From assembly GCA_027077805.1 (NCBI GenBank), contig JALWTS010000048.1, forward strand, positions 1 to 64,000: 64,000 bases of DNA, written 5' to 3'. The DNA is from Gammaproteobacteria bacterium. Lineage in GTDB: Bacteria; Pseudomonadota; Gammaproteobacteria; JABHGC01. Positions 1 to 64,000 of this stretch are shown here, piece after piece (position 1 is the stretch's first letter; each line of letters begins with the position of its first letter). The translations under genes and the position numbers were made by a program. Below the pieces are notes generated by a model. That model was given only the letters and a program-made list of their open reading frames with translations. It did not search any database and had not been told where the DNA came from.

Positions 1-1
1 T

Positions 2-1240
2 GGTTGGCATGAGTCTCGAATTCCAACCATTGCGAATATTGTGCCTGAAGCAGGTTTTTCTAAAATTACTGCAAAACTAAAACCTTATCTCAATATTCCG
101 ATTATTACGGCTAATCGTATTAATACCCCAGAATTAGCGGAAACCATTTTAAGCAAAAATTGGGCAGATGCGGTTTCAATGGCACGACCTTTACTCGCTG
201 ATCCCGATTTCGTGTTAAAAGCCAAGCAAAATAAAAGCAAACACATTAATATTTGTATTGCCTGCAATCAATCTTGTTTGGATCAAGTGTTTGTTGGCAA
301 ACAAGCCAGTTGTTTAGTCAATCCCATGGCAGGCTATGAAACTAAGTTAGTTTCGACAGTAACACCGCATCCTAAAAAAATTGCGGTTATTGGCTTAGGT
401 CCTGCTGGTTTAGCTTTTTGCATCACTGCCAGCCAACGAGGTCATCAACTGGTGGCATTTGAAGCAAAAGCTAAAATTGGTGGGCAATTTAATTTAGCAG
501 CAAAAATTCCAGGGAAACAAGTATTCCAACAAAGTCTGGATTACTTCAGACAACAATTACAGCATCCAAATATTCAACTCCATTTAGCAACGACACCTGT
601 CGCAAATGAATTACTATCGCAAAAATTTGATGCCATTGTTATTGCGACGGGTGTTAAACCACTATTACCAAACATTACAGGGATTAACCATGCTAATGTT
701 TTAAGCTATCAACAACTGTTAACCACTCAGCCAAAACTGCAATCTAAAATTGCAATTATGGGGGCTGGAGGGATTGGTTTTGATGTTTTAGCTTATTTAC
801 TTAAGCATCAATGGTTAGAAGCATGGGAATTAGATATCAATTTAAGGGGTGGTTTAAAAGCAAAACCTATAAGCACTACTAATCAAACAATTTATTTATT
901 ACAACGCAAAACGACAAAACTAGGCAAAGATTTAAGCAAAACCACGGGTTGGATTTTACGCCAGCTATTACAGCGTCCTGAGGTTATTGCGAAAACAGGC
1001 ATTAATTATCAAGCCATTAATGATCAAGGTTTGCTTATTCAAGATCAAAATAAAAATGAACAACAGCTATTTCTTGACCATATTATTGTCTGTGCAGGAC
1101 AACAATCCGTGCAACCATTTGCGAATGATTTTTATCAACAACATTCTGCCGTTTATAGCATTGGTGGTGCTAATTCAGTGAAAGGTTTAGATGCTGCAAT
1201 CGCAATTCGTCAAGGTGTGGAATTAGGTTTAAAAATATGA
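2..1240 (+). CDS. fadH: 2,4-dienoyl-CoA reductase (FadH), C-terminal part
   Basis: FadH reduces 2,4-dienoyl-CoA intermediates with NADPH during beta-oxidation of unsaturated fatty acids. The frame is open from base 2, so the start lies upstream; about 412 residues are present of a family length near 670. The first residues (GWHESRIPTIA) are the end of the Old-Yellow-Enzyme barrel. Next comes the [4Fe-4S] ligand set C-x2-C-x3-C-x11-C, seen as CIACNQSC and then a fourth Cys near base 308. The FAD/NAD-binding half follows, with the dinucleotide motifs GLGPAG and GAGGIGFD. The match to E. coli FadH around VSMARP-LAD and CIxCNQxCLD is strong. The GTG at base 41 is an internal codon and not a likely start. 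The gene runs towards the parS-like array and gyrB with no obvious terminator. A related NADH:flavin oxidoreductase of the same family is the alternative. Confidence 0.88.
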   Translation, partial: GWHESRIPTIANIVPEAGFSKITAKLKPYLNIPIITANRINTPELAETILSKNWADAVSMARPLLADPDFVLKAKQNKSKHINICIACNQSCLDQVFVGKQASCLVNPMAGYETKLVSTVTPHPKKIAVIGLGPAGLAFCITASQRGHQLVAFEAKAKIGGQFNLAAKIPGKQVFQQSLDYFRQQLQHPNIQLHLATTPVANELLSQKFDAIVIATGVKPLLPNITGINHANVLSYQQLLTTQPKLQSKIAIMGAGGIGFDVLAYLLKHQWLEAWELDINLRGGLKAKPISTTNQTIYLLQRKTTKLGKDLSKTTGWILRQLLQRPEVIAKTGINYQAINDQGLLIQDQNKNEQQLFLDHIIVCAGQQSVQPFANDFYQQHSAVYSIGGANSVKGLDAAIAIRQGVELGLKI

Positions 1241-1243
1241 GTA

Positions 1244-1859
1244 GTTTCATGTGAAACCATGTTTTTCACCTGATTAGAATGTCAATGTTTCACGTGAAAC
1301 CATGTTTTTCACCTGATTAGAATGTCAATGTTTCACGTGAAACCATGTTTTTCACCTGATTAGAATGTCAATGTTTCACGTGAAACCATGTTTTTCACCT
1401 GATTAGAATGTCAATGTTTCACGTGAAACCATGTTTTTCGCCTGATTAGAATGTCAATGTTTCACGTGAAACCATGTTTTTCACCTGATTAGAATGTCAA
1501 TGTTTCACGTGAAACCATGTTTTTCACCTGATTAGAATGTCAATGTTTCACGTGAAACCATGTTTTTTACCCGATTAGAATGTCAATGTTTCACGTGAAA
1601 CCATGTTTTTCGCCTGATTAGAATGTCAATGTTTCACGTGAAACCATGTTTTTCGCCTGATTAGAATATCAATGTTTCACGTGAAACCATGTTTTTCGCC
1701 TGATTAGAATGTCAATGTTTCACGTGAAACCATGTTTTTCACCTGATTAGAATATCAATGTTTCACGTGAAACCATGTTTTTCACCTGATTAGAATGTCG
1801 ATGTTTCATGTGAAACCATGTTTTTCACCTGATTAGAATGTCGATGTTTCATGTGAAAG
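1244..1859. repeat. Tandem array of 15 parS-like palindromes, 43-bp period
   Basis: The unit is the 14-bp palindrome GTTTCACGTGAAAC plus a 29-bp spacer that starts CATGTTTTTCACCTGATTAG. The central hexamers begin at 1248, 1291, 1334, 1377, 1420, 1463, 1506, 1549, 1592, 1635, 1678, 1721, 1764, 1807 and 1850, so the spacing is exactly 43 bp throughout. The twelve middle sites carry perfect CACGTG. The first and the last two carry CATGTG, so the edges are degenerate. Spacers differ only by point changes: CACCTG or CGCCTG, one TACCCG near 1569, and GTCAAT, ATCAAT or GTCGAT. Each core matches the bacterial chromosomal parS consensus (GTTnCACGTGAAAC). The array fills the whole gap between fadH and the gyrB promoter. 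A centromere-like ParB-loading site is inferred from the match; a different CACGTG-binding regulator is the alternative. Confidence 0.95.
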
Positions 1860-1865
1860 CAATTA

Positions 1866-1894
1866 TCTACAAGCCTTGAAAATAATGATATAAT
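1866..1894 (+). promoter_or_regulatory. Possible gyrB promoter
   Basis: A TATAAT -10 hexamer sits at 1889-1894, 31 bases before the gyrB ATG. The -35 region near 1866-1871 is poor. It begins only about 7 bases after the last parS-like palindrome, so a protein bound to the array could affect RNA polymerase here. A good ribosome site (AAAGGTGG, 1912-1919) follows. Confidence 0.4.
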
Positions 1895-1913
1895 AATCGC
1901 TTCTCTTAGCTAA

Positions 1914-4334
<2,421 letters not shown>

Positions 4335-4425
4335 TATTTTAGTCTGCTAAGCTAGTAGCTTATATTGCCTAAAAAGTGGCAGTTAATCTATCTTTTGTTG
4401 ATGATTGTGCCACAAGTAAGCCTTG

Positions 4426-5292
4426 TTAATTCTTAAGCCAAACTAAACGGAAGCCAGTATAAACATCTTTTTCATTGGGATAAGCACGATGACGATCGGC
4501 ACTACGCAATCGTCTTGGCGTGCTACTCGCCCAACTGCCACCACGAATACTAATTCGTTGATTTGGCTTTAGAACATCAGCATTAATACATTGCTGTTCT
4601 GATCCTTGGTAATCTTTGTCATAAAGCGAACAAGTCCACTCCCATACATTACCCAACATATCATACAGTCCAAAAGGATTGGCAGGAAATTCACCGACTT
4701 TCGCCATGCCTTTAATATCATCACCACAATAATGACGATAACAATTCATTTGTTGCTTAACTAATTCATTGCCCCAATAATAACGAGTCGTCGTATTCGC
4801 TCTCACCGCATATTCCCATTCCGCCTCAGTCGGTAAGCGAAATTGTTGCCCCGTTTTTTGTTGCAGTTTCTGAATAAATGATTGAATATCATACCAAGAG
4901 ACTTCCGTTATTGGATGTTTAGGATGAAGTTGTTTGTAAGCAGGACTTTCACCCATTATTTGCTCCCATTGTGCTTGGCTTACTTCATATTGTCCCATCC
5001 AAATATCTTGCTTTAAACATACGGAGTGTTGTCGCTCATCCGCTTCAGTCCAACGATCACTGCTGGGACTTCCCATTATATAACAAGATTTTTCTAATTG
5101 GACAAAGGGCATTTTGGTTATAGGTTCAATAAATTTATGTGTTGGTATTTGTGCTTGCGTTTCATTGATAACATTATCCGATTGAGCCTTATATTTCAAA
5201 TAAACCGCTAGTGTGACACTCGCAAGCAAAAATAAAATAACAATTGCTAACTGAATTTGAATACTGTTTTTTGGGGCGTTTTGATGATTCAT
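4426..5292 (-). CDS. SUMF1/FGE-fold protein, membrane anchored, lacks the FGE cysteines
   Basis: The protein has 288 residues. An N-terminal transmembrane anchor (about residues 12-31) is followed by a formylglycine-generating-enzyme-type fold: MGSPSSD, the EVSQAQWEQIMG and PTEAEWEYA motifs, LYDMLGNVWEWT, RGGSWASS and a C-terminal TGFRLV. These are hallmarks of the SUMF1 family. True formylglycine-generating enzymes carry a redox cysteine pair after the GGS motif. Here that stretch reads RGGSWASSTPRRLRSADRHR, with no Cys, so sulfatase activation is unlikely. Many bacterial members of this fold have other or unknown roles. The start ATG overlaps the stop of the DUF4340 gene by 4 bases, so it is the last gene of the gld-like ABC operon. 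An extracytoplasmic accessory or binding role is inferred. Confidence 0.85.
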   Translation of the reverse strand: MNHQNAPKNSIQIQLAIVILFLLASVTLAVYLKYKAQSDNVINETQAQIPTHKFIEPITKMPFVQLEKSCYIMGSPSSDRWTEADERQHSVCLKQDIWMGQYEVSQAQWEQIMGESPAYKQLHPKHPITEVSWYDIQSFIQKLQQKTGQQFRLPTEAEWEYAVRANTTTRYYWGNELVKQQMNCYRHYCGDDIKGMAKVGEFPANPFGLYDMLGNVWEWTCSLYDKDYQGSEQQCINADVLKPNQRISIRGGSWASSTPRRLRSADRHRAYPNEKDVYTGFRLVWLKN

Positions 5293-6173
5293 GGCGATAT
5301 TTGATCACTATCAGTACTTGTTTTTTTAGTTAAGGTTAATAAAGTTTGTTGTAACTGTTCAGGCAAATAATATTCTAATCTTGAATCTAAATTTACTAAT
5401 ACTAACGGTTGTTGACTTTTAATCGCAAATTTAAGTGTTTGCTGAGGTTGTTGTAGCTTGATAATAATATCAGGTTTTAATTCTTCATTTGCTTGAGCTT
5501 GATAAGCCGTAATTCTAATCGCACGTGCATATTGCCATTGATTAATGAAATCGGCTATCGCATCTGTGGCATAATCTTGAGGATTAGGCGTAACTTGCCA
5601 TTGTTGTTGTTGTTTGTTTAAGGTGAATTTCGGTAGTTGTAATTGTTCTAATATAATGGGGGCAGGGGGTAATAATTTTAAATCAATATAATTATAAAAA
5701 TCGGTATTAATATCACTAAAAAATCGAGTATTAATCATATGCAAAGTATGACCAATTTTGACATAGTGTCGTTGCTTTAATGCTTCCGCATGACCAAATA
5801 TAATTTCAGTTTGGTTAAGTTGTAACTTTGCTTGAGCAGGTTCTAAACCAAATTTGCTAATATCTTCGGAATTTAAACGGTAATTACCATAACTATCCGT
5901 ATTGACGATATCAAGTAACATTCCGATTTTGATATTATTGGCTAAAAATCGTTTGGGTTGCGTAATCAACCATTGTTGATTTTGTTTTTCTAAAGTAAAG
6001 GCTTGATGTTGATTTGGCGTAATAATAATTTTTGTAATCTCATCTTTCGTTAAATGAGTTAAAGGAATGCTTGATTTAACTTGAGATTGATTTTCTGGTA
6101 ATACAAACGCAATACCCCCTAAAACCATGACTAAAACTAATAATCCAAGATTTAACCAATGACGTTTGTGCAT
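5289..6173 (-). CDS. DUF4340 domain protein of the gld-like ABC operon
   Basis: The protein has 294 residues, one N-terminal transmembrane segment (about 8-24), and then a periplasmic region of beta-rich repeats. Typical DUF4340 features are phrases such as ITKIIITPN, WLITQPKRFLAN, a YRLNSEDISKFGLEPA block and an FGHAEALKQRHYVK block; these recur in proteins encoded after GldG-like ABC transporter subunits. The biochemical role of the family is not known. The gene starts 2 bases after the gldG-like stop and overlaps the SUMF1-fold gene, so it is co-transcribed in the order ATPase, permease, GldG-like, DUF4340, SUMF1-fold. A function as the periplasmic part of an exporter is inferred from context. 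Confidence 0.8.
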   Translation of the reverse strand: MHKRHWLNLGLLVLVMVLGGIAFVLPENQSQVKSSIPLTHLTKDEITKIIITPNQHQAFTLEKQNQQWLITQPKRFLANNIKIGMLLDIVNTDSYGNYRLNSEDISKFGLEPAQAKLQLNQTEIIFGHAEALKQRHYVKIGHTLHMINTRFFSDINTDFYNYIDLKLLPPAPIILEQLQLPKFTLNKQQQQWQVTPNPQDYATDAIADFINQWQYARAIRITAYQAQANEELKPDIIIKLQQPQQTLKFAIKSQQPLVLVNLDSRLEYYLPEQLQQTLLTLTKKTSTDSDQISP

Positions 6174-6174
6174 A

Positions 6175-7539
6175 TCACCGTCTCCGCCGTTGCATCCAAA
6201 TGCTAATTCCGATACCTAATAATATTAAGGGAATCCCAAATAATAAGCCATATCGACCAATGGGATAGGCCAAAAAAGACAAATGTAACTGCGTATCTTT
6301 GGCAATTTTGGCAGGAATTTGTAAAAATCTATCGTTGCTTAATAACCACTGCACCAGTTTATAAGCGAGATCTAAATTGCTTCCATTATCTAAATACCTA
6401 TTTGCAATAAAATCACTATCACCAATGACAATAATACGTTGTTGCTGTTCTTGCTCTTCATTTTCAAGCATATGGGTAATCGCATAGCCTAAGGTTAAAG
6501 GGCCTGCAACTTCCTCAGTGTTTTCATTAAATTCAATACTACCTTTAATTTCGCCAGTTTCTGTCCAAGATTGTTGTAAAGTTTGTAGTAAAGCTGTTGC
6601 TTCCCAAGTATCATTAGGTGCTGTCCATTCTAATGCGGCTGCTTGGGGAAATAGGGTTAATGTTTCTAAGTCTTGGACAATGGGGTGAAATGGGTATTGG
6701 GTAATCAATGCGATGGCAGGATCGGCAATATTAAAATATTGGGTAGTCGCATCAACAATGACTCCAGGTAATATTTTTATACCCATAGATTTGGCTATTT
6801 CTTCTAAGCCATGAAGCGAACTATTTGCTTCTAATAACCACAATAAGTTACCCCCTTTTGCCAAATACTGCTGAATTTTGACGACTTCACCAGGTAAAAT
6901 ACTGGTTTTAGGATCCGCAATGACTAATAACTGTACATTATCGGCAATATCTCCTAAGGTGATTAAATTTAAAGCACTGGCGTTAATACCTTTCGTCTTT
7001 AAATACTCTACAAAACGTTGATAATCATAATTACGTTGTTTATCAGGTGCACGCTCACCATGTCCTGATAAGAAGGCAATGGTATTATTCTGTTGTTGCA
7101 CTAAGCGTTGCAAAGCATTACTGACTGATTGCTCGGTAAGACTTTTAACATTTTCTTGCCGACCTTGATATGCCATCACCAATTCACCTTCCGCCGTTAC
7201 CTTAAAGTTTCTTACCTTGTCAGGATTGATATAGGGATCGACAAAAGCAATGCTAATATCTGGTTTCACCCTGATATAACGTTCAAGAAAGCTTGTGATT
7301 TGTTTTTTCAGTTCTTTATTACCAACAAAAACCGAAATATTAATAGGCTCTTCTATTTGTTGCAGTAGTTGAACACTTGCCTCGGATAAGGTATGGCTAT
7401 TTTCTGCGGTCCAATCCGCTTGAAAAGTATAGCGATGACTAAACCATGCAATTAGGCTAATCACACTCAAAAATAATACGAAAAAAATAATATTTTGAAC
7501 ATAAAATTTATTGATAAGGGTATTAAAATTTTGCATCAT
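6175..7539 (-). CDS. GldG-like ABC transporter auxiliary protein
   Basis: The protein has 454 residues with a transmembrane segment at each end (about 16-34 and 424-443) and a large extracytoplasmic middle, the layout of the GldG / ABC-type uncharacterized transport family. Seen motifs are the opening FVGNKELKKQITSFLERY and FVDPYINPDK region, the FLSGHGERAP motif found in nearly all members, and a late VIGDSDFIANRYLDN. In Flavobacterium, GldG works with GldA and GldF in gliding motility and secretion. In gammaproteobacteria the substrate is unknown. It lies 6 bases downstream of the permease gene. The family assignment is firm; the role is inferred. Confidence 0.88.
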   Translation of the reverse strand: MMQNFNTLINKFYVQNIIFFVLFLSVISLIAWFSHRYTFQADWTAENSHTLSEASVQLLQQIEEPINISVFVGNKELKKQITSFLERYIRVKPDISIAFVDPYINPDKVRNFKVTAEGELVMAYQGRQENVKSLTEQSVSNALQRLVQQQNNTIAFLSGHGERAPDKQRNYDYQRFVEYLKTKGINASALNLITLGDIADNVQLLVIADPKTSILPGEVVKIQQYLAKGGNLLWLLEANSSLHGLEEIAKSMGIKILPGVIVDATTQYFNIADPAIALITQYPFHPIVQDLETLTLFPQAAALEWTAPNDTWEATALLQTLQQSWTETGEIKGSIEFNENTEEVAGPLTLGYAITHMLENEEQEQQQRIIVIGDSDFIANRYLDNGSNLDLAYKLVQWLLSNDRFLQIPAKIAKDTQLHLSFLAYPIGRYGLLFGIPLILLGIGISIWMQRRRR

Positions 7540-7545
7540 ACAATC

Positions 7546-8286
7546 CTAAGCTTGTAAACGATGATTATCAAGATGACGAATACTTAAGCCTAAAAAGCCT
7601 ACATCAATTAATAAATAATAAATCACATCATCACTACGAAATAAACCTTGGAGTAGGGCATCATAATGATTGAGGATTGATATCCAAGCGAATAACCCTG
7701 ACGCATATTCAGCACTGCCTGCCGCCCAATCAATAATCCATAATAATAGTAGTGCTCCAAATGTTGTTACACCTGCAATTGTGGGTTGTTCCGTCAAGGT
7801 GGATAAATATAAGCCAATCGCAGCAAATGCTGACAATAATAGCATTACCGCAAGTAAGCATGCCAATAACCGCCCCCAATCTAATGCGGTACCTGATACC
7901 CACAATGACAATGGCATTAATGAAATTAAAGCTAACATGACGACAAAAAATAACAAAATACCAAGATATTTGCCCAAAATAATTTCCGTGATAGAGACAG
8001 GTGCCGACAACAATAAATTCAGAGTTTTATTGCGTTTTTCTTCACTTATCAAACGCATTGTAATCAATGGTGAAACCAATAATAAAATAATTGCCGCATC
8101 CCCATACATTGGTGCAATCAGTAAATCAGTTACGCCATTCACACCATTTTGTCTTAAAGGATACGTTCCTAAACCAATTTCCAAAAACAAATAGCCAAGC
8201 AATAATTGGATCACGGCCAAAATCACCCATGCTAATGGCGATAAAAATAAACTTCGTAGTTCTTTTAAAGCAATTATTACAATCAT
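7546..8286 (-). CDS. ABC-2 type permease, GldF-like
   Basis: The protein has 246 residues with six hydrophobic segments. It begins with the characteristic IALKELRSLFLSPLAWVILA and has the conserved RLISEEKRNKTLNLLLSAPV loop after the second helix, both typical of ABC-2 permeases next to GldG proteins. It forms the membrane pore of the exporter driven by the upstream ATPase. Its ATG overlaps the ATPase stop by 4 bases, indicating translational coupling. The exported substrate cannot be read from sequence. Confidence 0.9.
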   Translation of the reverse strand: MIVIIALKELRSLFLSPLAWVILAVIQLLLGYLFLEIGLGTYPLRQNGVNGVTDLLIAPMYGDAAIILLLVSPLITMRLISEEKRNKTLNLLLSAPVSITEIILGKYLGILLFFVVMLALISLMPLSLWVSGTALDWGRLLACLLAVMLLLSAFAAIGLYLSTLTEQPTIAGVTTFGALLLLWIIDWAAGSAEYASGLFAWISILNHYDALLQGLFRSDDVIYYLLIDVGFLGLSIRHLDNHRLQA

Positions 8287-9245
8287 TCCCTATCCTTTTG
8301 CATTAAAACCTTAGCATCATTGCCACTGACTAAATCCACAAAAATTTGTTCTAAAGATTGTTGTTTTGGTGTCATTTCAATTAATTCCCAATCACGATTT
8401 AAACTGGTTTGCATAATATAACTTAAAACTTCAGGCTGATTGTTTTCAAAATGACAACGGAATTTCCCTGATGCCTCTAATTCTGCATGAATTACCCCAT
8501 TAAGCTCTAATAACTCCTTGAGTTTGGGCGGACTGCGAAAACCAAGCACATAATCCTGAACATTATCAATATTCGTTTGCAACTGGCTCACTTGAGCATT
8601 GAAAATTAATTGCCCCTGATGAATCACTTGTACATGAGTACAAGTTGCTTGTACTTCAGGTAAAATATGGGTAGATAAAATCACACCATGTTCTTGTCCT
8701 AGTTCAGTGATGAGTTTTCTAATCTCCATAATTTGCACAGGGTCTAAACCAACGGTAGGTTCATCCAAAATAATCACTTCGGGGGAATGAATAATTGCTT
8801 GAGCAATGCCTACTCGTTGTTTATAGCCCTTGGACAAATTATTAATCAAACGTTGTCCCGTTTGTCCTAAACCACAACGTTGTTTTGCAGTATCTACTGC
8901 AGATTTAACCTTGCTTGTGGCAATGCGGTGTAATTTCGCACAATAAGTCAAATATTCATCTACACTTAATTCATGATACAAAGGTGGCTGTTCTGGTAAA
9001 AACCCTAATCTCATTTTGGCATCTTTAGGCTGTTCTTTTAAATCAATGCCAGAAATAAAAATCTCACCTGAGCTTGGTGCTAAATTACCTGCAATCATCT
9101 GCATAGTGGTTGATTTACCTGCACCATTTAGACCTAAAAAACCTAAAATTTCACCTTTATTTAAGCTAAAGTTGACATTATTGACGGCACATTGTTTGCT
9201 GTAATAACGATAAAGGTTCTTTACTTCAATTAATCTATTTTCCAT
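8283..9245 (-). CDS. ABC transporter ATP-binding protein, GldA-like
   Basis: This 320-residue ATPase has Walker A GLNGAGKST (about 39-47), Q-loop LPEQPPLY, signature LSKGYKQRVG, Walker B VIILDEPTVGLDP and an H-loop in LSTHILPE. After the nucleotide-binding domain there is a C-terminal extension of about 90 residues, common in GldA/CcmA-like export ATPases. It is the first gene of a five-gene minus-strand operon (8283 down to 4426) and powers the GldF-like permease. The divergent cysK lies about 100 bases away, so the promoters of both lie near 9246-9330. Confidence 0.92.
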   Translation of the reverse strand: MENRLIEVKNLYRYYSKQCAVNNVNFSLNKGEILGFLGLNGAGKSTTMQMIAGNLAPSSGEIFISGIDLKEQPKDAKMRLGFLPEQPPLYHELSVDEYLTYCAKLHRIATSKVKSAVDTAKQRCGLGQTGQRLINNLSKGYKQRVGIAQAIIHSPEVIILDEPTVGLDPVQIMEIRKLITELGQEHGVILSTHILPEVQATCTHVQVIHQGQLIFNAQVSQLQTNIDNVQDYVLGFRSPPKLKELLELNGVIHAELEASGKFRCHFENNQPEVLSYIMQTSLNRDWELIEMTPKQQSLEQIFVDLVSGNDAKVLMQKDRE

Positions 9246-9342
9246 AATATATCAGCAACAATAAAACTTTAGCATATTGTACCGATTCATGGATAGAGTG
9301 CAATATCAAAAATACAGAAAAGAAAGAGGAAAGAGGATGCTC

Positions 9343-10320
9343 ATGAGTGATAACTATACACCTTCATTAGTTACGAATGGACGAGGTAAAATTTACGATA
9401 CGATTGCCGATACTGTCGGTGATACGCCATTGGTTCGCTTAAATAAATTAGCAAAAGACAGCGGCTGTGTGGCTGATATTGCCTTAAAACTTGAATTTTT
9501 TAATCCTTTAGCCAGTGTTAAAGATAGACTAGCCTATGGTATGATTGAAGCGGCTGAACTTTCAGGGCAAATCAATTCAAATTCCGTGCTAGTCGAAGCA
9601 ACCTCAGGAAACACAGGGATTGCCTTAGCCTTTATTTGTGCTGCTAAAGCGTATCCTTTAATCTTAACCATGCCTGAAAGTATGTCGCTAGAACGTCGTA
9701 AAATGTTAAAGTTCTTAGGGGCAAAATTGGAATTAACCCCTGCGGCCAAAGGCATGAAAGGTGCAATCGCAAGAGCGGATGACATTGTTGCAGAAAATCC
9801 TAATGCCATTTTAATGCAACAATTTTCCAATCCTGCTAATCCTGCGATTCATCGTAGCACTACTGCCAATGAAATCTGGAATGATACCCAAGGTCAAGTA
9901 GATGTGATTGTAACAGGTGTGGGGACCGGTGGCACGATTACAGGTTGTGCTCAAGTAATAAAAGCTAAAAAACCTGAAATAAAAATTGTTGCGATTGAAC
10001 CCACTAGTAGTCCAGTATTATCAGGTGGTGAAGCAGGTTCCCACCGCATTCAAGGTATTGGTGCGGGATTTGTTCCCGATATTTTAGTCACGGATTTAAT
10101 TGATGAAGTGATAAAAATTGATGATCAAGAAGCCTTTGAGATTGCACAAAAAGTCGCAAGAACTGACGGCATTCCTGCGGGGATTTCCTCCGGTGCTACC
10201 ATAGCAGCCGCCTTAAAAATCGGTCAACGTCCTGAAATGAAAGGAAAATTAATTGTAGTTATTGTCGCATCATTTGCAGAACGTTATTTATCAACCGATT
10301 TGTTTAATTTTCCTGATTAA
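9343..10320 (+). CDS. cysK: Cysteine synthase A (O-acetylserine sulfhydrylase)
   Basis: This PLP enzyme makes L-cysteine from O-acetylserine and sulfide. From ATG 9343 it has 325 residues. Seen are the PLP lysine motif NPLASVKDR, the TSGNTG phosphate/substrate loop, GTGGT, and the C-terminal GISSGA. The frame is open further upstream, but ATG 9343 has AGAGG six bases ahead. ATG 9337, two codons earlier, is served by an equally spaced AGAGG and is a real alternative. A single-gene unit is likely, with rpiA convergent downstream. In a sulfur oxidiser the enzyme also uses up internal sulfide. CysM is less likely given the length and motif set. Confidence 0.93.
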   Translation: MSDNYTPSLVTNGRGKIYDTIADTVGDTPLVRLNKLAKDSGCVADIALKLEFFNPLASVKDRLAYGMIEAAELSGQINSNSVLVEATSGNTGIALAFICAAKAYPLILTMPESMSLERRKMLKFLGAKLELTPAAKGMKGAIARADDIVAENPNAILMQQFSNPANPAIHRSTTANEIWNDTQGQVDVIVTGVGTGGTITGCAQVIKAKKPEIKIVAIEPTSSPVLSGGEAGSHRIQGIGAGFVPDILVTDLIDEVIKIDDQEAFEIAQKVARTDGIPAGISSGATIAAALKIGQRPEMKGKLIVVIVASFAERYLSTDLFNFPD

Positions 10321-10337
10321 TCGGATGTTATCACAAT

Positions 10338-10364
10338 GTTTGTCCATAAAACTTACCGACAAAC
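10338..10364 (+). terminator. Weak hairpin after cysK
   Basis: GTTTGTC (10338-10344) pairs with GACAAAC (10358-10364) across a 13-base loop, followed by a short AT-rich tail. It lies between the convergent cysK and rpiA genes. It is only 7 base pairs and has no strong T-run, so the call is tentative. Confidence 0.35.
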
Positions 10365-10449
10365 TTTATATGGAAACGATACTTTTAAGCTGTTGTTGTT
10401 TCTTCTGACCTGCGCTTTGTTAAGGTGAGTGCTGTTATGACCAGTTAAA

Positions 10450-11097
10450 TCATTTAATGATATCAATGCCTTGATCACTACCTAACAACAAAATATCCGC
10501 AGGACGTACCGCAAATAAACCCACAGTAACAATGCCAGGAATTTTATTTAATGCCATTTCCATGACGACCGGATCGAGAATTTCAAGATTATGCACGTCT
10601 AAAATTTGATTACCATTATCCGTAATAAAGCCTTCACGCCAAATCGGTTTACCGCCATGTTTGACTAATTCTCTCGCCACAAAACTTCTCGCCATTGGAA
10701 TGACTTCAATCGGCAATGGAAATTTACCCAAGACATCAACTTTTTTACTGCTATCTGCAATACATACAAAAGTTTTGCTGGCACCTGCAATAATTTTTTC
10801 CCGAGTTAAGGCACCACCACCTCCCTTAATTAAATGCAAATGGGCATTACTTTCATCCGCACCATCGACATACACATCTAAATCACCCACATTATTTAAA
10901 TCCAACACTGGAATACCGATTTTTTTTAAACGCTCTGTTGATGCTTCAGAGCTTGATACTGCACCATCTAACTGAGATTTAACATCTGCTAAATATTCAA
11001 TAAAATAATTAACCGTTGAACCTGTGCCTACGCCAATGATCGAGACATTTTTAATATAATCCATTGCTGCTTGGGCTGCTTTTTGTTTATTATTCAT
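10450..11097 (-). CDS. rpiA: Ribose-5-phosphate isomerase A
   Basis: RpiA interconverts ribose 5-phosphate and ribulose 5-phosphate in the pentose phosphate and Calvin pathways. The length of 215 residues is normal (E. coli 219). Motifs seen are the phosphate loop GVGTGSTV (about 22-29), the catalytic-acid region DVYVDGADE, and [12 protein letters not shown]. It is convergent to cysK and divergent from petA; the 200 bases up to petA hold promoters for both. It appears to stand alone. Confidence 0.95.
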
Positions 11098-11303
11098 ATA
11101 AAATAACCTCTGTCTGCTTCTTTGATTTTTTTGTAATCATAGCCGTTGCTATGGTAAATGTCATCTTTGAATTAAGTGATTAATTAGTTTTGGTAAATCG
11201 CTCATTTTTGGGTTTCCTTAATATCTTTGTGGTGTTACAATGCCACCAGCGATTTTCTTAGTAAAAATTCTTGAAATGATAACAAGATAAAGTGAGGATT
11301 TTG

Positions 11304-11891
11304 ATGAATGATGGAGTAGATCTTAAACGGCGTAGGGTATTAACTGCGACCGCAACTGTCGTCGGGGGAATCGGAGCTGTGTTTGCTGCAGTGCCGTTTG
11401 TTTCGTCAATGCAACCTAGTGCCAAAGCTCAAGCAGCGGGTGCACCAGTGAAGGTGGATATTAGTAAATTAGAACCTGGACAATTACTCGTCGTCGAATG
11501 GCGAGGGAAACCAGTTTGGATTTTGCAACGTACTAAAGAAGTCTTGGATGATTTATTGACTCAAAATGATTTGTTAAGAGATCCAAACTCTGAAAAGTCA
11601 GAGCAACCTGCGTATTGCAAAAATACCAATCGTTCTAAAAAAGAAGACTTGTTAGTAGCAATTGGGATTTGTACCCATTTAGGTTGTTCACCAACCTATG
11701 TACCAGAGAAGGGCGACACACCCATGGTAGGTTGGGTAGGGGGATTTTTCTGTCCCTGTCATGGTTCTCGATTTGATTTGGCAGGTCGAGTATATCAAGG
11801 GGTACCTGCACCATTAAACTTAGTGATTCCACCGTATTCGTTTTTAGATGATAATACCTTGTTAATTGGGGAAGATGGAGGGACTGCCTGA
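11304..11891 (+). CDS. petA: Ubiquinol-cytochrome c reductase, Rieske iron-sulfur subunit
   Basis: This is the [2Fe-2S] subunit of the cytochrome bc1 complex; it takes electrons from ubiquinol to cytochrome c1. It starts at ATG 11304, which has GTGAGGA just ahead; an in-frame GTG at 11292 is part of that ribosome site. The protein has 195 residues. A twin-arginine-type N terminus (LKRRRVL) precedes a single transmembrane helix. Cluster motifs are CTHLGC and CPCHGS, followed by the PAPLNL and PPY segment. The stop shares one base with the petB start (TGATG), showing a coupled operon petA-petB-petC. Confidence 0.97.
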   Translation: MNDGVDLKRRRVLTATATVVGGIGAVFAAVPFVSSMQPSAKAQAAGAPVKVDISKLEPGQLLVVEWRGKPVWILQRTKEVLDDLLTQNDLLRDPNSEKSEQPAYCKNTNRSKKEDLLVAIGICTHLGCSPTYVPEKGDTPMVGWVGGFFCPCHGSRFDLAGRVYQGVPAPLNLVIPPYSFLDDNTLLIGEDGGTA

Positions 11892-13114
11892 TGGCAAATT
11901 CAGTAGCAAATTTTATGGATTGGGTTGATGCGAGGTTTCCATTGACACAAGTATGGAAAGAGCATTTGGCCGAATATTATGCACCAAAAAACTTTAATTT
12001 TTGGTATTATTTTGGTTCATTAGCCTTATTAGTCTTGGTAAATCAAATTATTACAGGGATTTGGTTGACCATGAATTATAAACCTGATGCGGCATTAGCC
12101 TTTGCATCAGTCGAATATATTATGCGAGATGTCAATTGGGGATGGTTGATTCGTTATTTACATTCAACTGGAGCATCGGCATTTTTTATTGTGGTCTATC
12201 TCCATATGTTTCGGGGGCTAATTTATGGCTCTTATAAACAACCGAGAGAATTAATTTGGATCTTAGGAATGTTAATTTATCTCTGTTTAATGGCAGAGGC
12301 CTTTATGGGGTATTTGTTGCCTTGGGGGCAAATGTCTTATTGGGGGGCTCAAGTTATTATTTCTTTATTTGGTGCTATTCCAGGGATTGGTGAAGATTTA
12401 GCCTTATGGATTCGTGGTGATTATGTGGTCGCCGATGCGACTTTAAACCGCTTTTTTGCGTTTCATGTGATTGCTTTACCTTTGGTCTTAGTCGTCTTAG
12501 TATTTTTACACATTGTAGCCTTACATCATGTGGGTTCTAATAATCCTGATGGGGTTGACATTAAAAAATACAAAGATAAAAATGGTAAGCCTTTAGATGG
12601 TATTCCATTCCATCCTTATTACACTGTAAAAGATATCGTTGGTGTGGTTGGCTTTTTGATTATTTTCTTTGCCATTATTTTCTTTGCCCCTGAAATGGGA
12701 GGTTGGTTCTTGGAAAAAGATAATTTTATTCCTGCTGATCCATTAAAAACGCCTGAACATATTGTGCCATTATGGTATTTTACGCCATTTTATGCGATTT
12801 TAAGGGCGGTTCCTGACAAATTCGGTGGCGTATTAGCGATGGGTGGTGCGATTGTGGTACTATTTTTATTACCCTGGTTGGATCGTAGTCCAGTTAAATC
12901 CATTCGTTATCGTGGCACTCTTTACAAAATGATGCTAAGCATTTTTGTGATTAGTTTTATTGCGTTAGGCTATTTAGGTACACAACCTGCAACACCAGAG
13001 CATACGATGTATGCGCGTATTTGTGCCGTTATTTATTTTGCCTTCTTTTTATTAATGCCGTTTTATACCTCGATTAATGAAGATGAACGCGTACCAAATA
13101 GGGTAACATCATGA
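11891..13114 (+). CDS. petB: Cytochrome b of the bc1 complex
   Basis: This membrane subunit carries the two b haems and the Qo and Qi quinone sites. At 407 residues it is a full-length bacterial-type cytochrome b. Seen are the haem-ligand helices (RYLHSTGASAFF and VYLHMFRG; then FAFHVIALP and FLHIVALHHVGS), the WGQMSYWGA segment of the Qo-site region, and PEHIVPLWYFTPFYAILRAVP, which holds the Qo-site motif in its PLWY form (PEWY in many homologues). The start overlaps the petA stop by 1 base and the end overlaps the petC start by 4 bases. Confidence 0.98.
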   Translation: MANSVANFMDWVDARFPLTQVWKEHLAEYYAPKNFNFWYYFGSLALLVLVNQIITGIWLTMNYKPDAALAFASVEYIMRDVNWGWLIRYLHSTGASAFFIVVYLHMFRGLIYGSYKQPRELIWILGMLIYLCLMAEAFMGYLLPWGQMSYWGAQVIISLFGAIPGIGEDLALWIRGDYVVADATLNRFFAFHVIALPLVLVVLVFLHIVALHHVGSNNPDGVDIKKYKDKNGKPLDGIPFHPYYTVKDIVGVVGFLIIFFAIIFFAPEMGGWFLEKDNFIPADPLKTPEHIVPLWYFTPFYAILRAVPDKFGGVLAMGGAIVVLFLLPWLDRSPVKSIRYRGTLYKMMLSIFVISFIALGYLGTQPATPEHTMYARICAVIYFAFFLLMPFYTSINEDERVPNRVTS

Positions 13115-13851
13115 GAAAATTATTTGTTATTGGATTAATCTGTGTATTGCCAAGTTTTGTGTTGGCAAGTGGTAGTGATTTGCATTTGCGTCATGCTTCT
13201 GTTGATCTTTCGGATCAAGCGTCCTTGCAACGTGGTGCTAAGTATTTTGTCAACTATTGTTTAAGTTGTCATTCTGCGGAATTTATGCGTTATCAACGCA
13301 TGGCAGATGATTTGAATATTAGTGAAGAAGATGTCTTAAATAATTTAATGTTTGCCAGCAATAAAATTGGTGATACCATGAGCATTGCAATGACGGGTAA
13401 AGATGCCGATAATTGGTTTGGTACTACGCCACCTGATTTAAGTGTGATTGCTAGATCAAGAGGGGAAGATTGGTTATACACCTATTTGCATAGCTTTTAT
13501 ATTGATGAATCACGTCCTTCTGGTGTGAATAATTTAGTATTTCCTGATGTGGGTATGCCACATGTTTTATGGGAACTTCAAGGGAGTCAAAAAGCGGTAT
13601 TTAAAACTGTTGATGATGAACATGGCGGACAAAAAGAGGTATTTGATCACTTTGAAGCCGTAGAATCAGGGGAAATGACAGCAAAAGAGTATGACCAAGC
13701 AGTAACTGATTTAGTTAACTTTATGGTATATATGGGGGAACCTGCGAAATTAGTTCGTTATGAACTCGGCATAAAAGTGTTGGTATTTTTAGCCGTGTTT
13801 TTTGTTATTGCAGTAATGTTGAAGAAAGAATATTGGAAAGATATTCATTAA
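13111..13851 (+). CDS. petC: Cytochrome c1 of the bc1 complex
   Basis: Cytochrome c1 passes electrons from the Rieske centre to soluble or oxidase-bound cytochrome c. The 246 residues begin with a signal peptide (FVIGLICVLPSFVLA). The haem site CLSCH is near residue 50. The distal methionine is probably in the NLVFPDVGMPHVLW segment. A C-terminal membrane anchor (VLVFLAVFFVIAVML) ends in a lysine-rich tail. It overlaps petB by 4 bases (ATGA) and is followed by a 16-bp hairpin, marking the end of petABC. sspA and sspB come next, a common order in gammaproteobacteria. Confidence 0.97.
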   Translation: MRKLFVIGLICVLPSFVLASGSDLHLRHASVDLSDQASLQRGAKYFVNYCLSCHSAEFMRYQRMADDLNISEEDVLNNLMFASNKIGDTMSIAMTGKDADNWFGTTPPDLSVIARSRGEDWLYTYLHSFYIDESRPSGVNNLVFPDVGMPHVLWELQGSQKAVFKTVDDEHGGQKEVFDHFEAVESGEMTAKEYDQAVTDLVNFMVYMGEPAKLVRYELGIKVLVFLAVFFVIAVMLKKEYWKDIH

Positions 13852-13862
13852 CCTCAATACTC

Positions 13863-13901
13863 AATCATGGTATGCAAAGTCATCATTTGCATATCATGAT
13901 T
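13863..13901 (+). terminator. Long hairpin after petC
   Basis: AATCATGGTATGCAAA (13863-13878) pairs with TTTGCATATCATGATT (13886-13901) over 16 positions with one G-T pair and a 7-base loop. It is followed by TGCTTCAGTCTTTCTT, a loose T-rich tail. It separates petC from sspA and probably ends or processes the petABC message. Confidence 0.7.
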
Positions 13902-13944
13902 GCTTCAGTCTTTCTTATCTTGATTGCGTAAAGGGAGTATTATT

Positions 13945-14574
13945 ATGGCAGTGGTTGCCAACAAACGCTCGGTGATGAGTTTATATTCAGGTTCTGATGT
14001 GGATAGTCATATGGTGCGTTTTGTGTTAGCTGAAAAAGGTCTAGTGGCTGATATTATTGAATTAGATCCACAAGTTCCATCAGAAAGCCTATTAGAATCA
14101 AATCCATATGGTAATTTACCCACACTAATTGATAGAGATTTGACCTTGTATGAACCTCGATTAATTGTGGAGTATTTGGATGAACGCTTTCCTCATCCAC
14201 CTTTATTGCCTGTTGATCCTGTTTCTAGAGCACGAGCTCGTTTATATATGTATCGAGTACAAAATGATTGGTATCAATTATTACCTGACATTTTGTATGG
14301 CGGGGAAAAAAAGGTAAAACGTACCCGTAAAATCTTAAAGGAACGCTTATTGGAATCCGTACCAATTTTTGAAATGAAACCGTTTTTTATGCATGACGAT
14401 TTTACTTTAGCGGACTGTAAAATTGCACCATTATTATGGCGGTTGTCAGAGTTTGGAATTGATCTTGGTGAACAGGGGAAAGCAATCACAGATTATGCCA
14501 AACGAATGTTCGCTAGAGAGGGGTTTCAATCGTCTTTAACCAATAGCGAAGAAGATATTATTCAGAAATTCTAA
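13945..14574 (+). CDS. sspA: Stringent starvation protein A
   Basis: SspA is a glutathione-transferase-fold protein that binds RNA polymerase and alters transcription under starvation and acid stress. From ATG 13945 (AAGGGAG seven bases ahead) it has 209 residues, close to E. coli SspA (212). An in-frame TTG at 13924 overlaps the ribosome site and is rejected. The thioredoxin-like N-terminal half contains SNPYGNLPTLIDRDLTLYEP, and the helical half contains HDDFTLADCKIAPLLWRL, both conserved in SspA. The stop overlaps the sspB start (TAATG). Confidence 0.95.
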   Translation: MAVVANKRSVMSLYSGSDVDSHMVRFVLAEKGLVADIIELDPQVPSESLLESNPYGNLPTLIDRDLTLYEPRLIVEYLDERFPHPPLLPVDPVSRARARLYMYRVQNDWYQLLPDILYGGEKKVKRTRKILKERLLESVPIFEMKPFFMHDDFTLADCKIAPLLWRLSEFGIDLGEQGKAITDYAKRMFAREGFQSSLTNSEEDIIQKF

Positions 14575-14972
14575 TGCGTACGGGTAGTTCTCAACGTCCT
14601 TATTTAATTCGAGCCATTTATGATTGGATTATTGACAATGGCTGGACACCTTATTTACTAGTGGATGCAACTTATGGAAATATGACTATTCCAGTGCAAT
14701 ATGTACAAGATGGTCATATTGTGTTTAATCTTGATCCAAATGCGGTGAAAAATTTAGCCGTTACTGACGATCATATTTTATTCCATGCTCGCTTTAGTGG
14801 CGATCCAATGGAAATTGTAGTGTATCCACAAGCCGTGATTGGGATTTACGCCAAAGAAAACAATGAAGGTATGTTTTTTGGCACACCTGAACCGCAGCCT
14901 AATCCTCCTAGTGATCCTAGTCCTAAATCCGAAGCTGTGCTTAAACGACCGAGTTTAAAAATAGTTAAATAG
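14574..14972 (+). CDS. sspB: ClpXP protease specificity-enhancing factor SspB
   Basis: SspB is an adaptor that delivers ssrA-tagged and other substrates to ClpXP. The protein has 132 residues. The folded domain (about 1-105) includes RPYLIRAIYDWIIDNGWTPY, the VQYVQDGHIVFNLDP segment and FHARFSG. The acidic, proline-rich tail ends RPSLKIVK, the C-terminal ClpX-binding peptide seen in SspB proteins (RPxLxxVK). It starts inside the sspA stop codon, so the two are translated together. Confidence 0.95.
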   Translation: MRTGSSQRPYLIRAIYDWIIDNGWTPYLLVDATYGNMTIPVQYVQDGHIVFNLDPNAVKNLAVTDDHILFHARFSGDPMEIVVYPQAVIGIYAKENNEGMFFGTPEPQPNPPSDPSPKSEAVLKRPSLKIVK

Positions 14973-15013
14973 TTGAGTAGCTAAGTAATAGTTAAGTAGC
15001 TGAATCGTCAGCT

Positions 15014-16339
15014 TTAGCTTTGAACATATCTTGCCAATAAGCCTAATTCGGGATTATCCACAGGACAAGGTAACCAAACTTGATGTCCACTACCTGGTGC
15101 GAGTTCAATGGCTTTACCATTATTATCTAATAAAGTGTCTAGTTGAATCTCATGATTACCAGACGGTAAGATTAGTTCTAAATGATCACCAATTCCAAAA
15201 CGGTTTTTAACTTCAATTTGTACTTGTTGTTTACTAGGGTTGTAGTCAATAATTTCACCGACAAATTGTTGTTGATGGGCTCTGGAATTTCCATCTAAAT
15301 AATTTTGATACTCATGGCTATGATGGCGTTGATAAAAGCCATCAGTATAACCACGATTGGCTAAATTTTCTAATACGCCTAGTAGTTTGGGATTAAATTC
15401 TTTATGATTTAAGGCGTCATCAATGGCATAACGATACGCTTGGGCAGTTCTGGCGACATAATAATGTGATTTAGTGCGTCCTTCGATTTTTAAACAATCA
15501 ATGCCAATGTCTATTAAACGCTGTACATGTTCAATTGCTCGTAAATCTTTAGAATTCATAATATAAGTGCCTTGTTCATCTTCGATGATTGGCATATATT
15601 GTCCAGGGCGTTTCTGTTCTTCAATATAATAATTTTTTTCGATTGCTTGCTCTTGTACAGGTGGGATAGAAGTAGCACTAGAACAACAGCTTTGTTGATT
15701 ATTAGTCTTTGTTGTATCTAAAATAGTCTCAGATTTAACATTGTATTCCCAACGACAGGCATTCGTACACGTCCCTTGATTGGCATCTCTGTGATTAAAA
15801 TACCCTGACAATAAACAACGTCCAGAATAGGCAATACACAAAGCGCCATGTACAAATACTTCTAATTCCATATTGGGACAATGATGGCGAATTTGTTCAA
15901 TATCTTCTAAGGATAATTCCCGAGATAAAATAATGCGTTGAATCCCTAGTGTTTGCCAAAATTGTACCGCAGCATAATTCATGGTGTTGGCTTGTACAGA
16001 CAAGTGAATTTGGGTATTAGGCCAATGTTTTTGTACCAACATAATTAAACCTGGATCAGCCATAATTAAGGCATCAGGTTGTAATTCCATAATGGGAGTC
16101 ATGTCTTTAACAAAGGTTTTGACTTTGGCATGATGGGGGAGAATATTAGTGGTAAGATAAAACAATTTATTTTTTGCATGAGCTTCTTTAATGCCAATGT
16201 CAAGATTTTCCAGATTAAAATCATTGTTTCTCACTCGTAAACTATAACGAGGCATACCCGCATATACCGCATCGGCACCATAAGCAAACGCATAACGCAT
16301 ATTTTTTAAAGTTCCTGCGGGAGAGAGTAATTCTACCAT
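15014..16339 (-). CDS. trhP: tRNA hydroxylation protein TrhP (YegQ), U32 peptidase-like
   Basis: TrhP, with prephenate, is needed for the 5-hydroxyuridine step at tRNA position 34 that leads to cmo5U. The 441 residues align closely with E. coli YegQ (453): LSPAGTLKNMRYAFAYGAD, YSLRVRNNDF, the FVHGALCIAYSGRCLLSGY motif, DANQGTCTNACRWEY and NSKDLRAIEH. The conserved cysteines of the U32 family (C-x6-C, then C-x3-C) are present. A stretch with CC after the C-x3-C motif (NNQQSCCSSATS) is less conserved. It shares the wobble-modification pathway with cmoB, about 2.5 kb away in this window. Confidence 0.92.
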   Translation of the reverse strand: MVELLSPAGTLKNMRYAFAYGADAVYAGMPRYSLRVRNNDFNLENLDIGIKEAHAKNKLFYLTTNILPHHAKVKTFVKDMTPIMELQPDALIMADPGLIMLVQKHWPNTQIHLSVQANTMNYAAVQFWQTLGIQRIILSRELSLEDIEQIRHHCPNMELEVFVHGALCIAYSGRCLLSGYFNHRDANQGTCTNACRWEYNVKSETILDTTKTNNQQSCCSSATSIPPVQEQAIEKNYYIEEQKRPGQYMPIIEDEQGTYIMNSKDLRAIEHVQRLIDIGIDCLKIEGRTKSHYYVARTAQAYRYAIDDALNHKEFNPKLLGVLENLANRGYTDGFYQRHHSHEYQNYLDGNSRAHQQQFVGEIIDYNPSKQQVQIEVKNRFGIGDHLELILPSGNHEIQLDTLLDNNGKAIELAPGSGHQVWLPCPVDNPELGLLARYVQS

Positions 16340-16374
16340 TGTTATTCCATCAATATTTTAAGCAATCTTTTATT

Positions 16375-16677
16375 CTACTCAGAATGTTGTAAATGAATCA
16401 ATACTAGTTGCTTACCATCAAAAATTAATTCCCCTTGATAACGCTCTACGCCTTCTAAACTATAGTCAAAATAGTAAACTCGACGTAAGATCCAAGGTAA
16501 ATACCACCAAACTAGGGGGTAAATTTTTTTTAAGGCAATGCTATCGTCTAAAAGCTGTAAATCATGTTGACGACATAAACGACGACAATGTTGATCCGCA
16601 AGTTCTCGCATGGTCGTATAATCCGACCAGATTTTTACTAATACTGCCAGTAATAAAAGAATAAACAAAATATCCAT
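16375..16677 (-). CDS. DUF3301 small membrane protein
   Basis: The protein has 100 residues: an N-terminal transmembrane helix (about 2-15), then a basic region with RRLCRQHDLQLLDDSIALKK, a WWYLPWILRRVYYFDYS aromatic block and a final YQGELIFDGKQL-hxHLQ strand. This is the signature of the DUF3301 family of gammaproteobacteria, whose function is unknown. Its ATG overlaps the stop of the FAD-linked oxidase gene (TAATG), and trhP follows in the same direction, so the three may be one transcript. Confidence 0.8.
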   Translation of the reverse strand: MDILFILLLLAVLVKIWSDYTTMRELADQHCRRLCRQHDLQLLDDSIALKKIYPLVWWYLPWILRRVYYFDYSLEGVERYQGELIFDGKQLVLIHLQHSE

Positions 16678-18068
16678 TAGTTTAGTGGAAACATTTTATT
16701 GGGATTTAGAATATTATTGGGATCAAATAGTTGTTTAATTTGTTGCATTAAGGCTAAAGCATTGGGTTCAATTTCTTTCCCAACAAAGGCTTGTTTTTCT
16801 ATGCCAACACCATGTTCTCCAGATAATGAACCATTCAGTGATAGTACTAAATCAAATACCTCGGTTAAACATTGGCTGGCACGTTGTTGTTCTTTTTGAT
16901 CATCGGGATTAGTGAGTAGATTGACATGAATATTGCCATTACCAATATGACCAAAGTTTACAATGGTAATATTATATTGTTGTGATAGTTTGGCTAAACC
17001 TGTTAATAATTTTGGCACATTAGCCACAGGTACGACGACATCTTCATTAATTTTTTTTGGGGCAATATTTTTTAAAGCAGGGGATAAGGCTTTACGGGTT
17101 TGCCATAAGGCTTGGACTTCTTGTTGCTTAGTTGCCACTAAAAACTCTAATAAGCCTTGATTTTGGGCTGCTTTGCGGATCGCTTCAATTACTGTAGGTA
17201 CTTCAGTTTTACTGCCATCGACTTCTATCATCAATAACGCCCCTGCGGTTTTAGGTAAATTTGCTTGGGAGTAGGATTGAATCATCGCAATGGCTTGGGC
17301 ATCCATAAATTCTAAGGCACAAGGAGTAATGGCTTGTGCCATAATATTTACAACTGCTTTAGCTGCGGTTTCAATATTTTGATAAATCGCTCGAATAGTA
17401 GTGATTGTTTCTGCGAGAGGGGTTAGTTTTAAAGTCGCTTGAGTAATCATTGCTAGAGTACCTTCTGAGCCAATTAATAAACGAGTTAAATCATAACCAA
17501 CCACACCTTTCGTCGTACAAACGCCTGTTTGGATTTTTTTACCCGTTGCGGTAATGGCTTCTAATCCCAAGGTATTTTCTCTTGGCGTGCCATATTTAAC
17601 AGCTCTTGGTCCCGCAGAGTTATAGGCAAGATTTCCTCCTAAAGTACACACCGCACTGCTAGTCGGATCAGGTGGCCAGAAAAAGCCATGTTGTTTGGCT
17701 GTTTGTTGAATCATTTGATTAGTAACACCCGCTTGGGCGATGAGCAAACGATTATCAGGATCGATTTTAATAATCTGATTCATTCGTTCCAAGCTTAATA
17801 CCAAGCCTGCTTTAATAGGGACGCTGGCACCTGTCGTTCCTGTCCCTTTACCTCTTGGTACAATAGGAATAACATATTGATTACATAAAGTCAGTGTGGC
17901 AATAATTTGTTGTTCATTCGTGGCAAATACTACTGCTTGTGGTGGGTGATGATGCCGACTATTATCATAAGCATACGCCCAGCAATCCGCCGCATCGGTT
18001 AAACAATCGCTTTTAGGGTAAATCTGGCTTAGGGCTTGCAGAAATGAGGGTGGTAATGGCTTAGTCAA
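16677..18068 (-). CDS. FAD-linked oxidase (GlcD / D-lactate dehydrogenase family)
   Basis: This FAD flavoprotein of the PCMH type oxidises a D-2-hydroxy acid such as D-lactate, glycolate or D-2-hydroxyglutarate. Seen are the FAD-binding segment VPRGKGTGTTGA, GGNLAYNSAG, LIGSEGTLAMIT, and the C-terminal NFGHIGNGNIHVN and SGEHGVGIEK metal/substrate motifs. The frame is open to ATG 18134, but that start would overlap dolP by 74 bases. TTG 18068, overlapping dolP by 8 bases, gives 463 residues, close to family length, and the N terminus LTKPLPPSFLQAL. No strong ribosome site decides the start. The substrate is not resolved. Confidence 0.85.
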   Translation of the reverse strand: MTKPLPPSFLQALSQIYPKSDCLTDAADCWAYAYDNSRHHHPPQAVVFATNEQQIIATLTLCNQYVIPIVPRGKGTGTTGASVPIKAGLVLSLERMNQIIKIDPDNRLLIAQAGVTNQMIQQTAKQHGFFWPPDPTSSAVCTLGGNLAYNSAGPRAVKYGTPRENTLGLEAITATGKKIQTGVCTTKGVVGYDLTRLLIGSEGTLAMITQATLKLTPLAETITTIRAIYQNIETAAKAVVNIMAQAITPCALEFMDAQAIAMIQSYSQANLPKTAGALLMIEVDGSKTEVPTVIEAIRKAAQNQGLLEFLVATKQQEVQALWQTRKALSPALKNIAPKKINEDVVVPVANVPKLLTGLAKLSQQYNITIVNFGHIGNGNIHVNLLTNPDDQKEQQRASQCLTEVFDLVLSLNGSLSGEHGVGIEKQAFVGKEIEPNALALMQQIKQLFDPNNILNPNKMFPLN

Positions 18069-18645
18069 GGTATTCAAACATCTTAATAATTTTTTTAACC
18101 CCTGACACTTTACGCACATAATCGACAACGGCATTCGCTTCTTTTTGATACACTAAGCCCATTAAAAATACATGGGCATTTTCGGTGGTAACACTAATAC
18201 GGGTAGGATCAAAATCAGGCAGTTCGATTTGTAATAAGCCCGTTTTGATTTTAGTTGTCAGGACTGCATCATTGCTACGAGATAACATGGTGCTATTGGT
18301 CGCAATAATAATTTCATTATGAATACCCCGAACTTTGGGTAATGTTGCTACTATTTGTTCCGCTAACAAGCGTAATTTTTGATTAGGGGCTTCACCTGTT
18401 AATAATACAATATTATTATAGCTATTAATATTGATATGGGTATGATTACGCAATTCATCCTTAAGCAAAATTTGCTTAATCGCTTTAATTTCTATCATTT
18501 CATCTTCCACAATCGTACCCGTAGTACGTCTATCATGGATGACAATAGCACCAGTTGCCGCTGTCCCAACTACAACGCCTGCACAAGAATAGAGTAGGGG
18601 GAGTAGTGAGCTAAATGCTAACAATAAAAGATAAGGTTTTTTCAT
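18061..18645 (-). CDS. dolP: Double-BON outer-membrane lipoprotein (DolP/YraP-like)
   Basis: DolP keeps the outer membrane intact and binds anionic phospholipids at division sites. The 194 residues have a lipoprotein signal with lipobox LLYSC (Cys21), a small GVVVGTAATGAIVIHDRRTTGTIVEDE linker typical of the family, and two BON domains (about 47-115 and 123-194) with the usual VLLTGEAP and VFLMGLVY strands. It overlaps the FAD oxidase gene by a few bases. The 5' leader is almost identical to that of an unrelated envelope gene at 29.5 kb (see findings). Confidence 0.88.
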   Translation of the reverse strand: MKKPYLLLLAFSSLLPLLYSCAGVVVGTAATGAIVIHDRRTTGTIVEDEMIEIKAIKQILLKDELRNHTHININSYNNIVLLTGEAPNQKLRLLAEQIVATLPKVRGIHNEIIIATNSTMLSRSNDAVLTTKIKTGLLQIELPDFDPTRISVTTENAHVFLMGLVYQKEANAVVDYVRKVSGVKKIIKMFEYLD

Positions 18646-18687
18646 TAATTTTCTCGACTCTTATTAGTATTCGGGTAAATATGGGCT
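18641..18687 (-). repeat. Leader repeat, copy 1 (upstream of dolP)
   Basis: A 47-nt segment covers the first bases of dolP, its ribosome site (GAGTCGAG) and upstream DNA. It matches 29535-29581 with 3 mismatches, in the same orientation and the same position relative to a start codon. Confidence 0.9.
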
Positions 18688-18817
18688 TAGGGGTTATTGA
18701 CAATAAAATCTTTTATAACAGTAAACAAGCATCACCATAATATAGCACTTGAGATATTGTCAAGCATTTAGATTTGATGTTATGTTTTAGGCTGTTACAG
18801 ACATTTGTAGGTTATCA

Positions 18818-19774
18818 ATGCAAACCCCCTTATTCTGGCAAAATCTTCCCCCCCAATTTTTCCAAACTTGGTTACAAACATTAAATCAAAAAATTTACCC
18901 CAAATTGAGTCAACATGGGCATTGGCAACAATGGCAACAATTATTACAGCAATTGCCAAATATTAAACCCAGTCAAATTAAAGTAGCCGATACAATTACG
19001 ATTGGACAGGCACAAGATTTACGCTTACAAGAGCTTGAACAATTAATGATCTTGCTACAAGCCCTATGTCCTTGGCGTAAAGGGCCTTATGATTTGTTTG
19101 GTATTAATATTGATACTGAATGGCGTTCCGATTGGAAATGGCAACGAGTGTTACCTTTTATTCAACCATTGAAACAGCGTTGGGTTTTAGATATTGGTTG
19201 TGGTAATGGCTATTATGGTTGGCGAATGCTGGAGCAGGGGGCAGATTTGGTCGTGGGGATTGATACGGTATTAGCCTATGGCGTGCAATTTTTGGTGATG
19301 CAACATTATCTACAAGATTCCCGTTTTAGTTTTTTACCTTGTCGTAGTCAAAATATTAGTCCATTGGCATTATTTGATACGGTATTTTCTATGGGGGTGT
19401 TATATCATCAACGTTCTCCTTTTGATCATTTATTAGAATTAAAAGCCTATTTAAAACCTAAAGGCGAATTGGTTTTAGAAACGTTGGTCATTGATGGCGA
19501 ACTAGGGCGAATCTTAGTGCCTGATAATCGTTATGCGAAAATGCGTAATGTGTGGTTTATTCCTAGTGTGCCTACTTTGGAACAATGGTTAAAACGTTGT
19601 GGTTATCGAAAGATTCGCTGTGTTGATATTAATCAAACTTCGATTCGAGAACAACGTTGTACTGATTGGATGCAGTTTGAATCTTTGGTCAATTTCTTAG
19701 ATCAAACGAATCTGAATTTTACTATTGAAGGTTATCCTGCCCCTAAGCGAGCAATTTTGATTGCAGAGAATTAG
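18818..19774 (+). CDS. cmoB: tRNA U34 carboxymethyltransferase
   Basis: CmoB transfers the carboxymethyl group of carboxy-SAM to 5-hydroxyuridine 34 of tRNA, completing cmo5U. The 318 residues match E. coli CmoB (323): PWRKGPYDLFGINIDTEWRS, the SAM motif LDIGCGNGYYGWRML (about 126-140), SMGVLYHQRSPFDHL and a late RNVWFIPS segment. The gene that makes carboxy-SAM (cmoA), usually beside cmoB, is not seen here. The enzyme acts downstream of TrhP, encoded nearby. Confidence 0.95.
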   Translation: MQTPLFWQNLPPQFFQTWLQTLNQKIYPKLSQHGHWQQWQQLLQQLPNIKPSQIKVADTITIGQAQDLRLQELEQLMILLQALCPWRKGPYDLFGINIDTEWRSDWKWQRVLPFIQPLKQRWVLDIGCGNGYYGWRMLEQGADLVVGIDTVLAYGVQFLVMQHYLQDSRFSFLPCRSQNISPLALFDTVFSMGVLYHQRSPFDHLLELKAYLKPKGELVLETLVIDGELGRILVPDNRYAKMRNVWFIPSVPTLEQWLKRCGYRKIRCVDINQTSIREQRCTDWMQFESLVNFLDQTNLNFTIEGYPAPKRAILIAEN

Positions 19775-19814
19775 ATTAAATAATAATAATTACCATTATT
19801 ATTATTATTTAATC
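19774..19814. terminator. AT-only 17-bp inverted repeat after cmoB
   Basis: The arm at 19774-19790 (starts GATTAAATAATAATAAT) is perfectly complementary to 19798-19814, with a 7-base loop. The palindrome begins at the last base of the cmoB stop codon. It has almost no G or C, so its RNA hairpin would be weak. It may act as a terminator or as a melting site between cmoB and the apr promoter. Confidence 0.6.
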
Positions 19815-20072
19815 GTCATATCCATAATGTCAAAATTACATAAGATTTAAGCGACAAATTTTAGTTACTATGAATGAAAAAGACCCAGGATTTTAATTAT
19901 TAATAGCTTGTTTTTTATGGCTTAATGAAAAAAACAAATAAACAAGTAACATTTTGATTTTTAATATTATAACAATGGGTTTTGTTTGGTATTTCAGTGT
20001 TATTATTGGCATAAATCTTTAGCCTATTAAAATAACTAATTACAACGTTGAAAAATTTGATATTAATAAGTG

Positions 20073-20100
20073 TTGTAATCATTGTAATTCCCATTATAAT
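20073..20100 (+). promoter_or_regulatory. Predicted aprMBA promoter
   Basis: TTGTAA (20073-20078), a 16-base spacer and TATAAT (20095-20100) form a good sigma-70-type promoter, with a start near 20107 and a leader of about 35 bases before aprM. The rest of the 367-base gap (19775-20141) is very AT-rich; apart from the inverted repeat at its left end nothing else is recognised in it. Confidence 0.55.
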
Positions 20101-20141
20101 CTTATGGTCGATTATTTTAGATATTAAAAGAGAACTAATAA

Positions 20142-20960
20142 ATGATTACAAATCCATTTTCTGATCTTACAATGCTGACGCCTGCTATGATGCAAGGTTA
20201 CGTTATTTTAATGGTTATCCTGGTGGTAGTGGGGACAATCTTGGACATGATGCACAAAAAAAGTGCTAAATACTTTTTTGAAAATTCAAAAAAGGCTGCA
20301 AAAAATGCAAAACGTACAGTGAGTGGTGGTGAGAAAGCCTCGCTTGCAATTCAAACCATTGCGAATGAGGTATTAACTTCTGCGGAATTTGCGAATCCTA
20401 GCCGTAGAATTTCTCATCTATTTACCATGTATGGCTTTATTATCTTTGTGGTAAGCACTGCCATTTTGGTTTTTGCTTATCCAACGGCAGAAACGCCTGC
20501 ACCTCAATTATTGTCAGTTTTATGGCATGTCGGTGCGGCTATGATTTGTTTTGGTGGGTACTGGTTTTGGTTTTTTATCAGAGTGGATGTCTCTGCGGAA
20601 GGTAATCCTTGGTACCGTTTGGTACAAGCAGACATTTTTATTGTGTCTTTATTATTAATGGCGACATTTGCATTAATCTGGTCATTATCAGGTTCCATCT
20701 ATTTCTTTGGTTTATTTATTGCCGCTAGTACCATTCTTTTCAGTACAGTGTTATGGTCAAAATTTGCACATATGTTTTTCAAGCCTGCGGCAGCATTCCA
20801 AAAACGTGTCATCAAGGCAGATGGCTCTAGGGAAAATTTACCTGAGCTTGCGGATAGAAGTAACCCAGCGGATAGAGATAGACACTCTATGGAATTATTA
20901 AAAGATGCCCCATTAAATATGGGTCTCGGTATTAAGCGTGATGCTCCTCATCACTATTAA
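20142..20960 (+). CDS. aprM: Adenylylsulfate reductase membrane anchor AprM
   Basis: AprM is thought to anchor the AprBA complex and pass electrons to the quinone pool when sulfite is oxidised to APS. The 272 residues have about five transmembrane helices (near 16-36, 92-113, 121-146, 162-182 and 187-208). A cytoplasmic loop rich in Lys/Ala (KKAAKNAKRTVSGGEKAS) lies after helix 1, and the tail is hydrophilic. The first position in an aprM-aprB-aprA operon is the hallmark of gammaproteobacterial sulfur oxidisers that lack the Qmo complex at this locus. A good promoter and no intervening gene support operon expression. Confidence 0.9.
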   Translation: MITNPFSDLTMLTPAMMQGYVILMVILVVVGTILDMMHKKSAKYFFENSKKAAKNAKRTVSGGEKASLAIQTIANEVLTSAEFANPSRRISHLFTMYGFIIFVVSTAILVFAYPTAETPAPQLLSVLWHVGAAMICFGGYWFWFFIRVDVSAEGNPWYRLVQADIFIVSLLLMATFALIWSLSGSIYFFGLFIAASTILFSTVLWSKFAHMFFKPAAAFQKRVIKADGSRENLPELADRSNPADRDRHSMELLKDAPLNMGLGIKRDAPHHY

Positions 20961-20992
20961 AATTAAATTCATTAATATAACGGAGAAATAGT

Positions 20993-21472
20993 ATGCCTAC
21001 TTTTGTATATATGACTCGTTGTGATGGTTGTGGTCATTGTGTTGATATCTGTCCTTCTGACATCATGCATATTGATACCGTCACTCGACGTGCTTATAAC
21101 ATTGAACCTAATATGTGCTGGGAGTGTTACTCTTGTGTTAAGGCTTGTCCACATCATGCCATTGACGTTCGTGGCTATGCCGATTTTGCGCCTCTTGGCC
21201 ATAGTGTTCGGGTTATTCGTGAAGAAGAAAAAGGCACCATTGCTTGGAGAATTAAATTCCGAGATGGTACTGAAAAGAATTTCTTATCACCTATTACGAC
21301 GAAACCTTGGGGACAAGGTATTCCTCAACTAGCTGATCAAGCAGCACCTAGTAAAGAAATGCGTGATAGCCAATTATTATTTAACGAGCCTAAATATATT
21401 CGTCTTGATGATGGCGATATCCATACATTGGAATCTAATGGCTTAAAAATGAAAGCAGGGGTATATTACTAA
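20993..21472 (+). CDS. aprB: Adenylylsulfate reductase beta subunit
   Basis: AprB is the ferredoxin-like subunit that moves electrons between AprA and the membrane. The 159 residues carry two [4Fe-4S] sets: C-x2-C-x2-C-x3-C as CDGCGHCVDIC (about 10-20), and CWECYSCVKAC further on. They are followed by HHAIDVRGYADFAPLG and the C-terminal extension that wraps AprA. AACGGAGAAATA just before the ATG gives a good ribosome site. The stop overlaps the aprA start (TAATG). Confidence 0.96.
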   Translation: MPTFVYMTRCDGCGHCVDICPSDIMHIDTVTRRAYNIEPNMCWECYSCVKACPHHAIDVRGYADFAPLGHSVRVIREEEKGTIAWRIKFRDGTEKNFLSPITTKPWGQGIPQLADQAAPSKEMRDSQLLFNEPKYIRLDDGDIHTLESNGLKMKAGVYY

Positions 21473-23346
21473 TGGGTTACAGTACAATTATTGAAGATAA
21501 TATTGATGTTTTGGTTTGTGGTGCTGGTTTAGGTGGAACAGGTGCAGCATTTGAAGCAAGATATTGGGGGCAAGATAAAAAAATCGTGATTGCTGAAAAA
21601 GCAAATATTGATCGCTCTGGTGCGGTAGCACAAGGTTTGTATGCGATTAACTGTTACATGGGGACTCGTTGGGGTGAAAATAAGCCTGAAGATCATGTAC
21701 GTTATGCACGTATTGACTTAATGGGTATGGTTCGTGAAGATTTGCTATTTGATATGGCACGTCATGTCGATTCAGCCGTACACCAATTTGAAGAATGGGG
21801 TTTACCTTTGATGAGAAACCCAAAAACAGGTGCTTATCAACGTGAAGGTCGTTGGCAGATTATGATTCATGGCGAATCTTATAAGCCTATTGTTGCGGAA
21901 GCGGCGAAAAAATCAGCCGATAAAGTTTATAATCGTGTTTGTATTACTCATTTGTTAATGGATGAGTCTAAAGAAAATCGTATTGGTGGTGCGGTTGGTT
22001 TTAATGTGCGTACGGGTAACTATCATGTATTCAAATCAAAAACTGTGATTGTAGGTGCAGGTGGGGCATCTAATATCTTTAAACCTCGTTCTGTGGGTGA
22101 AGGTGCGGGTCGTGTTTGGTATGCCCCTTGGTCATCTGGTTCGGCTTATGCCTTATTAATCGAGGCAGGTGCGAAAATGACCCAAATGGAAAATCGTATC
22201 GTATTAGCACGTTTTAAAGATGGTTATGGTCCTGTTGGTGCTTATTTCTTACATCTTAAAACTTATACGCAAAACGGTATGGGGGAAGAATATGAATCTA
22301 AATGGTTCCCTAGTTTACAGGAAATGGTTGGTAAAGAATACTTAGACCCTGAAGCATCTCATAGAACGCATCGACCCATTCCTACTTGTTTACGCAACCA
22401 TGCCTTTATCAGTGAAGTCAACGCAGGTCGTGGTCCTATTCATATGGTTACAATGGAAGCATTCCAAGACCCCCATTTGGAAGAAGTTGGTTGGGAAAAC
22501 TTCTTGGGTATGACCGTTGGTCAAGCAGTATTATGGGCAGCAACGGATGTTGATCCTAAACATCAAAATCCTGAGTTAACAACTTCTGAGCCTTATGTCA
22601 TGGGTTCTCATGCAACGGGTTGTGGTGCTTGGTGTTCAGGACCTGAAGATGTTTCTCCTGAAGAATATTTCTGGGGTTATAATCGTATGATGACGGTTGA
22701 AGGTTTATTTGGGGCGGGTGATGCGGTTGGTGGTACGCCTCACGCATTCTCATCAGGTTCGTTTACTGAAGGTCGTCTTGCTGCTAAAGCGGCTTGTAAA
22801 TATATTGATGATGGTAAAGCCGAAGGTATTACCGTTTCTGATAAGCAAATTCAACAACGTAAAGAAGAAATCTATAAGCCTTTAGAAACTTATAGAGTTT
22901 ATCGTAATGAAATTACGGCAGGAAGCGTGAATCCTAATTACATCAACCCAAGACAAGGTTTGGATCGTCTGCAAAAATTAATGGATGAATATTGTGGTGG
23001 GGTAACTGTAAACTATATGACGAATGAAAATCTTTTAAAAATTGGTTTGAAAAAATTAGCCATTTTAGAAGAAGATTTAGAAAATATTGCGGCAGAAAAC
23101 ATTCATGAATTAATGCGTGCATGGGAATTAAAACACCGTCATCGTACATCTGAATGTGTGATGCAACACACTTTATTCCGTAAAGAAACTCGTTGGCCTG
23201 GTTATTATTATCGTGGGGACGCTTTGAAGCTCGATGATGAAAACTGGCATGTATTAACGGTTTCTCGTCGTGATCCTAAAACTGGTGAATATACTTTAGA
23301 AAAAGCACCATGTTATCACTTAGTGAGTGAAGACGAAGAGAAATAA
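21472..23346 (+). CDS. aprA: Adenylylsulfate reductase alpha subunit
   Basis: This FAD catalytic subunit interconverts APS and sulfite plus AMP; in this setting it probably runs in the oxidative direction. The 624 residues are full length. Seen are the FAD Rossmann motif VCGAGLGGTGAAFEARYWG, KANIDRSGAVAQGLYAIN, GREGRWQ-type active-site surroundings (REGRWQIMIHGESY), ATGCGAWCSGPED, and GLFGAGDAVGGTPHAFSSGS at the second FAD contact. It is the third gene of aprMBA and is followed by a strong terminator. Confidence 0.98.
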   Translation: MGYSTIIEDNIDVLVCGAGLGGTGAAFEARYWGQDKKIVIAEKANIDRSGAVAQGLYAINCYMGTRWGENKPEDHVRYARIDLMGMVREDLLFDMARHVDSAVHQFEEWGLPLMRNPKTGAYQREGRWQIMIHGESYKPIVAEAAKKSADKVYNRVCITHLLMDESKENRIGGAVGFNVRTGNYHVFKSKTVIVGAGGASNIFKPRSVGEGAGRVWYAPWSSGSAYALLIEAGAKMTQMENRIVLARFKDGYGPVGAYFLHLKTYTQNGMGEEYESKWFPSLQEMVGKEYLDPEASHRTHRPIPTCLRNHAFISEVNAGRGPIHMVTMEAFQDPHLEEVGWENFLGMTVGQAVLWAATDVDPKHQNPELTTSEPYVMGSHATGCGAWCSGPEDVSPEEYFWGYNRMMTVEGLFGAGDAVGGTPHAFSSGSFTEGRLAAKAACKYIDDGKAEGITVSDKQIQQRKEEIYKPLETYRVYRNEITAGSVNPNYINPRQGLDRLQKLMDEYCGGVTVNYMTNENLLKIGLKKLAILEEDLENIAAENIHELMRAWELKHRHRTSECVMQHTLFRKETRWPGYYYRGDALKLDDENWHVLTVSRRDPKTGEYTLEKAPCYHLVSEDEEK

Positions 23347-23391
23347 AACTAACTGTGAACTAGTTAATCAGTGTAGGTGTTTATTTTATTT

Positions 23392-23432
23392 AAAAAAGAT
23401 CAACAATGTATATTACTTGTTGATCTTTTTTT
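23392..23432 (+). terminator. Rho-independent terminator after aprA
   Basis: AAAAAAGATCAACAA at about 23392-23406 pairs with TTGTTGATC (23417-23425), which runs into TTTTTTT (23426-23432). The stem has nine base pairs plus A-T extension, a 10-base loop and a clear T-run. It ends the apr transcript. Confidence 0.9.
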
Positions 23433-23453
23433 GTTATAGAGAAAAGTTTAAAA

Positions 23454-23804
23454 ATGAATATTATAGAACATACCGATGAAGAGATATTAGAAATTGCTCA
23501 TCCTATGTGGGATGATTTAATTAAGTATTCAAATAAAGGTCAATATGGCAAATTTATTAGAAAATTTTCCTACGAAATGTTATTAGGTTTAAACGAAGTA
23601 GAAGTAGGTAAACAATTTGCTAAAAGTGAATTAACTCGAAATTTATCACCAGAATGGGATTATCTTGGTATTATTCGTCGAGGTGAGCATGTAACGGTTT
23701 TATATCGTATTAGAAGCACCAAAAAAGAAGGTGAATGGCTAGGGCGTTTGGTATTAGGTTATGAAAAAGGTGAGGTTAGAATTTTTGGGGCCTCTATTTT
23801 TTAG
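23454..23804 (+). CDS. Unknown small soluble protein behind aprA
   Basis: I do not recognise this 116-residue protein. It has no signal peptide or membrane segment and no Cys. The layout is helical at first (EEILEIAHPMWDDLIKYSNKGQYGKFIRKF) and then alternating strands that end WLGRLVLGYEKGEVRIFGAS, which could be an NTF2-like (cone-shaped) fold; that is inference. It lies 22 bases after the T-run of the apr terminator and 13 bases before an FKBP isomerase gene, so it may be read with either. Normal codon use and a clean frame make it a real gene. Confidence 0.75.
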   Translation: MNIIEHTDEEILEIAHPMWDDLIKYSNKGQYGKFIRKFSYEMLLGLNEVEVGKQFAKSELTRNLSPEWDYLGIIRRGEHVTVLYRIRSTKKEGEWLGRLVLGYEKGEVRIFGASIF

Positions 23805-23817
23805 TGAGTGATTAAAT

Positions 23818-24357
23818 ATGGCAGAAATAATACAAGAACTAGTAGAAGACAAGAAATATGTTGAACTTACCTATAAAATCATTGATGTTAAATCCGAGCA
23901 GATTTTAACTAGGGTAGAATATCCGATTGCCTATGTGCATGGCAGTGAAAATCAACCTTTATTACCACAAGTTACCCAAGAATTAGAGGGCAAAACCGTT
24001 GGTGATACCATTGAAGTCCCCATTGATTGCGAAGAACTCTATGGCAAACGAGATGAGTCTTTAGTGATTACTGATTTTATTGAAAATGTGCCAGAAGAAT
24101 ATCGTGAAGTTGGTACGACTATTGTAATGGAAAATGAAAGTGGTCACACCAAAAACTTTATTGTAACCCGAATTGATGAGAAATCCTTAACCATTGATGG
24201 TAATCATCCACTTTGTGGTCGAGAAGTCATATTTCAACTTGAAATTATTACAGTTCGTGAGGCTACTGATGAGGAAATTGAAGCAGGGGGGAAAGTTGGA
24301 GCGGATCCTGATATTAACGAAATCATGGCAAATGCCGAAAAAACTACTCGCCATTAA
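23818..24357 (+). CDS. FKBP-type peptidyl-prolyl isomerase, SlyD-like
   Basis: This cis-trans prolyl isomerase and chaperone has 179 residues. The FKBP domain reads PIAYVHGSENQPLLPQVTQELEGKTVGDTIEVPI, followed by an insert-in-flap domain and DGNHPLCGREVIFQLEI, then the VREATDEEIEAGG segment typical of SlyD-like proteins. The C-terminal tail lacks the long His/Cys metal-binding region of E. coli SlyD, so a nickel role is unlikely. It is preceded by the unknown small gene and convergent to moeB (4-base overlap of the two ends). Confidence 0.85.
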   Translation: MAEIIQELVEDKKYVELTYKIIDVKSEQILTRVEYPIAYVHGSENQPLLPQVTQELEGKTVGDTIEVPIDCEELYGKRDESLVITDFIENVPEEYREVGTTIVMENESGHTKNFIVTRIDEKSLTIDGNHPLCGREVIFQLEIITVREATDEEIEAGGKVGADPDINEIMANAEKTTRH

Positions 24358-25097
24358 ATAGCTTGGCATATTTTACATTTTGGATCGGCTTTTAGTTTTA
24401 TTATCCGTGATTCCATCGTAGTCGCATCTAAAATAAACAAGCGACTCTCCAAACTACTGCCAATAGTTAAATATTTAATGGTTTCTAAGGCCTGTAAACT
24501 ACCAATCATCCCAACCACTGGTGCCATAACGCCATTATCGGCACAAGTGGTGTCTTGCTCAGAAACATTACCATACAAACAGTGATAACAACCGCTATCT
24601 TGGCTTTGGTTACTAAATATCACAACTTGCCCTTCAAAACGAATGGCCGCACCTGAAACCAATGCTGTTTTTGTCGCAACCGCTACTTGGTTAATTAAAT
24701 AACGTGTGGCAAAATTATCACTGGCATCGACAATCACATCCGCTTGTTGGGCATAGTCAGTGAGTTCTGTTTGATTTAATTTACGATCAATTTCGGTAAT
24801 GTTAATATCAGAATTAATGGCTTGTAATTGTTTTAAGGCAGTGTTTGCTTTCGATAAGCCAATATGCGATTGCTGATATAAAATTTGACGTTGAATATTA
24901 GACAAATCAATAGTATCAAAATCATTGATCATCAAATGCCCAATACCAGAACTAGCTAAATACATGGCAATTGGTGAACCCAAACCACCTAAACCGATCA
25001 ATAATACCGTGCTTTGTTGTAATTTAAGCTGTTGTTCATAACCAAAATTAGGCAAAATAATCTGGCGGCTATAACGTAAAAGTTGTTGATCATCCAT
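24354..25097 (-). CDS. moeB: Molybdopterin-synthase adenylyltransferase (MoeB/ThiF/HesA family)
   Basis: This enzyme adenylates the C terminus of a ubiquitin-like sulfur carrier (MoaD or ThiS). From ATG 25097 it has 247 residues. Seen are RYSRQIILPNFG, the nucleotide loop GLGGLGSP, a zinc site of two CxxC pairs (CYHC and the C-terminal CKIC), and TCADNGVMAPVVG around the catalytic region. It has no rhodanese domain. An in-frame ATG at 25115 exists, but 25097 overlaps the upstream stop as TAATG and gives the usual MDDQQLLRYSRQ N terminus. moaA, elsewhere in the window, fits a molybdenum-cofactor role; a ThiF role cannot be excluded. Confidence 0.9.
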   Translation of the reverse strand: MDDQQLLRYSRQIILPNFGYEQQLKLQQSTVLLIGLGGLGSPIAMYLASSGIGHLMINDFDTIDLSNIQRQILYQQSHIGLSKANTALKQLQAINSDINITEIDRKLNQTELTDYAQQADVIVDASDNFATRYLINQVAVATKTALVSGAAIRFEGQVVIFSNQSQDSGCYHCLYGNVSEQDTTCADNGVMAPVVGMIGSLQALETIKYLTIGSSLESRLFILDATTMESRIIKLKADPKCKICQAI

Positions 25098-25492
25098 TAG
25101 AGATAATAACGCCAATATTCTGAACGCTTATCTTGGCAACCATGTTTGCGTCGTTGATAGTTTTGAATAAAAATTTTTTTGGTACTATCAGGCGATGATG
25201 ACATACCTAAATTAGCACGTTGGGTTTCTTCCGTATAATAATACAAGGCTCGTTTAATTTTATATATTAAGCTATTATCTAAATGAAAGCCTAATTCAAT
25301 TAAAATTTCTTCAATGGTTTGCAGACAAATCTCTTCAATATGGTATTCAATATGCAATTGTTGGGCACTAATGGCTGTCATCACCTTAATTCCCTCTAAT
25401 GCTTGCAAAAAAATACAAGCCGATTGTGCTTGATTGGGATCGGGATGCAAATGACTAAAATAAATTTGGCGAGATTTGCTTAGGGGTTCCAT
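25097..25492 (-). CDS. Unknown protein coupled to moeB, possible HMA-like fold
   Basis: The protein has 131 residues and is not recognised with certainty. Residues about 10-75 read as a beta-alpha-beta-beta-alpha-beta pattern (IYFSHLHPD, helix, IKVMTAISAQQLHIEYHI, helix TIEEILIELGFHLD), like a heavy-metal-associated domain but with no CxxC. The second half is helical and basic (KIKRALYYYTEETQRANLG, then NYQRRKHGC). The stop overlaps the moeB start (TAATG), so the two are translated together. A role beside MoeB-type sulfur activation is inferred from this coupling only. Confidence 0.7.
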   Translation of the reverse strand: MEPLSKSRQIYFSHLHPDPNQAQSACIFLQALEGIKVMTAISAQQLHIEYHIEEICLQTIEEILIELGFHLDNSLIYKIKRALYYYTEETQRANLGMSSSPDSTKKIFIQNYQRRKHGCQDKRSEYWRYYL

Positions 25493-25549
25493 AATCTTTG
25501 AGTATCGCTAAAATTTTTAGCTTTGGAATCATAGCTATTGATGAAATAG

Positions 25550-26170
25550 TCACTCTTGTTCAGATAAAATATCAGAGAGTGTCGGGTCAGTATTTATTTG
25601 ATCATTTAATTTTTCTAATTCAGCTAATGCCTGTTTTGCTTCGTCTATTTCATCGTCAGTATATTGACCTGATTGTTCTGCTTGTTCGATTGTCGCAATC
25701 AATTCAGGTAGTCGTTTGACTTGGTTTAGATAGCTTGCGATTAATTTTTTTTCTTGTCTCGCTTCGTATTGAGCATATAGTTCAGGTTCGTCTAATTCTT
25801 CTTGAGTTGGTGGTTCTACGGCATGATATGCTCTAATTTCAGGTTTTCTATCATCACCTTCTGCTAGATTTTTTTTCATTAAATCAATTGCTTCTTCGGG
25901 AGATATCTTAGCTTGTGCGTCTGCTTGATGACTGGCTTCATCATCATCATACTCATTATTTGAATAATCAATTTCGGGCTGACTAGGCAATATTTGTTTG
26001 TGAGTAATATTGGCAGATTGATTATTATTATTTTGTTGCTGTGTCATGGTAGTTTGCTCGCTGTTGATAGCATTCGCTTGATCTTGAGCTTGTTGATCTG
26101 ATTGATAAAACATGACTAATATAATGACAGCAATGGTGGCAAAAATACCGATAAAAAATTTATTCTTCAT
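25550..26170 (-). CDS. Unknown acidic single-pass membrane protein
   Basis: From ATG 26170 the protein has 206 residues: a transmembrane anchor (KFFIGIFATIAVIILVMFY) and then a Gln/Asn/Asp/Glu-rich low-complexity stretch. The rest is strongly helical and acidic (AHxxxPPTQEELDEPELYAQYEARQEKKLIASY and a C-terminal coiled region). I recognise no domain. The start overlaps the end of the parvulin gene by 11 bases; a TTG start at 26185 is possible but less likely. The pair is probably one transcript, with the tail facing the periplasm. Confidence 0.65.
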   Translation of the reverse strand: MKNKFFIGIFATIAVIILVMFYQSDQQAQDQANAINSEQTTMTQQQNNNNQSANITHKQILPSQPEIDYSNNEYDDDEASHQADAQAKISPEEAIDLMKKNLAEGDDRKPEIRAYHAVEPPTQEELDEPELYAQYEARQEKKLIASYLNQVKRLPELIATIEQAEQSGQYTDDEIDEAKQALAELEKLNDQINTDPTLSDILSEQE

Positions 26171-27434
26171 ATAACTTTTGAGCAATTAAATCATAGTTGA
26201 CATTAATTGTAGCAGTTTTTAGTAATTTTTTTGATAATTGATTAAATTCTTGACGAATTTCAGCCCTGGCTAAGATTTTACTAATGTCATGGCGTAAACC
26301 TTCATCCGTAATGGGAAGCGGTGCTTGCTGTCGTTGTCTAAGTAAATAAATTTCCCAGCCATTAGGTGTACGAAAAGGACGAGAGATTTTATTGACAGGC
26401 TGAAGCAAAGCGATTTTTTTTACTAAGGTCAAATCTTTGTCATCAACTTTAATGATATTTAAATCTCCTGGAGGGGTGAGCTGTTTATCGTTAGTCGTTG
26501 AATATGTTTTAACAGCCGTAGCAAAATCCATACCTTGCTGTAATTCTGCGTACACTTTATCTGCTAGGGCTTGATTATCAAGATGAATATGTTGAGCAGC
26601 GACTTGCGTAACTTGAACATAGTCTTGTTGATGTTGTTTGTAATAGGTTTGAATGGCTTTATCTGTGATTGATTTCGCTCTTTTATATACCTGTTCATTT
26701 TCTTCATGTAGTACTTGAAACGCGCCTATTTGGTGTAAATAAGCCTGTTTGATCCGTTTGTCTTTAATGAGTAAAGACAATTCAGCAATGTTGATATTGG
26801 CTTGTTCTGCTAAATAATAAATGTAGATTTTTAATAAATGTTGTGTTGTAACTTGTTGAATAAACGCTTGATTTTGATTAAAAATGGCTTGTTTGCCACT
26901 AATGGATTGTAATGGGTAAATATCCCACAAATTTACATCTGAAGGGTGGGGTTGATTGGGTAATTGATAACGTGCTAATCGTATTGTTTTCGCTATTTTG
27001 ATTTGTTCTGGATTTAATTTTAAGTGAGAGCGATTTTGCTTAAATACTGCCTTAGTTTTTATTGGTTTAGGTATTGGTATGATGTATTTAGCAGGCATCA
27101 TAGTAATTTTATGTTTAAAATATTGATTTAACAATGCGAATACTTCTGAATCAACGCCTTGTTTTAGTCTAGGTAATATCAATTCATCGAGTTGTTTTAA
27201 TAATGTTGCAGACATCACTCGATTGATAATAATTTCTTCAAGCAGGGGTTTTAATGGCAGAGGGGACCTTGTCTCAAGCGTTTGTTGTAATATTTTAATG
27301 CTATTGCTTGATAGGGGCTGTTGGTTGATTTGTAGCATAATATCAGGGTTATTAATGTTGTAGTGAATTTCTGCATTTGTTGCACAGCTTATTAGCCCAA
27401 GTAATAAAATCATTAATCCCCTGATAGTTCCCAT
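26160..27434 (-). CDS. Periplasmic parvulin-type peptidyl-prolyl isomerase
   Basis: ATG 27434 is preferred over 27440 because AGGA lies six bases ahead of it. The 424 residues begin with a signal sequence that may be a lipoprotein type (LLGLISCATNAE). A long N-terminal helical chaperone-like region of the SurA/PpiD kind follows. The parvulin domain near 275-375 has AAQHIHLDNQALADKVYAELQQGMDFA, the PPGDLNIIKVDD core and SRPFRTPNGWEIYLL. The N-terminal half is unusual and not assigned. It probably helps fold exported proteins; the neighbours on both sides are exported or membrane anchored. Confidence 0.8.
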   Translation of the reverse strand: MGTIRGLMILLLGLISCATNAEIHYNINNPDIMLQINQQPLSSNSIKILQQTLETRSPLPLKPLLEEIIINRVMSATLLKQLDELILPRLKQGVDSEVFALLNQYFKHKITMMPAKYIIPIPKPIKTKAVFKQNRSHLKLNPEQIKIAKTIRLARYQLPNQPHPSDVNLWDIYPLQSISGKQAIFNQNQAFIQQVTTQHLLKIYIYYLAEQANINIAELSLLIKDKRIKQAYLHQIGAFQVLHEENEQVYKRAKSITDKAIQTYYKQHQQDYVQVTQVAAQHIHLDNQALADKVYAELQQGMDFATAVKTYSTTNDKQLTPPGDLNIIKVDDKDLTLVKKIALLQPVNKISRPFRTPNGWEIYLLRQRQQAPLPITDEGLRHDISKILARAEIRQEFNQLSKKLLKTATINVNYDLIAQKLYEE

Positions 27435-27467
27435 GATCATTCCTGTTTAGTACCTATGATTTATCTA

Positions 27468-28439
27468 TCAATAAAATGTATTCGCTGCCTTAGTGAGTAT
27501 TGTAATGACGTTTGCAATGGCATGAGGAATTAATTTTTTAGCCGCATTCTTACGTGTATCATAAGCGTTGTCATATAATACCTCGGGGTGTGCGTAGGCT
27601 TGTTCAGCGGTATAAGTCCAAATAGCACGAACATCATGATCCGTATTATAGTTTTGCAGAGCTGTCTCAACGGCATCTGGATCGCCTAAGTTTTCTTTGT
27701 CATAATAATTTTCTACCCAGCCTTCCCAACTAGCGTGGCTGTTCGCAGATGTTACCCAAACATGATGTGGTTGAGCAACATCGCCTGACACATGAAGACT
27801 ATAACCTAATAGTTCCATTGAAGGATTAGCAATAAATTGCTCATACCAGTATTTGCCCAAGTTATCAATGGGTTGCCAAGAAATTTCTTGAAAATCTTCA
27901 TAATGTTTTTTTAAACTTGAATCACTGCCTTGACGATAATGAGCTTCAGTAGTGGCAAAATCATTTTTATGTAGTTGTAAGTTGTACAAATAGGTTTTCG
28001 CAAAAGCATCAATATCAGCCCATGCTCTAGGGTCCTTAGTATGATAGCGGTAATCATAACCTCCATGATCATTGCCATGTTCATCTTCGCCACGAGTCAT
28101 ATTGATAAAATGCCAATAAGACGTATATTGAACAATAGAAGACGCTAATCCACCTAAAGGTGCGCGTTCATAAGCTCGAAACCACTCACCTAAACGAGTA
28201 TCTTGGAAATCATCCACATCAAATGCAGCTTGTCCTAAGATTTCACTGGCTTGTTCATGACTGCCTGCCGCTGCAACATAAAAATCATGGGCTCGTTGTT
28301 GTTCCATTGTCGCTCTGGGAGAATTCATGTAATCCAAAGCGTCTTCAACAATGCGTTTGTGAGTCGGTTGCGACCAAGCAAATAGGCTTGATGAGGTCAA
28401 TAATAGCATTGAACTGAGTAGGGTTTTTATGCACTGTTT
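27468..28439 (-). CDS. Secreted zinc-dependent phospholipase C / S1-P1 nuclease-fold protein
   Basis: ATG 28439 is preferred (AAAGG six bases ahead), giving 323 residues. The signal peptide (LLSSMLLLTSSSLFA) is followed directly by a Trp: cleavage after FA leaves WSQPTHKRIVEDAL at the new N terminus. In the zinc phospholipase C / S1-P1 nuclease superfamily the N-terminal Trp itself binds zinc, so this fits well. Other zinc ligands are probably in THKRI, SHEQASEILGQAAFDVDDFQD, SYWHFI, YSLHVSGDVAQPHHV and SHASWEGWVE. Whether it cuts lipid, nucleic acid or something else is not clear. Confidence 0.8.
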   Translation of the reverse strand, partial: KQCIKTLLSSMLLLTSSSLFAWSQPTHKRIVEDALDYMNSPRATMEQQRAHDFYVAAAGSHEQASEILGQAAFDVDDFQDTRLGEWFRAYERAPLGGLASSIVQYTSYWHFINMTRGEDEHGNDHGGYDYRYHTKDPRAWADIDAFAKTYLYNLQLHKNDFATTEAHYRQGSDSSLKKHYEDFQEISWQPIDNLGKYWYEQFIANPSMELLGYSLHVSGDVAQPHHVWVTSANSHASWEGWVENYYDKENLGDPDAVETALQNYNTDHDVRAIWTYTAEQAYAHPEVLYDNAYDTRKNAAKKLIPHAIANVITILTKAANTFY

Positions 28440-28612
28440 CATGATCATCCTTTGGTGTTTAAATTTTGGCATGAATATAAGATAATAATTGTATTGAAAT
28501 ATTTCCCGTATTCAAACCGTTTATCCGCTAATTATAGACCATTAGTCTGGAATATCAGGGGGGAAGCTGTAAACTTCAGAAATTCCTTTGCCCATACCCC
28601 AAAGCATCATCA

Positions 28613-29539
28613 CTAAAATCCCAAAATCTTAGATGCTTGGCTTTCACTATCTAAAATATCTAAATTACGAATTTGTTCGGTGAAAAAGTTAATTTCTACC
28701 CAAATATTTTGTACATTTTCTAGTTGAGCTTGAATTGGATTTAATGGGGCAAGTTTGATTAATGCCAAGCGTGGATGCTTGGCAACTCTAATTGTGTTAG
28801 CGGCAGCGCGATAGTATTCGGCACCTGCTTGCATGGTTTTTAGTAAGGTTTTAAGTTCAATTGAAAATTGATTGATTTGTTGTAATAGATTTTCTTGTTC
28901 TGAGGCAAATGCTTTCCATAAGCGTTCTTCGGCTTCTAAGGCATAAATTTCATTATAAACATCTTTGAGTTTTTGTTTGACTTCATCTTGTTTACTAGGG
29001 ATGGTATTTTTGTTGGTTTTTTCATCAATGATTAATTTTTGTTGTTTCGCCGATTGAATTAATTTTTCTAATTCTTTTTCTGTTACCTGTAATTTTAATG
29101 CTTGTTGTTTTAGCTCAGTGGCAGATTGGGTTAAACCTTGTTTTTTATCACGAAATTCATTGATTTTTTGTTGAGTTTTTTGATAAATCTGTTGCAGTTT
29201 TTCAATTTCTTGTTGATGAACTTTGCTAATATCTTGTTCTAAAATATCGGTTTTTTCATAAGCAGTCGCTACTAAATCTAAACCATGAGCGACTTCTATT
29301 AATAATTCATCCGTGTCTTGGTTGAGTTTTATTTCAGAATACACCCCTCTAAATAAAGCAATGCCTTGTTGAATATCGCCTGCAATTTTTTCAGCACCAT
29401 AAGACGAAACTTTGACGGAAGATTCAATGACTTGTTTTTTTAAGTGATCAAATCGTACCGATGTAAATGTTTCTAAGTCTGCACTATAAGTGTTAAAACT
29501 TAATAAGTAGAGCAGGCTAAATAAAATGATTGTTTTCAT
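28613..29539 (-). CDS. Exported coiled-coil protein, unknown
   Basis: The 308 residues have a signal peptide (ILFSLLYLLSFNTYSA) and a mature protein that is nearly all alpha-helix. A long coiled coil spans about residues 95-230 (repeated K/E/Q heptads such as VTEKELEKLIQSAKQQKLI). It has no Cys and no recognised domain. Its ribosome site and 5' region are shared with dolP (47-nt leader repeat). It may form an elongated periplasmic structure; that is inference from the coiled coil. Confidence 0.65.
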   Translation of the reverse strand: MKTIILFSLLYLLSFNTYSADLETFTSVRFDHLKKQVIESSVKVSSYGAEKIAGDIQQGIALFRGVYSEIKLNQDTDELLIEVAHGLDLVATAYEKTDILEQDISKVHQQEIEKLQQIYQKTQQKINEFRDKKQGLTQSATELKQQALKLQVTEKELEKLIQSAKQQKLIIDEKTNKNTIPSKQDEVKQKLKDVYNEIYALEAEERLWKAFASEQENLLQQINQFSIELKTLLKTMQAGAEYYRAAANTIRVAKHPRLALIKLAPLNPIQAQLENVQNIWVEINFFTEQIRNLDILDSESQASKILGF

Positions 29540-29581
29540 TAATTTTCTCGACTCCTATCAGTGTTCGGGTAAATATGGGCT
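29535..29581 (-). repeat. Leader repeat, copy 2 (upstream of the 28.6-29.5 kb gene)
   Basis: This 47-nt segment differs from 18641-18687 at 3 positions. It holds GGAGTCGAG as a ribosome site followed by AAAATTA and the ATG, plus about 25 upstream bases ending in AGCCCATATTTACCCGAA on the minus strand. Confidence 0.9.
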
Positions 29582-29603
29582 ATTGGCTTCAATCAATTGT
29601 CTT

Positions 29604-29637
29604 ATTAAAGCCCCTAAGTTACAAAGGGCTTAGGGGT
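29604..29637 (-). terminator. Terminator after the 29.6-30.2 kb gene
   Basis: CCCCTAAG (29611-29618) pairs with CTTAGGGG (29629-29636) over eight base pairs, with a 10-base loop. Read on the minus strand it is followed by CTTTAATAAG, a weak T-rich tail. It lies directly downstream of the stop at 29644. Confidence 0.55.
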
Positions 29638-29643
29638 GATTTA

Positions 29644-30204
29644 CTATCGATTCTCATTAAATAAATCCGTATTAGTATTTGTATCAGTCAAACGTGCTAA
29701 ATCGGCAAGTACCCGTTGGCGTTGAATTTCTAAATAAGCAATTTGTTTAGAAAGATTTGCCCAATGTTGTTTCGCTTTGGGAGTAAGTCTGTCTTGTTGT
29801 TTGGGTGGATCGACAAGAAATTCTATTACTTGCAGTCGTTTACGTTCGAGTTCTAATAAGGTTTTTGGTACATTTTGCCAAGCAATTGCAGGCATTTTTA
29901 TTTTAGGTTGTTGTCGTTTTATTATATCTTGAAAAATGCTTTGACTGCGTTGTTGCAGTTCTGAAATATAAACTGTGATTAGCTTCCATTGAAATTTTCC
30001 AGTGGCTTTGTATTTAATATCCTCTAAGGCCTTTTCAATTTGCTTGGATAGTTCTGCCTTTTGTTTTTGTTGTTTTTTTTGTTCAGTTTTAAGCAAGTTA
30101 TCGGGAGCAGTGGGTTTTGTTGGTTCATATAATATTATTGTTGCTAAAATTGCAAATATGCTAAAACCGATTATATAAAACAAATTGTATTTGTTCATTA
30201 TCAT
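29644..30204 (-). CDS. Unknown membrane-anchored helical protein
   Basis: The 186 residues have an N-terminal transmembrane segment (LFYIIGFSIFAILATIILY), then a Lys/Gln-rich helical region (TEQKKQQKQKAELSKQIEKA) and further helices that suggest a coiled coil. It has no Cys and no known domain. The start is ATG 30204 or 30198; neither has a clear ribosome site. It lies 30 bases after the stop of the 274-residue gene and has its own terminator. Confidence 0.6.
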   Translation of the reverse strand: MIMNKYNLFYIIGFSIFAILATIILYEPTKPTAPDNLLKTEQKKQQKQKAELSKQIEKALEDIKYKATGKFQWKLITVYISELQQRSQSIFQDIIKRQQPKIKMPAIAWQNVPKTLLELERKRLQVIEFLVDPPKQQDRLTPKAKQHWANLSKQIAYLEIQRQRVLADLARLTDTNTNTDLFNENR

Positions 30205-30234
30205 TTGTTACGGCTATTACAGCCCAATAAATAT

Positions 30235-31059
30235 TTAAAATATTTTTTTATGAAGCAATTTACTCAGGCGTTGTTTGGCACTTAATGGTTTCCTTGCTTC
30301 AGTAAGTGTTTGTTCTTCTGGATCGGCTTGATTCATTTCTAATTCATATTGTTGTTGTTGCATGTTATCCAAAATTTGTCGTTTAATTGCTTCTCTGGCT
30401 TCAAAGCTTAATTCTGCCCCAGCCATTTCTTTGATTTTATTTGGCTTTCTTAAAATCATACCCGTAAGTTCATTTAAAAAGACGTTATCAACACAATCTC
30501 TAGGATAGGAATAGGTAATTTTACCAATACTATTCATATTTTGTAAGGTTAAATCAACCGTATCATTTTCTAAATCGGGGCTTATTTCAATCACTGTTTC
30601 AATTTTGGGTTTAATGAAGATAGTACCTGCTGATTGTACTTGAGAAAAGGTTTCCTCATATTCAATATGTGATTGCCATAGGTAATGGCAAAATTTTTTA
30701 AAGACTTTTAGGCCTTTAATTCTTATTGGACGCACCACATGATCTTCATTAATACATTCAAATGAAAATTCAACCCGTTGAATAAACTGTTCACCATCAA
30801 CATCTATCCATGTTTTGTAGTTTTGTTGTTGCAGTCCATCTAGTTCACCATAACCATCAATCCAATATTTAATATCGGCTTGTGGTTTAACAACATTTAA
30901 TTGTTCTGCCAATTCTTTAAAATAACCATAAATAGGGCGTAACAAGTCCTGATAGGCTTGACGTTGTGCTTGTTTTGCCTTTTCATCCGCTAAGCGTTGT
31001 TTTTGTTCTGCCTCTTGAATTTCTTGGGCTTGTTTTTTTAATTGATCTAAGTAACTCAT
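30235..31059 (-). CDS. Unknown cytoplasmic protein
   Basis: The protein has 274 residues, no signal peptide and no membrane segment. It starts with a charged helical stretch (DQLKKQAQEIQEAEQKQRLADEKAKQAQRQA), followed by a folded middle with repeated strands (about 65-200) and a basic C terminus ending SKLLHKKIF. I do not recognise the family. The clean frame and ordinary codon use support a real gene. It lies 14 bases after the CDGSH gene and ahead of the anchored helical protein, so the three may share a transcript. Confidence 0.65.
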   Translation of the reverse strand: MSYLDQLKKQAQEIQEAEQKQRLADEKAKQAQRQAYQDLLRPIYGYFKELAEQLNVVKPQADIKYWIDGYGELDGLQQQNYKTWIDVDGEQFIQRVEFSFECINEDHVVRPIRIKGLKVFKKFCHYLWQSHIEYEETFSQVQSAGTIFIKPKIETVIEISPDLENDTVDLTLQNMNSIGKITYSYPRDCVDNVFLNELTGMILRKPNKIKEMAGAELSFEAREAIKRQILDNMQQQQYELEMNQADPEEQTLTEARKPLSAKQRLSKLLHKKIF

Positions 31060-31072
31060 AATTGATTTAGAA

Positions 31073-31312
31073 CTAGTCTAGGGTTTTATGACTGCCATCA
31101 CATAAGGGTTGATTATTACTTTGTTTACAACCACAAAAGCCAACTTTTCTAGCTTCAGTCAGTTCAAATTTCACGGGACGAAATTCCGTACTACTATGAG
31201 AACCATCACAAAAGGGTTGGTTTTTTGATTGTCCACAGCGACACCACCAGTAAGTACCAGCGTCTAATGCAATAACATAGGGTTTTTTTTGTGCACAGAT
31301 AGCTTGTTCCAT
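31073..31312 (-). CDS. Tandem CDGSH iron-sulfur protein
   Basis: The protein has 79 residues with two CDGSH motifs in full: CRCGQSKNQPFCDGSH (about 24-39) and CGCKQSNNQPLCDGSH (about 59-74). Each gives the C-x-C-x8-C-x3-H ligand set of a [2Fe-2S] cluster with three Cys and one His, as in mitoNEET-type proteins. The double type is related to mitochondrial CISD3/MiNT. It has no transmembrane segment. Redox sensing or cluster transfer is the family role; the specific role here is unknown. AGGAGC lies upstream of the ATG. It is divergent from argS. Confidence 0.92.
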   Translation of the reverse strand: MEQAICAQKKPYVIALDAGTYWWCRCGQSKNQPFCDGSHSSTEFRPVKFELTEARKVGFCGCKQSNNQPLCDGSHKTLD

Positions 31313-31358
31313 GTTAAACTTTTGCTCCTAATTAGTCATGGGAAAATAGAAAACTATT

Positions 31359-33086
31359 ATGAATATTTTAGACTTATTAAGTCAACAGTTTCAACATGCT
31401 TTTACAAAAATTGGTATTAAAGGCGATCCTGTTATTAAACCAGCAAAGCAATCCAAGTTTGGTGATTTCCAAGCGAATGGCATAATGGCGATCGCCAAAC
31501 GACAACAACAAAATCCAGTGCCGTTAGCGAAACAAGTGGTAGCAGTGCTGGATTTGGACGAAGTAAGCGATAAAATCGAAGTCGCAGGTCCTGGATTTAT
31601 CAATATTCATTTAAAATCCACATGGCTTGCACAACAGTTACAGCAAATGGCTAAGGATAATAAATTGGGGATAAGGGCGGTTGAAGCTCAAACGATTGTA
31701 GTGGATTATTCCAGCCCAAATTTGGCCAAAGAAATGCATGTTGGTCATTTACGCAGTACGATTATTGGTGATGCTGTGGTAAGGATTTTGGAATTTGTGG
31801 GTCATAAGGTGATTCGACAAAATCATGTCGGGGATTGGGGGACGCAATTTGGTATGTTGCTGGCATTAATGCAAAGTCTTACTGATACTGAGTATGATTT
31901 GCAATTATCAGATTTGGAAAGTTTTTATCAACAAGCCAAACAGAAATTTGATAATGATGCGGAATTTGCCAATCAAGCCAGACAAATGGTCGTAAAACTA
32001 CAATCAGGTGATCCGCAGTGCTTAAAGTTATGGCGACAGTTTATTGATATTTCTTTGTCCCATTGTCAAGCGGTATATGATGAACTCAATGTTAGTTTGA
32101 CTGCCTCAGATATTCGTCCCGAAAGTTTTTATAATTCTGATTTAGCCCAAACTGTGAAAGATTTAGCCCGGTATCTTACGGTATCTGATGGTGCAAAATG
32201 CGTATTTTTGCCTGAATTTGTAGGGAAAGACGGGCAGATGTTGCCATTAATTGTGCAAAAATCAGATGGCGGTTATTTATATGCAACGACTGATTTAGCT
32301 GCCATCCGTTATCGAGTGCAACAGTTAAAAGCCCAGCGAATTTTATATTTTGTGGATGCTAGACAAAGTTTACATTTGGCTCAAGTATTTGCAGTCAGTC
32401 GGAAAGCAGGCTTTGTCGATGATAATTGTTCTTTGGAACATCATCCCTTTGGTACTATGTTGGATAAACAAGGGAAGCCTTTTAAAACTAGATCAGGGGG
32501 AACCGTTAAATTAATTGATTTATTAACAGAAGCTAAACAACGAGCATTAGCCGTAGTGCAAGCTAAAAATCCAGATTTGTCTCCAGAAGTCGCTCAAAAT
32601 ATTGCTAAAGTAGTGGGTATTGCAGCAATTAAATATGCGGATTTAGCTAAAAATCGTACTCAGGATTATCAATTTGATTGGCAAAGCATGTTGGCATTAG
32701 ACGGTAATACTGCCCCTTATTTACAATATGCTTATGCTAGAACCCAAAGTATTTTGCGTAAAGCGAAAGCGGAGGGTCATCGCAATCATATTGCGACAGC
32801 ATCAATCGTGATAACTCAGCCACAGGAGCGAGCATTGGTATTACAGTTATTACAATTTTCTGGGCTTGTGTTACAAGTAGCAGAGCAAGCGTATCCGCAT
32901 TATTTATGTGATTATCTTTATCATGTCGCAAAATTATTAATGCAGTTTTATGAAGGCTGTCCTATCTTAAAGCCAGAGGTAGCACTTGAGATTCAGCAAA
33001 GTCGATTATTATTATGTGAACTGACAGCAAAGGTGTTAGCAACAGGATTATCATTATTAGGCATTGGATATTTGGAGAAAATGTAG
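31359..33086 (+). CDS. argS: Arginyl-tRNA synthetase
   Basis: ArgS charges tRNA-Arg. The 575 residues match the E. coli type (577). Seen are the N-terminal Add-1 domain, the HIGH motif as HVGHLRST (about 122-129), GDWGTQFGML, and the class-I KMSKS region in its usual degenerate ArgS form GKPFKTRSGGTVKL. The C-terminal anticodon-binding domain includes YLQYAYARTQSILRKA. It is followed 60 bases later by an exported protein gene. Confidence 0.97.
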   Translation: MNILDLLSQQFQHAFTKIGIKGDPVIKPAKQSKFGDFQANGIMAIAKRQQQNPVPLAKQVVAVLDLDEVSDKIEVAGPGFINIHLKSTWLAQQLQQMAKDNKLGIRAVEAQTIVVDYSSPNLAKEMHVGHLRSTIIGDAVVRILEFVGHKVIRQNHVGDWGTQFGMLLALMQSLTDTEYDLQLSDLESFYQQAKQKFDNDAEFANQARQMVVKLQSGDPQCLKLWRQFIDISLSHCQAVYDELNVSLTASDIRPESFYNSDLAQTVKDLARYLTVSDGAKCVFLPEFVGKDGQMLPLIVQKSDGGYLYATTDLAAIRYRVQQLKAQRILYFVDARQSLHLAQVFAVSRKAGFVDDNCSLEHHPFGTMLDKQGKPFKTRSGGTVKLIDLLTEAKQRALAVVQAKNPDLSPEVAQNIAKVVGIAAIKYADLAKNRTQDYQFDWQSMLALDGNTAPYLQYAYARTQSILRKAKAEGHRNHIATASIVITQPQERALVLQLLQFSGLVLQVAEQAYPHYLCDYLYHVAKLLMQFYEGCPILKPEVALEIQQSRLLLCELTAKVLATGLSLLGIGYLEKM

Positions 33087-33148
33087 CAAAAATTTAAAAT
33101 TCTGCTAGGCTTGAGGTATCTATTTATTACTACTAACGAGGGCTTTTA

Positions 33149-33901
33149 ATGAAGATTTTACCCATATTAATGCTAATCACTCTAGCTATCACTAATATCG
33201 CTTATGCTGATGAAGTGATTAAACGTTATCCTAACAGTCAATCTGGTAAAATTGTGTACCAATTATCTGGTATGGAGCAAGGCACTGAAACCATTTATTA
33301 TGATCAATGGGGTGTCAGAGAAGTAAAATATAAACAAGCCACCATAACCATGATGGGACAAAACAAAACCATTAAGCAAATGGTGTTGATTACTGATGGC
33401 GGGAAATGGGTTTACACCATTGATTTAGATAAAAAAACGGGTAAAAAAATGGAAAATCCAATGTTTTCTAAACTTTCCCCTGAACAACGTCAGCAAATGA
33501 TGCAAGGCGGTGAAAAAATGATGCAAGCAATGGGCGCTAAAAAAGTTGGTACGGATACCGTTGCAGGCAAAACTTGTAATGTGTGGAAAATGCAAAAAGC
33601 CAATAGTTCGGTTTGTATTTGGAAAAACTTGCCTTTAAGAGTTGAAAGTCAAATGGGATCGATGAAAGTGAAAAATATTGCGACTGAAGTGGTTGAGGGT
33701 ATTGATATTCCTGAAGATAAATTTACTATACCTGCTGATATTAAGATAGAAACGGTGGATTTAAATAAATTGCAACAACAAATGCAAAAAATGCGACAAA
33801 TGATGTGGCAAGGTCAAAATCATTCTGATTCGCAACAAATGCGTCCTATGATGCAGCGACGTATGCAACAAATGCGTGAGCAACATCAACAAATGCAATA
33901 A
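33149..33901 (+). CDS. Exported Met/Gln-rich protein, unknown
   Basis: The 250 residues have a signal peptide (ILPILMLITLAITNIAYA) and a mature part of beta strands typical of outer-membrane-carrier-type periplasmic proteins (SGKIVYQLSG, TETIYYDQWGVREVKY, KWVYTIDLDKK, GKTCNVWKM, NSSVCIWKNLPLRVES). There are two Cys (in TCNVW and SVCIW). The C terminus (about 208-250) is nearly all Met, Gln and Arg. I do not recognise it with certainty; a DUF4412-like family is possible. Met-rich tails can bind copper, but this is inference. A ggt pseudogene follows 11 bases later. Confidence 0.7.
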   Translation: MKILPILMLITLAITNIAYADEVIKRYPNSQSGKIVYQLSGMEQGTETIYYDQWGVREVKYKQATITMMGQNKTIKQMVLITDGGKWVYTIDLDKKTGKKMENPMFSKLSPEQRQQMMQGGEKMMQAMGAKKVGTDTVAGKTCNVWKMQKANSSVCIWKNLPLRVESQMGSMKVKNIATEVVEGIDIPEDKFTIPADIKIETVDLNKLQQQMQKMRQMMWQGQNHSDSQQMRPMMQRRMQQMREQHQQMQ

Positions 33902-33912
33902 TATTACGTATT

Positions 33913-34860
33913 ATGCCTCGCATAATTTTTATTTTAGTTTTTATTGCTTACCACAGTTTAGCTTGGAGTGTTAAGCCTCCTGCCCCGGCTGTGGTAACTG
34001 CCCATCCTTTGGCGACACAAGCAGGTATTCAGATTTTACAGCAAGGTGGCAATGCCTTTGATGCCGCTATTGCCGTGAGTGCCATGTTAGCTGTGGTTGA
34101 ACCGTATAGTTCGGGTTTAGGGGGGGGGCGGTTTTTGGTTATTATATGATGCGAATAAGCAGCGTTATATTATGGTTGATAGTCGAGAAACCGCACCATT
34201 AGCAGCAAGCACCAAGCCACACCTAGTCAACAATTGCCCATAAAATTAACCCAAGGACAAGATACCACCCATTTCTCAATCTTGGATCAAGCAGGCAATC
34301 GAGTGGCAGCGACCTTGTCAATTAATTATCCCTTTGGTTCAGGATTTGTTGCCAAAGGCACAGGTGTTTTATTGAATAATGAAATGGATGATTTTGTAAC
34401 GGCTCCCCATCGTCCTAATGTTTATGGTTTAGTTGGTGGGGAAGCCAATGCAATTGCACCTAAAAAACGCATGTTATCCAGTATGACACCAACCTTTGTG
34501 GAGACTTCTCAAGGCGTGGCAATGTTAGGCACACCGGGTGGTAGTCGTATTATTACTATGGTGTTATTAGCCATACTCGAATTAATTAAAACTCAACAGC
34601 CCATTGATTGGGTTAGTTTGCCACGTTATCATCATCAATATTTGCCTGATCAAGTACAATATGAGGCCAATGCTTTATCTGTAGAGGAACAACGTAAATT
34701 ACAACAAAAAGGCCATCAACTAAAATTACTTTCTGGCACTTATGGCAATATGCAAGCCATTTTCTGGGATCAACAACAACAGCAAGTTCGTATTGGTTCT
34801 GACCCCAGAGGTATTGGGTCTGGTGAATTAATTAAATTGGGCCAGTTTGCCGTTGAGTAA
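33913..34860 (+). pseudogene. ggt: Broken gamma-glutamyltransferase gene
   Basis: The N-terminal piece encodes a signal peptide and PAPAVVTAHPLATQAGIQIL, then GGNAFDAAIAVSAMLAVVEPYSSGLGGG, typical of Ggt. A run of nine G at 34120-34128 throws the frame; with eight G the text would read GGFWLLYDANKQRYIMVDSRETAPLAA. About 50 bases on, near 34205, the sequence jumps to the region before the autocleavage Thr (DTTHFSILD) and continues as a normal small subunit to the stop at 34860. About 250 residues of the large subunit are missing, and the frame changes again at the junction. The gene therefore has both a frameshift and an internal deletion and cannot make active enzyme. Confidence 0.9.
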
Positions 34861-35097
34861 ATCATAACAAGTAATCTCACCATTTAAAATGGTTTCTTCT
34901 GGGATAGAGGCTACAATGCACGCTTTTTTAGTTAAATCTGCCACCGCTTGGTGATCTTTCATTTGCATACAGCATTGACCACATTCGACTAGTAAATTCC
35001 AATGTGGAAATGTATTTTTATCATAATGATCTAAATCATCGGGTACTAACATTCCTGATTGTTTTGCAGGCAAATACATAATATGTTGCTTAATCAT
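34828..35097 (-). CDS. Unknown small protein
   Basis: From ATG 35097 (GAGGAG ahead, spacing about 9) the protein has 89 residues; the open frame runs further upstream without ribosome-site support. It has the segment LLVECGQCCMQMKDHQAVADLTKKAC with four Cys, which could bind metal. No family is recognised. Its 3' end overlaps the end of the ggt remnant by 33 bases on the opposite strand. The real end of ggt is thus shared with a live gene, or the small gene grew into it. Confidence 0.55.
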   Translation of the reverse strand: MIKQHIMYLPAKQSGMLVPDDLDHYDKNTFPHWNLLVECGQCCMQMKDHQAVADLTKKACIVASIPEETILNGEITCYDLLNGKLAQFN

Positions 35098-35219
35098 TAT
35101 TATTCTCCTCTCAATTATTGTATTATAATTTACTAATATACAGGAAATTAATATAAAGTCAAGCATATTTCTATTTTTCATAATAAAATCAAGTAATTAT
35201 AATTTTTCTATCTATTGTT

Positions 35220-36239
35220 TTAAATGATCAGCATGGCATCACCATAGCTAAAAAAGCGATATTTTTGACCAACAGCATATTGGTAGGCTTGCATGACTGC
35301 TTGATAACCTCCAAATGCTGATACTAACATTAGCAAGGTTGATTCAGGGAGATGAAAATTGCTAATTAATCCGTCAATGGTATGAAATTGATAACCAGGG
35401 GTAATAAATAATTTAGTTTCACCTTGATAGGGCGATAATTGTCCTGATTGTGAAGCGGTTTCTAAACAACGAACTGAGGTTGTGCCTACGGCAATGACTC
35501 GACCGCCTTGTTGTTGGGTTTGTTGAATGCTTTTACAAGTGTTTGGGGTAACTTCAACATATTCACTATGCATTTGATGTTGATCAATTCGTTGACAACG
35601 CATCGTTTGAAATGTGCCAGCTCCTACATGTAAGGTTACATAGGCTAATTGTATGCCTTGTTGTTGTAGTTGTTGTAATTGGGTTTGCTCAAAATGTAAA
35701 CCGGCAGTGGGTGCCGCTACTGCTCCTAGTTTTTCAGCATAAACGGTTTGATAACGTTGTTGGTCTGTTTGGGTGTCTTGCCTTTGAATATAAGGTGGTA
35801 ATGGCATATGACCTAAGTTTTGGAAGATTTTTAGGATTGAACTAGCATCCAGTGTTTGAACTTGAAAAAACTCACCTTGACGTTGTTTGATTTGAATACT
35901 GATCTTGTCATCAAGATTGATTAAACTCGCTACTTTGGGGGATTTGCTGGCTTTAATTTGCACTAAAGCAGAACTGTGATCAATACAACGTTCTAATAAT
36001 ATCTCAACTTTACCGCCTGTAGCCTTATTGCCATGTAAGCGAGCAGGAATCACTTGGGTATTATTTAATACCAATAAATCTTTGGGTTTAAGAAATTGTT
36101 GCAGTTGATGAAAATAACTATCCTGACATTCCCCTGTCGTTCTGGATAAATATAACAAACGACTAGCATTGCGTTGTTTTAATGGAAATTGGGCAATAAG
36201 TTCTTGGGGTAAATCATAAAAGAAATCAGATTTTAACAT
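35220..36239 (-). CDS. queA: S-adenosylmethionine:tRNA ribosyltransferase-isomerase
   Basis: QueA converts 7-aminomethyl-7-deazaguanine in tRNA to epoxyqueuosine. The 339 residues are of normal length. Seen are the N terminus DFFYDLPQELIAQFPLKQRNASRLL, NNTQVIPARLHG, GAVAAPTAGLHF, VTLHVGAGTFQ and a C-terminal SNFHLPESTLLMLVSAF, all QueA hallmarks. The usual partner tgt is not seen downstream, so the gene is separate from the common queA-tgt pair here. Confidence 0.96.
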   Translation of the reverse strand: MLKSDFFYDLPQELIAQFPLKQRNASRLLYLSRTTGECQDSYFHQLQQFLKPKDLLVLNNTQVIPARLHGNKATGGKVEILLERCIDHSSALVQIKASKSPKVASLINLDDKISIQIKQRQGEFFQVQTLDASSILKIFQNLGHMPLPPYIQRQDTQTDQQRYQTVYAEKLGAVAAPTAGLHFEQTQLQQLQQQGIQLAYVTLHVGAGTFQTMRCQRIDQHQMHSEYVEVTPNTCKSIQQTQQQGGRVIAVGTTSVRCLETASQSGQLSPYQGETKLFITPGYQFHTIDGLISNFHLPESTLLMLVSAFGGYQAVMQAYQYAVGQKYRFFSYGDAMLII

Positions 36240-36282
36240 AGAAATTCTAGCATTTTAATAATCTAACAAAATTAAAAGTTAA

Positions 36283-37215
36283 TCATTGTTTGTGTTGGTT
36301 AATATAGTTGACTGCCAGCTTTTGGAAAATACCTTTATCAAAGCGACAAGTCCCAATAAAATGAATTAATTTTAATGCTGGGGTGTAAAAGTCCGCTGAA
36401 TTGTAAAATTTTATCGGTAAAATTTTAGTATTGGCTTGATTGGCAAGAATAATATTTGAAGTAACTTGTTCAGAACCCCAATTATACCATTTATCACCAA
36501 TAGTTTTCACCATATATTCTGATATGATACATAAATCTTCTATGGCAAAACTATTTTTAGGAAAGCCTGCAAAACCTGCACAAGCACGCACATATTTAAG
36601 GTTAGGTTTGTAATTTAATCCAGGTAAATTGATTTCTGCCATGACTTGCACATGATGACTACCTTTGCCATTAGCATGAAGACCCGTTGCAACTTCCGAT
36701 ATTTCAGTTGCGGTATTGATTTTTTGCCCTGTTTCATGGTTAGTGCCTAACATAAAGGGTAGGCATTGTTGACTGTACGCAATGACTTCATCAATTTTAT
36801 TTTGGCTGAAAATATCGGCATCCATTTGAATAACATAGTGATCTTTCACAAAATCAGCAATCGCTTGAATCCGCTCCCAACAGCCACCCGTTGGTAGTCT
36901 GGAATCCGCAAATTGTTTGGCAGCTAGAATTTCAAGTGCAGGAATAAGCGTTTGTAATTGCCGTTTGTCTTTTGGGCTTAAACTACCATCATCAACGGCA
37001 ATAATACGACTGGGTAATAAATATTGACAAAATGAATTGACTGCTACGACATATTGATTGACATCACGATGGCACATTAATGATACTAAACAAACAGGAT
37101 GATTTGATAAGGTAAGGGGGGGTAATTGAGTAAAATGTCGGGTAGCATGGTTAAATAATTTAAGCTGAATTTTGTGATGTATGCGTTTAAGAATTAGCTT
37201 TAGACTCATTGACAT
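36283..37215 (-). CDS. Glycosyltransferase-like protein (GT-A fold)
   Basis: From ATG 37215 it has 310 residues; the open frame continues to 37395 but would overlap the divergent HD gene. Seen are an N-terminal strand-helix with VDDGS (about 74-78) and the nucleotide-sugar metal motif MDADI (about 131-135), both typical of GT-A glycosyltransferases. A later WGSEQVTSN could be part of an acceptor site. It has no membrane segment. The donor and acceptor are unknown. No other sugar-polymer gene is nearby. Confidence 0.65.
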   Translation of the reverse strand: MSMSLKLILKRIHHKIQLKLFNHATRHFTQLPPLTLSNHPVCLVSLMCHRDVNQYVVAVNSFCQYLLPSRIIAVDDGSLSPKDKRQLQTLIPALEILAAKQFADSRLPTGGCWERIQAIADFVKDHYVIQMDADIFSQNKIDEVIAYSQQCLPFMLGTNHETGQKINTATEISEVATGLHANGKGSHHVQVMAEINLPGLNYKPNLKYVRACAGFAGFPKNSFAIEDLCIISEYMVKTIGDKWYNWGSEQVTSNIILANQANTKILPIKFYNSADFYTPALKLIHFIGTCRFDKGIFQKLAVNYINQHKQ

Positions 37216-37274
37216 TGCTTTATCAAAAATATTGGAGATAATATAGCATATTTCACTGACAAAGAAATCATAGA

Positions 37275-37820
37275 ATGGCAGTTTGGAATCAACAGCATTA
37301 TATCCAAGCATGGCATTTTGCCAGTCATGCGCATCAAGGGCAATGTGTGCCAAGCACTGATTCGCCTTACATTCATCATCTAGCAATGGTTGCAATGGAA
37401 GTCATGACGGTAATTGCTACTGAACAAAGCCTTGAACAGCCTGATTTATTAGTACAAGTGGCATTATTGCATGATGTTTTGGAAGATACTGCGACTACCT
37501 ATGAACAATTAGCCCAGAATTTCGGGGTTAATGTTGCCGATGGCGTATTAGCTTTGACTAAAAATACTGCTTTGGCAAAAGCCGAACAAATGCCAGATTC
37601 TTTAACACGCATTCGGCAACAAGCCAAAGAAATTTGTATGGTCAAAATGGCTGATAGAATTACTAATCTACAATCACCCCCTACCCATTGGAATCAGAGC
37701 AAAATACAAGCCTATCACACTGAAGCCAAGTTAATTTATCAGCAATTACATTCTGCTCATTTAGGCTTAGCTAAGCGATTGCAACAAAAAATTCAAGATT
37801 ACCAACAATATATTAAATAA
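37275..37820 (+). CDS. HD-domain hydrolase, MESH1/SpoT-like
   Basis: The 181 residues form a single HD domain. Seen are HHLAMVAMEV, the LLHDVLEDT motif (catalytic HD and ED), and VKMADRITNLQS, the same set as the (p)ppGpp hydrolase domain of SpoT and small MESH1 proteins. It has no synthetase, TGS or ACT domain, so it is a stand-alone small hydrolase. It may remove (p)ppGpp or another pyrophosphorylated nucleotide such as NADPH. It is divergent from the glycosyltransferase and 4 bases ahead of an alpha/beta hydrolase gene. Confidence 0.85.
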   Translation: MAVWNQQHYIQAWHFASHAHQGQCVPSTDSPYIHHLAMVAMEVMTVIATEQSLEQPDLLVQVALLHDVLEDTATTYEQLAQNFGVNVADGVLALTKNTALAKAEQMPDSLTRIRQQAKEICMVKMADRITNLQSPPTHWNQSKIQAYHTEAKLIYQQLHSAHLGLAKRLQQKIQDYQQYIK

Positions 37821-37824
37821 TATT

Positions 37825-38607
37825 ATGTCAGCCGTATCATCAGCCATATCCTTACATTACAAAACCTTAGGTCAAGGTCAGGCTTTGATTATTTTACATG
37901 GTTTGTTTGGTTCTGGTAGTAACTGGTTAAGTATTGCAAAAGCCTTAGCAAATGATTACCAAATTTACTTATTAGATTTACGCAATCATGGCAATTCTCC
38001 CCATGATCCAGTCATGGATTATATGACTATGGCAAATGATGTTGCCAATTTTATTCAGCAACAAAATTTGCTTAAGCCAATTATTTTAGGGCATAGTATG
38101 GGCGGGAAAGTTGCCATGACGTTGGCTTTAACACAAGCAGATATTGCCAAAAATTTTGTCATAGTGGATATTGCCCCTATTCAGTATGCTCATGATTATG
38201 ATGTTATTTTTACCTCACTCGAACAATTAGATTTTAGTCAGATCAAAAACCGTCAACAAGCTGATAAATTACTACAACCTTATTTATCTGATCGAGGCTT
38301 ACGCCAATTTTTATTACAAAACTTAGTCAATGTGAATGGCGGTTATCAATGGCGAATTCCTTTAAATTTTCTATGCCAAAATATGCCAATGATTTTAGAT
38401 TTTCCAAGTTTAAAGGCTTGCTATAATAAACCCATCGCCTTTATTTATGGTGAAATATCGGCTTATCTACCTGAATCAGCAAAACCCGTAATAGCTGACT
38501 ATTTTCCTAAGGCTTGTTATTATAGGATTGCTAATGCGGGGCATTGCTTGCATGTGGAGCAAAAAACTGAATTTTTACAAATTTTAACGCAATATCTTTC
38601 TAAATAG
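37825..38607 (+). CDS. Alpha/beta hydrolase, YbfF-like
   Basis: The 260 residues show the oxyanion-hole motif LHGLFGSGSNW, the nucleophile elbow GHSMGGK (Ser about 92), a late DIAPIQYAHDY and C-terminal NAGHCLHVEQ carrying the catalytic His. The pattern is that of the YbfF esterase family. The substrate is unknown. It is probably co-transcribed with the MESH1-like gene. The argG 5' duplicate begins at its stop codon. Confidence 0.85.
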   Translation: MSAVSSAISLHYKTLGQGQALIILHGLFGSGSNWLSIAKALANDYQIYLLDLRNHGNSPHDPVMDYMTMANDVANFIQQQNLLKPIILGHSMGGKVAMTLALTQADIAKNFVIVDIAPIQYAHDYDVIFTSLEQLDFSQIKNRQQADKLLQPYLSDRGLRQFLLQNLVNVNGGYQWRIPLNFLCQNMPMILDFPSLKACYNKPIAFIYGEISAYLPESAKPVIADYFPKACYYRIANAGHCLHVEQKTEFLQILTQYLSK

Positions 38608-38734
38608 TTTAAAAGAAATCAATCATGAAAGTTAATAAAGTCGTACTTGCCTATTTAGCACGCAACATCTGCAATCTAAGCAATAATTTAAAGGAAATCA
38701 ATCATGAAGGTCAATAAAGTCGTACTTGCCTATT
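38603..38734 (+). repeat. Tandem duplication of the argG start region
   Basis: Segments 38603-38655 and 38682-38734 match over 53 bases with 4 mismatches, offset by 79. Both contain a ribosome site, ATG and the first ten codons of argG ([10 protein letters not shown]). The codon differences are silent (AAA/AAG and GTT/GTC). The right-hand copy is the true argG start. Confidence 0.95.
38625..38717 (+). CDS. Short upstream ORF made by the argG duplication
   Basis: The left copy starts at ATG 38625 with AAAAGAAAT ahead and reads [16 protein letters not shown], then ends at TAA 38715-38717, giving 30 residues. It overlaps the first 14 bases of argG in another frame. Ribosomes that translate it would end just past the argG start and could re-initiate. 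Whether it is translated is not known. Confidence 0.4.
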
Positions 38735-39906
38735 CGGGAGGTTTAGATACCTCAGTCATTTTAAAATGGTTACAGCAAGTGTATCAATGTGAAGTGGTCA
38801 CATTTACCGCTGATATTGGTCAAGGCGAAGAAGTCGAACCCGCAAGAGCGAAAGCGGAACAATTTGGTATTCAGCAGATTTATATTGAAGATTTAACGGA
38901 AGAATTTGTGAAAGATTATGTATTTCCCATGTTTCGAGCCAATGCGATTTATGAGGGCGAATACTTATTAGGCACCTCCATTGCACGGCCATTAATTGCT
39001 AAACGTTTAGTGGAAATTGCTAAAGAAACAGGGGCCAACGCTATTGCACATGGTGCCACAGGTAAAGGCAATGATCAAGTACGGTTTGAACTGGGTGCGT
39101 ATGCTTTATCACCTGATATTAAAGTGATTGCACCGTGGCGAGAATGGGATTTAAATTCACGAGAAAAACTGATGGCTTATGCTAGTGAACATGGTATTCC
39201 TGTTGAAATGACCCAAGGTAAAAAATCACCGTATTCTATGGATGCCAATTTATTGCATATTTCCTATGAAGGCGGACGTTTGGAAGACCCTTGGAATGCC
39301 CCAGACGAATCCATGTGGCGTTGGACAACCTCACCCCAACAAGCCCCGGAACAAGCCCAAGAAATTGAATTAAGCTTTGAAAAAGGTGATGTGGTTGCCA
39401 TTGATGGCGAAGCTAAAACCCCCGCTCAAGTATTAACGGAATTAAACCGTTTAGGTGGTATTCATGGTATTGGGCGTTTAGATATTGTGGAAAATCGTTA
39501 TGTGGGCATGAAATCCAGAGGTTGTTATGAAACCCCAGGGGGAACGATTTTATTAAAAGCTCACCGAGCAATTGAATCTTTAACTTTAGATCGGGAATTA
39601 GCCCATTTAAAAGATGAGCTTATGCCTAAATATGCCAAGTTAATTTATAATGGCTATTGGTTTAGTCCTGAACGTTTAGCATTGCAAACTTTAATTGATC
39701 AATCGCAACAAACCGTCAATGGTAAAGTCAGATGTCAATTATATAAAGGCAGTGTTTCAGTCACAGGTAGAATGTCAGAAACTAATAGTTTATTTGATGA
39801 ATCCATTGCCACTTTTGAAGAAGATCAAGGGGCTTATAATCAACAGGACGCAGAAGGTTTTATTAAACTTAATGCCCTTAGATTGCGTATTGCCAATAAG
39901 TATTAA
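38704..39906 (+). CDS. argG: Argininosuccinate synthase
   Basis: ArgG joins citrulline and aspartate with ATP in arginine synthesis. The 400 residues are full length for the common bacterial type. Seen are the ATP loop [16 protein letters not shown] (about 8-23), [15 protein letters not shown]-type [32 protein letters not shown] and a C-terminal [12 protein letters not shown] 38704 has AAAGGAAAT as its ribosome site. The reaction releases PPi, which HppA or the PPi-phosphofructokinase can use. Confidence 0.97.
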
Positions 39907-39929
39907 AAACTACGGTAAGTTTTATAAAC

Positions 39930-40055
39930 TTGTTTATTGAATATTGGCTTATTTTTAGCAGTGCCTTTTTAGCAGCAACTTTACTACCATTTTATTCCGA
40001 AATCCTAGTGGTTGCCACATTGTTGCAACAACCAGAGGCATGGATTTTAATTTGG
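39930..40055 (+). pseudogene. Fragment of a YqaA/VTT-type membrane protein
   Basis: The first 42 codons (from TTG 39930) encode EYWLIFSSAFLAATLLPFYSE followed by a hydrophobic run, closely like the N terminus of YqaA family membrane proteins. Homology stops at the junction with the transposase remnant near 40056, so at least two thirds of the gene is gone. Confidence 0.7.
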
Positions 40056-40199
40056 TTAAATGAACATGAATACCAACGCATTGCTCAATACATTATTGAT
40101 AATCCTAAAAAATGGGCGATGGATAAATTAAATGGTGCTACAGGTAATCGGGTAACGGAACCAATGGCACAGTACAATCATGAGGTATGGATGATATGA
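40056..40199 (+). pseudogene. C-terminal remnant of a REP-associated tyrosine transposase
   Basis: The frame continues from the yqaA fragment as NEHEYQRIAQYIIDNPKKWAMDKLN and ends at VWMI. The E-Y-x2-I-x2-YI-x2-NP-x2-W pattern is the C-terminal signature of IS200-related REP-associated (RAYT) transposases. The catalytic HUH and Tyr regions are missing. It is now fused in frame to the yqaA fragment. Confidence 0.65.
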
Positions 40200-40366
40200 C
40201 CAGAATCACTGAAAATGTCATTGAGGAATTTTGCATTGAACTACTGGAAAAACAGGGCTACGAAACTATCTATGCCCCTGATATTGCCCCCGATAGTGAC
40301 GTAGAATATATTAAGGCATTTATCGATGTGAGTAAACAGCAAATTAGTCAAGAAACTAGTTTTTAA
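40196..40366 (+). pseudogene. hsdR: Remnant of a type I restriction subunit HsdR
   Basis: ATG 40196 opens a 56-residue frame, MTRITENVIEEFCIELLEKQ, then GYETIYAPDIAPDSD. That is the N terminus of type I restriction endonuclease HsdR. Homology ends after about 36 residues; the tail (VEYIKAFIDVSKQQISQ) may be a later piece joined by deletion. No hsdM, hsdS or helicase domain is present. It overlaps the end of pilT by 4 bases. Confidence 0.75.
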
Positions 40367-41442
40367 ACCAAATGCTCTCGCTGCAACATTTCTTGTAATT
40401 CATTAATTTGATTGGAATGACTTAAACAATCTTCTAGCGTGATTTGTTCATCTTTAAGCAAATTGACTAAAGATTGATTCATGGTTTGCATACCAGAACT
40501 CGCTTGACCCGTATGCATAGTAGAATAAATTTGATGCAGGCGACCATCTCGAATTAGATTTCTAATAGGTGGCGTAATGGCTAAGATTTCTAGGGCTAAT
40601 ACCCGTCCTTTACCACTGGCATGAGGAATCAGTTGCTGCCAAATAATGCCTTGTAATACAAATGATAATTGGGTTCTAACTTGGGCTTGTTGATTGGCAG
40701 GGAATACATCAATTAAACGAGTAATGGCTTGAGCGGCAGAATTGGTATGTAAGGTAGCAAAAGTTAAATGTCCTGTTTCTGCCACGGTTAATGTCAATTC
40801 TATGGTATCTAAATCCCGCATCTCACCGACTAATACTACATCAGGGTCTTGTCTTAAAGTAGCACTTAAAGCCTTTTTAAAAGAACGGGTGTCTGAATAA
40901 ACTTCTCGTTGCGAAATTAAGCTGGTTTTATTTTGATGGACGTATTCTATGGGATCTTCAATAGTAACAATATGGCATTTTCTATGGGTATTAATATAAT
41001 CAATCATTGCGGCTAGGGTAGTAGATTTTCCACTACCTGCCGCACCACTAACTAAGACTAAACCATTAGGTAATTCGGAAAATTTTCGGGCAATATCAGG
41101 CAGACCTAAGCTATGAAAGCTTGGAATAGTCGCAGGAAGATAACGAAATGCCCCTGCTAATTTTCCACGCTTTAAAAACAAGTTAGTCCGAAAATAACCC
41201 ATACCTTTGACTTCAAAGGTAAAGTCCATTTCTTGTTTTTGTCGCAGTTGTTGCCATTGATCTTCATTGGTGATGCTCTGACAGAGTTTTAGCATATATT
41301 GTTCCGAGACAATGCCAAAGCGTTCTTCTAAACGACCATCAATGCGAAACATAATCGGACTATCGATGGCAATATGCACATCCGTAGCATTTTCTTGACG
41401 CATTCGTTTCGCAATGTCTGGAAATGCTAAAGTAATACCCAT
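40363..41442 (-). CDS. pilT: Type IV pilus retraction ATPase, PilT family
   Basis: PilT powers pilus retraction and twitching. The 359 residues carry Walker A as GAAGSGKSTT (GPTGSGKST in most), the Asp box IVTIEDPIEYVH, Walker B DPDVVLVGEMRDLDTI and the His box ETGHLTFATLHTNSA, then the PilT-type STMHTGQASSGMQTMNQSL. It is closer to PilT than PilU but is likely a paralogue, as no pilT-pilU pair is present. It lies 7 bases downstream of bfr on the same strand. Confidence 0.88.
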   Translation of the reverse strand: MGITLAFPDIAKRMRQENATDVHIAIDSPIMFRIDGRLEERFGIVSEQYMLKLCQSITNEDQWQQLRQKQEMDFTFEVKGMGYFRTNLFLKRGKLAGAFRYLPATIPSFHSLGLPDIARKFSELPNGLVLVSGAAGSGKSTTLAAMIDYINTHRKCHIVTIEDPIEYVHQNKTSLISQREVYSDTRSFKKALSATLRQDPDVVLVGEMRDLDTIELTLTVAETGHLTFATLHTNSAAQAITRLIDVFPANQQAQVRTQLSFVLQGIIWQQLIPHASGKGRVLALEILAITPPIRNLIRDGRLHQIYSTMHTGQASSGMQTMNQSLVNLLKDEQITLEDCLSHSNQINELQEMLQREHLV

Positions 41443-41449
41443 TAATTGC

Positions 41450-41914
41450 TCACATCATGCTTTGCAGATAATTTTTAAGGCCAACTTTGTCAACAAGGTC
41501 TAATTGGGTTTCTAACCAATCAATATGTTGTTCTTCGCTTTCTAAAATATGTTCAAAAAGTTCTCTAGAAACATAATCCTGACATGATTCACAATGGGCA
41601 ATGGCTTCTCTTAATAAAGGCACGGCTATTAATTCGAGTTTGAGATCATTGTCCAACATTTCCTTGGTGTCTTCACCAATTAATAATTTTCCTATATCTT
41701 GTAGGTTAGGCAAACCGTCTAAAAATAAAATACGTTCAATCAGTTGATCCGCATGTTTCATCTCATCAATAGATTCTTGATATTCTTTTTCATTTAATTT
41801 ATTTAGACCCCAATTTTTATACATTTTAGCATGTAGAAAATATTGGTTAATGGCAGCAAGTTCATTTTTTAGAGCGAGATTCAAGTATTCAATAACTTTA
41901 TCATTTCCTTTCAT
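41450..41914 (-). CDS. bfr: Bacterioferritin
   Basis: Bfr stores iron in a haem-containing 24-mer. The 154 residues hold the full diiron centre: Glu18, Glu51 and His54 (IDEMKHADQ), Glu94 region and EEQHIDWLE (Glu/His). The haem ligand Met52 is in the same IDEMKHADQ motif. Two Cys in HCESCQD are not usual ligands. It is one of two genes reading towards the graveyard, separated from hppA by a strong terminator. Confidence 0.96.
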
Positions 41915-41982
41915 AGTAACACCTTTTGGTTATAAATTTGAATTAAGACTAAGAATAGTTTAAGAATGCGGAAATTGGTAGC

Positions 41983-42016
41983 AAAAAAAATCCCCATCCA
42001 GTAATCGAATGGGGAT
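41983..42016 (-). terminator. Rho-independent terminator after hppA
   Basis: ATCCCCAT (41990-41997) pairs with ATGGGGAT (42009-42016) with an 11-base loop. Read on the minus strand it runs into eight T. It ends the pfp-hppA operon. Confidence 0.92.
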
Positions 42017-42049
42017 AAATGGAGAGTATATTACTTTGGCGTAATAACA

Positions 42050-44065
42050 TTACAAGGCAGGCACAATTAATAATGCCACAATATTGATGATTTTAATCAA
42101 AGGATTGATGGCAGGACCTGCGGTATCTTTATAGGGATCACCTACCGTATCACCTGTTACCGCTGCTTTATGGGTTTCAGAACCTTTACCGCCATGATTA
42201 CCATCTTCAATATATTTCTTGGCATTATCCCACGCACCACCGCCCGTGGTCATAGAGATAGCAACAAATAAACCCGTAACAATCGAACCGATTAACAAGC
42301 CACCTAAAGCCTCTTTACCTAAAATTACCCCAACTAAAATTGGAATAATAATGGGCAATAAGGATGGTAACATCATTTCTTTAATCGCTGCTTGAGTTAA
42401 CATGTCCACTGCTTTAGAATAATCAGGTTTGGCTTCGCCTTCCATAATCCCTTTGATTTCTTTAAATTGACGGCGTACTTCTTCTACGACAGAACCTGCG
42501 GCACGACCGACAGCTTCCATTGCTAAGGCACCAAATAGATAAGGAATTAAACCTCCAATAAATAAACCAATAATTACATTATGATCCGATAATTGAAACA
42601 TAATATTACCCGCATTGTGAGTATAATCTGCAAATAATACTAAAGTTGCTAATCCTGCCGAACCAATCGCATACCCTTTGGTAACGGCTTTAGTCGTATT
42701 CCCAACGGCATCTAAAGGATCCGTAATATCACGAATATTATTGGGTAATTCTGCCATTTCTGCAATCCCACCTGCATTATCCGTAATTGGACCATAAGCG
42801 TCTAAGGCCACAATAATGCCTGTCATGGATAACATGGCCGTTGCCGCAATGGCAATGCCATATAAACCCGCAAAGGAATGTGCAATAAAAATACTGGCAC
42901 AAACGGCTAATACTGGAGCAGCAGTTGATTTCATAGAAACCCCTAAACCCGCAATTACATTAGTCCCATGACCAGTGGTTGAGGCTTCGGCAATATGGCG
43001 TACTGGATGATATTCTGTCGCAGTATAATATTCTGTGATCACTACCATGGCCGCAGTTAAGGCTAAACCAATTAAAGATGCCATATAAATGGATAGGCTT
43101 GAAACGGTTTGACCATCGATTTGTATGGAATCACCTAACATATAAGTGGTAACAGGATAAAACGCAATCGCAGATAATCCCCCTGAAATAATCACCCCTT
43201 TATATAAGGCTTTCATAATTTTGCCATCTAGTTCGACTTTAACAAAATAAGTACCAATAATTGACGCAATAATTGAAACACCACCTAATACTAGTGGATA
43301 GGTAACCGCAATTTCACCCACTCCTTTTAATAGTAATGTTCCTAATAACATGGTCGCAACAATGGTAACGGCATATGTTTCAAATAAATCTGCCGCCATA
43401 CCTGCACAATCACCCACATTATCCCCTACATTATCGGCAATGACCGCAGGATTGCGAGGATCATCTTCAGGAATGCCTGCTTCGACTTTACCCACTAAGT
43501 CCGCACCAACATCCGCCCCTTTAGTAAAAATCCCCCCCCCTAATCGGGCAAAGATTGAGATTAAAGACCCACCAAATGCTAAACCAACTAATGGATGTAC
43601 AGGGTCTTCTACCCCAAACATTACTAATAAAGCATAATAGCCTGCGACCCCTAATAGTCCTAAACCAACCACTAATAATCCTGTAATCGCACCACCACGA
43701 AATGCCACTTGAAATGCGGCATTGATACCACTATACGCTGCTTGAGCAGTACGGGAATTAGCACGAACTGAAATATTCATACCAATATAACCTGCCGCAG
43801 CCGAAGCAAGTGCCCCAATGGCAAAGCCAATGGCAGTGAAGGCATCTAAAAAGATAAAGATTAATGCAAATAAAATCATCCCTACAACTAAAATTGTTGT
43901 GTATTGACGGTTTAAATAAGCACTCGCGCCTTCTTGAATTGCTTGACCAATGACCATCATTTTTTCATTACCCGCAGATTGGGCAGTAATCCACTGGATT
44001 GAAACCATTCCATAAAATAGTGCCATTATTGCGGCACCAAGTGCAAATAGTATTTCCATTGACAT
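42050..44065 (-). CDS. hppA: Proton-translocating membrane pyrophosphatase
   Basis: HppA hydrolyses PPi and pumps ions across the membrane. The 671 residues have about 16 helices. Seen are the catalytic loops [31 protein letters not shown] (acidic motif 1), [19 protein letters not shown], and [19 protein letters not shown]. The potassium-determining segment reads [15 protein letters not shown]. Lys and Thr at these sites are typical of K+-independent H+-pumps. It is the last gene of pfp/small ORF/hppA. It may also run in reverse and make PPi from the proton gradient. Confidence 0.97.
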
Positions 44066-44083
44066 AGTTTAATTTCCCCTAAT

Positions 44084-44278
44084 TTAATATTTAAATGTTT
44101 GACCTAGACCAAAGCCAAAGGCTGTGCCTAAATGCAACGCTTGGATTGATTTATTAGTGCTGGTTACGCCATGTTCTTGTTGGGTTTCCGCTAAAATCGG
44201 GCGTGTGGCATTGCGATTATAACCATTTCCAAATTGTAGTTGAATTTTGAGCAATTCTTTCGCTTTTTCTAAGGTCAT
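44084..44278 (-). CDS. Small protein between pfp and hppA
   Basis: The 64 residues read TLEKAKELLKIQLQFGNGYNRNATRPILAE, QQEHG and a C-terminal GTAFGFGLGQTF. It has no Cys or membrane segment. I do not know a function. It lies 6 bases after the pfp stop and 18 bases before hppA on the same strand, so it is in the operon, and helix-forming N-terminal and Gly/Phe-rich C-terminal parts suggest a small partner of the PPi enzymes. That is inference from position only. Confidence 0.65.
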   Translation of the reverse strand: MTLEKAKELLKIQLQFGNGYNRNATRPILAETQQEHGVTSTNKSIQALHLGTAFGFGLGQTFKY

Positions 44279-44284
44279 GGTTAA

Positions 44285-45553
44285 TTACTTCTTGATTTCA
44301 AAAGTAGTGTCTAGCTTTTTGGGCACACCAGCATTTTTTAAAGTAACATACTGTGGTAAACCATTTTTATAAGGAGGATAATCTTCACCTTGGATTAATG
44401 GTTGTAAATAACGACGACAGGCATCCGTAATACCAAAACCGTCTTCACTAATATATTCAGCGGGCATCATTTTTTCCACATTGGCCACATCAGCCAGATT
44501 GGCATGACCGATTTTCCATTCATAAGGCTCATCAGACACTCGATCTACGGTAGGCATCACGGCATTATTACCTGCAATTGCTAATTCTACGGCAGCTTTA
44601 CCCAATTCATAGGCTTGATCCACATCGGTTTTAGACGCAATATGACGAGCCGAACGTTGTAAATAATCTGCAACGGCCCAGTGATATTTATAACCTAAAT
44701 TATCTTTCACTAATTGTGCAACTACTGGTGCCACCCCACCAAGTTGGGCATGACCAAAGGCATCTTTACCCCCTGCTTCGGCTAAAAATTGCCCTTCCGT
44801 ATTGCGTACACCTTCAGACACCACAATGGAACAATAGCCATAGGTTTTTACCGCATGATCCACTTTCGCTAAGAACTTTTCTTGGTTAAAAGTAACTTCA
44901 GGAAATAAAATAATATGAGGGGCATCGCCTTCTTTTTCACACGCTAAACCCCCTGCTGCGGCAATCCATCCCGCATGACGACCCATGACTTCCATAACAA
45001 AGATTTTAGTGGAAGTTTTTGCCATTGATGCCACATCAAAGCTGGCTTCACGAATCGAAACCGCCACATATTTTGCCACAGAGCCAAAGCCAGGACAGTT
45101 ATCAGTAATCGGTAAATCATTGTCAACGGTCTTAGGAATCCCCACACAAGTAATGGGATAACCTAGTTTTTCGCCAATTTGTGATACTTTATGCGAGGTA
45201 TCTTGAGAATCGCCCCCACCATTATAGAAAAAATAACCGATATTATGGGCTTTAAATACTTCAATTAAACGCTCATATTCGGCTTTGCTTTCATCTAAAC
45301 CTTTGAGTTTGTGACGACAAGAACCAAATGCTCCTGATGGTGTGTGGCGTAAAGCCGCAATATCTGCATCGGATTCTTGGCTAGTATCAATTAAATCTTC
45401 GGTTAATGCCCCGATAATACCATTCCGTCCTGCATAGACATTCGCAATTTTATCCGTATGTTTTCTAGCCGTTTCAATAACACCACATGCTGAGGCATTA
45501 ATGACTGCTGTTACACCACCTGATTGGGCGTAAAAAGCATTTTTTGGACTCAT
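44285..45553 (-). CDS. pfp: Pyrophosphate-dependent 6-phosphofructokinase
   Basis: This enzyme reversibly phosphorylates fructose 6-phosphate with PPi in place of ATP. The 422 residues fit the methylotroph/sulfur-oxidiser type. Seen are the substrate motif YNGGGDSQDT (an acidic/Ser pattern typical of PPi types; ATP types have GGDGS), GIPKTVDNDLP (catalytic Asp) and VMGRHAGWIAAAGGLA. It heads an operon with hppA. Some PPi-PFKs of this group also act on sedoheptulose 7-phosphate or ribulose 5-phosphate in the Calvin cycle; whether this one does is not seen. Confidence 0.95.
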   Translation of the reverse strand: MSPKNAFYAQSGGVTAVINASACGVIETARKHTDKIANVYAGRNGIIGALTEDLIDTSQESDADIAALRHTPSGAFGSCRHKLKGLDESKAEYERLIEVFKAHNIGYFFYNGGGDSQDTSHKVSQIGEKLGYPITCVGIPKTVDNDLPITDNCPGFGSVAKYVAVSIREASFDVASMAKTSTKIFVMEVMGRHAGWIAAAGGLACEKEGDAPHIILFPEVTFNQEKFLAKVDHAVKTYGYCSIVVSEGVRNTEGQFLAEAGGKDAFGHAQLGGVAPVVAQLVKDNLGYKYHWAVADYLQRSARHIASKTDVDQAYELGKAAVELAIAGNNAVMPTVDRVSDEPYEWKIGHANLADVANVEKMMPAEYISEDGFGITDACRRYLQPLIQGEDYPPYKNGLPQYVTLKNAGVPKKLDTTFEIKK

Positions 45554-45923
45554 TCGTTTTCGCTCCTGTTGTTAGTAAAAAATAAAATAAAAATAGTAGT
45601 TGGCTTTGTGATTGCCGTTTGAGATTGCAATAAAATGACAATTTTCATAATGATTACAGAGGGTAAGACAGGGAGGAAGTTAAGTTTCGAGACGTGCTTA
45701 ATTTGATTTGGGTATAAGCAACTTTTTTTGAAATTTCAGTAGGATAGCCTTTTTTTAGGAGAAAATTTGCCATCCAGAATTGATTGTTATTTCTATCAAC
45801 AATACTCATAAAAATCACAACTTGAAAATTAAGTGTGGCTATTGTAACCAAATTGTGGTTTATTTACCAGTTGTCTTTGGGTTGAGTCATATTTATTTAT
45901 AAAGCATCCGTTTTTACGCTAAC
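45554..45923. other. 370-base intergenic region before pfp
   Basis: This gap between the pfp start and the hemW end contains the pfp promoter region. Several AT-rich runs are present, and a 65-codon minus-strand frame (45654-45851) has no ribosome site or recognisable product. No repeat, tRNA or known RNA motif is seen. Confidence 0.6.
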
Positions 45924-47078
45924 TCATAAAAACGCCAGCAAAAGCTGATTCAAAAACTGCCAACCTTGAGTCGTTGTCGTAATCGTCTCACCATGTTGCT
46001 GTAAATACCCTTGTTGCATTAATTGCTTGATTTTGGGTTGGTAGCTTTTATAGTCTAAACCTGTTGTTTGAGTAAAATTTTTAATATCAAAGCCTTGTTT
46101 TAGTCTTAGGTGATTTAACATAAACTCAAATACAATCTCTTGAGCATTGTTTGGGATGCTTAGGGTTTTTTGTTCGCTTAATCCTTGCTCAGTGCCTGCC
46201 TTGTCAATAAAACTGGTAGGATGTTTAGTTTTTGAAAAACGGTGGATTTGTTGCTTGTAAGTTAATTTGCTATGGGCTCCTGCCCCAATGCCTAAGTAAT
46301 CACCAAATTGCCAGTAGTTTAGATTATGTTGGCATTGATAATTGGCTTGACTATACGTAGAAACTTCATATTGTCGATACCCTGCTTGTTGTAATCGTTG
46401 TTGGCATTGGGTTTGTTGTTGCCATTGTTGTTCATCCGTTGGTTGGCTAGGAGGGTTATGGTAAAAATAAGTATTGGGTTCTATGGTGAGCTGGTAATGT
46501 GAAATATGCGTGGGTTGTAGCGCAATAGCAGTATTAATGTCTAATAGTGCTTGTTCAGTAGTTTGTTGTGGTAAAGCAAACATTAGGTCTAAATTTATAT
46601 TGCGAAAACCTGCTTGTTTTGCCATCAAGACGGCTTGGTGAATTTGTTGACTGTTGTGAATACGACCTAGTTGTTGTAGTTGCTGGTTATTAAAGCTTTG
46701 TGCACCTATGGATAAACGATTGATACCAATTTGATAATACTCAATAAAACGCTGGGCTTCCGCCGTGCCGGGGTTGGCTTCTAACGTAATTTCTAAGTTA
46801 TCTGTAAAAGTAATGGTAGACTTAATTTGCTCTAATAACCATAATAGCCCTTGGGCTGAGATTAAACTCGGCGTGCCACCACCAAAAAATATACTGCTTA
46901 ATTGACGATTTTGCACGAATGGGAGAGAATAGGCAAAATCTTGCCATAAGGCTTGTAAATAGGCTTGTTCAGGCAAGGTTTGTTTTAATGGATGTGAATT
47001 AAAATCACAATAAGGACATTTTTTCACACACCAGGGTAGGTGAATGTATAAGCTAAAATTAGTTGGAGTGGATAACAT
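45924..47078 (-). CDS. hemW: HemW-type radical SAM haem chaperone
   Basis: HemW binds haem and helps insert it into respiratory proteins; it lacks coproporphyrinogen oxidase activity. ATG 47078 gives 384 residues; the frame is also open from a TTG two codons earlier. The radical SAM motif is CVKKCPYCDFNSH with C-x3-C-x2-C (Cys 17, 21, 24). The fourth nearby Cys of true HemN is absent. Further motifs are IFFGGGTPSLI, LEANPGT, RLSIGAQSFN and NLDLMFALPQQT. The real HemN is encoded at 62.2 kb. Confidence 0.9.
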   Translation of the reverse strand: MLSTPTNFSLYIHLPWCVKKCPYCDFNSHPLKQTLPEQAYLQALWQDFAYSLPFVQNRQLSSIFFGGGTPSLISAQGLLWLLEQIKSTITFTDNLEITLEANPGTAEAQRFIEYYQIGINRLSIGAQSFNNQQLQQLGRIHNSQQIHQAVLMAKQAGFRNINLDLMFALPQQTTEQALLDINTAIALQPTHISHYQLTIEPNTYFYHNPPSQPTDEQQWQQQTQCQQRLQQAGYRQYEVSTYSQANYQCQHNLNYWQFGDYLGIGAGAHSKLTYKQQIHRFSKTKHPTSFIDKAGTEQGLSEQKTLSIPNNAQEIVFEFMLNHLRLKQGFDIKNFTQTTGLDYKSYQPKIKQLMQQGYLQQHGETITTTTQGWQFLNQLLLAFL

Positions 47079-47140
47079 AGACAATTAATAATATCCTATA
47101 GTGATATTAAGTAAAGATTAAAGATTTTATTGATATTAAT

Positions 47141-48286
47141 ATGCCAGAACAAGCTGACATTGATTGTTATTTAGAAAGTGCTTTAGGTAAACAAAATGCC
47201 TTGCGAGTGGCGATATCGCATTTTCCATTTGTGATTGGACGCAGTCGAGAATGCGATTTACCCATTGCATCCATTGAAATGTCAAGACGGCATGCGGAAT
47301 TAACCTATTCTGGTCAATATGTGTATATTCAGGATTTAGGAAGTACCAATGGGACTTTTGTTAATCGTGAACCCATACATCAGGTTATGGTGTTACATAA
47401 TGGTGATATTATCCATTTTGGTAAATTAGAGTTTAGAATTAGAATTCAAACGGACACCATCACTGATAATGATGTTAACACGCAGTCAGTGACTTTGAAA
47501 ACCTTTGATTTTGATGAAGATACTGACAGTATTCCCATTTATCGGCCAGAAACCGATTTATCGGGGCAATTTGTCAGTTGTGAAAAAGAATTTTATGAAT
47601 TATTACATAATTCTGAAATTGAAATTTTATACCAGCCAATTGTAAGATTAAAAACCAGAGAATTAATTGCTTATGAAGTGTTAGGACGAGGCAAACATTG
47701 TAAAGTGCCAACAACGCCTTATGAGTTGTTTAAAATTGCCGAAAAATTAGGCAGAGAAATTGAGTTAAGCCAAATCTTTCGTTTAGTGGGAGCCTTGCAT
47801 AGTAAACGTTTAAAAGGTTTATTTCTATTATTTTTTAATACACATCCTTCGGAGCTTGAGTATGCGAGTTTAATTGATTCTCTGGAACAAATTCAGAATC
47901 TTGTTAAAGATATTAAGATTGTATTAGAATTACATGAAACCGCCGTTACTCGCTTGCAGTTTATGAAAACTTTTGTGAAACAATTACATCAACGCAATAT
48001 TGCCTTAGCTTATGATGATTTTGGGGCAGGGCAATCACGATTAAATGAATTAGCAGAAGTTCCCCCTGATTATCTAAAATTTGATAAAAGTTTGATTCAA
48101 AATTTACCTAATGCAAGTAGTGAAAAGCAAAATTTGGTTAGAATGTTGGTTGAGTTATCGAAAAATTTAGGTATTATTACCGTAGCAGAAGGTATTGAAA
48201 CGCAACAAGAGGCTGATTTATGCCGATTATTAGGCTTTGAATTAGGGCAAGGCTTTTATTATGGTAAACCTGAAGTGATTAGCTAA
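47141..48286 (+). CDS. FHA-EAL signalling protein 1
   Basis: The 381 residues have an FHA domain (about 10-100) with GRSRECD, SRRH and GSTNGT as phosphothreonine-binding loops, an acidic linker, then an EAL domain (about 150-380). The EAL signature reads YEVLGRG, with EVL in place of EAL. Other catalytic sites are present: Asn in FFNTHP, ELHE, AYDDFGAGQS, LKFDK and VAEGIE, so c-di-GMP hydrolysis is possible. It likely links protein phosphorylation to c-di-GMP. No kinase is adjacent. A paralogue follows 84 bases later. Confidence 0.85.
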   Translation: MPEQADIDCYLESALGKQNALRVAISHFPFVIGRSRECDLPIASIEMSRRHAELTYSGQYVYIQDLGSTNGTFVNREPIHQVMVLHNGDIIHFGKLEFRIRIQTDTITDNDVNTQSVTLKTFDFDEDTDSIPIYRPETDLSGQFVSCEKEFYELLHNSEIEILYQPIVRLKTRELIAYEVLGRGKHCKVPTTPYELFKIAEKLGREIELSQIFRLVGALHSKRLKGLFLLFFNTHPSELEYASLIDSLEQIQNLVKDIKIVLELHETAVTRLQFMKTFVKQLHQRNIALAYDDFGAGQSRLNELAEVPPDYLKFDKSLIQNLPNASSEKQNLVRMLVELSKNLGIITVAEGIETQQEADLCRLLGFELGQGFYYGKPEVIS

Positions 48287-48370
48287 ACAGTATGTTTTTC
48301 AACAATTTTAAGCGATTTATGATTTTATGACTATAATACTACTATATAATATTTGTGAGAAGAAATATAA

Positions 48371-49501
48371 ATGTCATCAACAACACATACGTCTTGGTTT
48401 TTAGAGGGTGCTTTAGGGCCAAGTAAAACATTAGTTGTTCCTTTAGAAACATTTCCATTTATTATTGGACGGCATCCTGATTGTCATTTGTCGATTGCAT
48501 CTAAGGAAATGTCTCGTACCCATGCCGCGATTACTACTGCAGGGAATATGTTGTTTATTACAGATTCTGAAAGTACGAATGGAACCTATGTCAATCGCCA
48601 ACGCATCGCAAAAACCACGCCAATTAAGGAAGGGGATGTGTTGCATTTTGGCACAATTGAGTTTCGGGTACAGCAAAATCAAGCCGTGAATATTCAAGCA
48701 GAACTCGAAGAAGATTCTGATAGCACTATGATTCGGCAAATTTCTCACCCTGATCAAGAATTACCCCAACAATTTGTTACCTGCGAAAATGAATTTTCTG
48801 AATTATTACAACAACGTTTAGTCAATACCTTATTACAACCAATTTTACGTTTTGACACCGAAAAAGTCGTAGCCTATGAGGTATTAGGACGGGGGGCGCA
48901 TTCTGGATTGCCGCAAGGACCGTATCAATTGTTCACTATTGCAGAAAAATTAGGTTTGGCTGAGCATTTAAGTCGAGTTTTACGTCAAGTTGGTATTGAA
49001 TCCGCATTAAAATTACCTGAAGCTGCCACCATTTTTTTAAATACCCATCCTGCGGAAATGTTTAAACCCGAGTTAGTAAGCTCTTTGAAACAATTACGGG
49101 AGATAGCAGTCAATTTACCTATTGTGTTAGAAATCCATGAAACGGCAGTGACGAGAGTAGAAGAAATGCTTAAACTAATGGAAGTATTAAAATCATTGAA
49201 TATTTTATTAGCTTATGATGATTTCGGAGCAGGGCAAGCTCGCTTAAATGAATTAGTTGATGTCCCCCCTGATTATTTAAAATTCGATATTACCTTAATT
49301 CGTAACATTCATGTGGCAAGTGCTAAAAAACAAAATTTGGTTAAAACTTTGGTCGATATGACCAATGATTTAGGGATTGCCACCTTAGCTGAGGGCGTAG
49401 AATATGAGGAAGAAGCTAAAGTTTGTAAACAAATGGGCTTTACGCATGTACAAGGGTATTTTTATGGGCGCCCCGCCGACGTCTCCGCTTATCGTAAGTA
49501 G
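48371..49501 (+). CDS. FHA-EAL signalling protein 2
   Basis: The 376 residues have the same layout as the previous gene: FHA (GRHPDCH, SRTH, ESTNGT) and EAL (YEVLGRG, ELLQQRLVNTLLQP, FLNTHP, EIHE, AYDDFGAGQA, LKFD, LAEGVE, VQGYFYGRP). The two proteins look like tandem duplicates. In this one the FHA GST is EST. The metal-binding EAL residues are all visible. It is convergent with moaA. A promoter with several TATAAT-like hexamers lies in the 84-base gap before it. Confidence 0.85.
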   Translation: MSSTTHTSWFLEGALGPSKTLVVPLETFPFIIGRHPDCHLSIASKEMSRTHAAITTAGNMLFITDSESTNGTYVNRQRIAKTTPIKEGDVLHFGTIEFRVQQNQAVNIQAELEEDSDSTMIRQISHPDQELPQQFVTCENEFSELLQQRLVNTLLQPILRFDTEKVVAYEVLGRGAHSGLPQGPYQLFTIAEKLGLAEHLSRVLRQVGIESALKLPEAATIFLNTHPAEMFKPELVSSLKQLREIAVNLPIVLEIHETAVTRVEEMLKLMEVLKSLNILLAYDDFGAGQARLNELVDVPPDYLKFDITLIRNIHVASAKKQNLVKTLVDMTNDLGIATLAEGVEYEEEAKVCKQMGFTHVQGYFYGRPADVSAYRK

Positions 49502-49535
49502 GTCTAAGAAGATTTGAGGCTTGAAGACAGCTTGA

Positions 49536-50510
49536 TTAGCCACCCGTTTTTGACATAAACCGAATCGTTTGCTCAGGTTTTTCGTGAAACTCATGACGTT
49601 CAGGTTTATCCGCAATAGCCGTTAAGATGGCTTGGCTGAGTTCTTGATCACTCAGCCCTTGACGTAATAATAAGCGTAAGTCAAGTGAGTGTTCTTGACC
49701 TAAACATAAATATAATACCCCATCGACTGATAATCTAACCCGATTGCAAGTTTCACAAAAATGTTGCGAAATTGGGGTGATGAAACCGATATTGATTTTG
49801 GTATGAGCGACTTGCAGATAACGAGCAGGACCATTGCCTAACATCGTGGTGGGAATCAAATTAAAACGTTGTTCTAATTGTTGTCGAATGGTATCTAAAT
49901 TAATGTATTGTTGCATTGCTTGCTGACCCGTGCTACCCATTGGCATAGTTTCAATAAAGCGTAATGTAAAACCGTGTTCAATACAGAAATTGACCATGGC
50001 TTCAACTTCATCTTCATTCACCCCTTTCATAAGCACCATATTGATTTTAATTGGGGAAAAGCCTGCTTGTTTAGCAGCCATGATGCCTGCTAATACTTGT
50101 GCTAATGGTCCGTTAGTAATTTGTTTAAAACGTTGAGGATTTAAACTATCTAAACTAATATTTAAACGAGAAACACCCGATTGATATAAAGCTTGAGCAT
50201 GTTTTTCTAGCTGTAGGGCATTGGTGCTTAAGGATAAATCTTGTAGTTTAGGAAGCTGTGATAATTGTTGGATAAGCTGTGATAAATTACGTCTTACCAG
50301 CGGTTCACCACCCGTTATTCGAATTTTACTAACCCCAAGTTCTGAAAATAAACGGATTAAACGTTGTATTTCATCAAAGGTAAGCCAATGATCAGGTTCT
50401 TGAAATTCTTTATGATCTTTAGGCAAACAGTAAACACAACGCAAATCACAACGATCTGTCACTGATAAACGTAAATATTCAATGGTACGACCAAAAGTGT
50501 CAATAAGCAT
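49536..50510 (-). CDS. moaA: GTP 3',8-cyclase (molybdenum cofactor)
   Basis: MoaA starts molybdopterin synthesis from GTP. The 324 residues hold the radical SAM motif RCDLRCVYCLP (C-x3-C-x2-C, Cys 21, 25, 28), KIRITGGEPLVRR, LSLSTNAL, the C-terminal [4Fe-4S] site CETCNRVRLS-x-C, and the C-terminal Gly-Gly (SKTGG) needed for activity. moeB at 24.4 kb belongs to the same pathway. The molybdoenzyme it serves is not in the window. Confidence 0.96.
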   Translation of the reverse strand: MLIDTFGRTIEYLRLSVTDRCDLRCVYCLPKDHKEFQEPDHWLTFDEIQRLIRLFSELGVSKIRITGGEPLVRRNLSQLIQQLSQLPKLQDLSLSTNALQLEKHAQALYQSGVSRLNISLDSLNPQRFKQITNGPLAQVLAGIMAAKQAGFSPIKINMVLMKGVNEDEVEAMVNFCIEHGFTLRFIETMPMGSTGQQAMQQYINLDTIRQQLEQRFNLIPTTMLGNGPARYLQVAHTKINIGFITPISQHFCETCNRVRLSVDGVLYLCLGQEHSLDLRLLLRQGLSDQELSQAILTAIADKPERHEFHEKPEQTIRFMSKTGG

Positions 50511-50598
50511 TCAATACAAAACTCTAAAGCAATAAGTTTTAGTATATCAAAATAGCAATAAGATACAATCAGAAAAAACTCAAGGTTTATTGCTAATA

Positions 50599-51102
50599 TT
50601 AACGTAAAGTAATTTTCTGTTGTTGTGGAATGTGAATACTCGCAGTAATTTTCCAATTATCATGGCTGAGATGAAGATGCCAACGACCCGAGACTAAATT
50701 TGGCAGGGTGGCTTGATACCTTTGGACATTGATTTTATTTAGGACAATGGTTTGATCTTGATTAGCAAAGGTTGAGTGATAGCATTTTAGATATAGCTGG
50801 GCTGGAAGTATTAAGCGACTTAGATCATTCGCTGAAATAGTTGCAATAAGTTGTTTCTGGGACAAATCAAAGTTTAATTGCATTGCTAAACCTAAGGTTT
50901 GTGCCTGTTGTTGCTTATGTAAGGTCTGATTGATTGCTAATCCTTGCTTGTAATAATCATCAACAACGGTGGTATCACCGTATTTAACCGCAATAATAAT
51001 GGTAATAATGCCTGCAACAACCGTTACACTAGGAAGGGCAATGACGAACCATAACCAGCCATATTTATACCAAGGTTGCTCATCTTCTATTTGTCGATAC
51101 AT
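50599..51102 (-). CDS. fixH: FixH/CcoH family cbb3 oxidase assembly protein
   Basis: From ATG 51102 (GGGAACAGG just ahead) the protein has 167 residues: a short cytoplasmic start, a transmembrane helix (WLWFVIALPSVTVVAGIITIIIAV) and a periplasmic domain with the family phrase VVDDYYKQGLAINQ. The longer frame from 51132 would overlap ccoG. FixH/CcoH assists cbb3 assembly and copper insertion. It follows ccoG on the minus strand by 13 bases. Confidence 0.87.
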   Translation of the reverse strand: MYRQIEDEQPWYKYGWLWFVIALPSVTVVAGIITIIIAVKYGDTTVVDDYYKQGLAINQTLHKQQQAQTLGLAMQLNFDLSQKQLIATISANDLSRLILPAQLYLKCYHSTFANQDQTIVLNKINVQRYQATLPNLVSGRWHLHLSHDNWKITASIHIPQQQKITLR

Positions 51103-51115
51103 AGCCTGTTCCCAT

Positions 51116-52531
51116 TTAGTTTCTTGGACCAAGAAAACGATTGTCTTCTTGTTGGACTAAGGCAGGATTGTCTTTTGCCATAACTTTAAAGTAAATCGTA
51201 TTACTAGGTTTTTTAATATCAATGGGATCAACACTTAAACGTAGGGGTAAGGATAAAACACTACCTGCTTTAATGTGAATGTTTTGGCTTTGTGCTTGAT
51301 TGACAATACTCAGACTAGGCAAACCAGAAACGCTTAATTGATAATTATGATCTTGCTGGTCCATATTGATAATTTTCAAGGTATAGACATTTTCGATTAA
51401 GCCTTGATCATTTTCTTGATATAAGGCCCTGCGATCTCGAATAATATCGAGTTCTAATGGAATGCGTTGACTAATCGAATAGACTAAACTGGCAAACAAG
51501 CCACAAAGCAATATGGCATATAAAATCACTCTTGGTCGTATCACACGGACTGCTTGGCCCATTAAAGCATTCTGGGTGGTATAGCGAATTAAGCCTTTAG
51601 GATAATTCATTTTGTCCATAACGTCATCACAGACATCAATACAAGCGGCACAACCAATACATTGATATTGCAAACCTTCACGGATGTCAATACCCGTAGG
51701 GCAGACTTGCACACACATAGTACAATCAATACAATCCCCTAAACCTTGAGCACGATGGTCGGTATTTTTTTTGCGAGAACCTTTAGGGTCGCCACGTTTT
51801 TCGTCATAAGAAATAATCAACGTGTTGTTATCAAACATAGCACTTTGAAAACGGGCATAAGGGCACATATAAATACAGACTTGTTCACGCATCCAGCCAG
51901 CATTACCATAAGTGGCAAAGCCATAAAAAAATATCCAAAAGCTTTCCCAAGGACTGAGTTCCCATGTGTAGAATTGCATGGCTAATTCTCTAATTGGGGT
52001 AAAAAAGCCAACAAATGTAAACCCTGTATAAACTGAAAACACAATCCAAATAGCATGTTTAGTGGCTTTGATCCGAAACTTATGCCAACGCCATGGTGCT
52101 TTATCCAGTTTCATTTGTTTCGGTCGATCCCCTTCCACTTTACGTTCGATCCATAAAAATACTTCCGTCCATACTGTTTGCGGACACGCATAACCACACC
52201 ATAAGCGTCCGGCCAGTGCCGTAAAAAAGAATAATGATAAAGCCGCAATGACGAGTAATAAGGCCAGATAAAAAAAGTCTTGTGGCCAAAACACTAAATT
52301 TAAAATATAAAATTTACGTTCGGGTAAATCGAATAATACAGCCTGACGACCATCCCAAGTTAACCAAGGCACAATATAGTATAAGCCTAAAAGCGTTATA
52401 ACCCCTAAGACACGCAAGTTCGCAAAAACCCCATGCACTTCGCGTGGATATATCTTTTCCCGTTTTGCATAAAGAACGTCTTGAATATCTTGAGAATGCG
52501 TTTGATGAGACTGTTTAGATTTGGTAGTCAT
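51116..52531 (-). CDS. ccoG: Cytochrome cbb3 oxidase accessory protein CcoG
   Basis: CcoG is an iron-sulfur Cu2+ reductase that supplies Cu+ for cbb3 oxidase. The 471 residues have several transmembrane helices, the RLWCGYACPQTVW site, a CIYMCPYARFQ motif, the two [4Fe-4S] ferredoxin sites DCIDCTMCVQVCPTGIDIR and CIGCAACIDVCDDVM, and an IgG-like periplasmic C-terminal domain. It starts 17 bases inside the end of the upstream 88-residue gene. Confidence 0.96.
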   Translation of the reverse strand: MTTKSKQSHQTHSQDIQDVLYAKREKIYPREVHGVFANLRVLGVITLLGLYYIVPWLTWDGRQAVLFDLPERKFYILNLVFWPQDFFYLALLLVIAALSLFFFTALAGRLWCGYACPQTVWTEVFLWIERKVEGDRPKQMKLDKAPWRWHKFRIKATKHAIWIVFSVYTGFTFVGFFTPIRELAMQFYTWELSPWESFWIFFYGFATYGNAGWMREQVCIYMCPYARFQSAMFDNNTLIISYDEKRGDPKGSRKKNTDHRAQGLGDCIDCTMCVQVCPTGIDIREGLQYQCIGCAACIDVCDDVMDKMNYPKGLIRYTTQNALMGQAVRVIRPRVILYAILLCGLFASLVYSISQRIPLELDIIRDRRALYQENDQGLIENVYTLKIINMDQQDHNYQLSVSGLPSLSIVNQAQSQNIHIKAGSVLSLPLRLSVDPIDIKKPSNTIYFKVMAKDNPALVQQEDNRFLGPRN

Positions 52532-52781
52532 GACAAGTAGTATTTACTTCAGAACAAGGGCGTTGAAAATAACAAGTCATTATACAAGATATTGCGGTCA
52601 ATGCCCAAAAGCAAAAAAAGCCAATGGTATAAACCCCTAGACGAGAAATGGGGGGGACATCAAGTAATGCCATTAAGTCATGGGGATCAAATACGGTAAA
52701 AAACACAATAGTTGCAGCACTTGCTGTAAGGAATGATGGCCAAAAAATAGAAATAACACGTTGAATTTTTGGAATTGCCAT
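52515..52781 (-). CDS. Small two-helix membrane protein in the cco cluster
   Basis: The 88 residues have two hydrophobic helices (about 11-29 and 48-68) and two Cys near the end of the second helix and tail (ISCIMTCYFQRPC). The N terminus IPKIQRVISIFWPSFLTASAATIVFFTVFDP is typical of an uncharacterised family seen next to cbb3 genes. It is translationally coupled to ccoG. A role in cbb3 assembly is inferred from position. Confidence 0.7.
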   Translation of the reverse strand: MAIPKIQRVISIFWPSFLTASAATIVFFTVFDPHDLMALLDVPPISRLGVYTIGFFCFWALTAISCIMTCYFQRPCSEVNTTCHDYQI

Positions 52782-52882
52782 AATATTACCGTTCCTAAAT
52801 ATATTATTTTTTTTTATATATTAGCATGTTTTCATATAATTTATTCAATAGTCCGATAAAGACTTCCGTACCTATTTCTATT

Positions 52883-52920
52883 AGGGACAAATAGTCATAG
52901 CTATTTGGCTATTTGTCCCT
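52883..52920 (-). terminator. 12-bp perfect hairpin after ccoP
   Basis: AGGGACAAATAG (52883-52894) pairs with CTATTTGTCCCT (52909-52920), with a 14-base loop that itself contains ATAGCTAT. There is no T-run on the minus strand. It lies between the ccoP stop and the next gene and may end or stabilise the ccoNOQP message, or be a copy of a dispersed palindromic element. Confidence 0.65.
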
Positions 52921-52937
52921 ACGCTTAATAATCATTA

Positions 52938-53828
52938 TTATTTATTGGATAGGCTGTAAATATAAGCTGCTAAAACATGGGCTTTATCATTACCCAAACG
53001 CTTCTGGTGTGCCGGCATTTTGCCTTGACGTCCATGACGAATACTGGTTTGAATAATACTTCTCGATTTGCCATATAACCAAATATCATCGGTTAAATTC
53101 GGTGCACCTATGATAGGATTGCCTTTGCCATCCATCCCATGACAACCCGCACACATCATAAATAAAGGCTTGCCTTCATCAACTAATGTTTGATCAAGAC
53201 CACTACGACCACTTAGGCTTAAGACATATTCTGCCACTTTTTCTATGCCATTATTCGGTAACATGGCTTCATGGGCTGGCATCATACCATTACGACCTTG
53301 TAAAATTGAGGTTTTAATGGTTTCAGGATCACCGCCATATAACCAATCATTATCGGTTAAATTAGGAAAACCTCTGGAGCCTTTGGCATCCGAACCATGA
53401 CATTGCGAACAATAGGTCATAAACAAACGCTGACCACTTTCTAAGGCTTTTGGGTCTTTGCTTAATTGTTTTAAATCCTGTGCTGCAAATGCTTTAAAGA
53501 TTTTACCATAGCTTGCCTCAGCTTGTTCCATTTCTTGTTGATATTGTTGGGCTTGCGTCCAACCTTTCGTATTGGCATATTTGCCTAATCCGGGATAGAT
53601 GACTAAGTAAATTAAGCCAAAAATAATGGTAAGATAAAACATCCATAGCCACCAACGGGGCAGGGGATTGTTTAATTCGCTTAGGTCATCATCCCAAACA
53701 TGACCTGTTATCTCACCTTGTTTAGATTCATTGGGACGAGGTTTTGATGTCCAGCGGATCAGCCAATAACAAGCAAAAATATTGCCTAGGGTTAATACCG
53801 TAATATAAACACTCCAAAAATGACTCAT
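52938..53828 (-). CDS. ccoP: cbb3 oxidase subunit III (dihaem cytochrome c)
   Basis: CcoP delivers electrons to CcoN. The 296 residues have two transmembrane segments (about 7-24 and 57-79, the second near WMFYLTIIFGLIYLVIYPGLG) and two c-type haem sites, CSQCH and CAGCH, in paired cytochrome c domains that each end with a Met ligand (MMPAHE, KMPAHQ). Order on the minus strand is ccoN, ccoO, ccoQ, ccoP. Confidence 0.96.
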   Translation of the reverse strand: MSHFWSVYITVLTLGNIFACYWLIRWTSKPRPNESKQGEITGHVWDDDLSELNNPLPRWWLWMFYLTIIFGLIYLVIYPGLGKYANTKGWTQAQQYQQEMEQAEASYGKIFKAFAAQDLKQLSKDPKALESGQRLFMTYCSQCHGSDAKGSRGFPNLTDNDWLYGGDPETIKTSILQGRNGMMPAHEAMLPNNGIEKVAEYVLSLSGRSGLDQTLVDEGKPLFMMCAGCHGMDGKGNPIIGAPNLTDDIWLYGKSRSIIQTSIRHGRQGKMPAHQKRLGNDKAHVLAAYIYSLSNK

Positions 53829-53830
53829 GA

Positions 53831-54001
53831 TTAACTCTCCTTAGATTGGCTGGATGCTGGTTTATCTTCATGTTCAAAGGGTAGATTAGCGGCTTGATCA
53901 AAGTCTTTTTTACGTTGTGGTTGCCAAGCCCAAATCCAAATGCCCACAAATAAGACCAACATGATGACAGTAAATGCTGAACGAAAATCATTAATATCCA
54001 T
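53831..54001 (-). CDS. ccoQ: cbb3 oxidase small subunit CcoQ
   Basis: ATG 54001 to TAA 53831-53833 encodes 56 residues: MDINDFRSAF, a transmembrane helix (TVIMLVLFVGIWIWAW), a basic stretch QPQRKKDFDQAANLPF and an acidic tail. This matches CcoQ, which stabilises the complex. GAGGTAAT lies before the start. It sits between ccoO and ccoP, the standard place. Confidence 0.93.
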   Translation of the reverse strand: MDINDFRSAFTVIMLVLFVGIWIWAWQPQRKKDFDQAANLPFEHEDKPASSQSKES

Positions 54002-54013
54002 AATTACCTCTAA

Positions 54014-54622
54014 TTATCTACGATTAGTAATGCTAGTGCCTAATACTTGTAAATAGGCAATTAATGCGTCCATTTCAGTTTTACCTTTAACTGCTTGCGT
54101 TGCATTGGCAATATCCGTATTCGTGTAAGGGACACCTAAGGTTTTCATGACTTGTAGTTTTTTAGGGGTTAAGCTACCATCGATAATATTTTTAGCTAAC
54201 CAAGGAAATCCGGGCATGTTGGATTCGGGGACAACATCTCTGGGATTGTTTAAATGGGTATAATGCCATTCATCACTGTAACGCCCGCCAACTCTGGCTA
54301 AATCAGGACCGGTACGTTTAGAACCCCATTGAAACGGATGATCATACACAAATTCGCCTGCAACAGAATAATGACCATAACGTTCGGTTTCTGCTCGAAA
54401 GGGGCGAATCATTTGCGAATGACAGACATAACAGCCTTCTCTAATATAAATGTCTCGACCTTCCAATTGTAATGCCGTATAAGGCTTTAAACCTTCAACG
54501 GGTTCGGTGGTTTGTTTGATAAAAAATAAGGGTACAATTTCAACTAAACCACCAACGCTGATGACTAATAAAATAAAAACAGTCATCAAACCAATATTTT
54601 TTTCAACAACTTCATGACTCAT
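54014..54622 (-). CDS. ccoO: cbb3 oxidase subunit II (monohaem cytochrome c)
   Basis: CcoO is an electron carrier of the complex. The 202 residues have a transmembrane anchor (about 12-31), [24 protein letters not shown] with the haem site [44 protein letters not shown] and a Met in [10 protein letters not shown]. It overlaps ccoN by 4 bases (ATGA). Confidence 0.97.
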
Positions 54623-56061
54623 GATTCACTCCTTTCGCTTGCTTTCACGGTTACATCAGTATTAGTCGCTTGTGTCTGTTCACTGCTGCTCACAGTTTTC
54701 CAAACATTGTAAGCCATGATAAACATACCCGATAAGAATAAAAGACCACCTAAGAATCGAACCGTATAATAAGGATACATACGTTCTAAAGCCTCCACAA
54801 AGCTATAGGTAAGCGTACCGTCATCATTCACAGCACGCCACATTAAACCCTGCATAATTCCTGCTACCCACATTGAGGTAATATATAAAATAATACCAAT
54901 AGTCGATACCCAAAAGTGAGTATTAATTAATTTAATGCTATACATGCTGGTTTTGTTAAATAATTTAGGGATTAAGACATAAATTGCCCCAATAGATACC
55001 AATGCTACCCAACCTAAGGCACCCGAATGTACATGACCAATCGTCCAGTCCGTATAATGTGATAAAGAATTAACCGTTTTGATTGACATCATAGGACCTT
55101 CAAAGGTGGACATACCATAAAATGATAAGGATACAATTAAAAAGCGTAAGATTGGATCGTCTCTCAGTTTATGCCAAGCCCCTGAAAGGGTCATTATGCC
55201 ATTTATCATCCCCCCCCAAGAAGGTGCCAATAAAATCAATGAAAATACCATGCCTAGGGTTTGGGTCCAATCGGGTAGGGCCGTATAGTGTAAATGGTGA
55301 GGGCCTGCCCACATATAAGTGGAAATCAATGCCCAAAAGTGTACCACTGAGAGACGATAAGAATACACAGGTCGCCCGGCTTGTTTAGGAATGAAGTAAT
55401 ACATCATGCCTAAAAAGCCTGCGGTTAAGAAAAATCCTACCGCATTATGCCCATACCACCATTGCACCATTGCATCAATGGCACCTGGATACACTGAATA
55501 AGATTTAGTTAAACTGATAGGAATAGCGGCACTATTCACTAAATGTAATACCGCAACGGTTAAAATAAATGCGCCATAAAACCAATTGGCCACATAAATA
55601 TGCGGGGTTTTACGTTTAATAATAGTCGTAAAAAATACTAAAGCATAAGAGACCCATACCAGCGTAATTAAAATATCAATGGGCCACTCTAATTCAGCAT
55701 ATTCTTTGCTGGTAGTAATACCCAATGGTAGGGTAATGGCTGCCGAAACAATTACTAATTGCCAGCCCCAAAAAGTAAAGCTGGCTAAGTGATCCAATGC
55801 CAGTCGAACTTGGCAAGTTCGCTGTACGACATAATAAGAAGTCGCAAATAATGCACATCCACCAAAAGCGAAAATTACGGCATTAGTATGCAATGGACGC
55901 AAGCGACTATAGGTGAGCCAAGGAAGATCAAAATTTAGTGCGGGCCACACTAATTGAGCCGCAATTAAGACGCCAACTGCCATGCCAACAATACCCCAAA
56001 CTACCGTCATAATGGCAAATTGACGCACAACCTTATCGTTATAAGTTACAGCAGAACTCAT
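54619..56061 (-). CDS. ccoN: cbb3 oxidase catalytic subunit I
   Basis: CcoN reduces O2 at a haem b3-CuB centre. The 480 residues have 12 helices. Seen are [16 protein letters not shown], the [19 protein letters not shown] metal-site helix (His and Tyr) and [19 protein letters not shown] with the CuB His pair, and a low-spin haem His in [16 protein letters not shown]. It is the first gene of ccoNOQP, with ompW upstream ending in a strong terminator. Confidence 0.97.
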
Positions 56062-56090
56062 AAAAAGGACTCCTTAAAATATAGTGGAAT

Positions 56091-56134
56091 AAAAAATATG
56101 GCACTTATTTTTAAACTTAATCATAAGTGCCATA
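56091..56134 (-). terminator. Rho-independent terminator after ompW
   Basis: TATGGCACTTAT (56097-56108) pairs perfectly with ATAAGTGCCATA (56123-56134), with a 14-base loop. Read on the minus strand it ends in six T. It insulates ccoN from ompW. Confidence 0.92.
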
Positions 56135-56145
56135 ACTAAAACGAT

Positions 56146-56859
56146 TTAAAAACGTTTGCCGATACCAATACCAAATACCCACGGATCAATACTTACATCA
56201 TAATCAACATCAACAGTTTCACCAAAGGCCTTAAAGGTAGCCTCGCTATCAATATCAATGTATTTCACATCGAGGTTTAAAAATATATCATGTCCAATAT
56301 CGAAATCAAAACCAACTTGACCCGCAACACCAAAAGAGCTGTCCATGTCAAGACTTGTTGCGCCTAATCTCGTTTTTGCAGTATTCGTAAGTTTTTCATC
56401 AAAAAACACCGTGTAGTTAAGACCAATACCAATATAAGGACGAAAAAATTTACCATCAGGCAGAATATGGTATTGCAAAAATAATGTTGGGGGCAAAACC
56501 TGAGCAGATAACAATTTTTCTCCGCCACCAACCAGGGCTTTAAGTGCGTTACCTTTGGCATAAACATCGTGAGTAGAACTTAAGTCTAACAACAATTCTA
56601 GCCCAATATGTTTGGTAATCATATAAGTAATATCAATATCCAAGGTATATTGATTATCGACACTGACTTCAGAATCATCCAGTTTTGTTTCAGTGCCTGT
56701 TGCAATATCTGTTAATGTTGCATCACCACTGTCATAATCGGGATCGATATCAATCGCACGCGCCCGAATAATCCAATCCCCAGCATCTGCAAAAATTGTT
56801 TGGCTTACGACTCCCATTAAAAGTGCTAAACATCCCACGAGCAATTTTTTGTTATTCAT
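56146..56859 (-). CDS. ompW: OmpW-family outer membrane beta-barrel
   Basis: From ATG 56859 (GGAG nine bases ahead) it has 237 residues: a signal peptide (LLVGCLALLMGVVSQTIFA), then DAGDWIIRARAIDIDPD, eight amphipathic strands, VLPPTLFLQYHI and a C-terminal aromatic residue in GIGKRF. OmpW forms a small hydrophobic channel. A perfect Fnr box lies upstream at 57035, which fits the known Fnr control of ompW in other bacteria. Confidence 0.9.
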   Translation of the reverse strand: MNNKKLLVGCLALLMGVVSQTIFADAGDWIIRARAIDIDPDYDSGDATLTDIATGTETKLDDSEVSVDNQYTLDIDITYMITKHIGLELLLDLSSTHDVYAKGNALKALVGGGEKLLSAQVLPPTLFLQYHILPDGKFFRPYIGIGLNYTVFFDEKLTNTAKTRLGATSLDMDSSFGVAGQVGFDFDIGHDIFLNLDVKYIDIDSEATFKAFGETVDVDYDVSIDPWVFGIGIGKRF

Positions 56860-57034
56860 TATTTTTTTCTCCATACACTTGTTGTTAAATAAATACGATC
56901 TAGGCATTAGACCATAATCCATGATCAATAAGTGTAGTTGATTATAGGAAAACTAAAAGCAGTTTTATTGTTTTGTGGCGTATAAACAACCAACAACAGT
57001 AAGCCCATTATTGATTAGATTTCGTTGCTAGGCT

Positions 57035-57048
57035 TTGATTTAAATCAA
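57035..57048. promoter_or_regulatory. Fnr box upstream of ompW
   Basis: TTGATTTAAATCAA is a perfect match to the Fnr/Anr consensus TTGAT-N4-ATCAA. It lies 176 bases ahead of the ompW start and just downstream of fnr. Whether it activates or represses is not clear from position alone. Confidence 0.85.
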
Positions 57049-57111
57049 AATATGAGCAAGTCAAGTGCGAAAGGCTGTATTTTTATTGATTTATGTCAAT
57101 ATTAGGCATGA

Positions 57112-57867
57112 TTAAGCATGATGGGCAATACAGGGTAGCGAGTCATGTTTACCAACATTTACAATTTGATGAAGACAGTCCATATCCAAAATACGAATAA
57201 ATTTTTTGTCAATGGCAATGGTTTTTTGCTCACTTAATTTGCTTAAAATTCGACTCACGGTTTCTACGGCTAAACCAAGATAGTTTGCGATATCAGTGCG
57301 AGACATACTTAAATGAAACTCTGTTGCTGAAAATCCACGCTGATGATAACGATTAGAAAGATTTAATAAAAAGGCGGCTAAGCGTTGTTCAGCGTTTTTA
57401 CGACCCAACCAAGTCACTAAATTTTGTTCTGAGGTAATTTCTTGACTCATTAGTCTAAATAATTGTTGTTGTAGGGCAGGGATTTTTAAACTCAATTGTT
57501 CCAATTGATGAAATGGGATTTCACAAATACTCGTGGTTTGTAAAGCAACGGCATTAGAGTGATATCGTTTGGTCGCAATGGCATCTAAGCCCATGATTTC
57601 CCCTAATAAAAAGAAGTCAGTCATTTGAATTTGACCATCACTAGTCAAAGTATAGGCTTTTACTGAGCCTGAACGAATCGCATATAGATGCGTGAAGCTG
57701 TCCCCTGTACGATAAATAAATCGCCCTTTTTGGATTAATCGGTGTTTTTGGATTAAACTGTCTAATTGTTTCAGTTCTGTTACATTCAATCCCACGGGAA
57801 GACACAATTGTGCCATATTGCAATGATGACAGTTAGTTTTGAAATGAGGGAAATTTTTAACATTCAT
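57112..57867 (-). CDS. fnr: Fnr-family O2-responsive transcription regulator
   Basis: Fnr binds an O2-sensitive [4Fe-4S] cluster and controls anaerobic and microaerobic genes. The 251 residues have three N-terminal ligands CHHCNMAQLC (Cys 13, 16, 22) and the central Cys115 (SICEIP), a cyclic-nucleotide-fold domain, and a winged helix-turn-helix with SRTDIANYLGLAVETVSRIL (about 189-208); the E-x2-SR readout residues of the Fnr type are present. A box overlaps its own upstream region, so autoregulation is likely. Confidence 0.95.
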   Translation of the reverse strand: MNVKNFPHFKTNCHHCNMAQLCLPVGLNVTELKQLDSLIQKHRLIQKGRFIYRTGDSFTHLYAIRSGSVKAYTLTSDGQIQMTDFFLLGEIMGLDAIATKRYHSNAVALQTTSICEIPFHQLEQLSLKIPALQQQLFRLMSQEITSEQNLVTWLGRKNAEQRLAAFLLNLSNRYHQRGFSATEFHLSMSRTDIANYLGLAVETVSRILSKLSEQKTIAIDKKFIRILDMDCLHQIVNVGKHDSLPCIAHHA

Positions 57868-57872
57868 ATTTT

Positions 57873-57886
57873 TTGATCTAAATCAT
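57873..57886. promoter_or_regulatory. Fnr box at the fnr start
   Basis: TTGATCTAAATCAT matches the Fnr consensus with one base off. It lies only 5 bases before the fnr ATG and 55 bases before the divergent fusion gene (57942), so bound Fnr could repress its own gene and act on the divergent gene. Confidence 0.7.
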
Positions 57887-57941
57887 ATTTTTGGCTTCAT
57901 TATAACAAAGTTTTATCCTTTTCATATTAAAAGTTAGCAAA

Positions 57942-59456
57942 ATGACGAATTCTATTAAAATTATTGGCAGTGTTGATCCTGATCAAGCGATTGCGATTGA
58001 GGTGATCGAACAAATTTTAAGCCAACAACAAACGGATACGCAACACAATACCGAATTTACAGGTCGACCAAATACGGAGATTTATGCCAATGAAAATTAT
58101 ATTATTAAATTACATCAGGAGTATGATTTTAAACAACGGGATGCGGTTCGTTGGATTGAAAAAACCTTAGCCAAAGAACATCAGTATCAAGTACATCATC
58201 CTGCGAAAACATGGTTTTTGATTTGTGGTGAAAAAAATATTATTGCCAATATTACGCCAAGACTACAAGCCTTGCATCAACTAGAACTAGAATCCGATAA
58301 TCCAAGCGAATTACAAACGCATTTTTTGGCTATGGTACATTTATATTTAAGTTTTGTTGCCAAGCATCAGATGCGTTTAGATGATGGTTTGTCTAATTTT
58401 GCGATAGATGCACAGCAAAAATTATACTATGTGGACGATGATGTGTATCCTTGGGATAATTTTACCGCATTTGCTCAAGCCTTTGGCATTTATTTGCGAC
58501 GTTATGCTTGGTTGGATCATCACTACATGAATTTATTAGGCTTGAAAATAGCGTTATTTTGTATTGATGCCTTTAAAGATAGTCATTGTATCATGATTTT
58601 AGCGGAGCAGTTACGAGGCATCAATACCGCTAATCAAGAACAAAAAGATAAAGTATTTTCGGTGATTAAAGCCTTACATGCCAAACGGCAAAATATGCCA
58701 GTATCATTGGAATTACAACAGCCTTATGTTGCCTTACTCGCTGATATTCATGCCAATCTACCTGCCTTAAAAGTCGTTTTAGATTATTTAGAACAAAAAC
58801 ACATTAGCCAAGGCTTGGTCTTAGGTGATGTGGTGGGTTATGGCCCCCATCCTAATGAATGTATTGTAACTCTTAAAAATACCGATTTTTGGATAATTAA
58901 AGGCAATCATGATCATGGCGCGGCCACAGGTAAAACGGCGAAAGGCTTTTCTAAAACAGGAAAATGGGTGATTGATTGGACTGAAAAAGTATTACAAGAT
59001 GGTCATAAAAAGTGGTTGGATAAATTACCCGTTTATCTACAACATGATAATTGGTTAGCCGTCCATGGGGCACCTTGTGATAAACATTTTTTTATGGCCT
59101 ATGTGTATCAAATGACTTACAGTAATAATTTAAATAATTTGGCAGCTAGAGCAATAAAATATTGTTTTCATGGGCATACCCATATCCCAGGGATTTACTA
59201 CCGTTATTTAGCACAAGATAAATTTAGCAATGAAAGCAAGCAAAACATTGCAAACCATGCTCATAATCTAATTTGCCCTGGCTCAATTGGACAAACACGC
59301 AATAAACAATTTGGAACGTATTTTGCGTTATGGGATAGAGAGCAAGATCAAATCGAATTCATTTGTTTATCGTATCCTGTCGAGCAAACTGTGGAGGCGA
59401 TGCAGGCGTACAATTTTCCACCACAATTAGTTGATCGCTTACAACAAGGAATATAA
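57942..59456 (+). CDS. Fusion of a kinase-like domain and a calcineurin-type metallophosphatase
   Basis: The protein has 504 residues. Residues about 40-250 resemble the aminoglycoside-phosphotransferase/protein-kinase fold: a Lys in YIIKLHQEY (Lys56), a catalytic-loop-like R-L-D-D-G-L-S-N (145-152) and a DDD motif at 165-167 in place of DFG. Residues 260-490 are a metallophosphoesterase: LADIHANLPAL (D268, H270), GDVVGYGPHP, GNHDHG (321-326), HGAP and FHGHTHIP. The metal-binding residues are complete. The gene is divergent from fnr with a Fnr box between, and convergent to the GTPase/roadblock operon. Substrates are unknown. Confidence 0.75.
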   Translation: MTNSIKIIGSVDPDQAIAIEVIEQILSQQQTDTQHNTEFTGRPNTEIYANENYIIKLHQEYDFKQRDAVRWIEKTLAKEHQYQVHHPAKTWFLICGEKNIIANITPRLQALHQLELESDNPSELQTHFLAMVHLYLSFVAKHQMRLDDGLSNFAIDAQQKLYYVDDDVYPWDNFTAFAQAFGIYLRRYAWLDHHYMNLLGLKIALFCIDAFKDSHCIMILAEQLRGINTANQEQKDKVFSVIKALHAKRQNMPVSLELQQPYVALLADIHANLPALKVVLDYLEQKHISQGLVLGDVVGYGPHPNECIVTLKNTDFWIIKGNHDHGAATGKTAKGFSKTGKWVIDWTEKVLQDGHKKWLDKLPVYLQHDNWLAVHGAPCDKHFFMAYVYQMTYSNNLNNLAARAIKYCFHGHTHIPGIYYRYLAQDKFSNESKQNIANHAHNLICPGSIGQTRNKQFGTYFALWDREQDQIEFICLSYPVEQTVEAMQAYNFPPQLVDRLQQGI

Positions 59457-59459
59457 AAC

Positions 59460-59493
59460 CGCATTTCTACTGTTAAGATGGTGTAGAAATGCG
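59460..59493. terminator. Shared hairpin between convergent genes
   Basis: CGCATTTCTAC (59460-59470) pairs perfectly with GTAGAAATGCG (59483-59493), with a 12-base loop. It can serve both strands between the fusion gene and the roadblock gene. There is no T-run. Confidence 0.65.
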
Positions 59494-59509
59494 ATGAACA
59501 ATGTTTAGA

Positions 59510-59917
59510 TTATGGACACAAGTGGGCAATTTTACTTAAATTATTTCTTAATGTTGCCCAGCCCATGCCTAGGTTTGCTTTTTTACCTGTGATCAGTACG
59601 ACCAGTGCATTTGGTTTGTCAGGGATAACCACCATAAAGTGATACGTTTTTTCAGTGGTCATTTGGATTTCTTTGATTAAATGCGTTTTACTATCACCTC
59701 GTTGTGAAGATAATAAGTCTTCAACCGTACTCACCGTATTGCCACGAAACATATCAACGGCCGCTGCTGCCACCGCATCTAAATAACTTTGGGTGAAATA
59801 AGGAACATTATGAGATACGGCTAATAACAACCCTGAGTTTAAATCAACGACTGCACAACCTAATGAATCCCCAACTTTATTGACCATATCGACCATAATT
59901 GAGTTCAAATCTGCCAT
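59510..59917 (-). CDS. Roadblock/LC7-domain protein 2
   Basis: From ATG 59917 (GGAGAG six bases ahead) it has 135 residues and is made of one roadblock/LC7 domain: GDSLGCAVVDLNSGLLLAVSH, an AAAAVDMFRG helix, the YHFMVVIPDKPNALVVLIT strand and LGMGWATLRNNL. Such proteins bind MglA-type GTPases and often act as partners or activators. It is the last gene of the operon. Confidence 0.85.
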   Translation of the reverse strand: MADLNSIMVDMVNKVGDSLGCAVVDLNSGLLLAVSHNVPYFTQSYLDAVAAAAVDMFRGNTVSTVEDLLSSQRGDSKTHLIKEIQMTTEKTYHFMVVIPDKPNALVVLITGKKANLGMGWATLRNNLSKIAHLCP

Positions 59918-60000
59918 GAAAGACTCTCCTTTGATAGTTCTATATAATGTTAAGTTAGTCAAGAAGAGTATAGACAAGAAAACCTTAATGTAAATAAGTT

Positions 60001-60576
60001 TTAATTTATTTTTTTTTGCTTTTCTACAATATCTGCCACAGTATTAGCACAATCTCGACTGTAACTTAATAACATACCTAAATTACAATTACTCGCAGCA
60101 ACCACTGAAAAAATCAGTTCTTGAGTAACCCGTAAACAAACCACACGACCTTTTTCATTTTCAATAATCACGTTTTTGCAAAGATTTTGTTGCATTTCTA
60201 AGGAAATGGTTTCGCCTAAGGCAATTAAAGAACTGGTCATGGCGGATAGTTTGGTTTCTGGCAATTGCTTTTTCCAATAACTGCTGACAATATGACCATC
60301 AGTAGAAGCAATAATCGCACCTGTGGCACCAGGACAGCGATTGATTAAATCATTTAATGGTTTAATGTATAAATGTTTGCTAACAGCATTTTGTAACATA
60401 CTTTGGGACATATCGGGCTTCTCTGTCTTTGGTTGAGTTTGAATAGTGGTTTGGGTAATAATTTTTCCTTGTTGTCGCAAGGTTTTAGTTTCAATCGTTT
60501 CTTGAGTATGGGATAATTCATGGATACGGCTTTGAAACATTTTTTTTAGCATATTTTTACTTTCTTCATTTGCCAT
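60001..60576 (-). CDS. Roadblock/LC7-domain protein 1 with N-terminal extension
   Basis: From ATG 60576 (AGGGA ahead) it has 191 residues; an ATG at 60618 is also in frame. The N-terminal 70 residues are polar and likely disordered (Gln/Thr/Lys-rich). The roadblock domain (about 80-185) has PGATGAIIASTDGHIVSSYW, LIALGETISLEM, VVCLRVTQELIFSVVAA and LGMLLSYSRD. It lies just after the GTPase gene. Confidence 0.83.
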   Translation of the reverse strand: MANEESKNMLKKMFQSRIHELSHTQETIETKTLRQQGKIITQTTIQTQPKTEKPDMSQSMLQNAVSKHLYIKPLNDLINRCPGATGAIIASTDGHIVSSYWKKQLPETKLSAMTSSLIALGETISLEMQQNLCKNVIIENEKGRVVCLRVTQELIFSVVAASNCNLGMLLSYSRDCANTVADIVEKQKKIN

Positions 60577-60621
60577 TGTCAATTCCCTTAGTGCATTATA
60601 ATCACATTTTTTAGTCATTAT

Positions 60622-61149
60622 CTAATATTCTAGTATTGATAATAATGCTTCTAGTAACATTAATACATCTTCAGATTTGCGTACATCGGCAGGAAATAAT
60701 GGATAAACTTCATATTTTTCTGCTAAAAACTGATAATAATCATCAATGCTTGGTGTGTCTTGAATATCCATTCGAGTAACGCCAATGACGACCCCAGTTT
60801 CTGTAATAAACTCTGCGAAATTATCTAAATAAATACTGAGATCGTACAAAGGATCAGTACGGGCATTGTCTACTAAAATTACTAGTCCTAAGCCACCGTT
60901 TACAAGAATTTTCCACATAAAACTGTAACATTCTTGACCGGGCGTGCCATATAGACGTAATAATTCCCCATTTTCCAAAGTGAGTTCGCCATAGTCCATT
61001 GCCACTGTCGTATGCGATTTTTTGTTGCGTAATTCATCCGTGCTGAATACGTCAGTACTCACCATTGGAATTTCACTAATGGTACCAATGGCAGTCGTTT
61101 TACCTGCCCCTGTTGTACCTGTAAAAATCAATTTAACTTCTTGAGACAT
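60622..61149 (-). CDS. MglA/Arf-like small GTPase
   Basis: The 175 residues have a P-loop GTTGAGKT (11-18), a G3 region YGTPGQE (67-73) in which the usual Asp of DxxG is Gly, and G4 as TRMD (125-128) in place of NKxD. These two changes are typical of the bacterial MglA-related ATP/GTP-binding family and may alter nucleotide choice. MglA-type proteins set cell polarity and pilus activity with roadblock partners. It is the second gene of the operon. Confidence 0.88.
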   Translation of the reverse strand: MSQEVKLIFTGTTGAGKTTAIGTISEIPMVSTDVFSTDELRNKKSHTTVAMDYGELTLENGELLRLYGTPGQECYSFMWKILVNGGLGLVILVDNARTDPLYDLSIYLDNFAEFITETGVVIGVTRMDIQDTPSIDDYYQFLAEKYEVYPLFPADVRKSEDVLMLLEALLSILEY

Positions 61150-61153
61150 AATG

Positions 61154-62167
61154 TTAACCTAAACCTAAGCGTTTACGAATATGAGCAAATAAACCCACTT
61201 TTTCTTTCGTCAGAATTTTTTCTTGATATTGCACTTGTTGACGAATAATTAAATAGCCAAAAATTTGGCAGGTATTGATAAAATCAATCACTTTATTTTC
61301 GTTGATTCCTGTATTTTGACTGATTTGTTCAATAGTCGTAGCATTTTTGCTCATAAAGGCTGCCAAACGAAAATGATAGGAACGTTTGGGTAATCTTGAG
61401 AAATCTGGCCAACGGGATAGTTGGAAAATATCACTTGGTTCAAGAATAGCAAGCAGTCGCCCTTGAGAACCAGCCAAACTGCTAAACCAGCGGAGATTAT
61501 CATAGGAAATTGATTTCATATTTTCAGAAATAGCCGTAATCTCTTGGCTGTTAAGGGTTTTTTTGTCAACCGTGTCAATCGGTTGACGACATAATGCCAT
61601 CAATTTCCCTAAATTGCTGGAACAGAAAAATTGTTGTTTAGGGCATTGATAAAGCAATTGACCTTCCCCACAAACCAAATACACGGAATTTGTTTGCTGT
61701 TTTAATTTCGCTAAATATCCTGTTAAATAGTTATCAGGATTAAATTGTTCATTGTCATTAATAGGTTCTGTGCTACTTCGATGTTCTTGATTCGGATCAA
61801 TAATTTGTAAAGATTGTTCCGCTTGGGATTTACTTCTATCTTGTTGATCCGCTAAAATTGTTCGCAGAACATTAATTAATTGTGGGGAATGTAAGGGATT
61901 GTCTAATTGATAAGTGTAGGTGGTGCTATCGGCCTGGTGATGTTGAGAAAACGCAACACAAACTGGATTATCAGGATGTTTTATTAAATCATCCCAATAT
62001 TGTTTGCCATTTTTATGATCAACATCAATAATGACAACTTGACCGATGCCTTGTTCCATAAACGCCCAGTTTTCTTGTAAACCTCGAAGTAATTTTAAAA
62101 AGGATCGTAATACTCGTTTATTCTTCTCCGTTAAACCTTTCTCTGAAATATAATATTTATCTGCCAT
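61154..62167 (-). CDS. Unknown first gene of the GTPase/roadblock operon
   Basis: The 337 residues have no signal or membrane segment. The middle (about 95-130) is polar, and the C-terminal part (FHFRLAAF-like YHFRLAAFMSKNATTIEQISQNTGINENKVIDFINTC) resembles a winged-helix. I do not recognise a full-length family. It is 4 bases ahead of the GTPase gene, so it is likely the effector or regulator of the GTPase; that is inference. Confidence 0.65.
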   Translation of the reverse strand: MADKYYISEKGLTEKNKRVLRSFLKLLRGLQENWAFMEQGIGQVVIIDVDHKNGKQYWDDLIKHPDNPVCVAFSQHHQADSTTYTYQLDNPLHSPQLINVLRTILADQQDRSKSQAEQSLQIIDPNQEHRSSTEPINDNEQFNPDNYLTGYLAKLKQQTNSVYLVCGEGQLLYQCPKQQFFCSSNLGKLMALCRQPIDTVDKKTLNSQEITAISENMKSISYDNLRWFSSLAGSQGRLLAILEPSDIFQLSRWPDFSRLPKRSYHFRLAAFMSKNATTIEQISQNTGINENKVIDFINTCQIFGYLIIRQQVQYQEKILTKEKVGLFAHIRKRLGLG

Positions 62168-62229
62168 TGATGACTCCCTAATGCCCTGAAAATAACTATA
62201 GTCATTTTTATTAGAATGTAAACAAATTT

Positions 62230-63624
62230 ATGAATACTTATCAAGCCATTGTCGATTTAAACTTAATTCAGAAATATAATATTTCAGGCCCACGTTATAC
62301 CTCTTATCCTACCGCCGTCAAATTTCATTCTGAATTTTCAGAACAAGATTATCAACAGGCCGTAAGTGATATGCCACCTAAGCAAGCCTTGTCCTTATAT
62401 TTTCATTTACCATTTTGTGATACGGTTTGTTATTACTGTGCTTGTAATAAAGTCGTAACGAAAAGGCGAGAGAAAGTTGCCCCCTATTTGGCAAAATTAA
62501 GCCAAGAACTCGCAATGCAATCGGCATTGTTTAATGATGTTACTCAACATAAAGTCATGCAATTGCATTGGGGTGGTGGCACTCCTACATTTTTTAGCCA
62601 TGCTGAAATGCAGCAATTAATGCAAGCCATTGCTGAAAATTTTCAGTTATTACCCAACGATCAAGGGGAGTATTCGATTGAAATTGATCCAAGGGAAGTG
62701 CAAGCAGAAACCATTGCTTTGCTCAGAGACTTAGGTTTTAATCGTTTAAGTTTGGGCGTGCAAGATTTTGATCCTAAAGTACAACAAGCGGTGAATCGCA
62801 TACAATCAGAACAGCAAACTTATCAGGTATTAGAACAAGCGAAAGCACAAGGGTTTTTGTCAATGAGTGTGGATTTAATTTATGGTTTGCCCTTTCAATC
62901 GGAACAAAGTTTTGCTCAAACCTTGGATAAAATTATTACCGCTAGTCCTGATAGAATTTCATTATTTAACTATGCCCATTTACCGCATTTATTTAAACCA
63001 CAGCGACGGATTAATGCCGAAGATTTACCCAGTGCCCCTGTGAAATTAGCAATTTTACAGCAAAGTGTTGAACGCTTAATTAGTGCAGGGTATGTATTTA
63101 TTGGTATGGATCATTTTGCGAAAAAAACCGATGAATTAAGCATTGCCCAACAACAAGGTCGTTTACACCGTAATTTTCAGGGTTATGCCACGCATGGTGA
63201 TTGTGATTTATTCGCCTTTGGCGTTAGTTCTATTGCACAAATCGGTAAAATTTATAGCCAAAATTATCGGCAGTTAGCACCTTATTATCACGCACTGTCG
63301 CAAGGTAAATTGCCGATTCAACGGGGGTTGGTATTAAAGCAAGATGATATTATCCGGCGTAGTATTATCCAACAACTTATGTGTCATTTTCAGTTAGATT
63401 TTACCCGCATTGAAAACTTGTACCACATTGAGTTTCAGCATTATTTCCAAACAGAATTAGCTCGATTACAAATCATGCAACAAGATGGGTTATTAATGTT
63501 ATTCCCAAATCAGTTACAAGTGACGGCGAAAGGCCGCTTATTAATTCGCCAAATTGCCATGGTATTTGATGCTTATTTTACTCCAACGGATACTAATACT
63601 ACTAACTATTCTAAAGCAATTTAA
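62230..63624 (+). CDS. hemN: Oxygen-independent coproporphyrinogen III oxidase
   Basis: HemN decarboxylates coproporphyrinogen III without O2. The 464 residues have ISGPRYTSYPTAVKF, the radical SAM motif CDTVCYYCACN with C-x3-C-x2-C-x-C (Cys 63, 67, 70, 72), LHWGGGTPTFF, EIDPREV, NRLSLGVQDF and GMDHFAKKTDEL, all of the true HemN class. It overlaps ccoI (TAATG). It supplies haem when O2 is low. Confidence 0.97.
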   Translation: MNTYQAIVDLNLIQKYNISGPRYTSYPTAVKFHSEFSEQDYQQAVSDMPPKQALSLYFHLPFCDTVCYYCACNKVVTKRREKVAPYLAKLSQELAMQSALFNDVTQHKVMQLHWGGGTPTFFSHAEMQQLMQAIAENFQLLPNDQGEYSIEIDPREVQAETIALLRDLGFNRLSLGVQDFDPKVQQAVNRIQSEQQTYQVLEQAKAQGFLSMSVDLIYGLPFQSEQSFAQTLDKIITASPDRISLFNYAHLPHLFKPQRRINAEDLPSAPVKLAILQQSVERLISAGYVFIGMDHFAKKTDELSIAQQQGRLHRNFQGYATHGDCDLFAFGVSSIAQIGKIYSQNYRQLAPYYHALSQGKLPIQRGLVLKQDDIIRRSIIQQLMCHFQLDFTRIENLYHIEFQHYFQTELARLQIMQQDGLLMLFPNQLQVTAKGRLLIRQIAMVFDAYFTPTDTNTTNYSKAI

Positions 63625-64000
63625 TGGTTACTTGTTATCATTGTGGTTTCGCTGTCCCCGAAGAGAGTAATTTCAAAGTAACGATTTTAAAACAACAACG
63701 TGATATGTGTTGTCCAGGTTGTCAAGCGGTTGCTCAGGCAATTGTTGATGGTGGTTTAGAGAATTTTTATCAACATCGGGATCAACCTAGCAATCAAGCA
63801 GTGTTGCCTGATGTATTAGAAAATCTTAAAGTGTATGACCACCCTAAAATTCAGAAACAATTTGTTTATACTGAAGGCCAACAAGCAAACATCAAAGAAG
63901 CTGATTTAATTTTAGAAGGCATCGTCTGTGCCGCTTGCCTTTGGTTAAATCAAAAATATTTGTCTTCACTCACAGGGGTTTTAGACCTTCGGGTGAATTA
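63624..64000 (+). CDS. ccoI: Copper P-type ATPase CcoI/FixI, N-terminal part
   Basis: The frame starts at ATG 63624, inside the hemN stop, and is open to the window end (125 codons). It has CYHCGFAVPEESNF, a CCPGCQAVAQAIVDGGL zinc-type motif and CAACLWL, the metal site of an HMA domain. This is the N-terminal layout of CcoI/FixI, which supplies copper to cbb3. The membrane and ATPase domains lie beyond the window. Confidence 0.93.
   Translation, partial: MVTCYHCGFAVPEESNFKVTILKQQRDMCCPGCQAVAQAIVDGGLENFYQHRDQPSNQAVLPDVLENLKVYDHPKIQKQFVYTEGQQANIKEADLILEGIVCAACLWLNQKYLSSLTGVLDLRVN

Follow-up and report, generated by a model that had tools for sequence, protein, structure and literature searches.

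Why some genomes carry a single parS site and others many, and how closely these may be packed, is an open question, since one site is enough in tests. The locus described here, a dense row of parS palindromes directly ahead of gyrB in a gammaproteobacterium, bears on that question: what does such an array do, and from what did it grow? We analyzed the 64,000-nucleotide stretch that carries it (contig C48, hereafter the window) together with the whole assembly (2.55 Mb in 50 contigs, 94% complete).

Structure of the Array

A pattern search located 15 copies of the palindrome GTTTCA(C/T)GTGAAAC at exact 43-bp steps (Table 1), the number being an assembly estimate because the longest exact repeat inside the array (146 bp) exceeds the contig overlap (127 bp). 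Tandem Repeats Finder returned nearly the same interval (1244–1858; period 43, 14.3 copies, 97% matches, 0% indels), confirming the count and period of the original prediction. On both strands of the window the pattern matched 33 times, versus 1.4 times expected from shuffled sequence, and the array packs 15 parS sites into 616 bp.

Table 1. Coordinates of the array, its parts and the adjacent features in the window.
Feature	Position	Strand	Basis or remark
FadH/old-yellow-enzyme-type flavin oxidoreductase, 3′ part	2..1240	+	5′ part and dnaN on contig C39
15-site palindromic parS array, 43-bp period	1244..1859	. (direct-repeat unit read on +)	Tandem Repeats Finder, pattern search, unit alignment
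Copy 1, degenerate (CATGTG)	1244..1257	.	4 bp past the stop codon of the upstream oxidoreductase
Copies 2–13, 12 perfect GTTTCACGTGAAAC sites	1287..1773	.	Pattern search
Copies 14 and 15, degenerate	1803..1859	.	Unit alignment
Best sigma-70-like gyrB promoter candidate, TCTACA-17-TATAAT	1866..1894	+	TG precedes second hexamer; directly behind last copy
gyrB, DNA gyrase subunit B	1926..4334	+	NF011501, 1290 bits

Measured against the parS consensus GTTNCACGTGAAAC, 12 copies have no mismatch, two have one and one has two. Copies 1 and 14 read GTTTCATGTGAAAC, with a CATGTG core, and copy 15 reads GTTTCATGTGAAAG, combining this core with an altered last base; the predicted pattern of 12 perfect cores with CATGTG at the first and last two copies therefore stands, except that the final copy carries a second change. 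Unit alignment gives full units for copies 1–14, while copy 15 keeps its site and diverges soon after the palindrome. The 29-bp spacer is also conserved, with few variable positions (unit bases 25, A/G; 38, G/A; and 41, A/G). This homogeneous middle between degenerate edges fits the growth by unequal exchange that had been proposed. The array ends 66 bp ahead of gyrB.

A period of 43 bp corresponds to 4.1 helical turns, i.e., a drift of ~34 degrees from one unit to the next and of 480 degrees across the array. The sites are therefore not all on one face of the helix, and the earlier suggestion of a shared face holds only for neighbours, which are nearly in phase. A weak promoter-like match, GTGAAA-18-TAGAAT, occurs in each unit (14 times, window 1251–1839) and is probably a by-product of the repeat. 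Comparison of the window with Rfam produced no match, and a reading of the array as an RNA element was dropped.

Partition Proteins and Uniqueness of the Locus

The genome encodes one ParB (TIGR00180 search, 197.9 bits), with parA adjoining parB. The protein is full length, possessing an intact ParA-activating N-terminal start (GLGRGLDALLG), a GERRWRA CTP motif and a conserved helix-turn-helix. Among PDB structures its best matches are chromosome-partitioning ParB (6t1f) and Spo0J (1vz0), and it is 47% identical to ParB of the family-mate genome G001. The same genome thus holds a chromosomal-type ParB and a ParA, and the array sites are canonical, putative ParB sites, as the original prediction had it.

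All 14 parS sites within one mismatch in the 2.55-Mb assembly belong to the array, so that no dispersed sites of this quality accompany it. In the 262 kb around the array, no site with zero or one mismatch lies outside it, and the four outside sites with two mismatches are at chance level (3–8 in shuffles). The array is the only recognisable parS locus of the genome.

Origin Region

The end of contig C39 and the start of the window share 127 identical bases, and one ORF spans the joint. The joined order is parB-parA-rsmG-yicC...thiC...mnmE-yidC-rnpA-rpmH-dnaN-oxidoreductase-[15 x parS]-gyrB (yicC and thiC assigned by eye), placing the array ~14 kb from parB, across the contig junction. Cumulative GC skew over the joined 262 kb falls to ~110 kb, stays flat to ~160 kb and then rises, giving a minimum zone of ~110–160 kb; the array, at 150 kb, lies inside this turning zone. 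Both this position and the rnpA-rpmH-dnaN-...-gyrB synteny are those of the origin domain in which a chromosomal ParABS centromere resides, and the array sits in the ancestral origin region. No DnaA box was found within ~11 kb of the array, the nearest TTATNCACA being at 162,268 of the joined stretch.

Two observations concern other genes of these contigs. The rsmG (gidB) gene adjoining parA (contig C39, L007 17008–17686) has an apparent frameshift near an A run, reflecting either decay or a sequence error. Further along the window (20993–23346), aprBA-like genes encode an APS reductase beta subunit and an FAD-binding subunit, which suggests a sulfur oxidiser.

Missing DnaA, Hda and RecF and the SMC Remnant

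The gap between rpmH and dnaN measures ~130 bp and contains no dnaA (contig C39, L008 7092–7360), the gene that occupies this place in G001. Searching the whole assembly with a DnaA model yielded nothing above 22.6 bits, and the protein with that score was rejected as a hidden DnaA, being a DUF499 ATPase. The same search in G001 recovered DnaA at 546 bits and, at 76 bits, an Hda-like protein; Hda was not found with this model in the assembly studied and appears absent. A DnaA call is missing in 32 of 369 sampled Gammaproteobacteria and is thus not a rare condition; the argument therefore rests on the missing Hda and on the uninterrupted locus that lacks dnaA. A relocated dnaA copy may possibly lie inside an assembly gap. 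RecF likewise had no hit over the cut-off in the assembly and one in G001. As of 2020, free-living bacteria without dnaA were reported in cyanobacteria only (PMC7198777), and a dnaA-less gammaproteobacterium of 2.5 Mb would be notable if free-living.

The smc locus, between queF and zipA-ligA (contig C15, L174 3936–4339), retains a C-terminal piece only: an SGGEKALT stretch, a frameshift and then 75 codons 51% identical to the end of G001 SMC, with the Walker-B DE changed to DK. No other SMC exceeded the cut-off when the genome was searched for SMC itself. In G001, SMC is present as pieces of 643.6 and 198.1 bits, with zipA-ligA behind. Because the whole locus lies inside one contig, the loss of smc is real in the assembly and not an assembly gap. 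The LigA encoded alongside (L174 5257–7215) is unusually divergent, scoring 309 bits against a family cut-off of 444.

Ancestry of the Locus

Among the genomes compared, G001 and the genome studied are the only two of the family and of the order. In G001, rpmH-dnaA-dnaN lie on one contig and recF-gyrB on another, and three GTTCCACGTGGAAC sites are found inside recF, in its last codons and just behind it, next to gyrB. Their positions are L163 5683, 6310 and 6361, and the sites within the recF coding sequence encode FHVEH. Across the 369 sampled Gammaproteobacteria, close parS pairs occur in seven: six have exactly one pair and the genome studied has eleven, more than one pair being found in none of the other 368. 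In all six (L145–L150) the pair lies within a dnaN-gyrB gap of 73–273 nt, too small for recF; in these genomes parS persists where recF has gone. The six loci share parS and its chromosomal slot with ours and differ in carrying two copies instead of 15. The array thus occupies the usual dnaN/recF-gyrB parS slot: its place is ancestral, its size unusual. The comparison with relatives that the original prediction proposed gave parS in the same slot in G001 and the six others, without a long array, and a special link to gyrase, which that prediction had entertained, is not upheld.

Copy 15, translated in frame, gives MFHVKAIIYKP* (SMFHVKAIIYKP*), resembling the G001 RecF tail, MFHVEHGKIIKKL* / SMFHVEHGKIIKKL*. 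This likeness is a hint, though no proof, that a parS within the 3′ end of recF, a gene since lost, gave rise to the array.

Proposed Function and Alternative Explanations

In ParABS systems, ParB that has bound parS closes with CTP and then slides away from the site; ParA, stimulated by clustered ParB, moves the origin. We consider it likely that the array serves the chromosome as its centromere, being the one recognisable parS locus of the ParABS system and having expanded in place from the ancestral recF-gyrB parS. As many as 15 neighbouring sites would serve as entry points for ParB-CTP, which would slide or bridge away from them, and ParA would move the resulting dense partition complex, separating sister origins as with F-plasmid sopC and by a route other than SMC loading. 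SMC loading is unlikely to be the array's job, because smc has decayed to a frameshifted remnant; of the known roles, this leaves a partition complex driven by ParA. The locus is thus best read as a sopC-like, ParA-driven centromere that would be unable to load SMC. The centromere-like platform first envisaged is supported by parAB, the unique sites and the origin location; a platform for SMC loading is not. What was observed is the sites and their uniqueness, parAB, the synteny, the skew position, the SMC pseudogene and the undetected DnaA, Hda and RecF; from these we infer ParB binding, spreading and a segregation function at the array, and that many sites would make a larger or more robust complex.

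A high local density of centromere-binding protein can be reached by diffusion or oligomerization from one site, or by an array of adjacent sites (PMC12260392). In P. aeruginosa one oriC-proximal parS suffices (PMC4368675), as does one 43-bp sopC repeat in mini-F, according to the title of Biek and Shi 1994 (cited in PMC9499535); 15 sites are therefore unnecessary for segregation as such. In B. subtilis, SMC collisions become likelier with several parS sites (PMC8357415), a limit that the loss of SMC would lift. Growth of the array may either have compensated for lost SMC and DnaA under selection or have been neutrally tolerated. We hold it rather unlikely, if worth stating, that a chromosome without DnaA, Hda and the SMC condensin enlarged its centromere to a sopC-like array as compensation, segregating in plasmid-like fashion by ParABS alone. 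Somewhat less doubtful, and a possibility we entertain tentatively, is that one or a few functional parS sites were multiplied by unequal exchange and the harmless extras kept, especially after SMC was lost. Near-identical spacers, the homogeneous middle and the degenerate edges agree with such a neutral origin, as do the sufficiency of a single site elsewhere (PMC4368675), the collision argument (PMC8357415) and the state of smc here. However, 12 copies have a perfect palindrome, in contrast to the several variants of the spacer, and long arrays of regular build are found again in unrelated Bacilli and Clostridiales, hinting at use.

The remaining explanations assign the array another role or question its length. 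ParB or another CACGTG-binding protein on the array could control the gyrB promoter and hence supercoiling: the best promoter candidate begins 7 bp past the last copy, P. aeruginosa ParB represses some parS-adjacent genes (PMC7022226), and SopB silences genes near sopC, to judge by the title of Lynch and Wang 1995 (cited in PMC9499535). Yet it is the degenerate copies that lie closest to the promoter, and relatives have parS at the same position in a different build, as a centromere predicts, which leaves such an operator very improbable. We give even less credence to the idea that, with DnaA gone, the repeats serve as an iteron-like, DnaA-independent replication origin. The dnaA gene not found in the assembly, the skew-turning zone and the AT-rich 66-bp stretch behind the array (28.8% GC) would suit it, but the core of the repeat coincides exactly with the ParB site, the skew points to a region spanning tens of kb, and a reading of the nearby ORFs noticed no Rep protein. 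That the copy number is an assembly artefact seems improbable as well; the internal exact repeat is indeed longer than the contig overlap, and three identical copies in a row (2–4) are the main weak point, but unit variants in copies 5 and 8–14 anchor most of the array.

Comparison with Known Systems and Other Arrays

Chromosomal ParABS systems of B. subtilis, C. crescentus and P. aeruginosa resemble the present one in parS consensus, in a ParA-ParB operon near rsmG and in origin location. They differ in spreading single parS sites across kilobases, whereas here 15 lie together and none elsewhere, and in having as their usual client SMC, which is lost here.

The original prediction regarded a dense direct array as an unfamiliar form; this does not hold, given both F-plasmid sopC and long arrays in other genomes. 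When 84,980 species were scanned for closely spaced groups of three parS sites, at least 120 stretches emerged. Among the stretches listed, most have 3–5 sites, many being in Streptomyces, Bradyrhizobium and Clostridia, and the longest arrays, of 12–15 copies, belong to uncultured Bacilli (L053, 15 x 36 bp, behind gyrBA; L054, 13 x about 43 bp; L103, 13 x 36–37 bp) and uncultured Clostridiales (L100, 12 x 41–42 bp, between mnmE and mnmG). Regular arrays of 6–15 copies with periods of 36–43 bp, all in uncultured Bacilli and Clostridiales, are L053, L054, L063, L100, L103 and L110/L127. These arrays are likewise regular and dense, have the same parS and lie near origin genes where this is determinable; they belong to other phyla and have other spacers, and are therefore of independent origin. 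The long parS array is a recurrent and convergent form, for which we found no describing paper on tandem chromosomal arrays in the open-licence literature.

Helical phasing was considered as the cause of the 43-bp period and rejected: spacings at 119 listed clustered-parS loci range over 23–58 bp and are most often 36 bp (3.4 turns), and the phase concentration there is weak (R 0.16, p about 0.05) and falls at about two thirds of a turn, not at a whole one. A plasmid origin of the array was also rejected, as the only match of a distant blastn search among 72,556 plasmids was a 28-bp stretch attributable to chance, and the surrounding genes are chromosomal.

The genome can be viewed as a natural experiment, with many dense sites in one place, the SMC client lost and the usual initiator not found, and it raises the possibility that SMC sets the limit to parS packing. 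Its closest counterpart in layout is sopC, which comprises twelve 43-bp repeats with ten 16-bp inverted repeats (PMC6238139) and for which Tandem Repeats Finder also gives a period of 43 bp. Both consist of tandem sites for a ParB-family protein, with one palindrome per unit and no need for SMC loading. In contrast, sopC is plasmid-borne, has the palindrome TGGGACCACGGTCCCA and lies behind sopB, whereas the array described here is distant from parB, at a chromosome origin, and pairs a chromosomal-type parS with a chromosomal-type ParB. The locus thus shares with an F-plasmid-type partition locus the 43-bp tandem array but not the SopB and sopC sequences beside sopAB on a plasmid: a chromosome has arrived at the centromere layout of the F plasmid.
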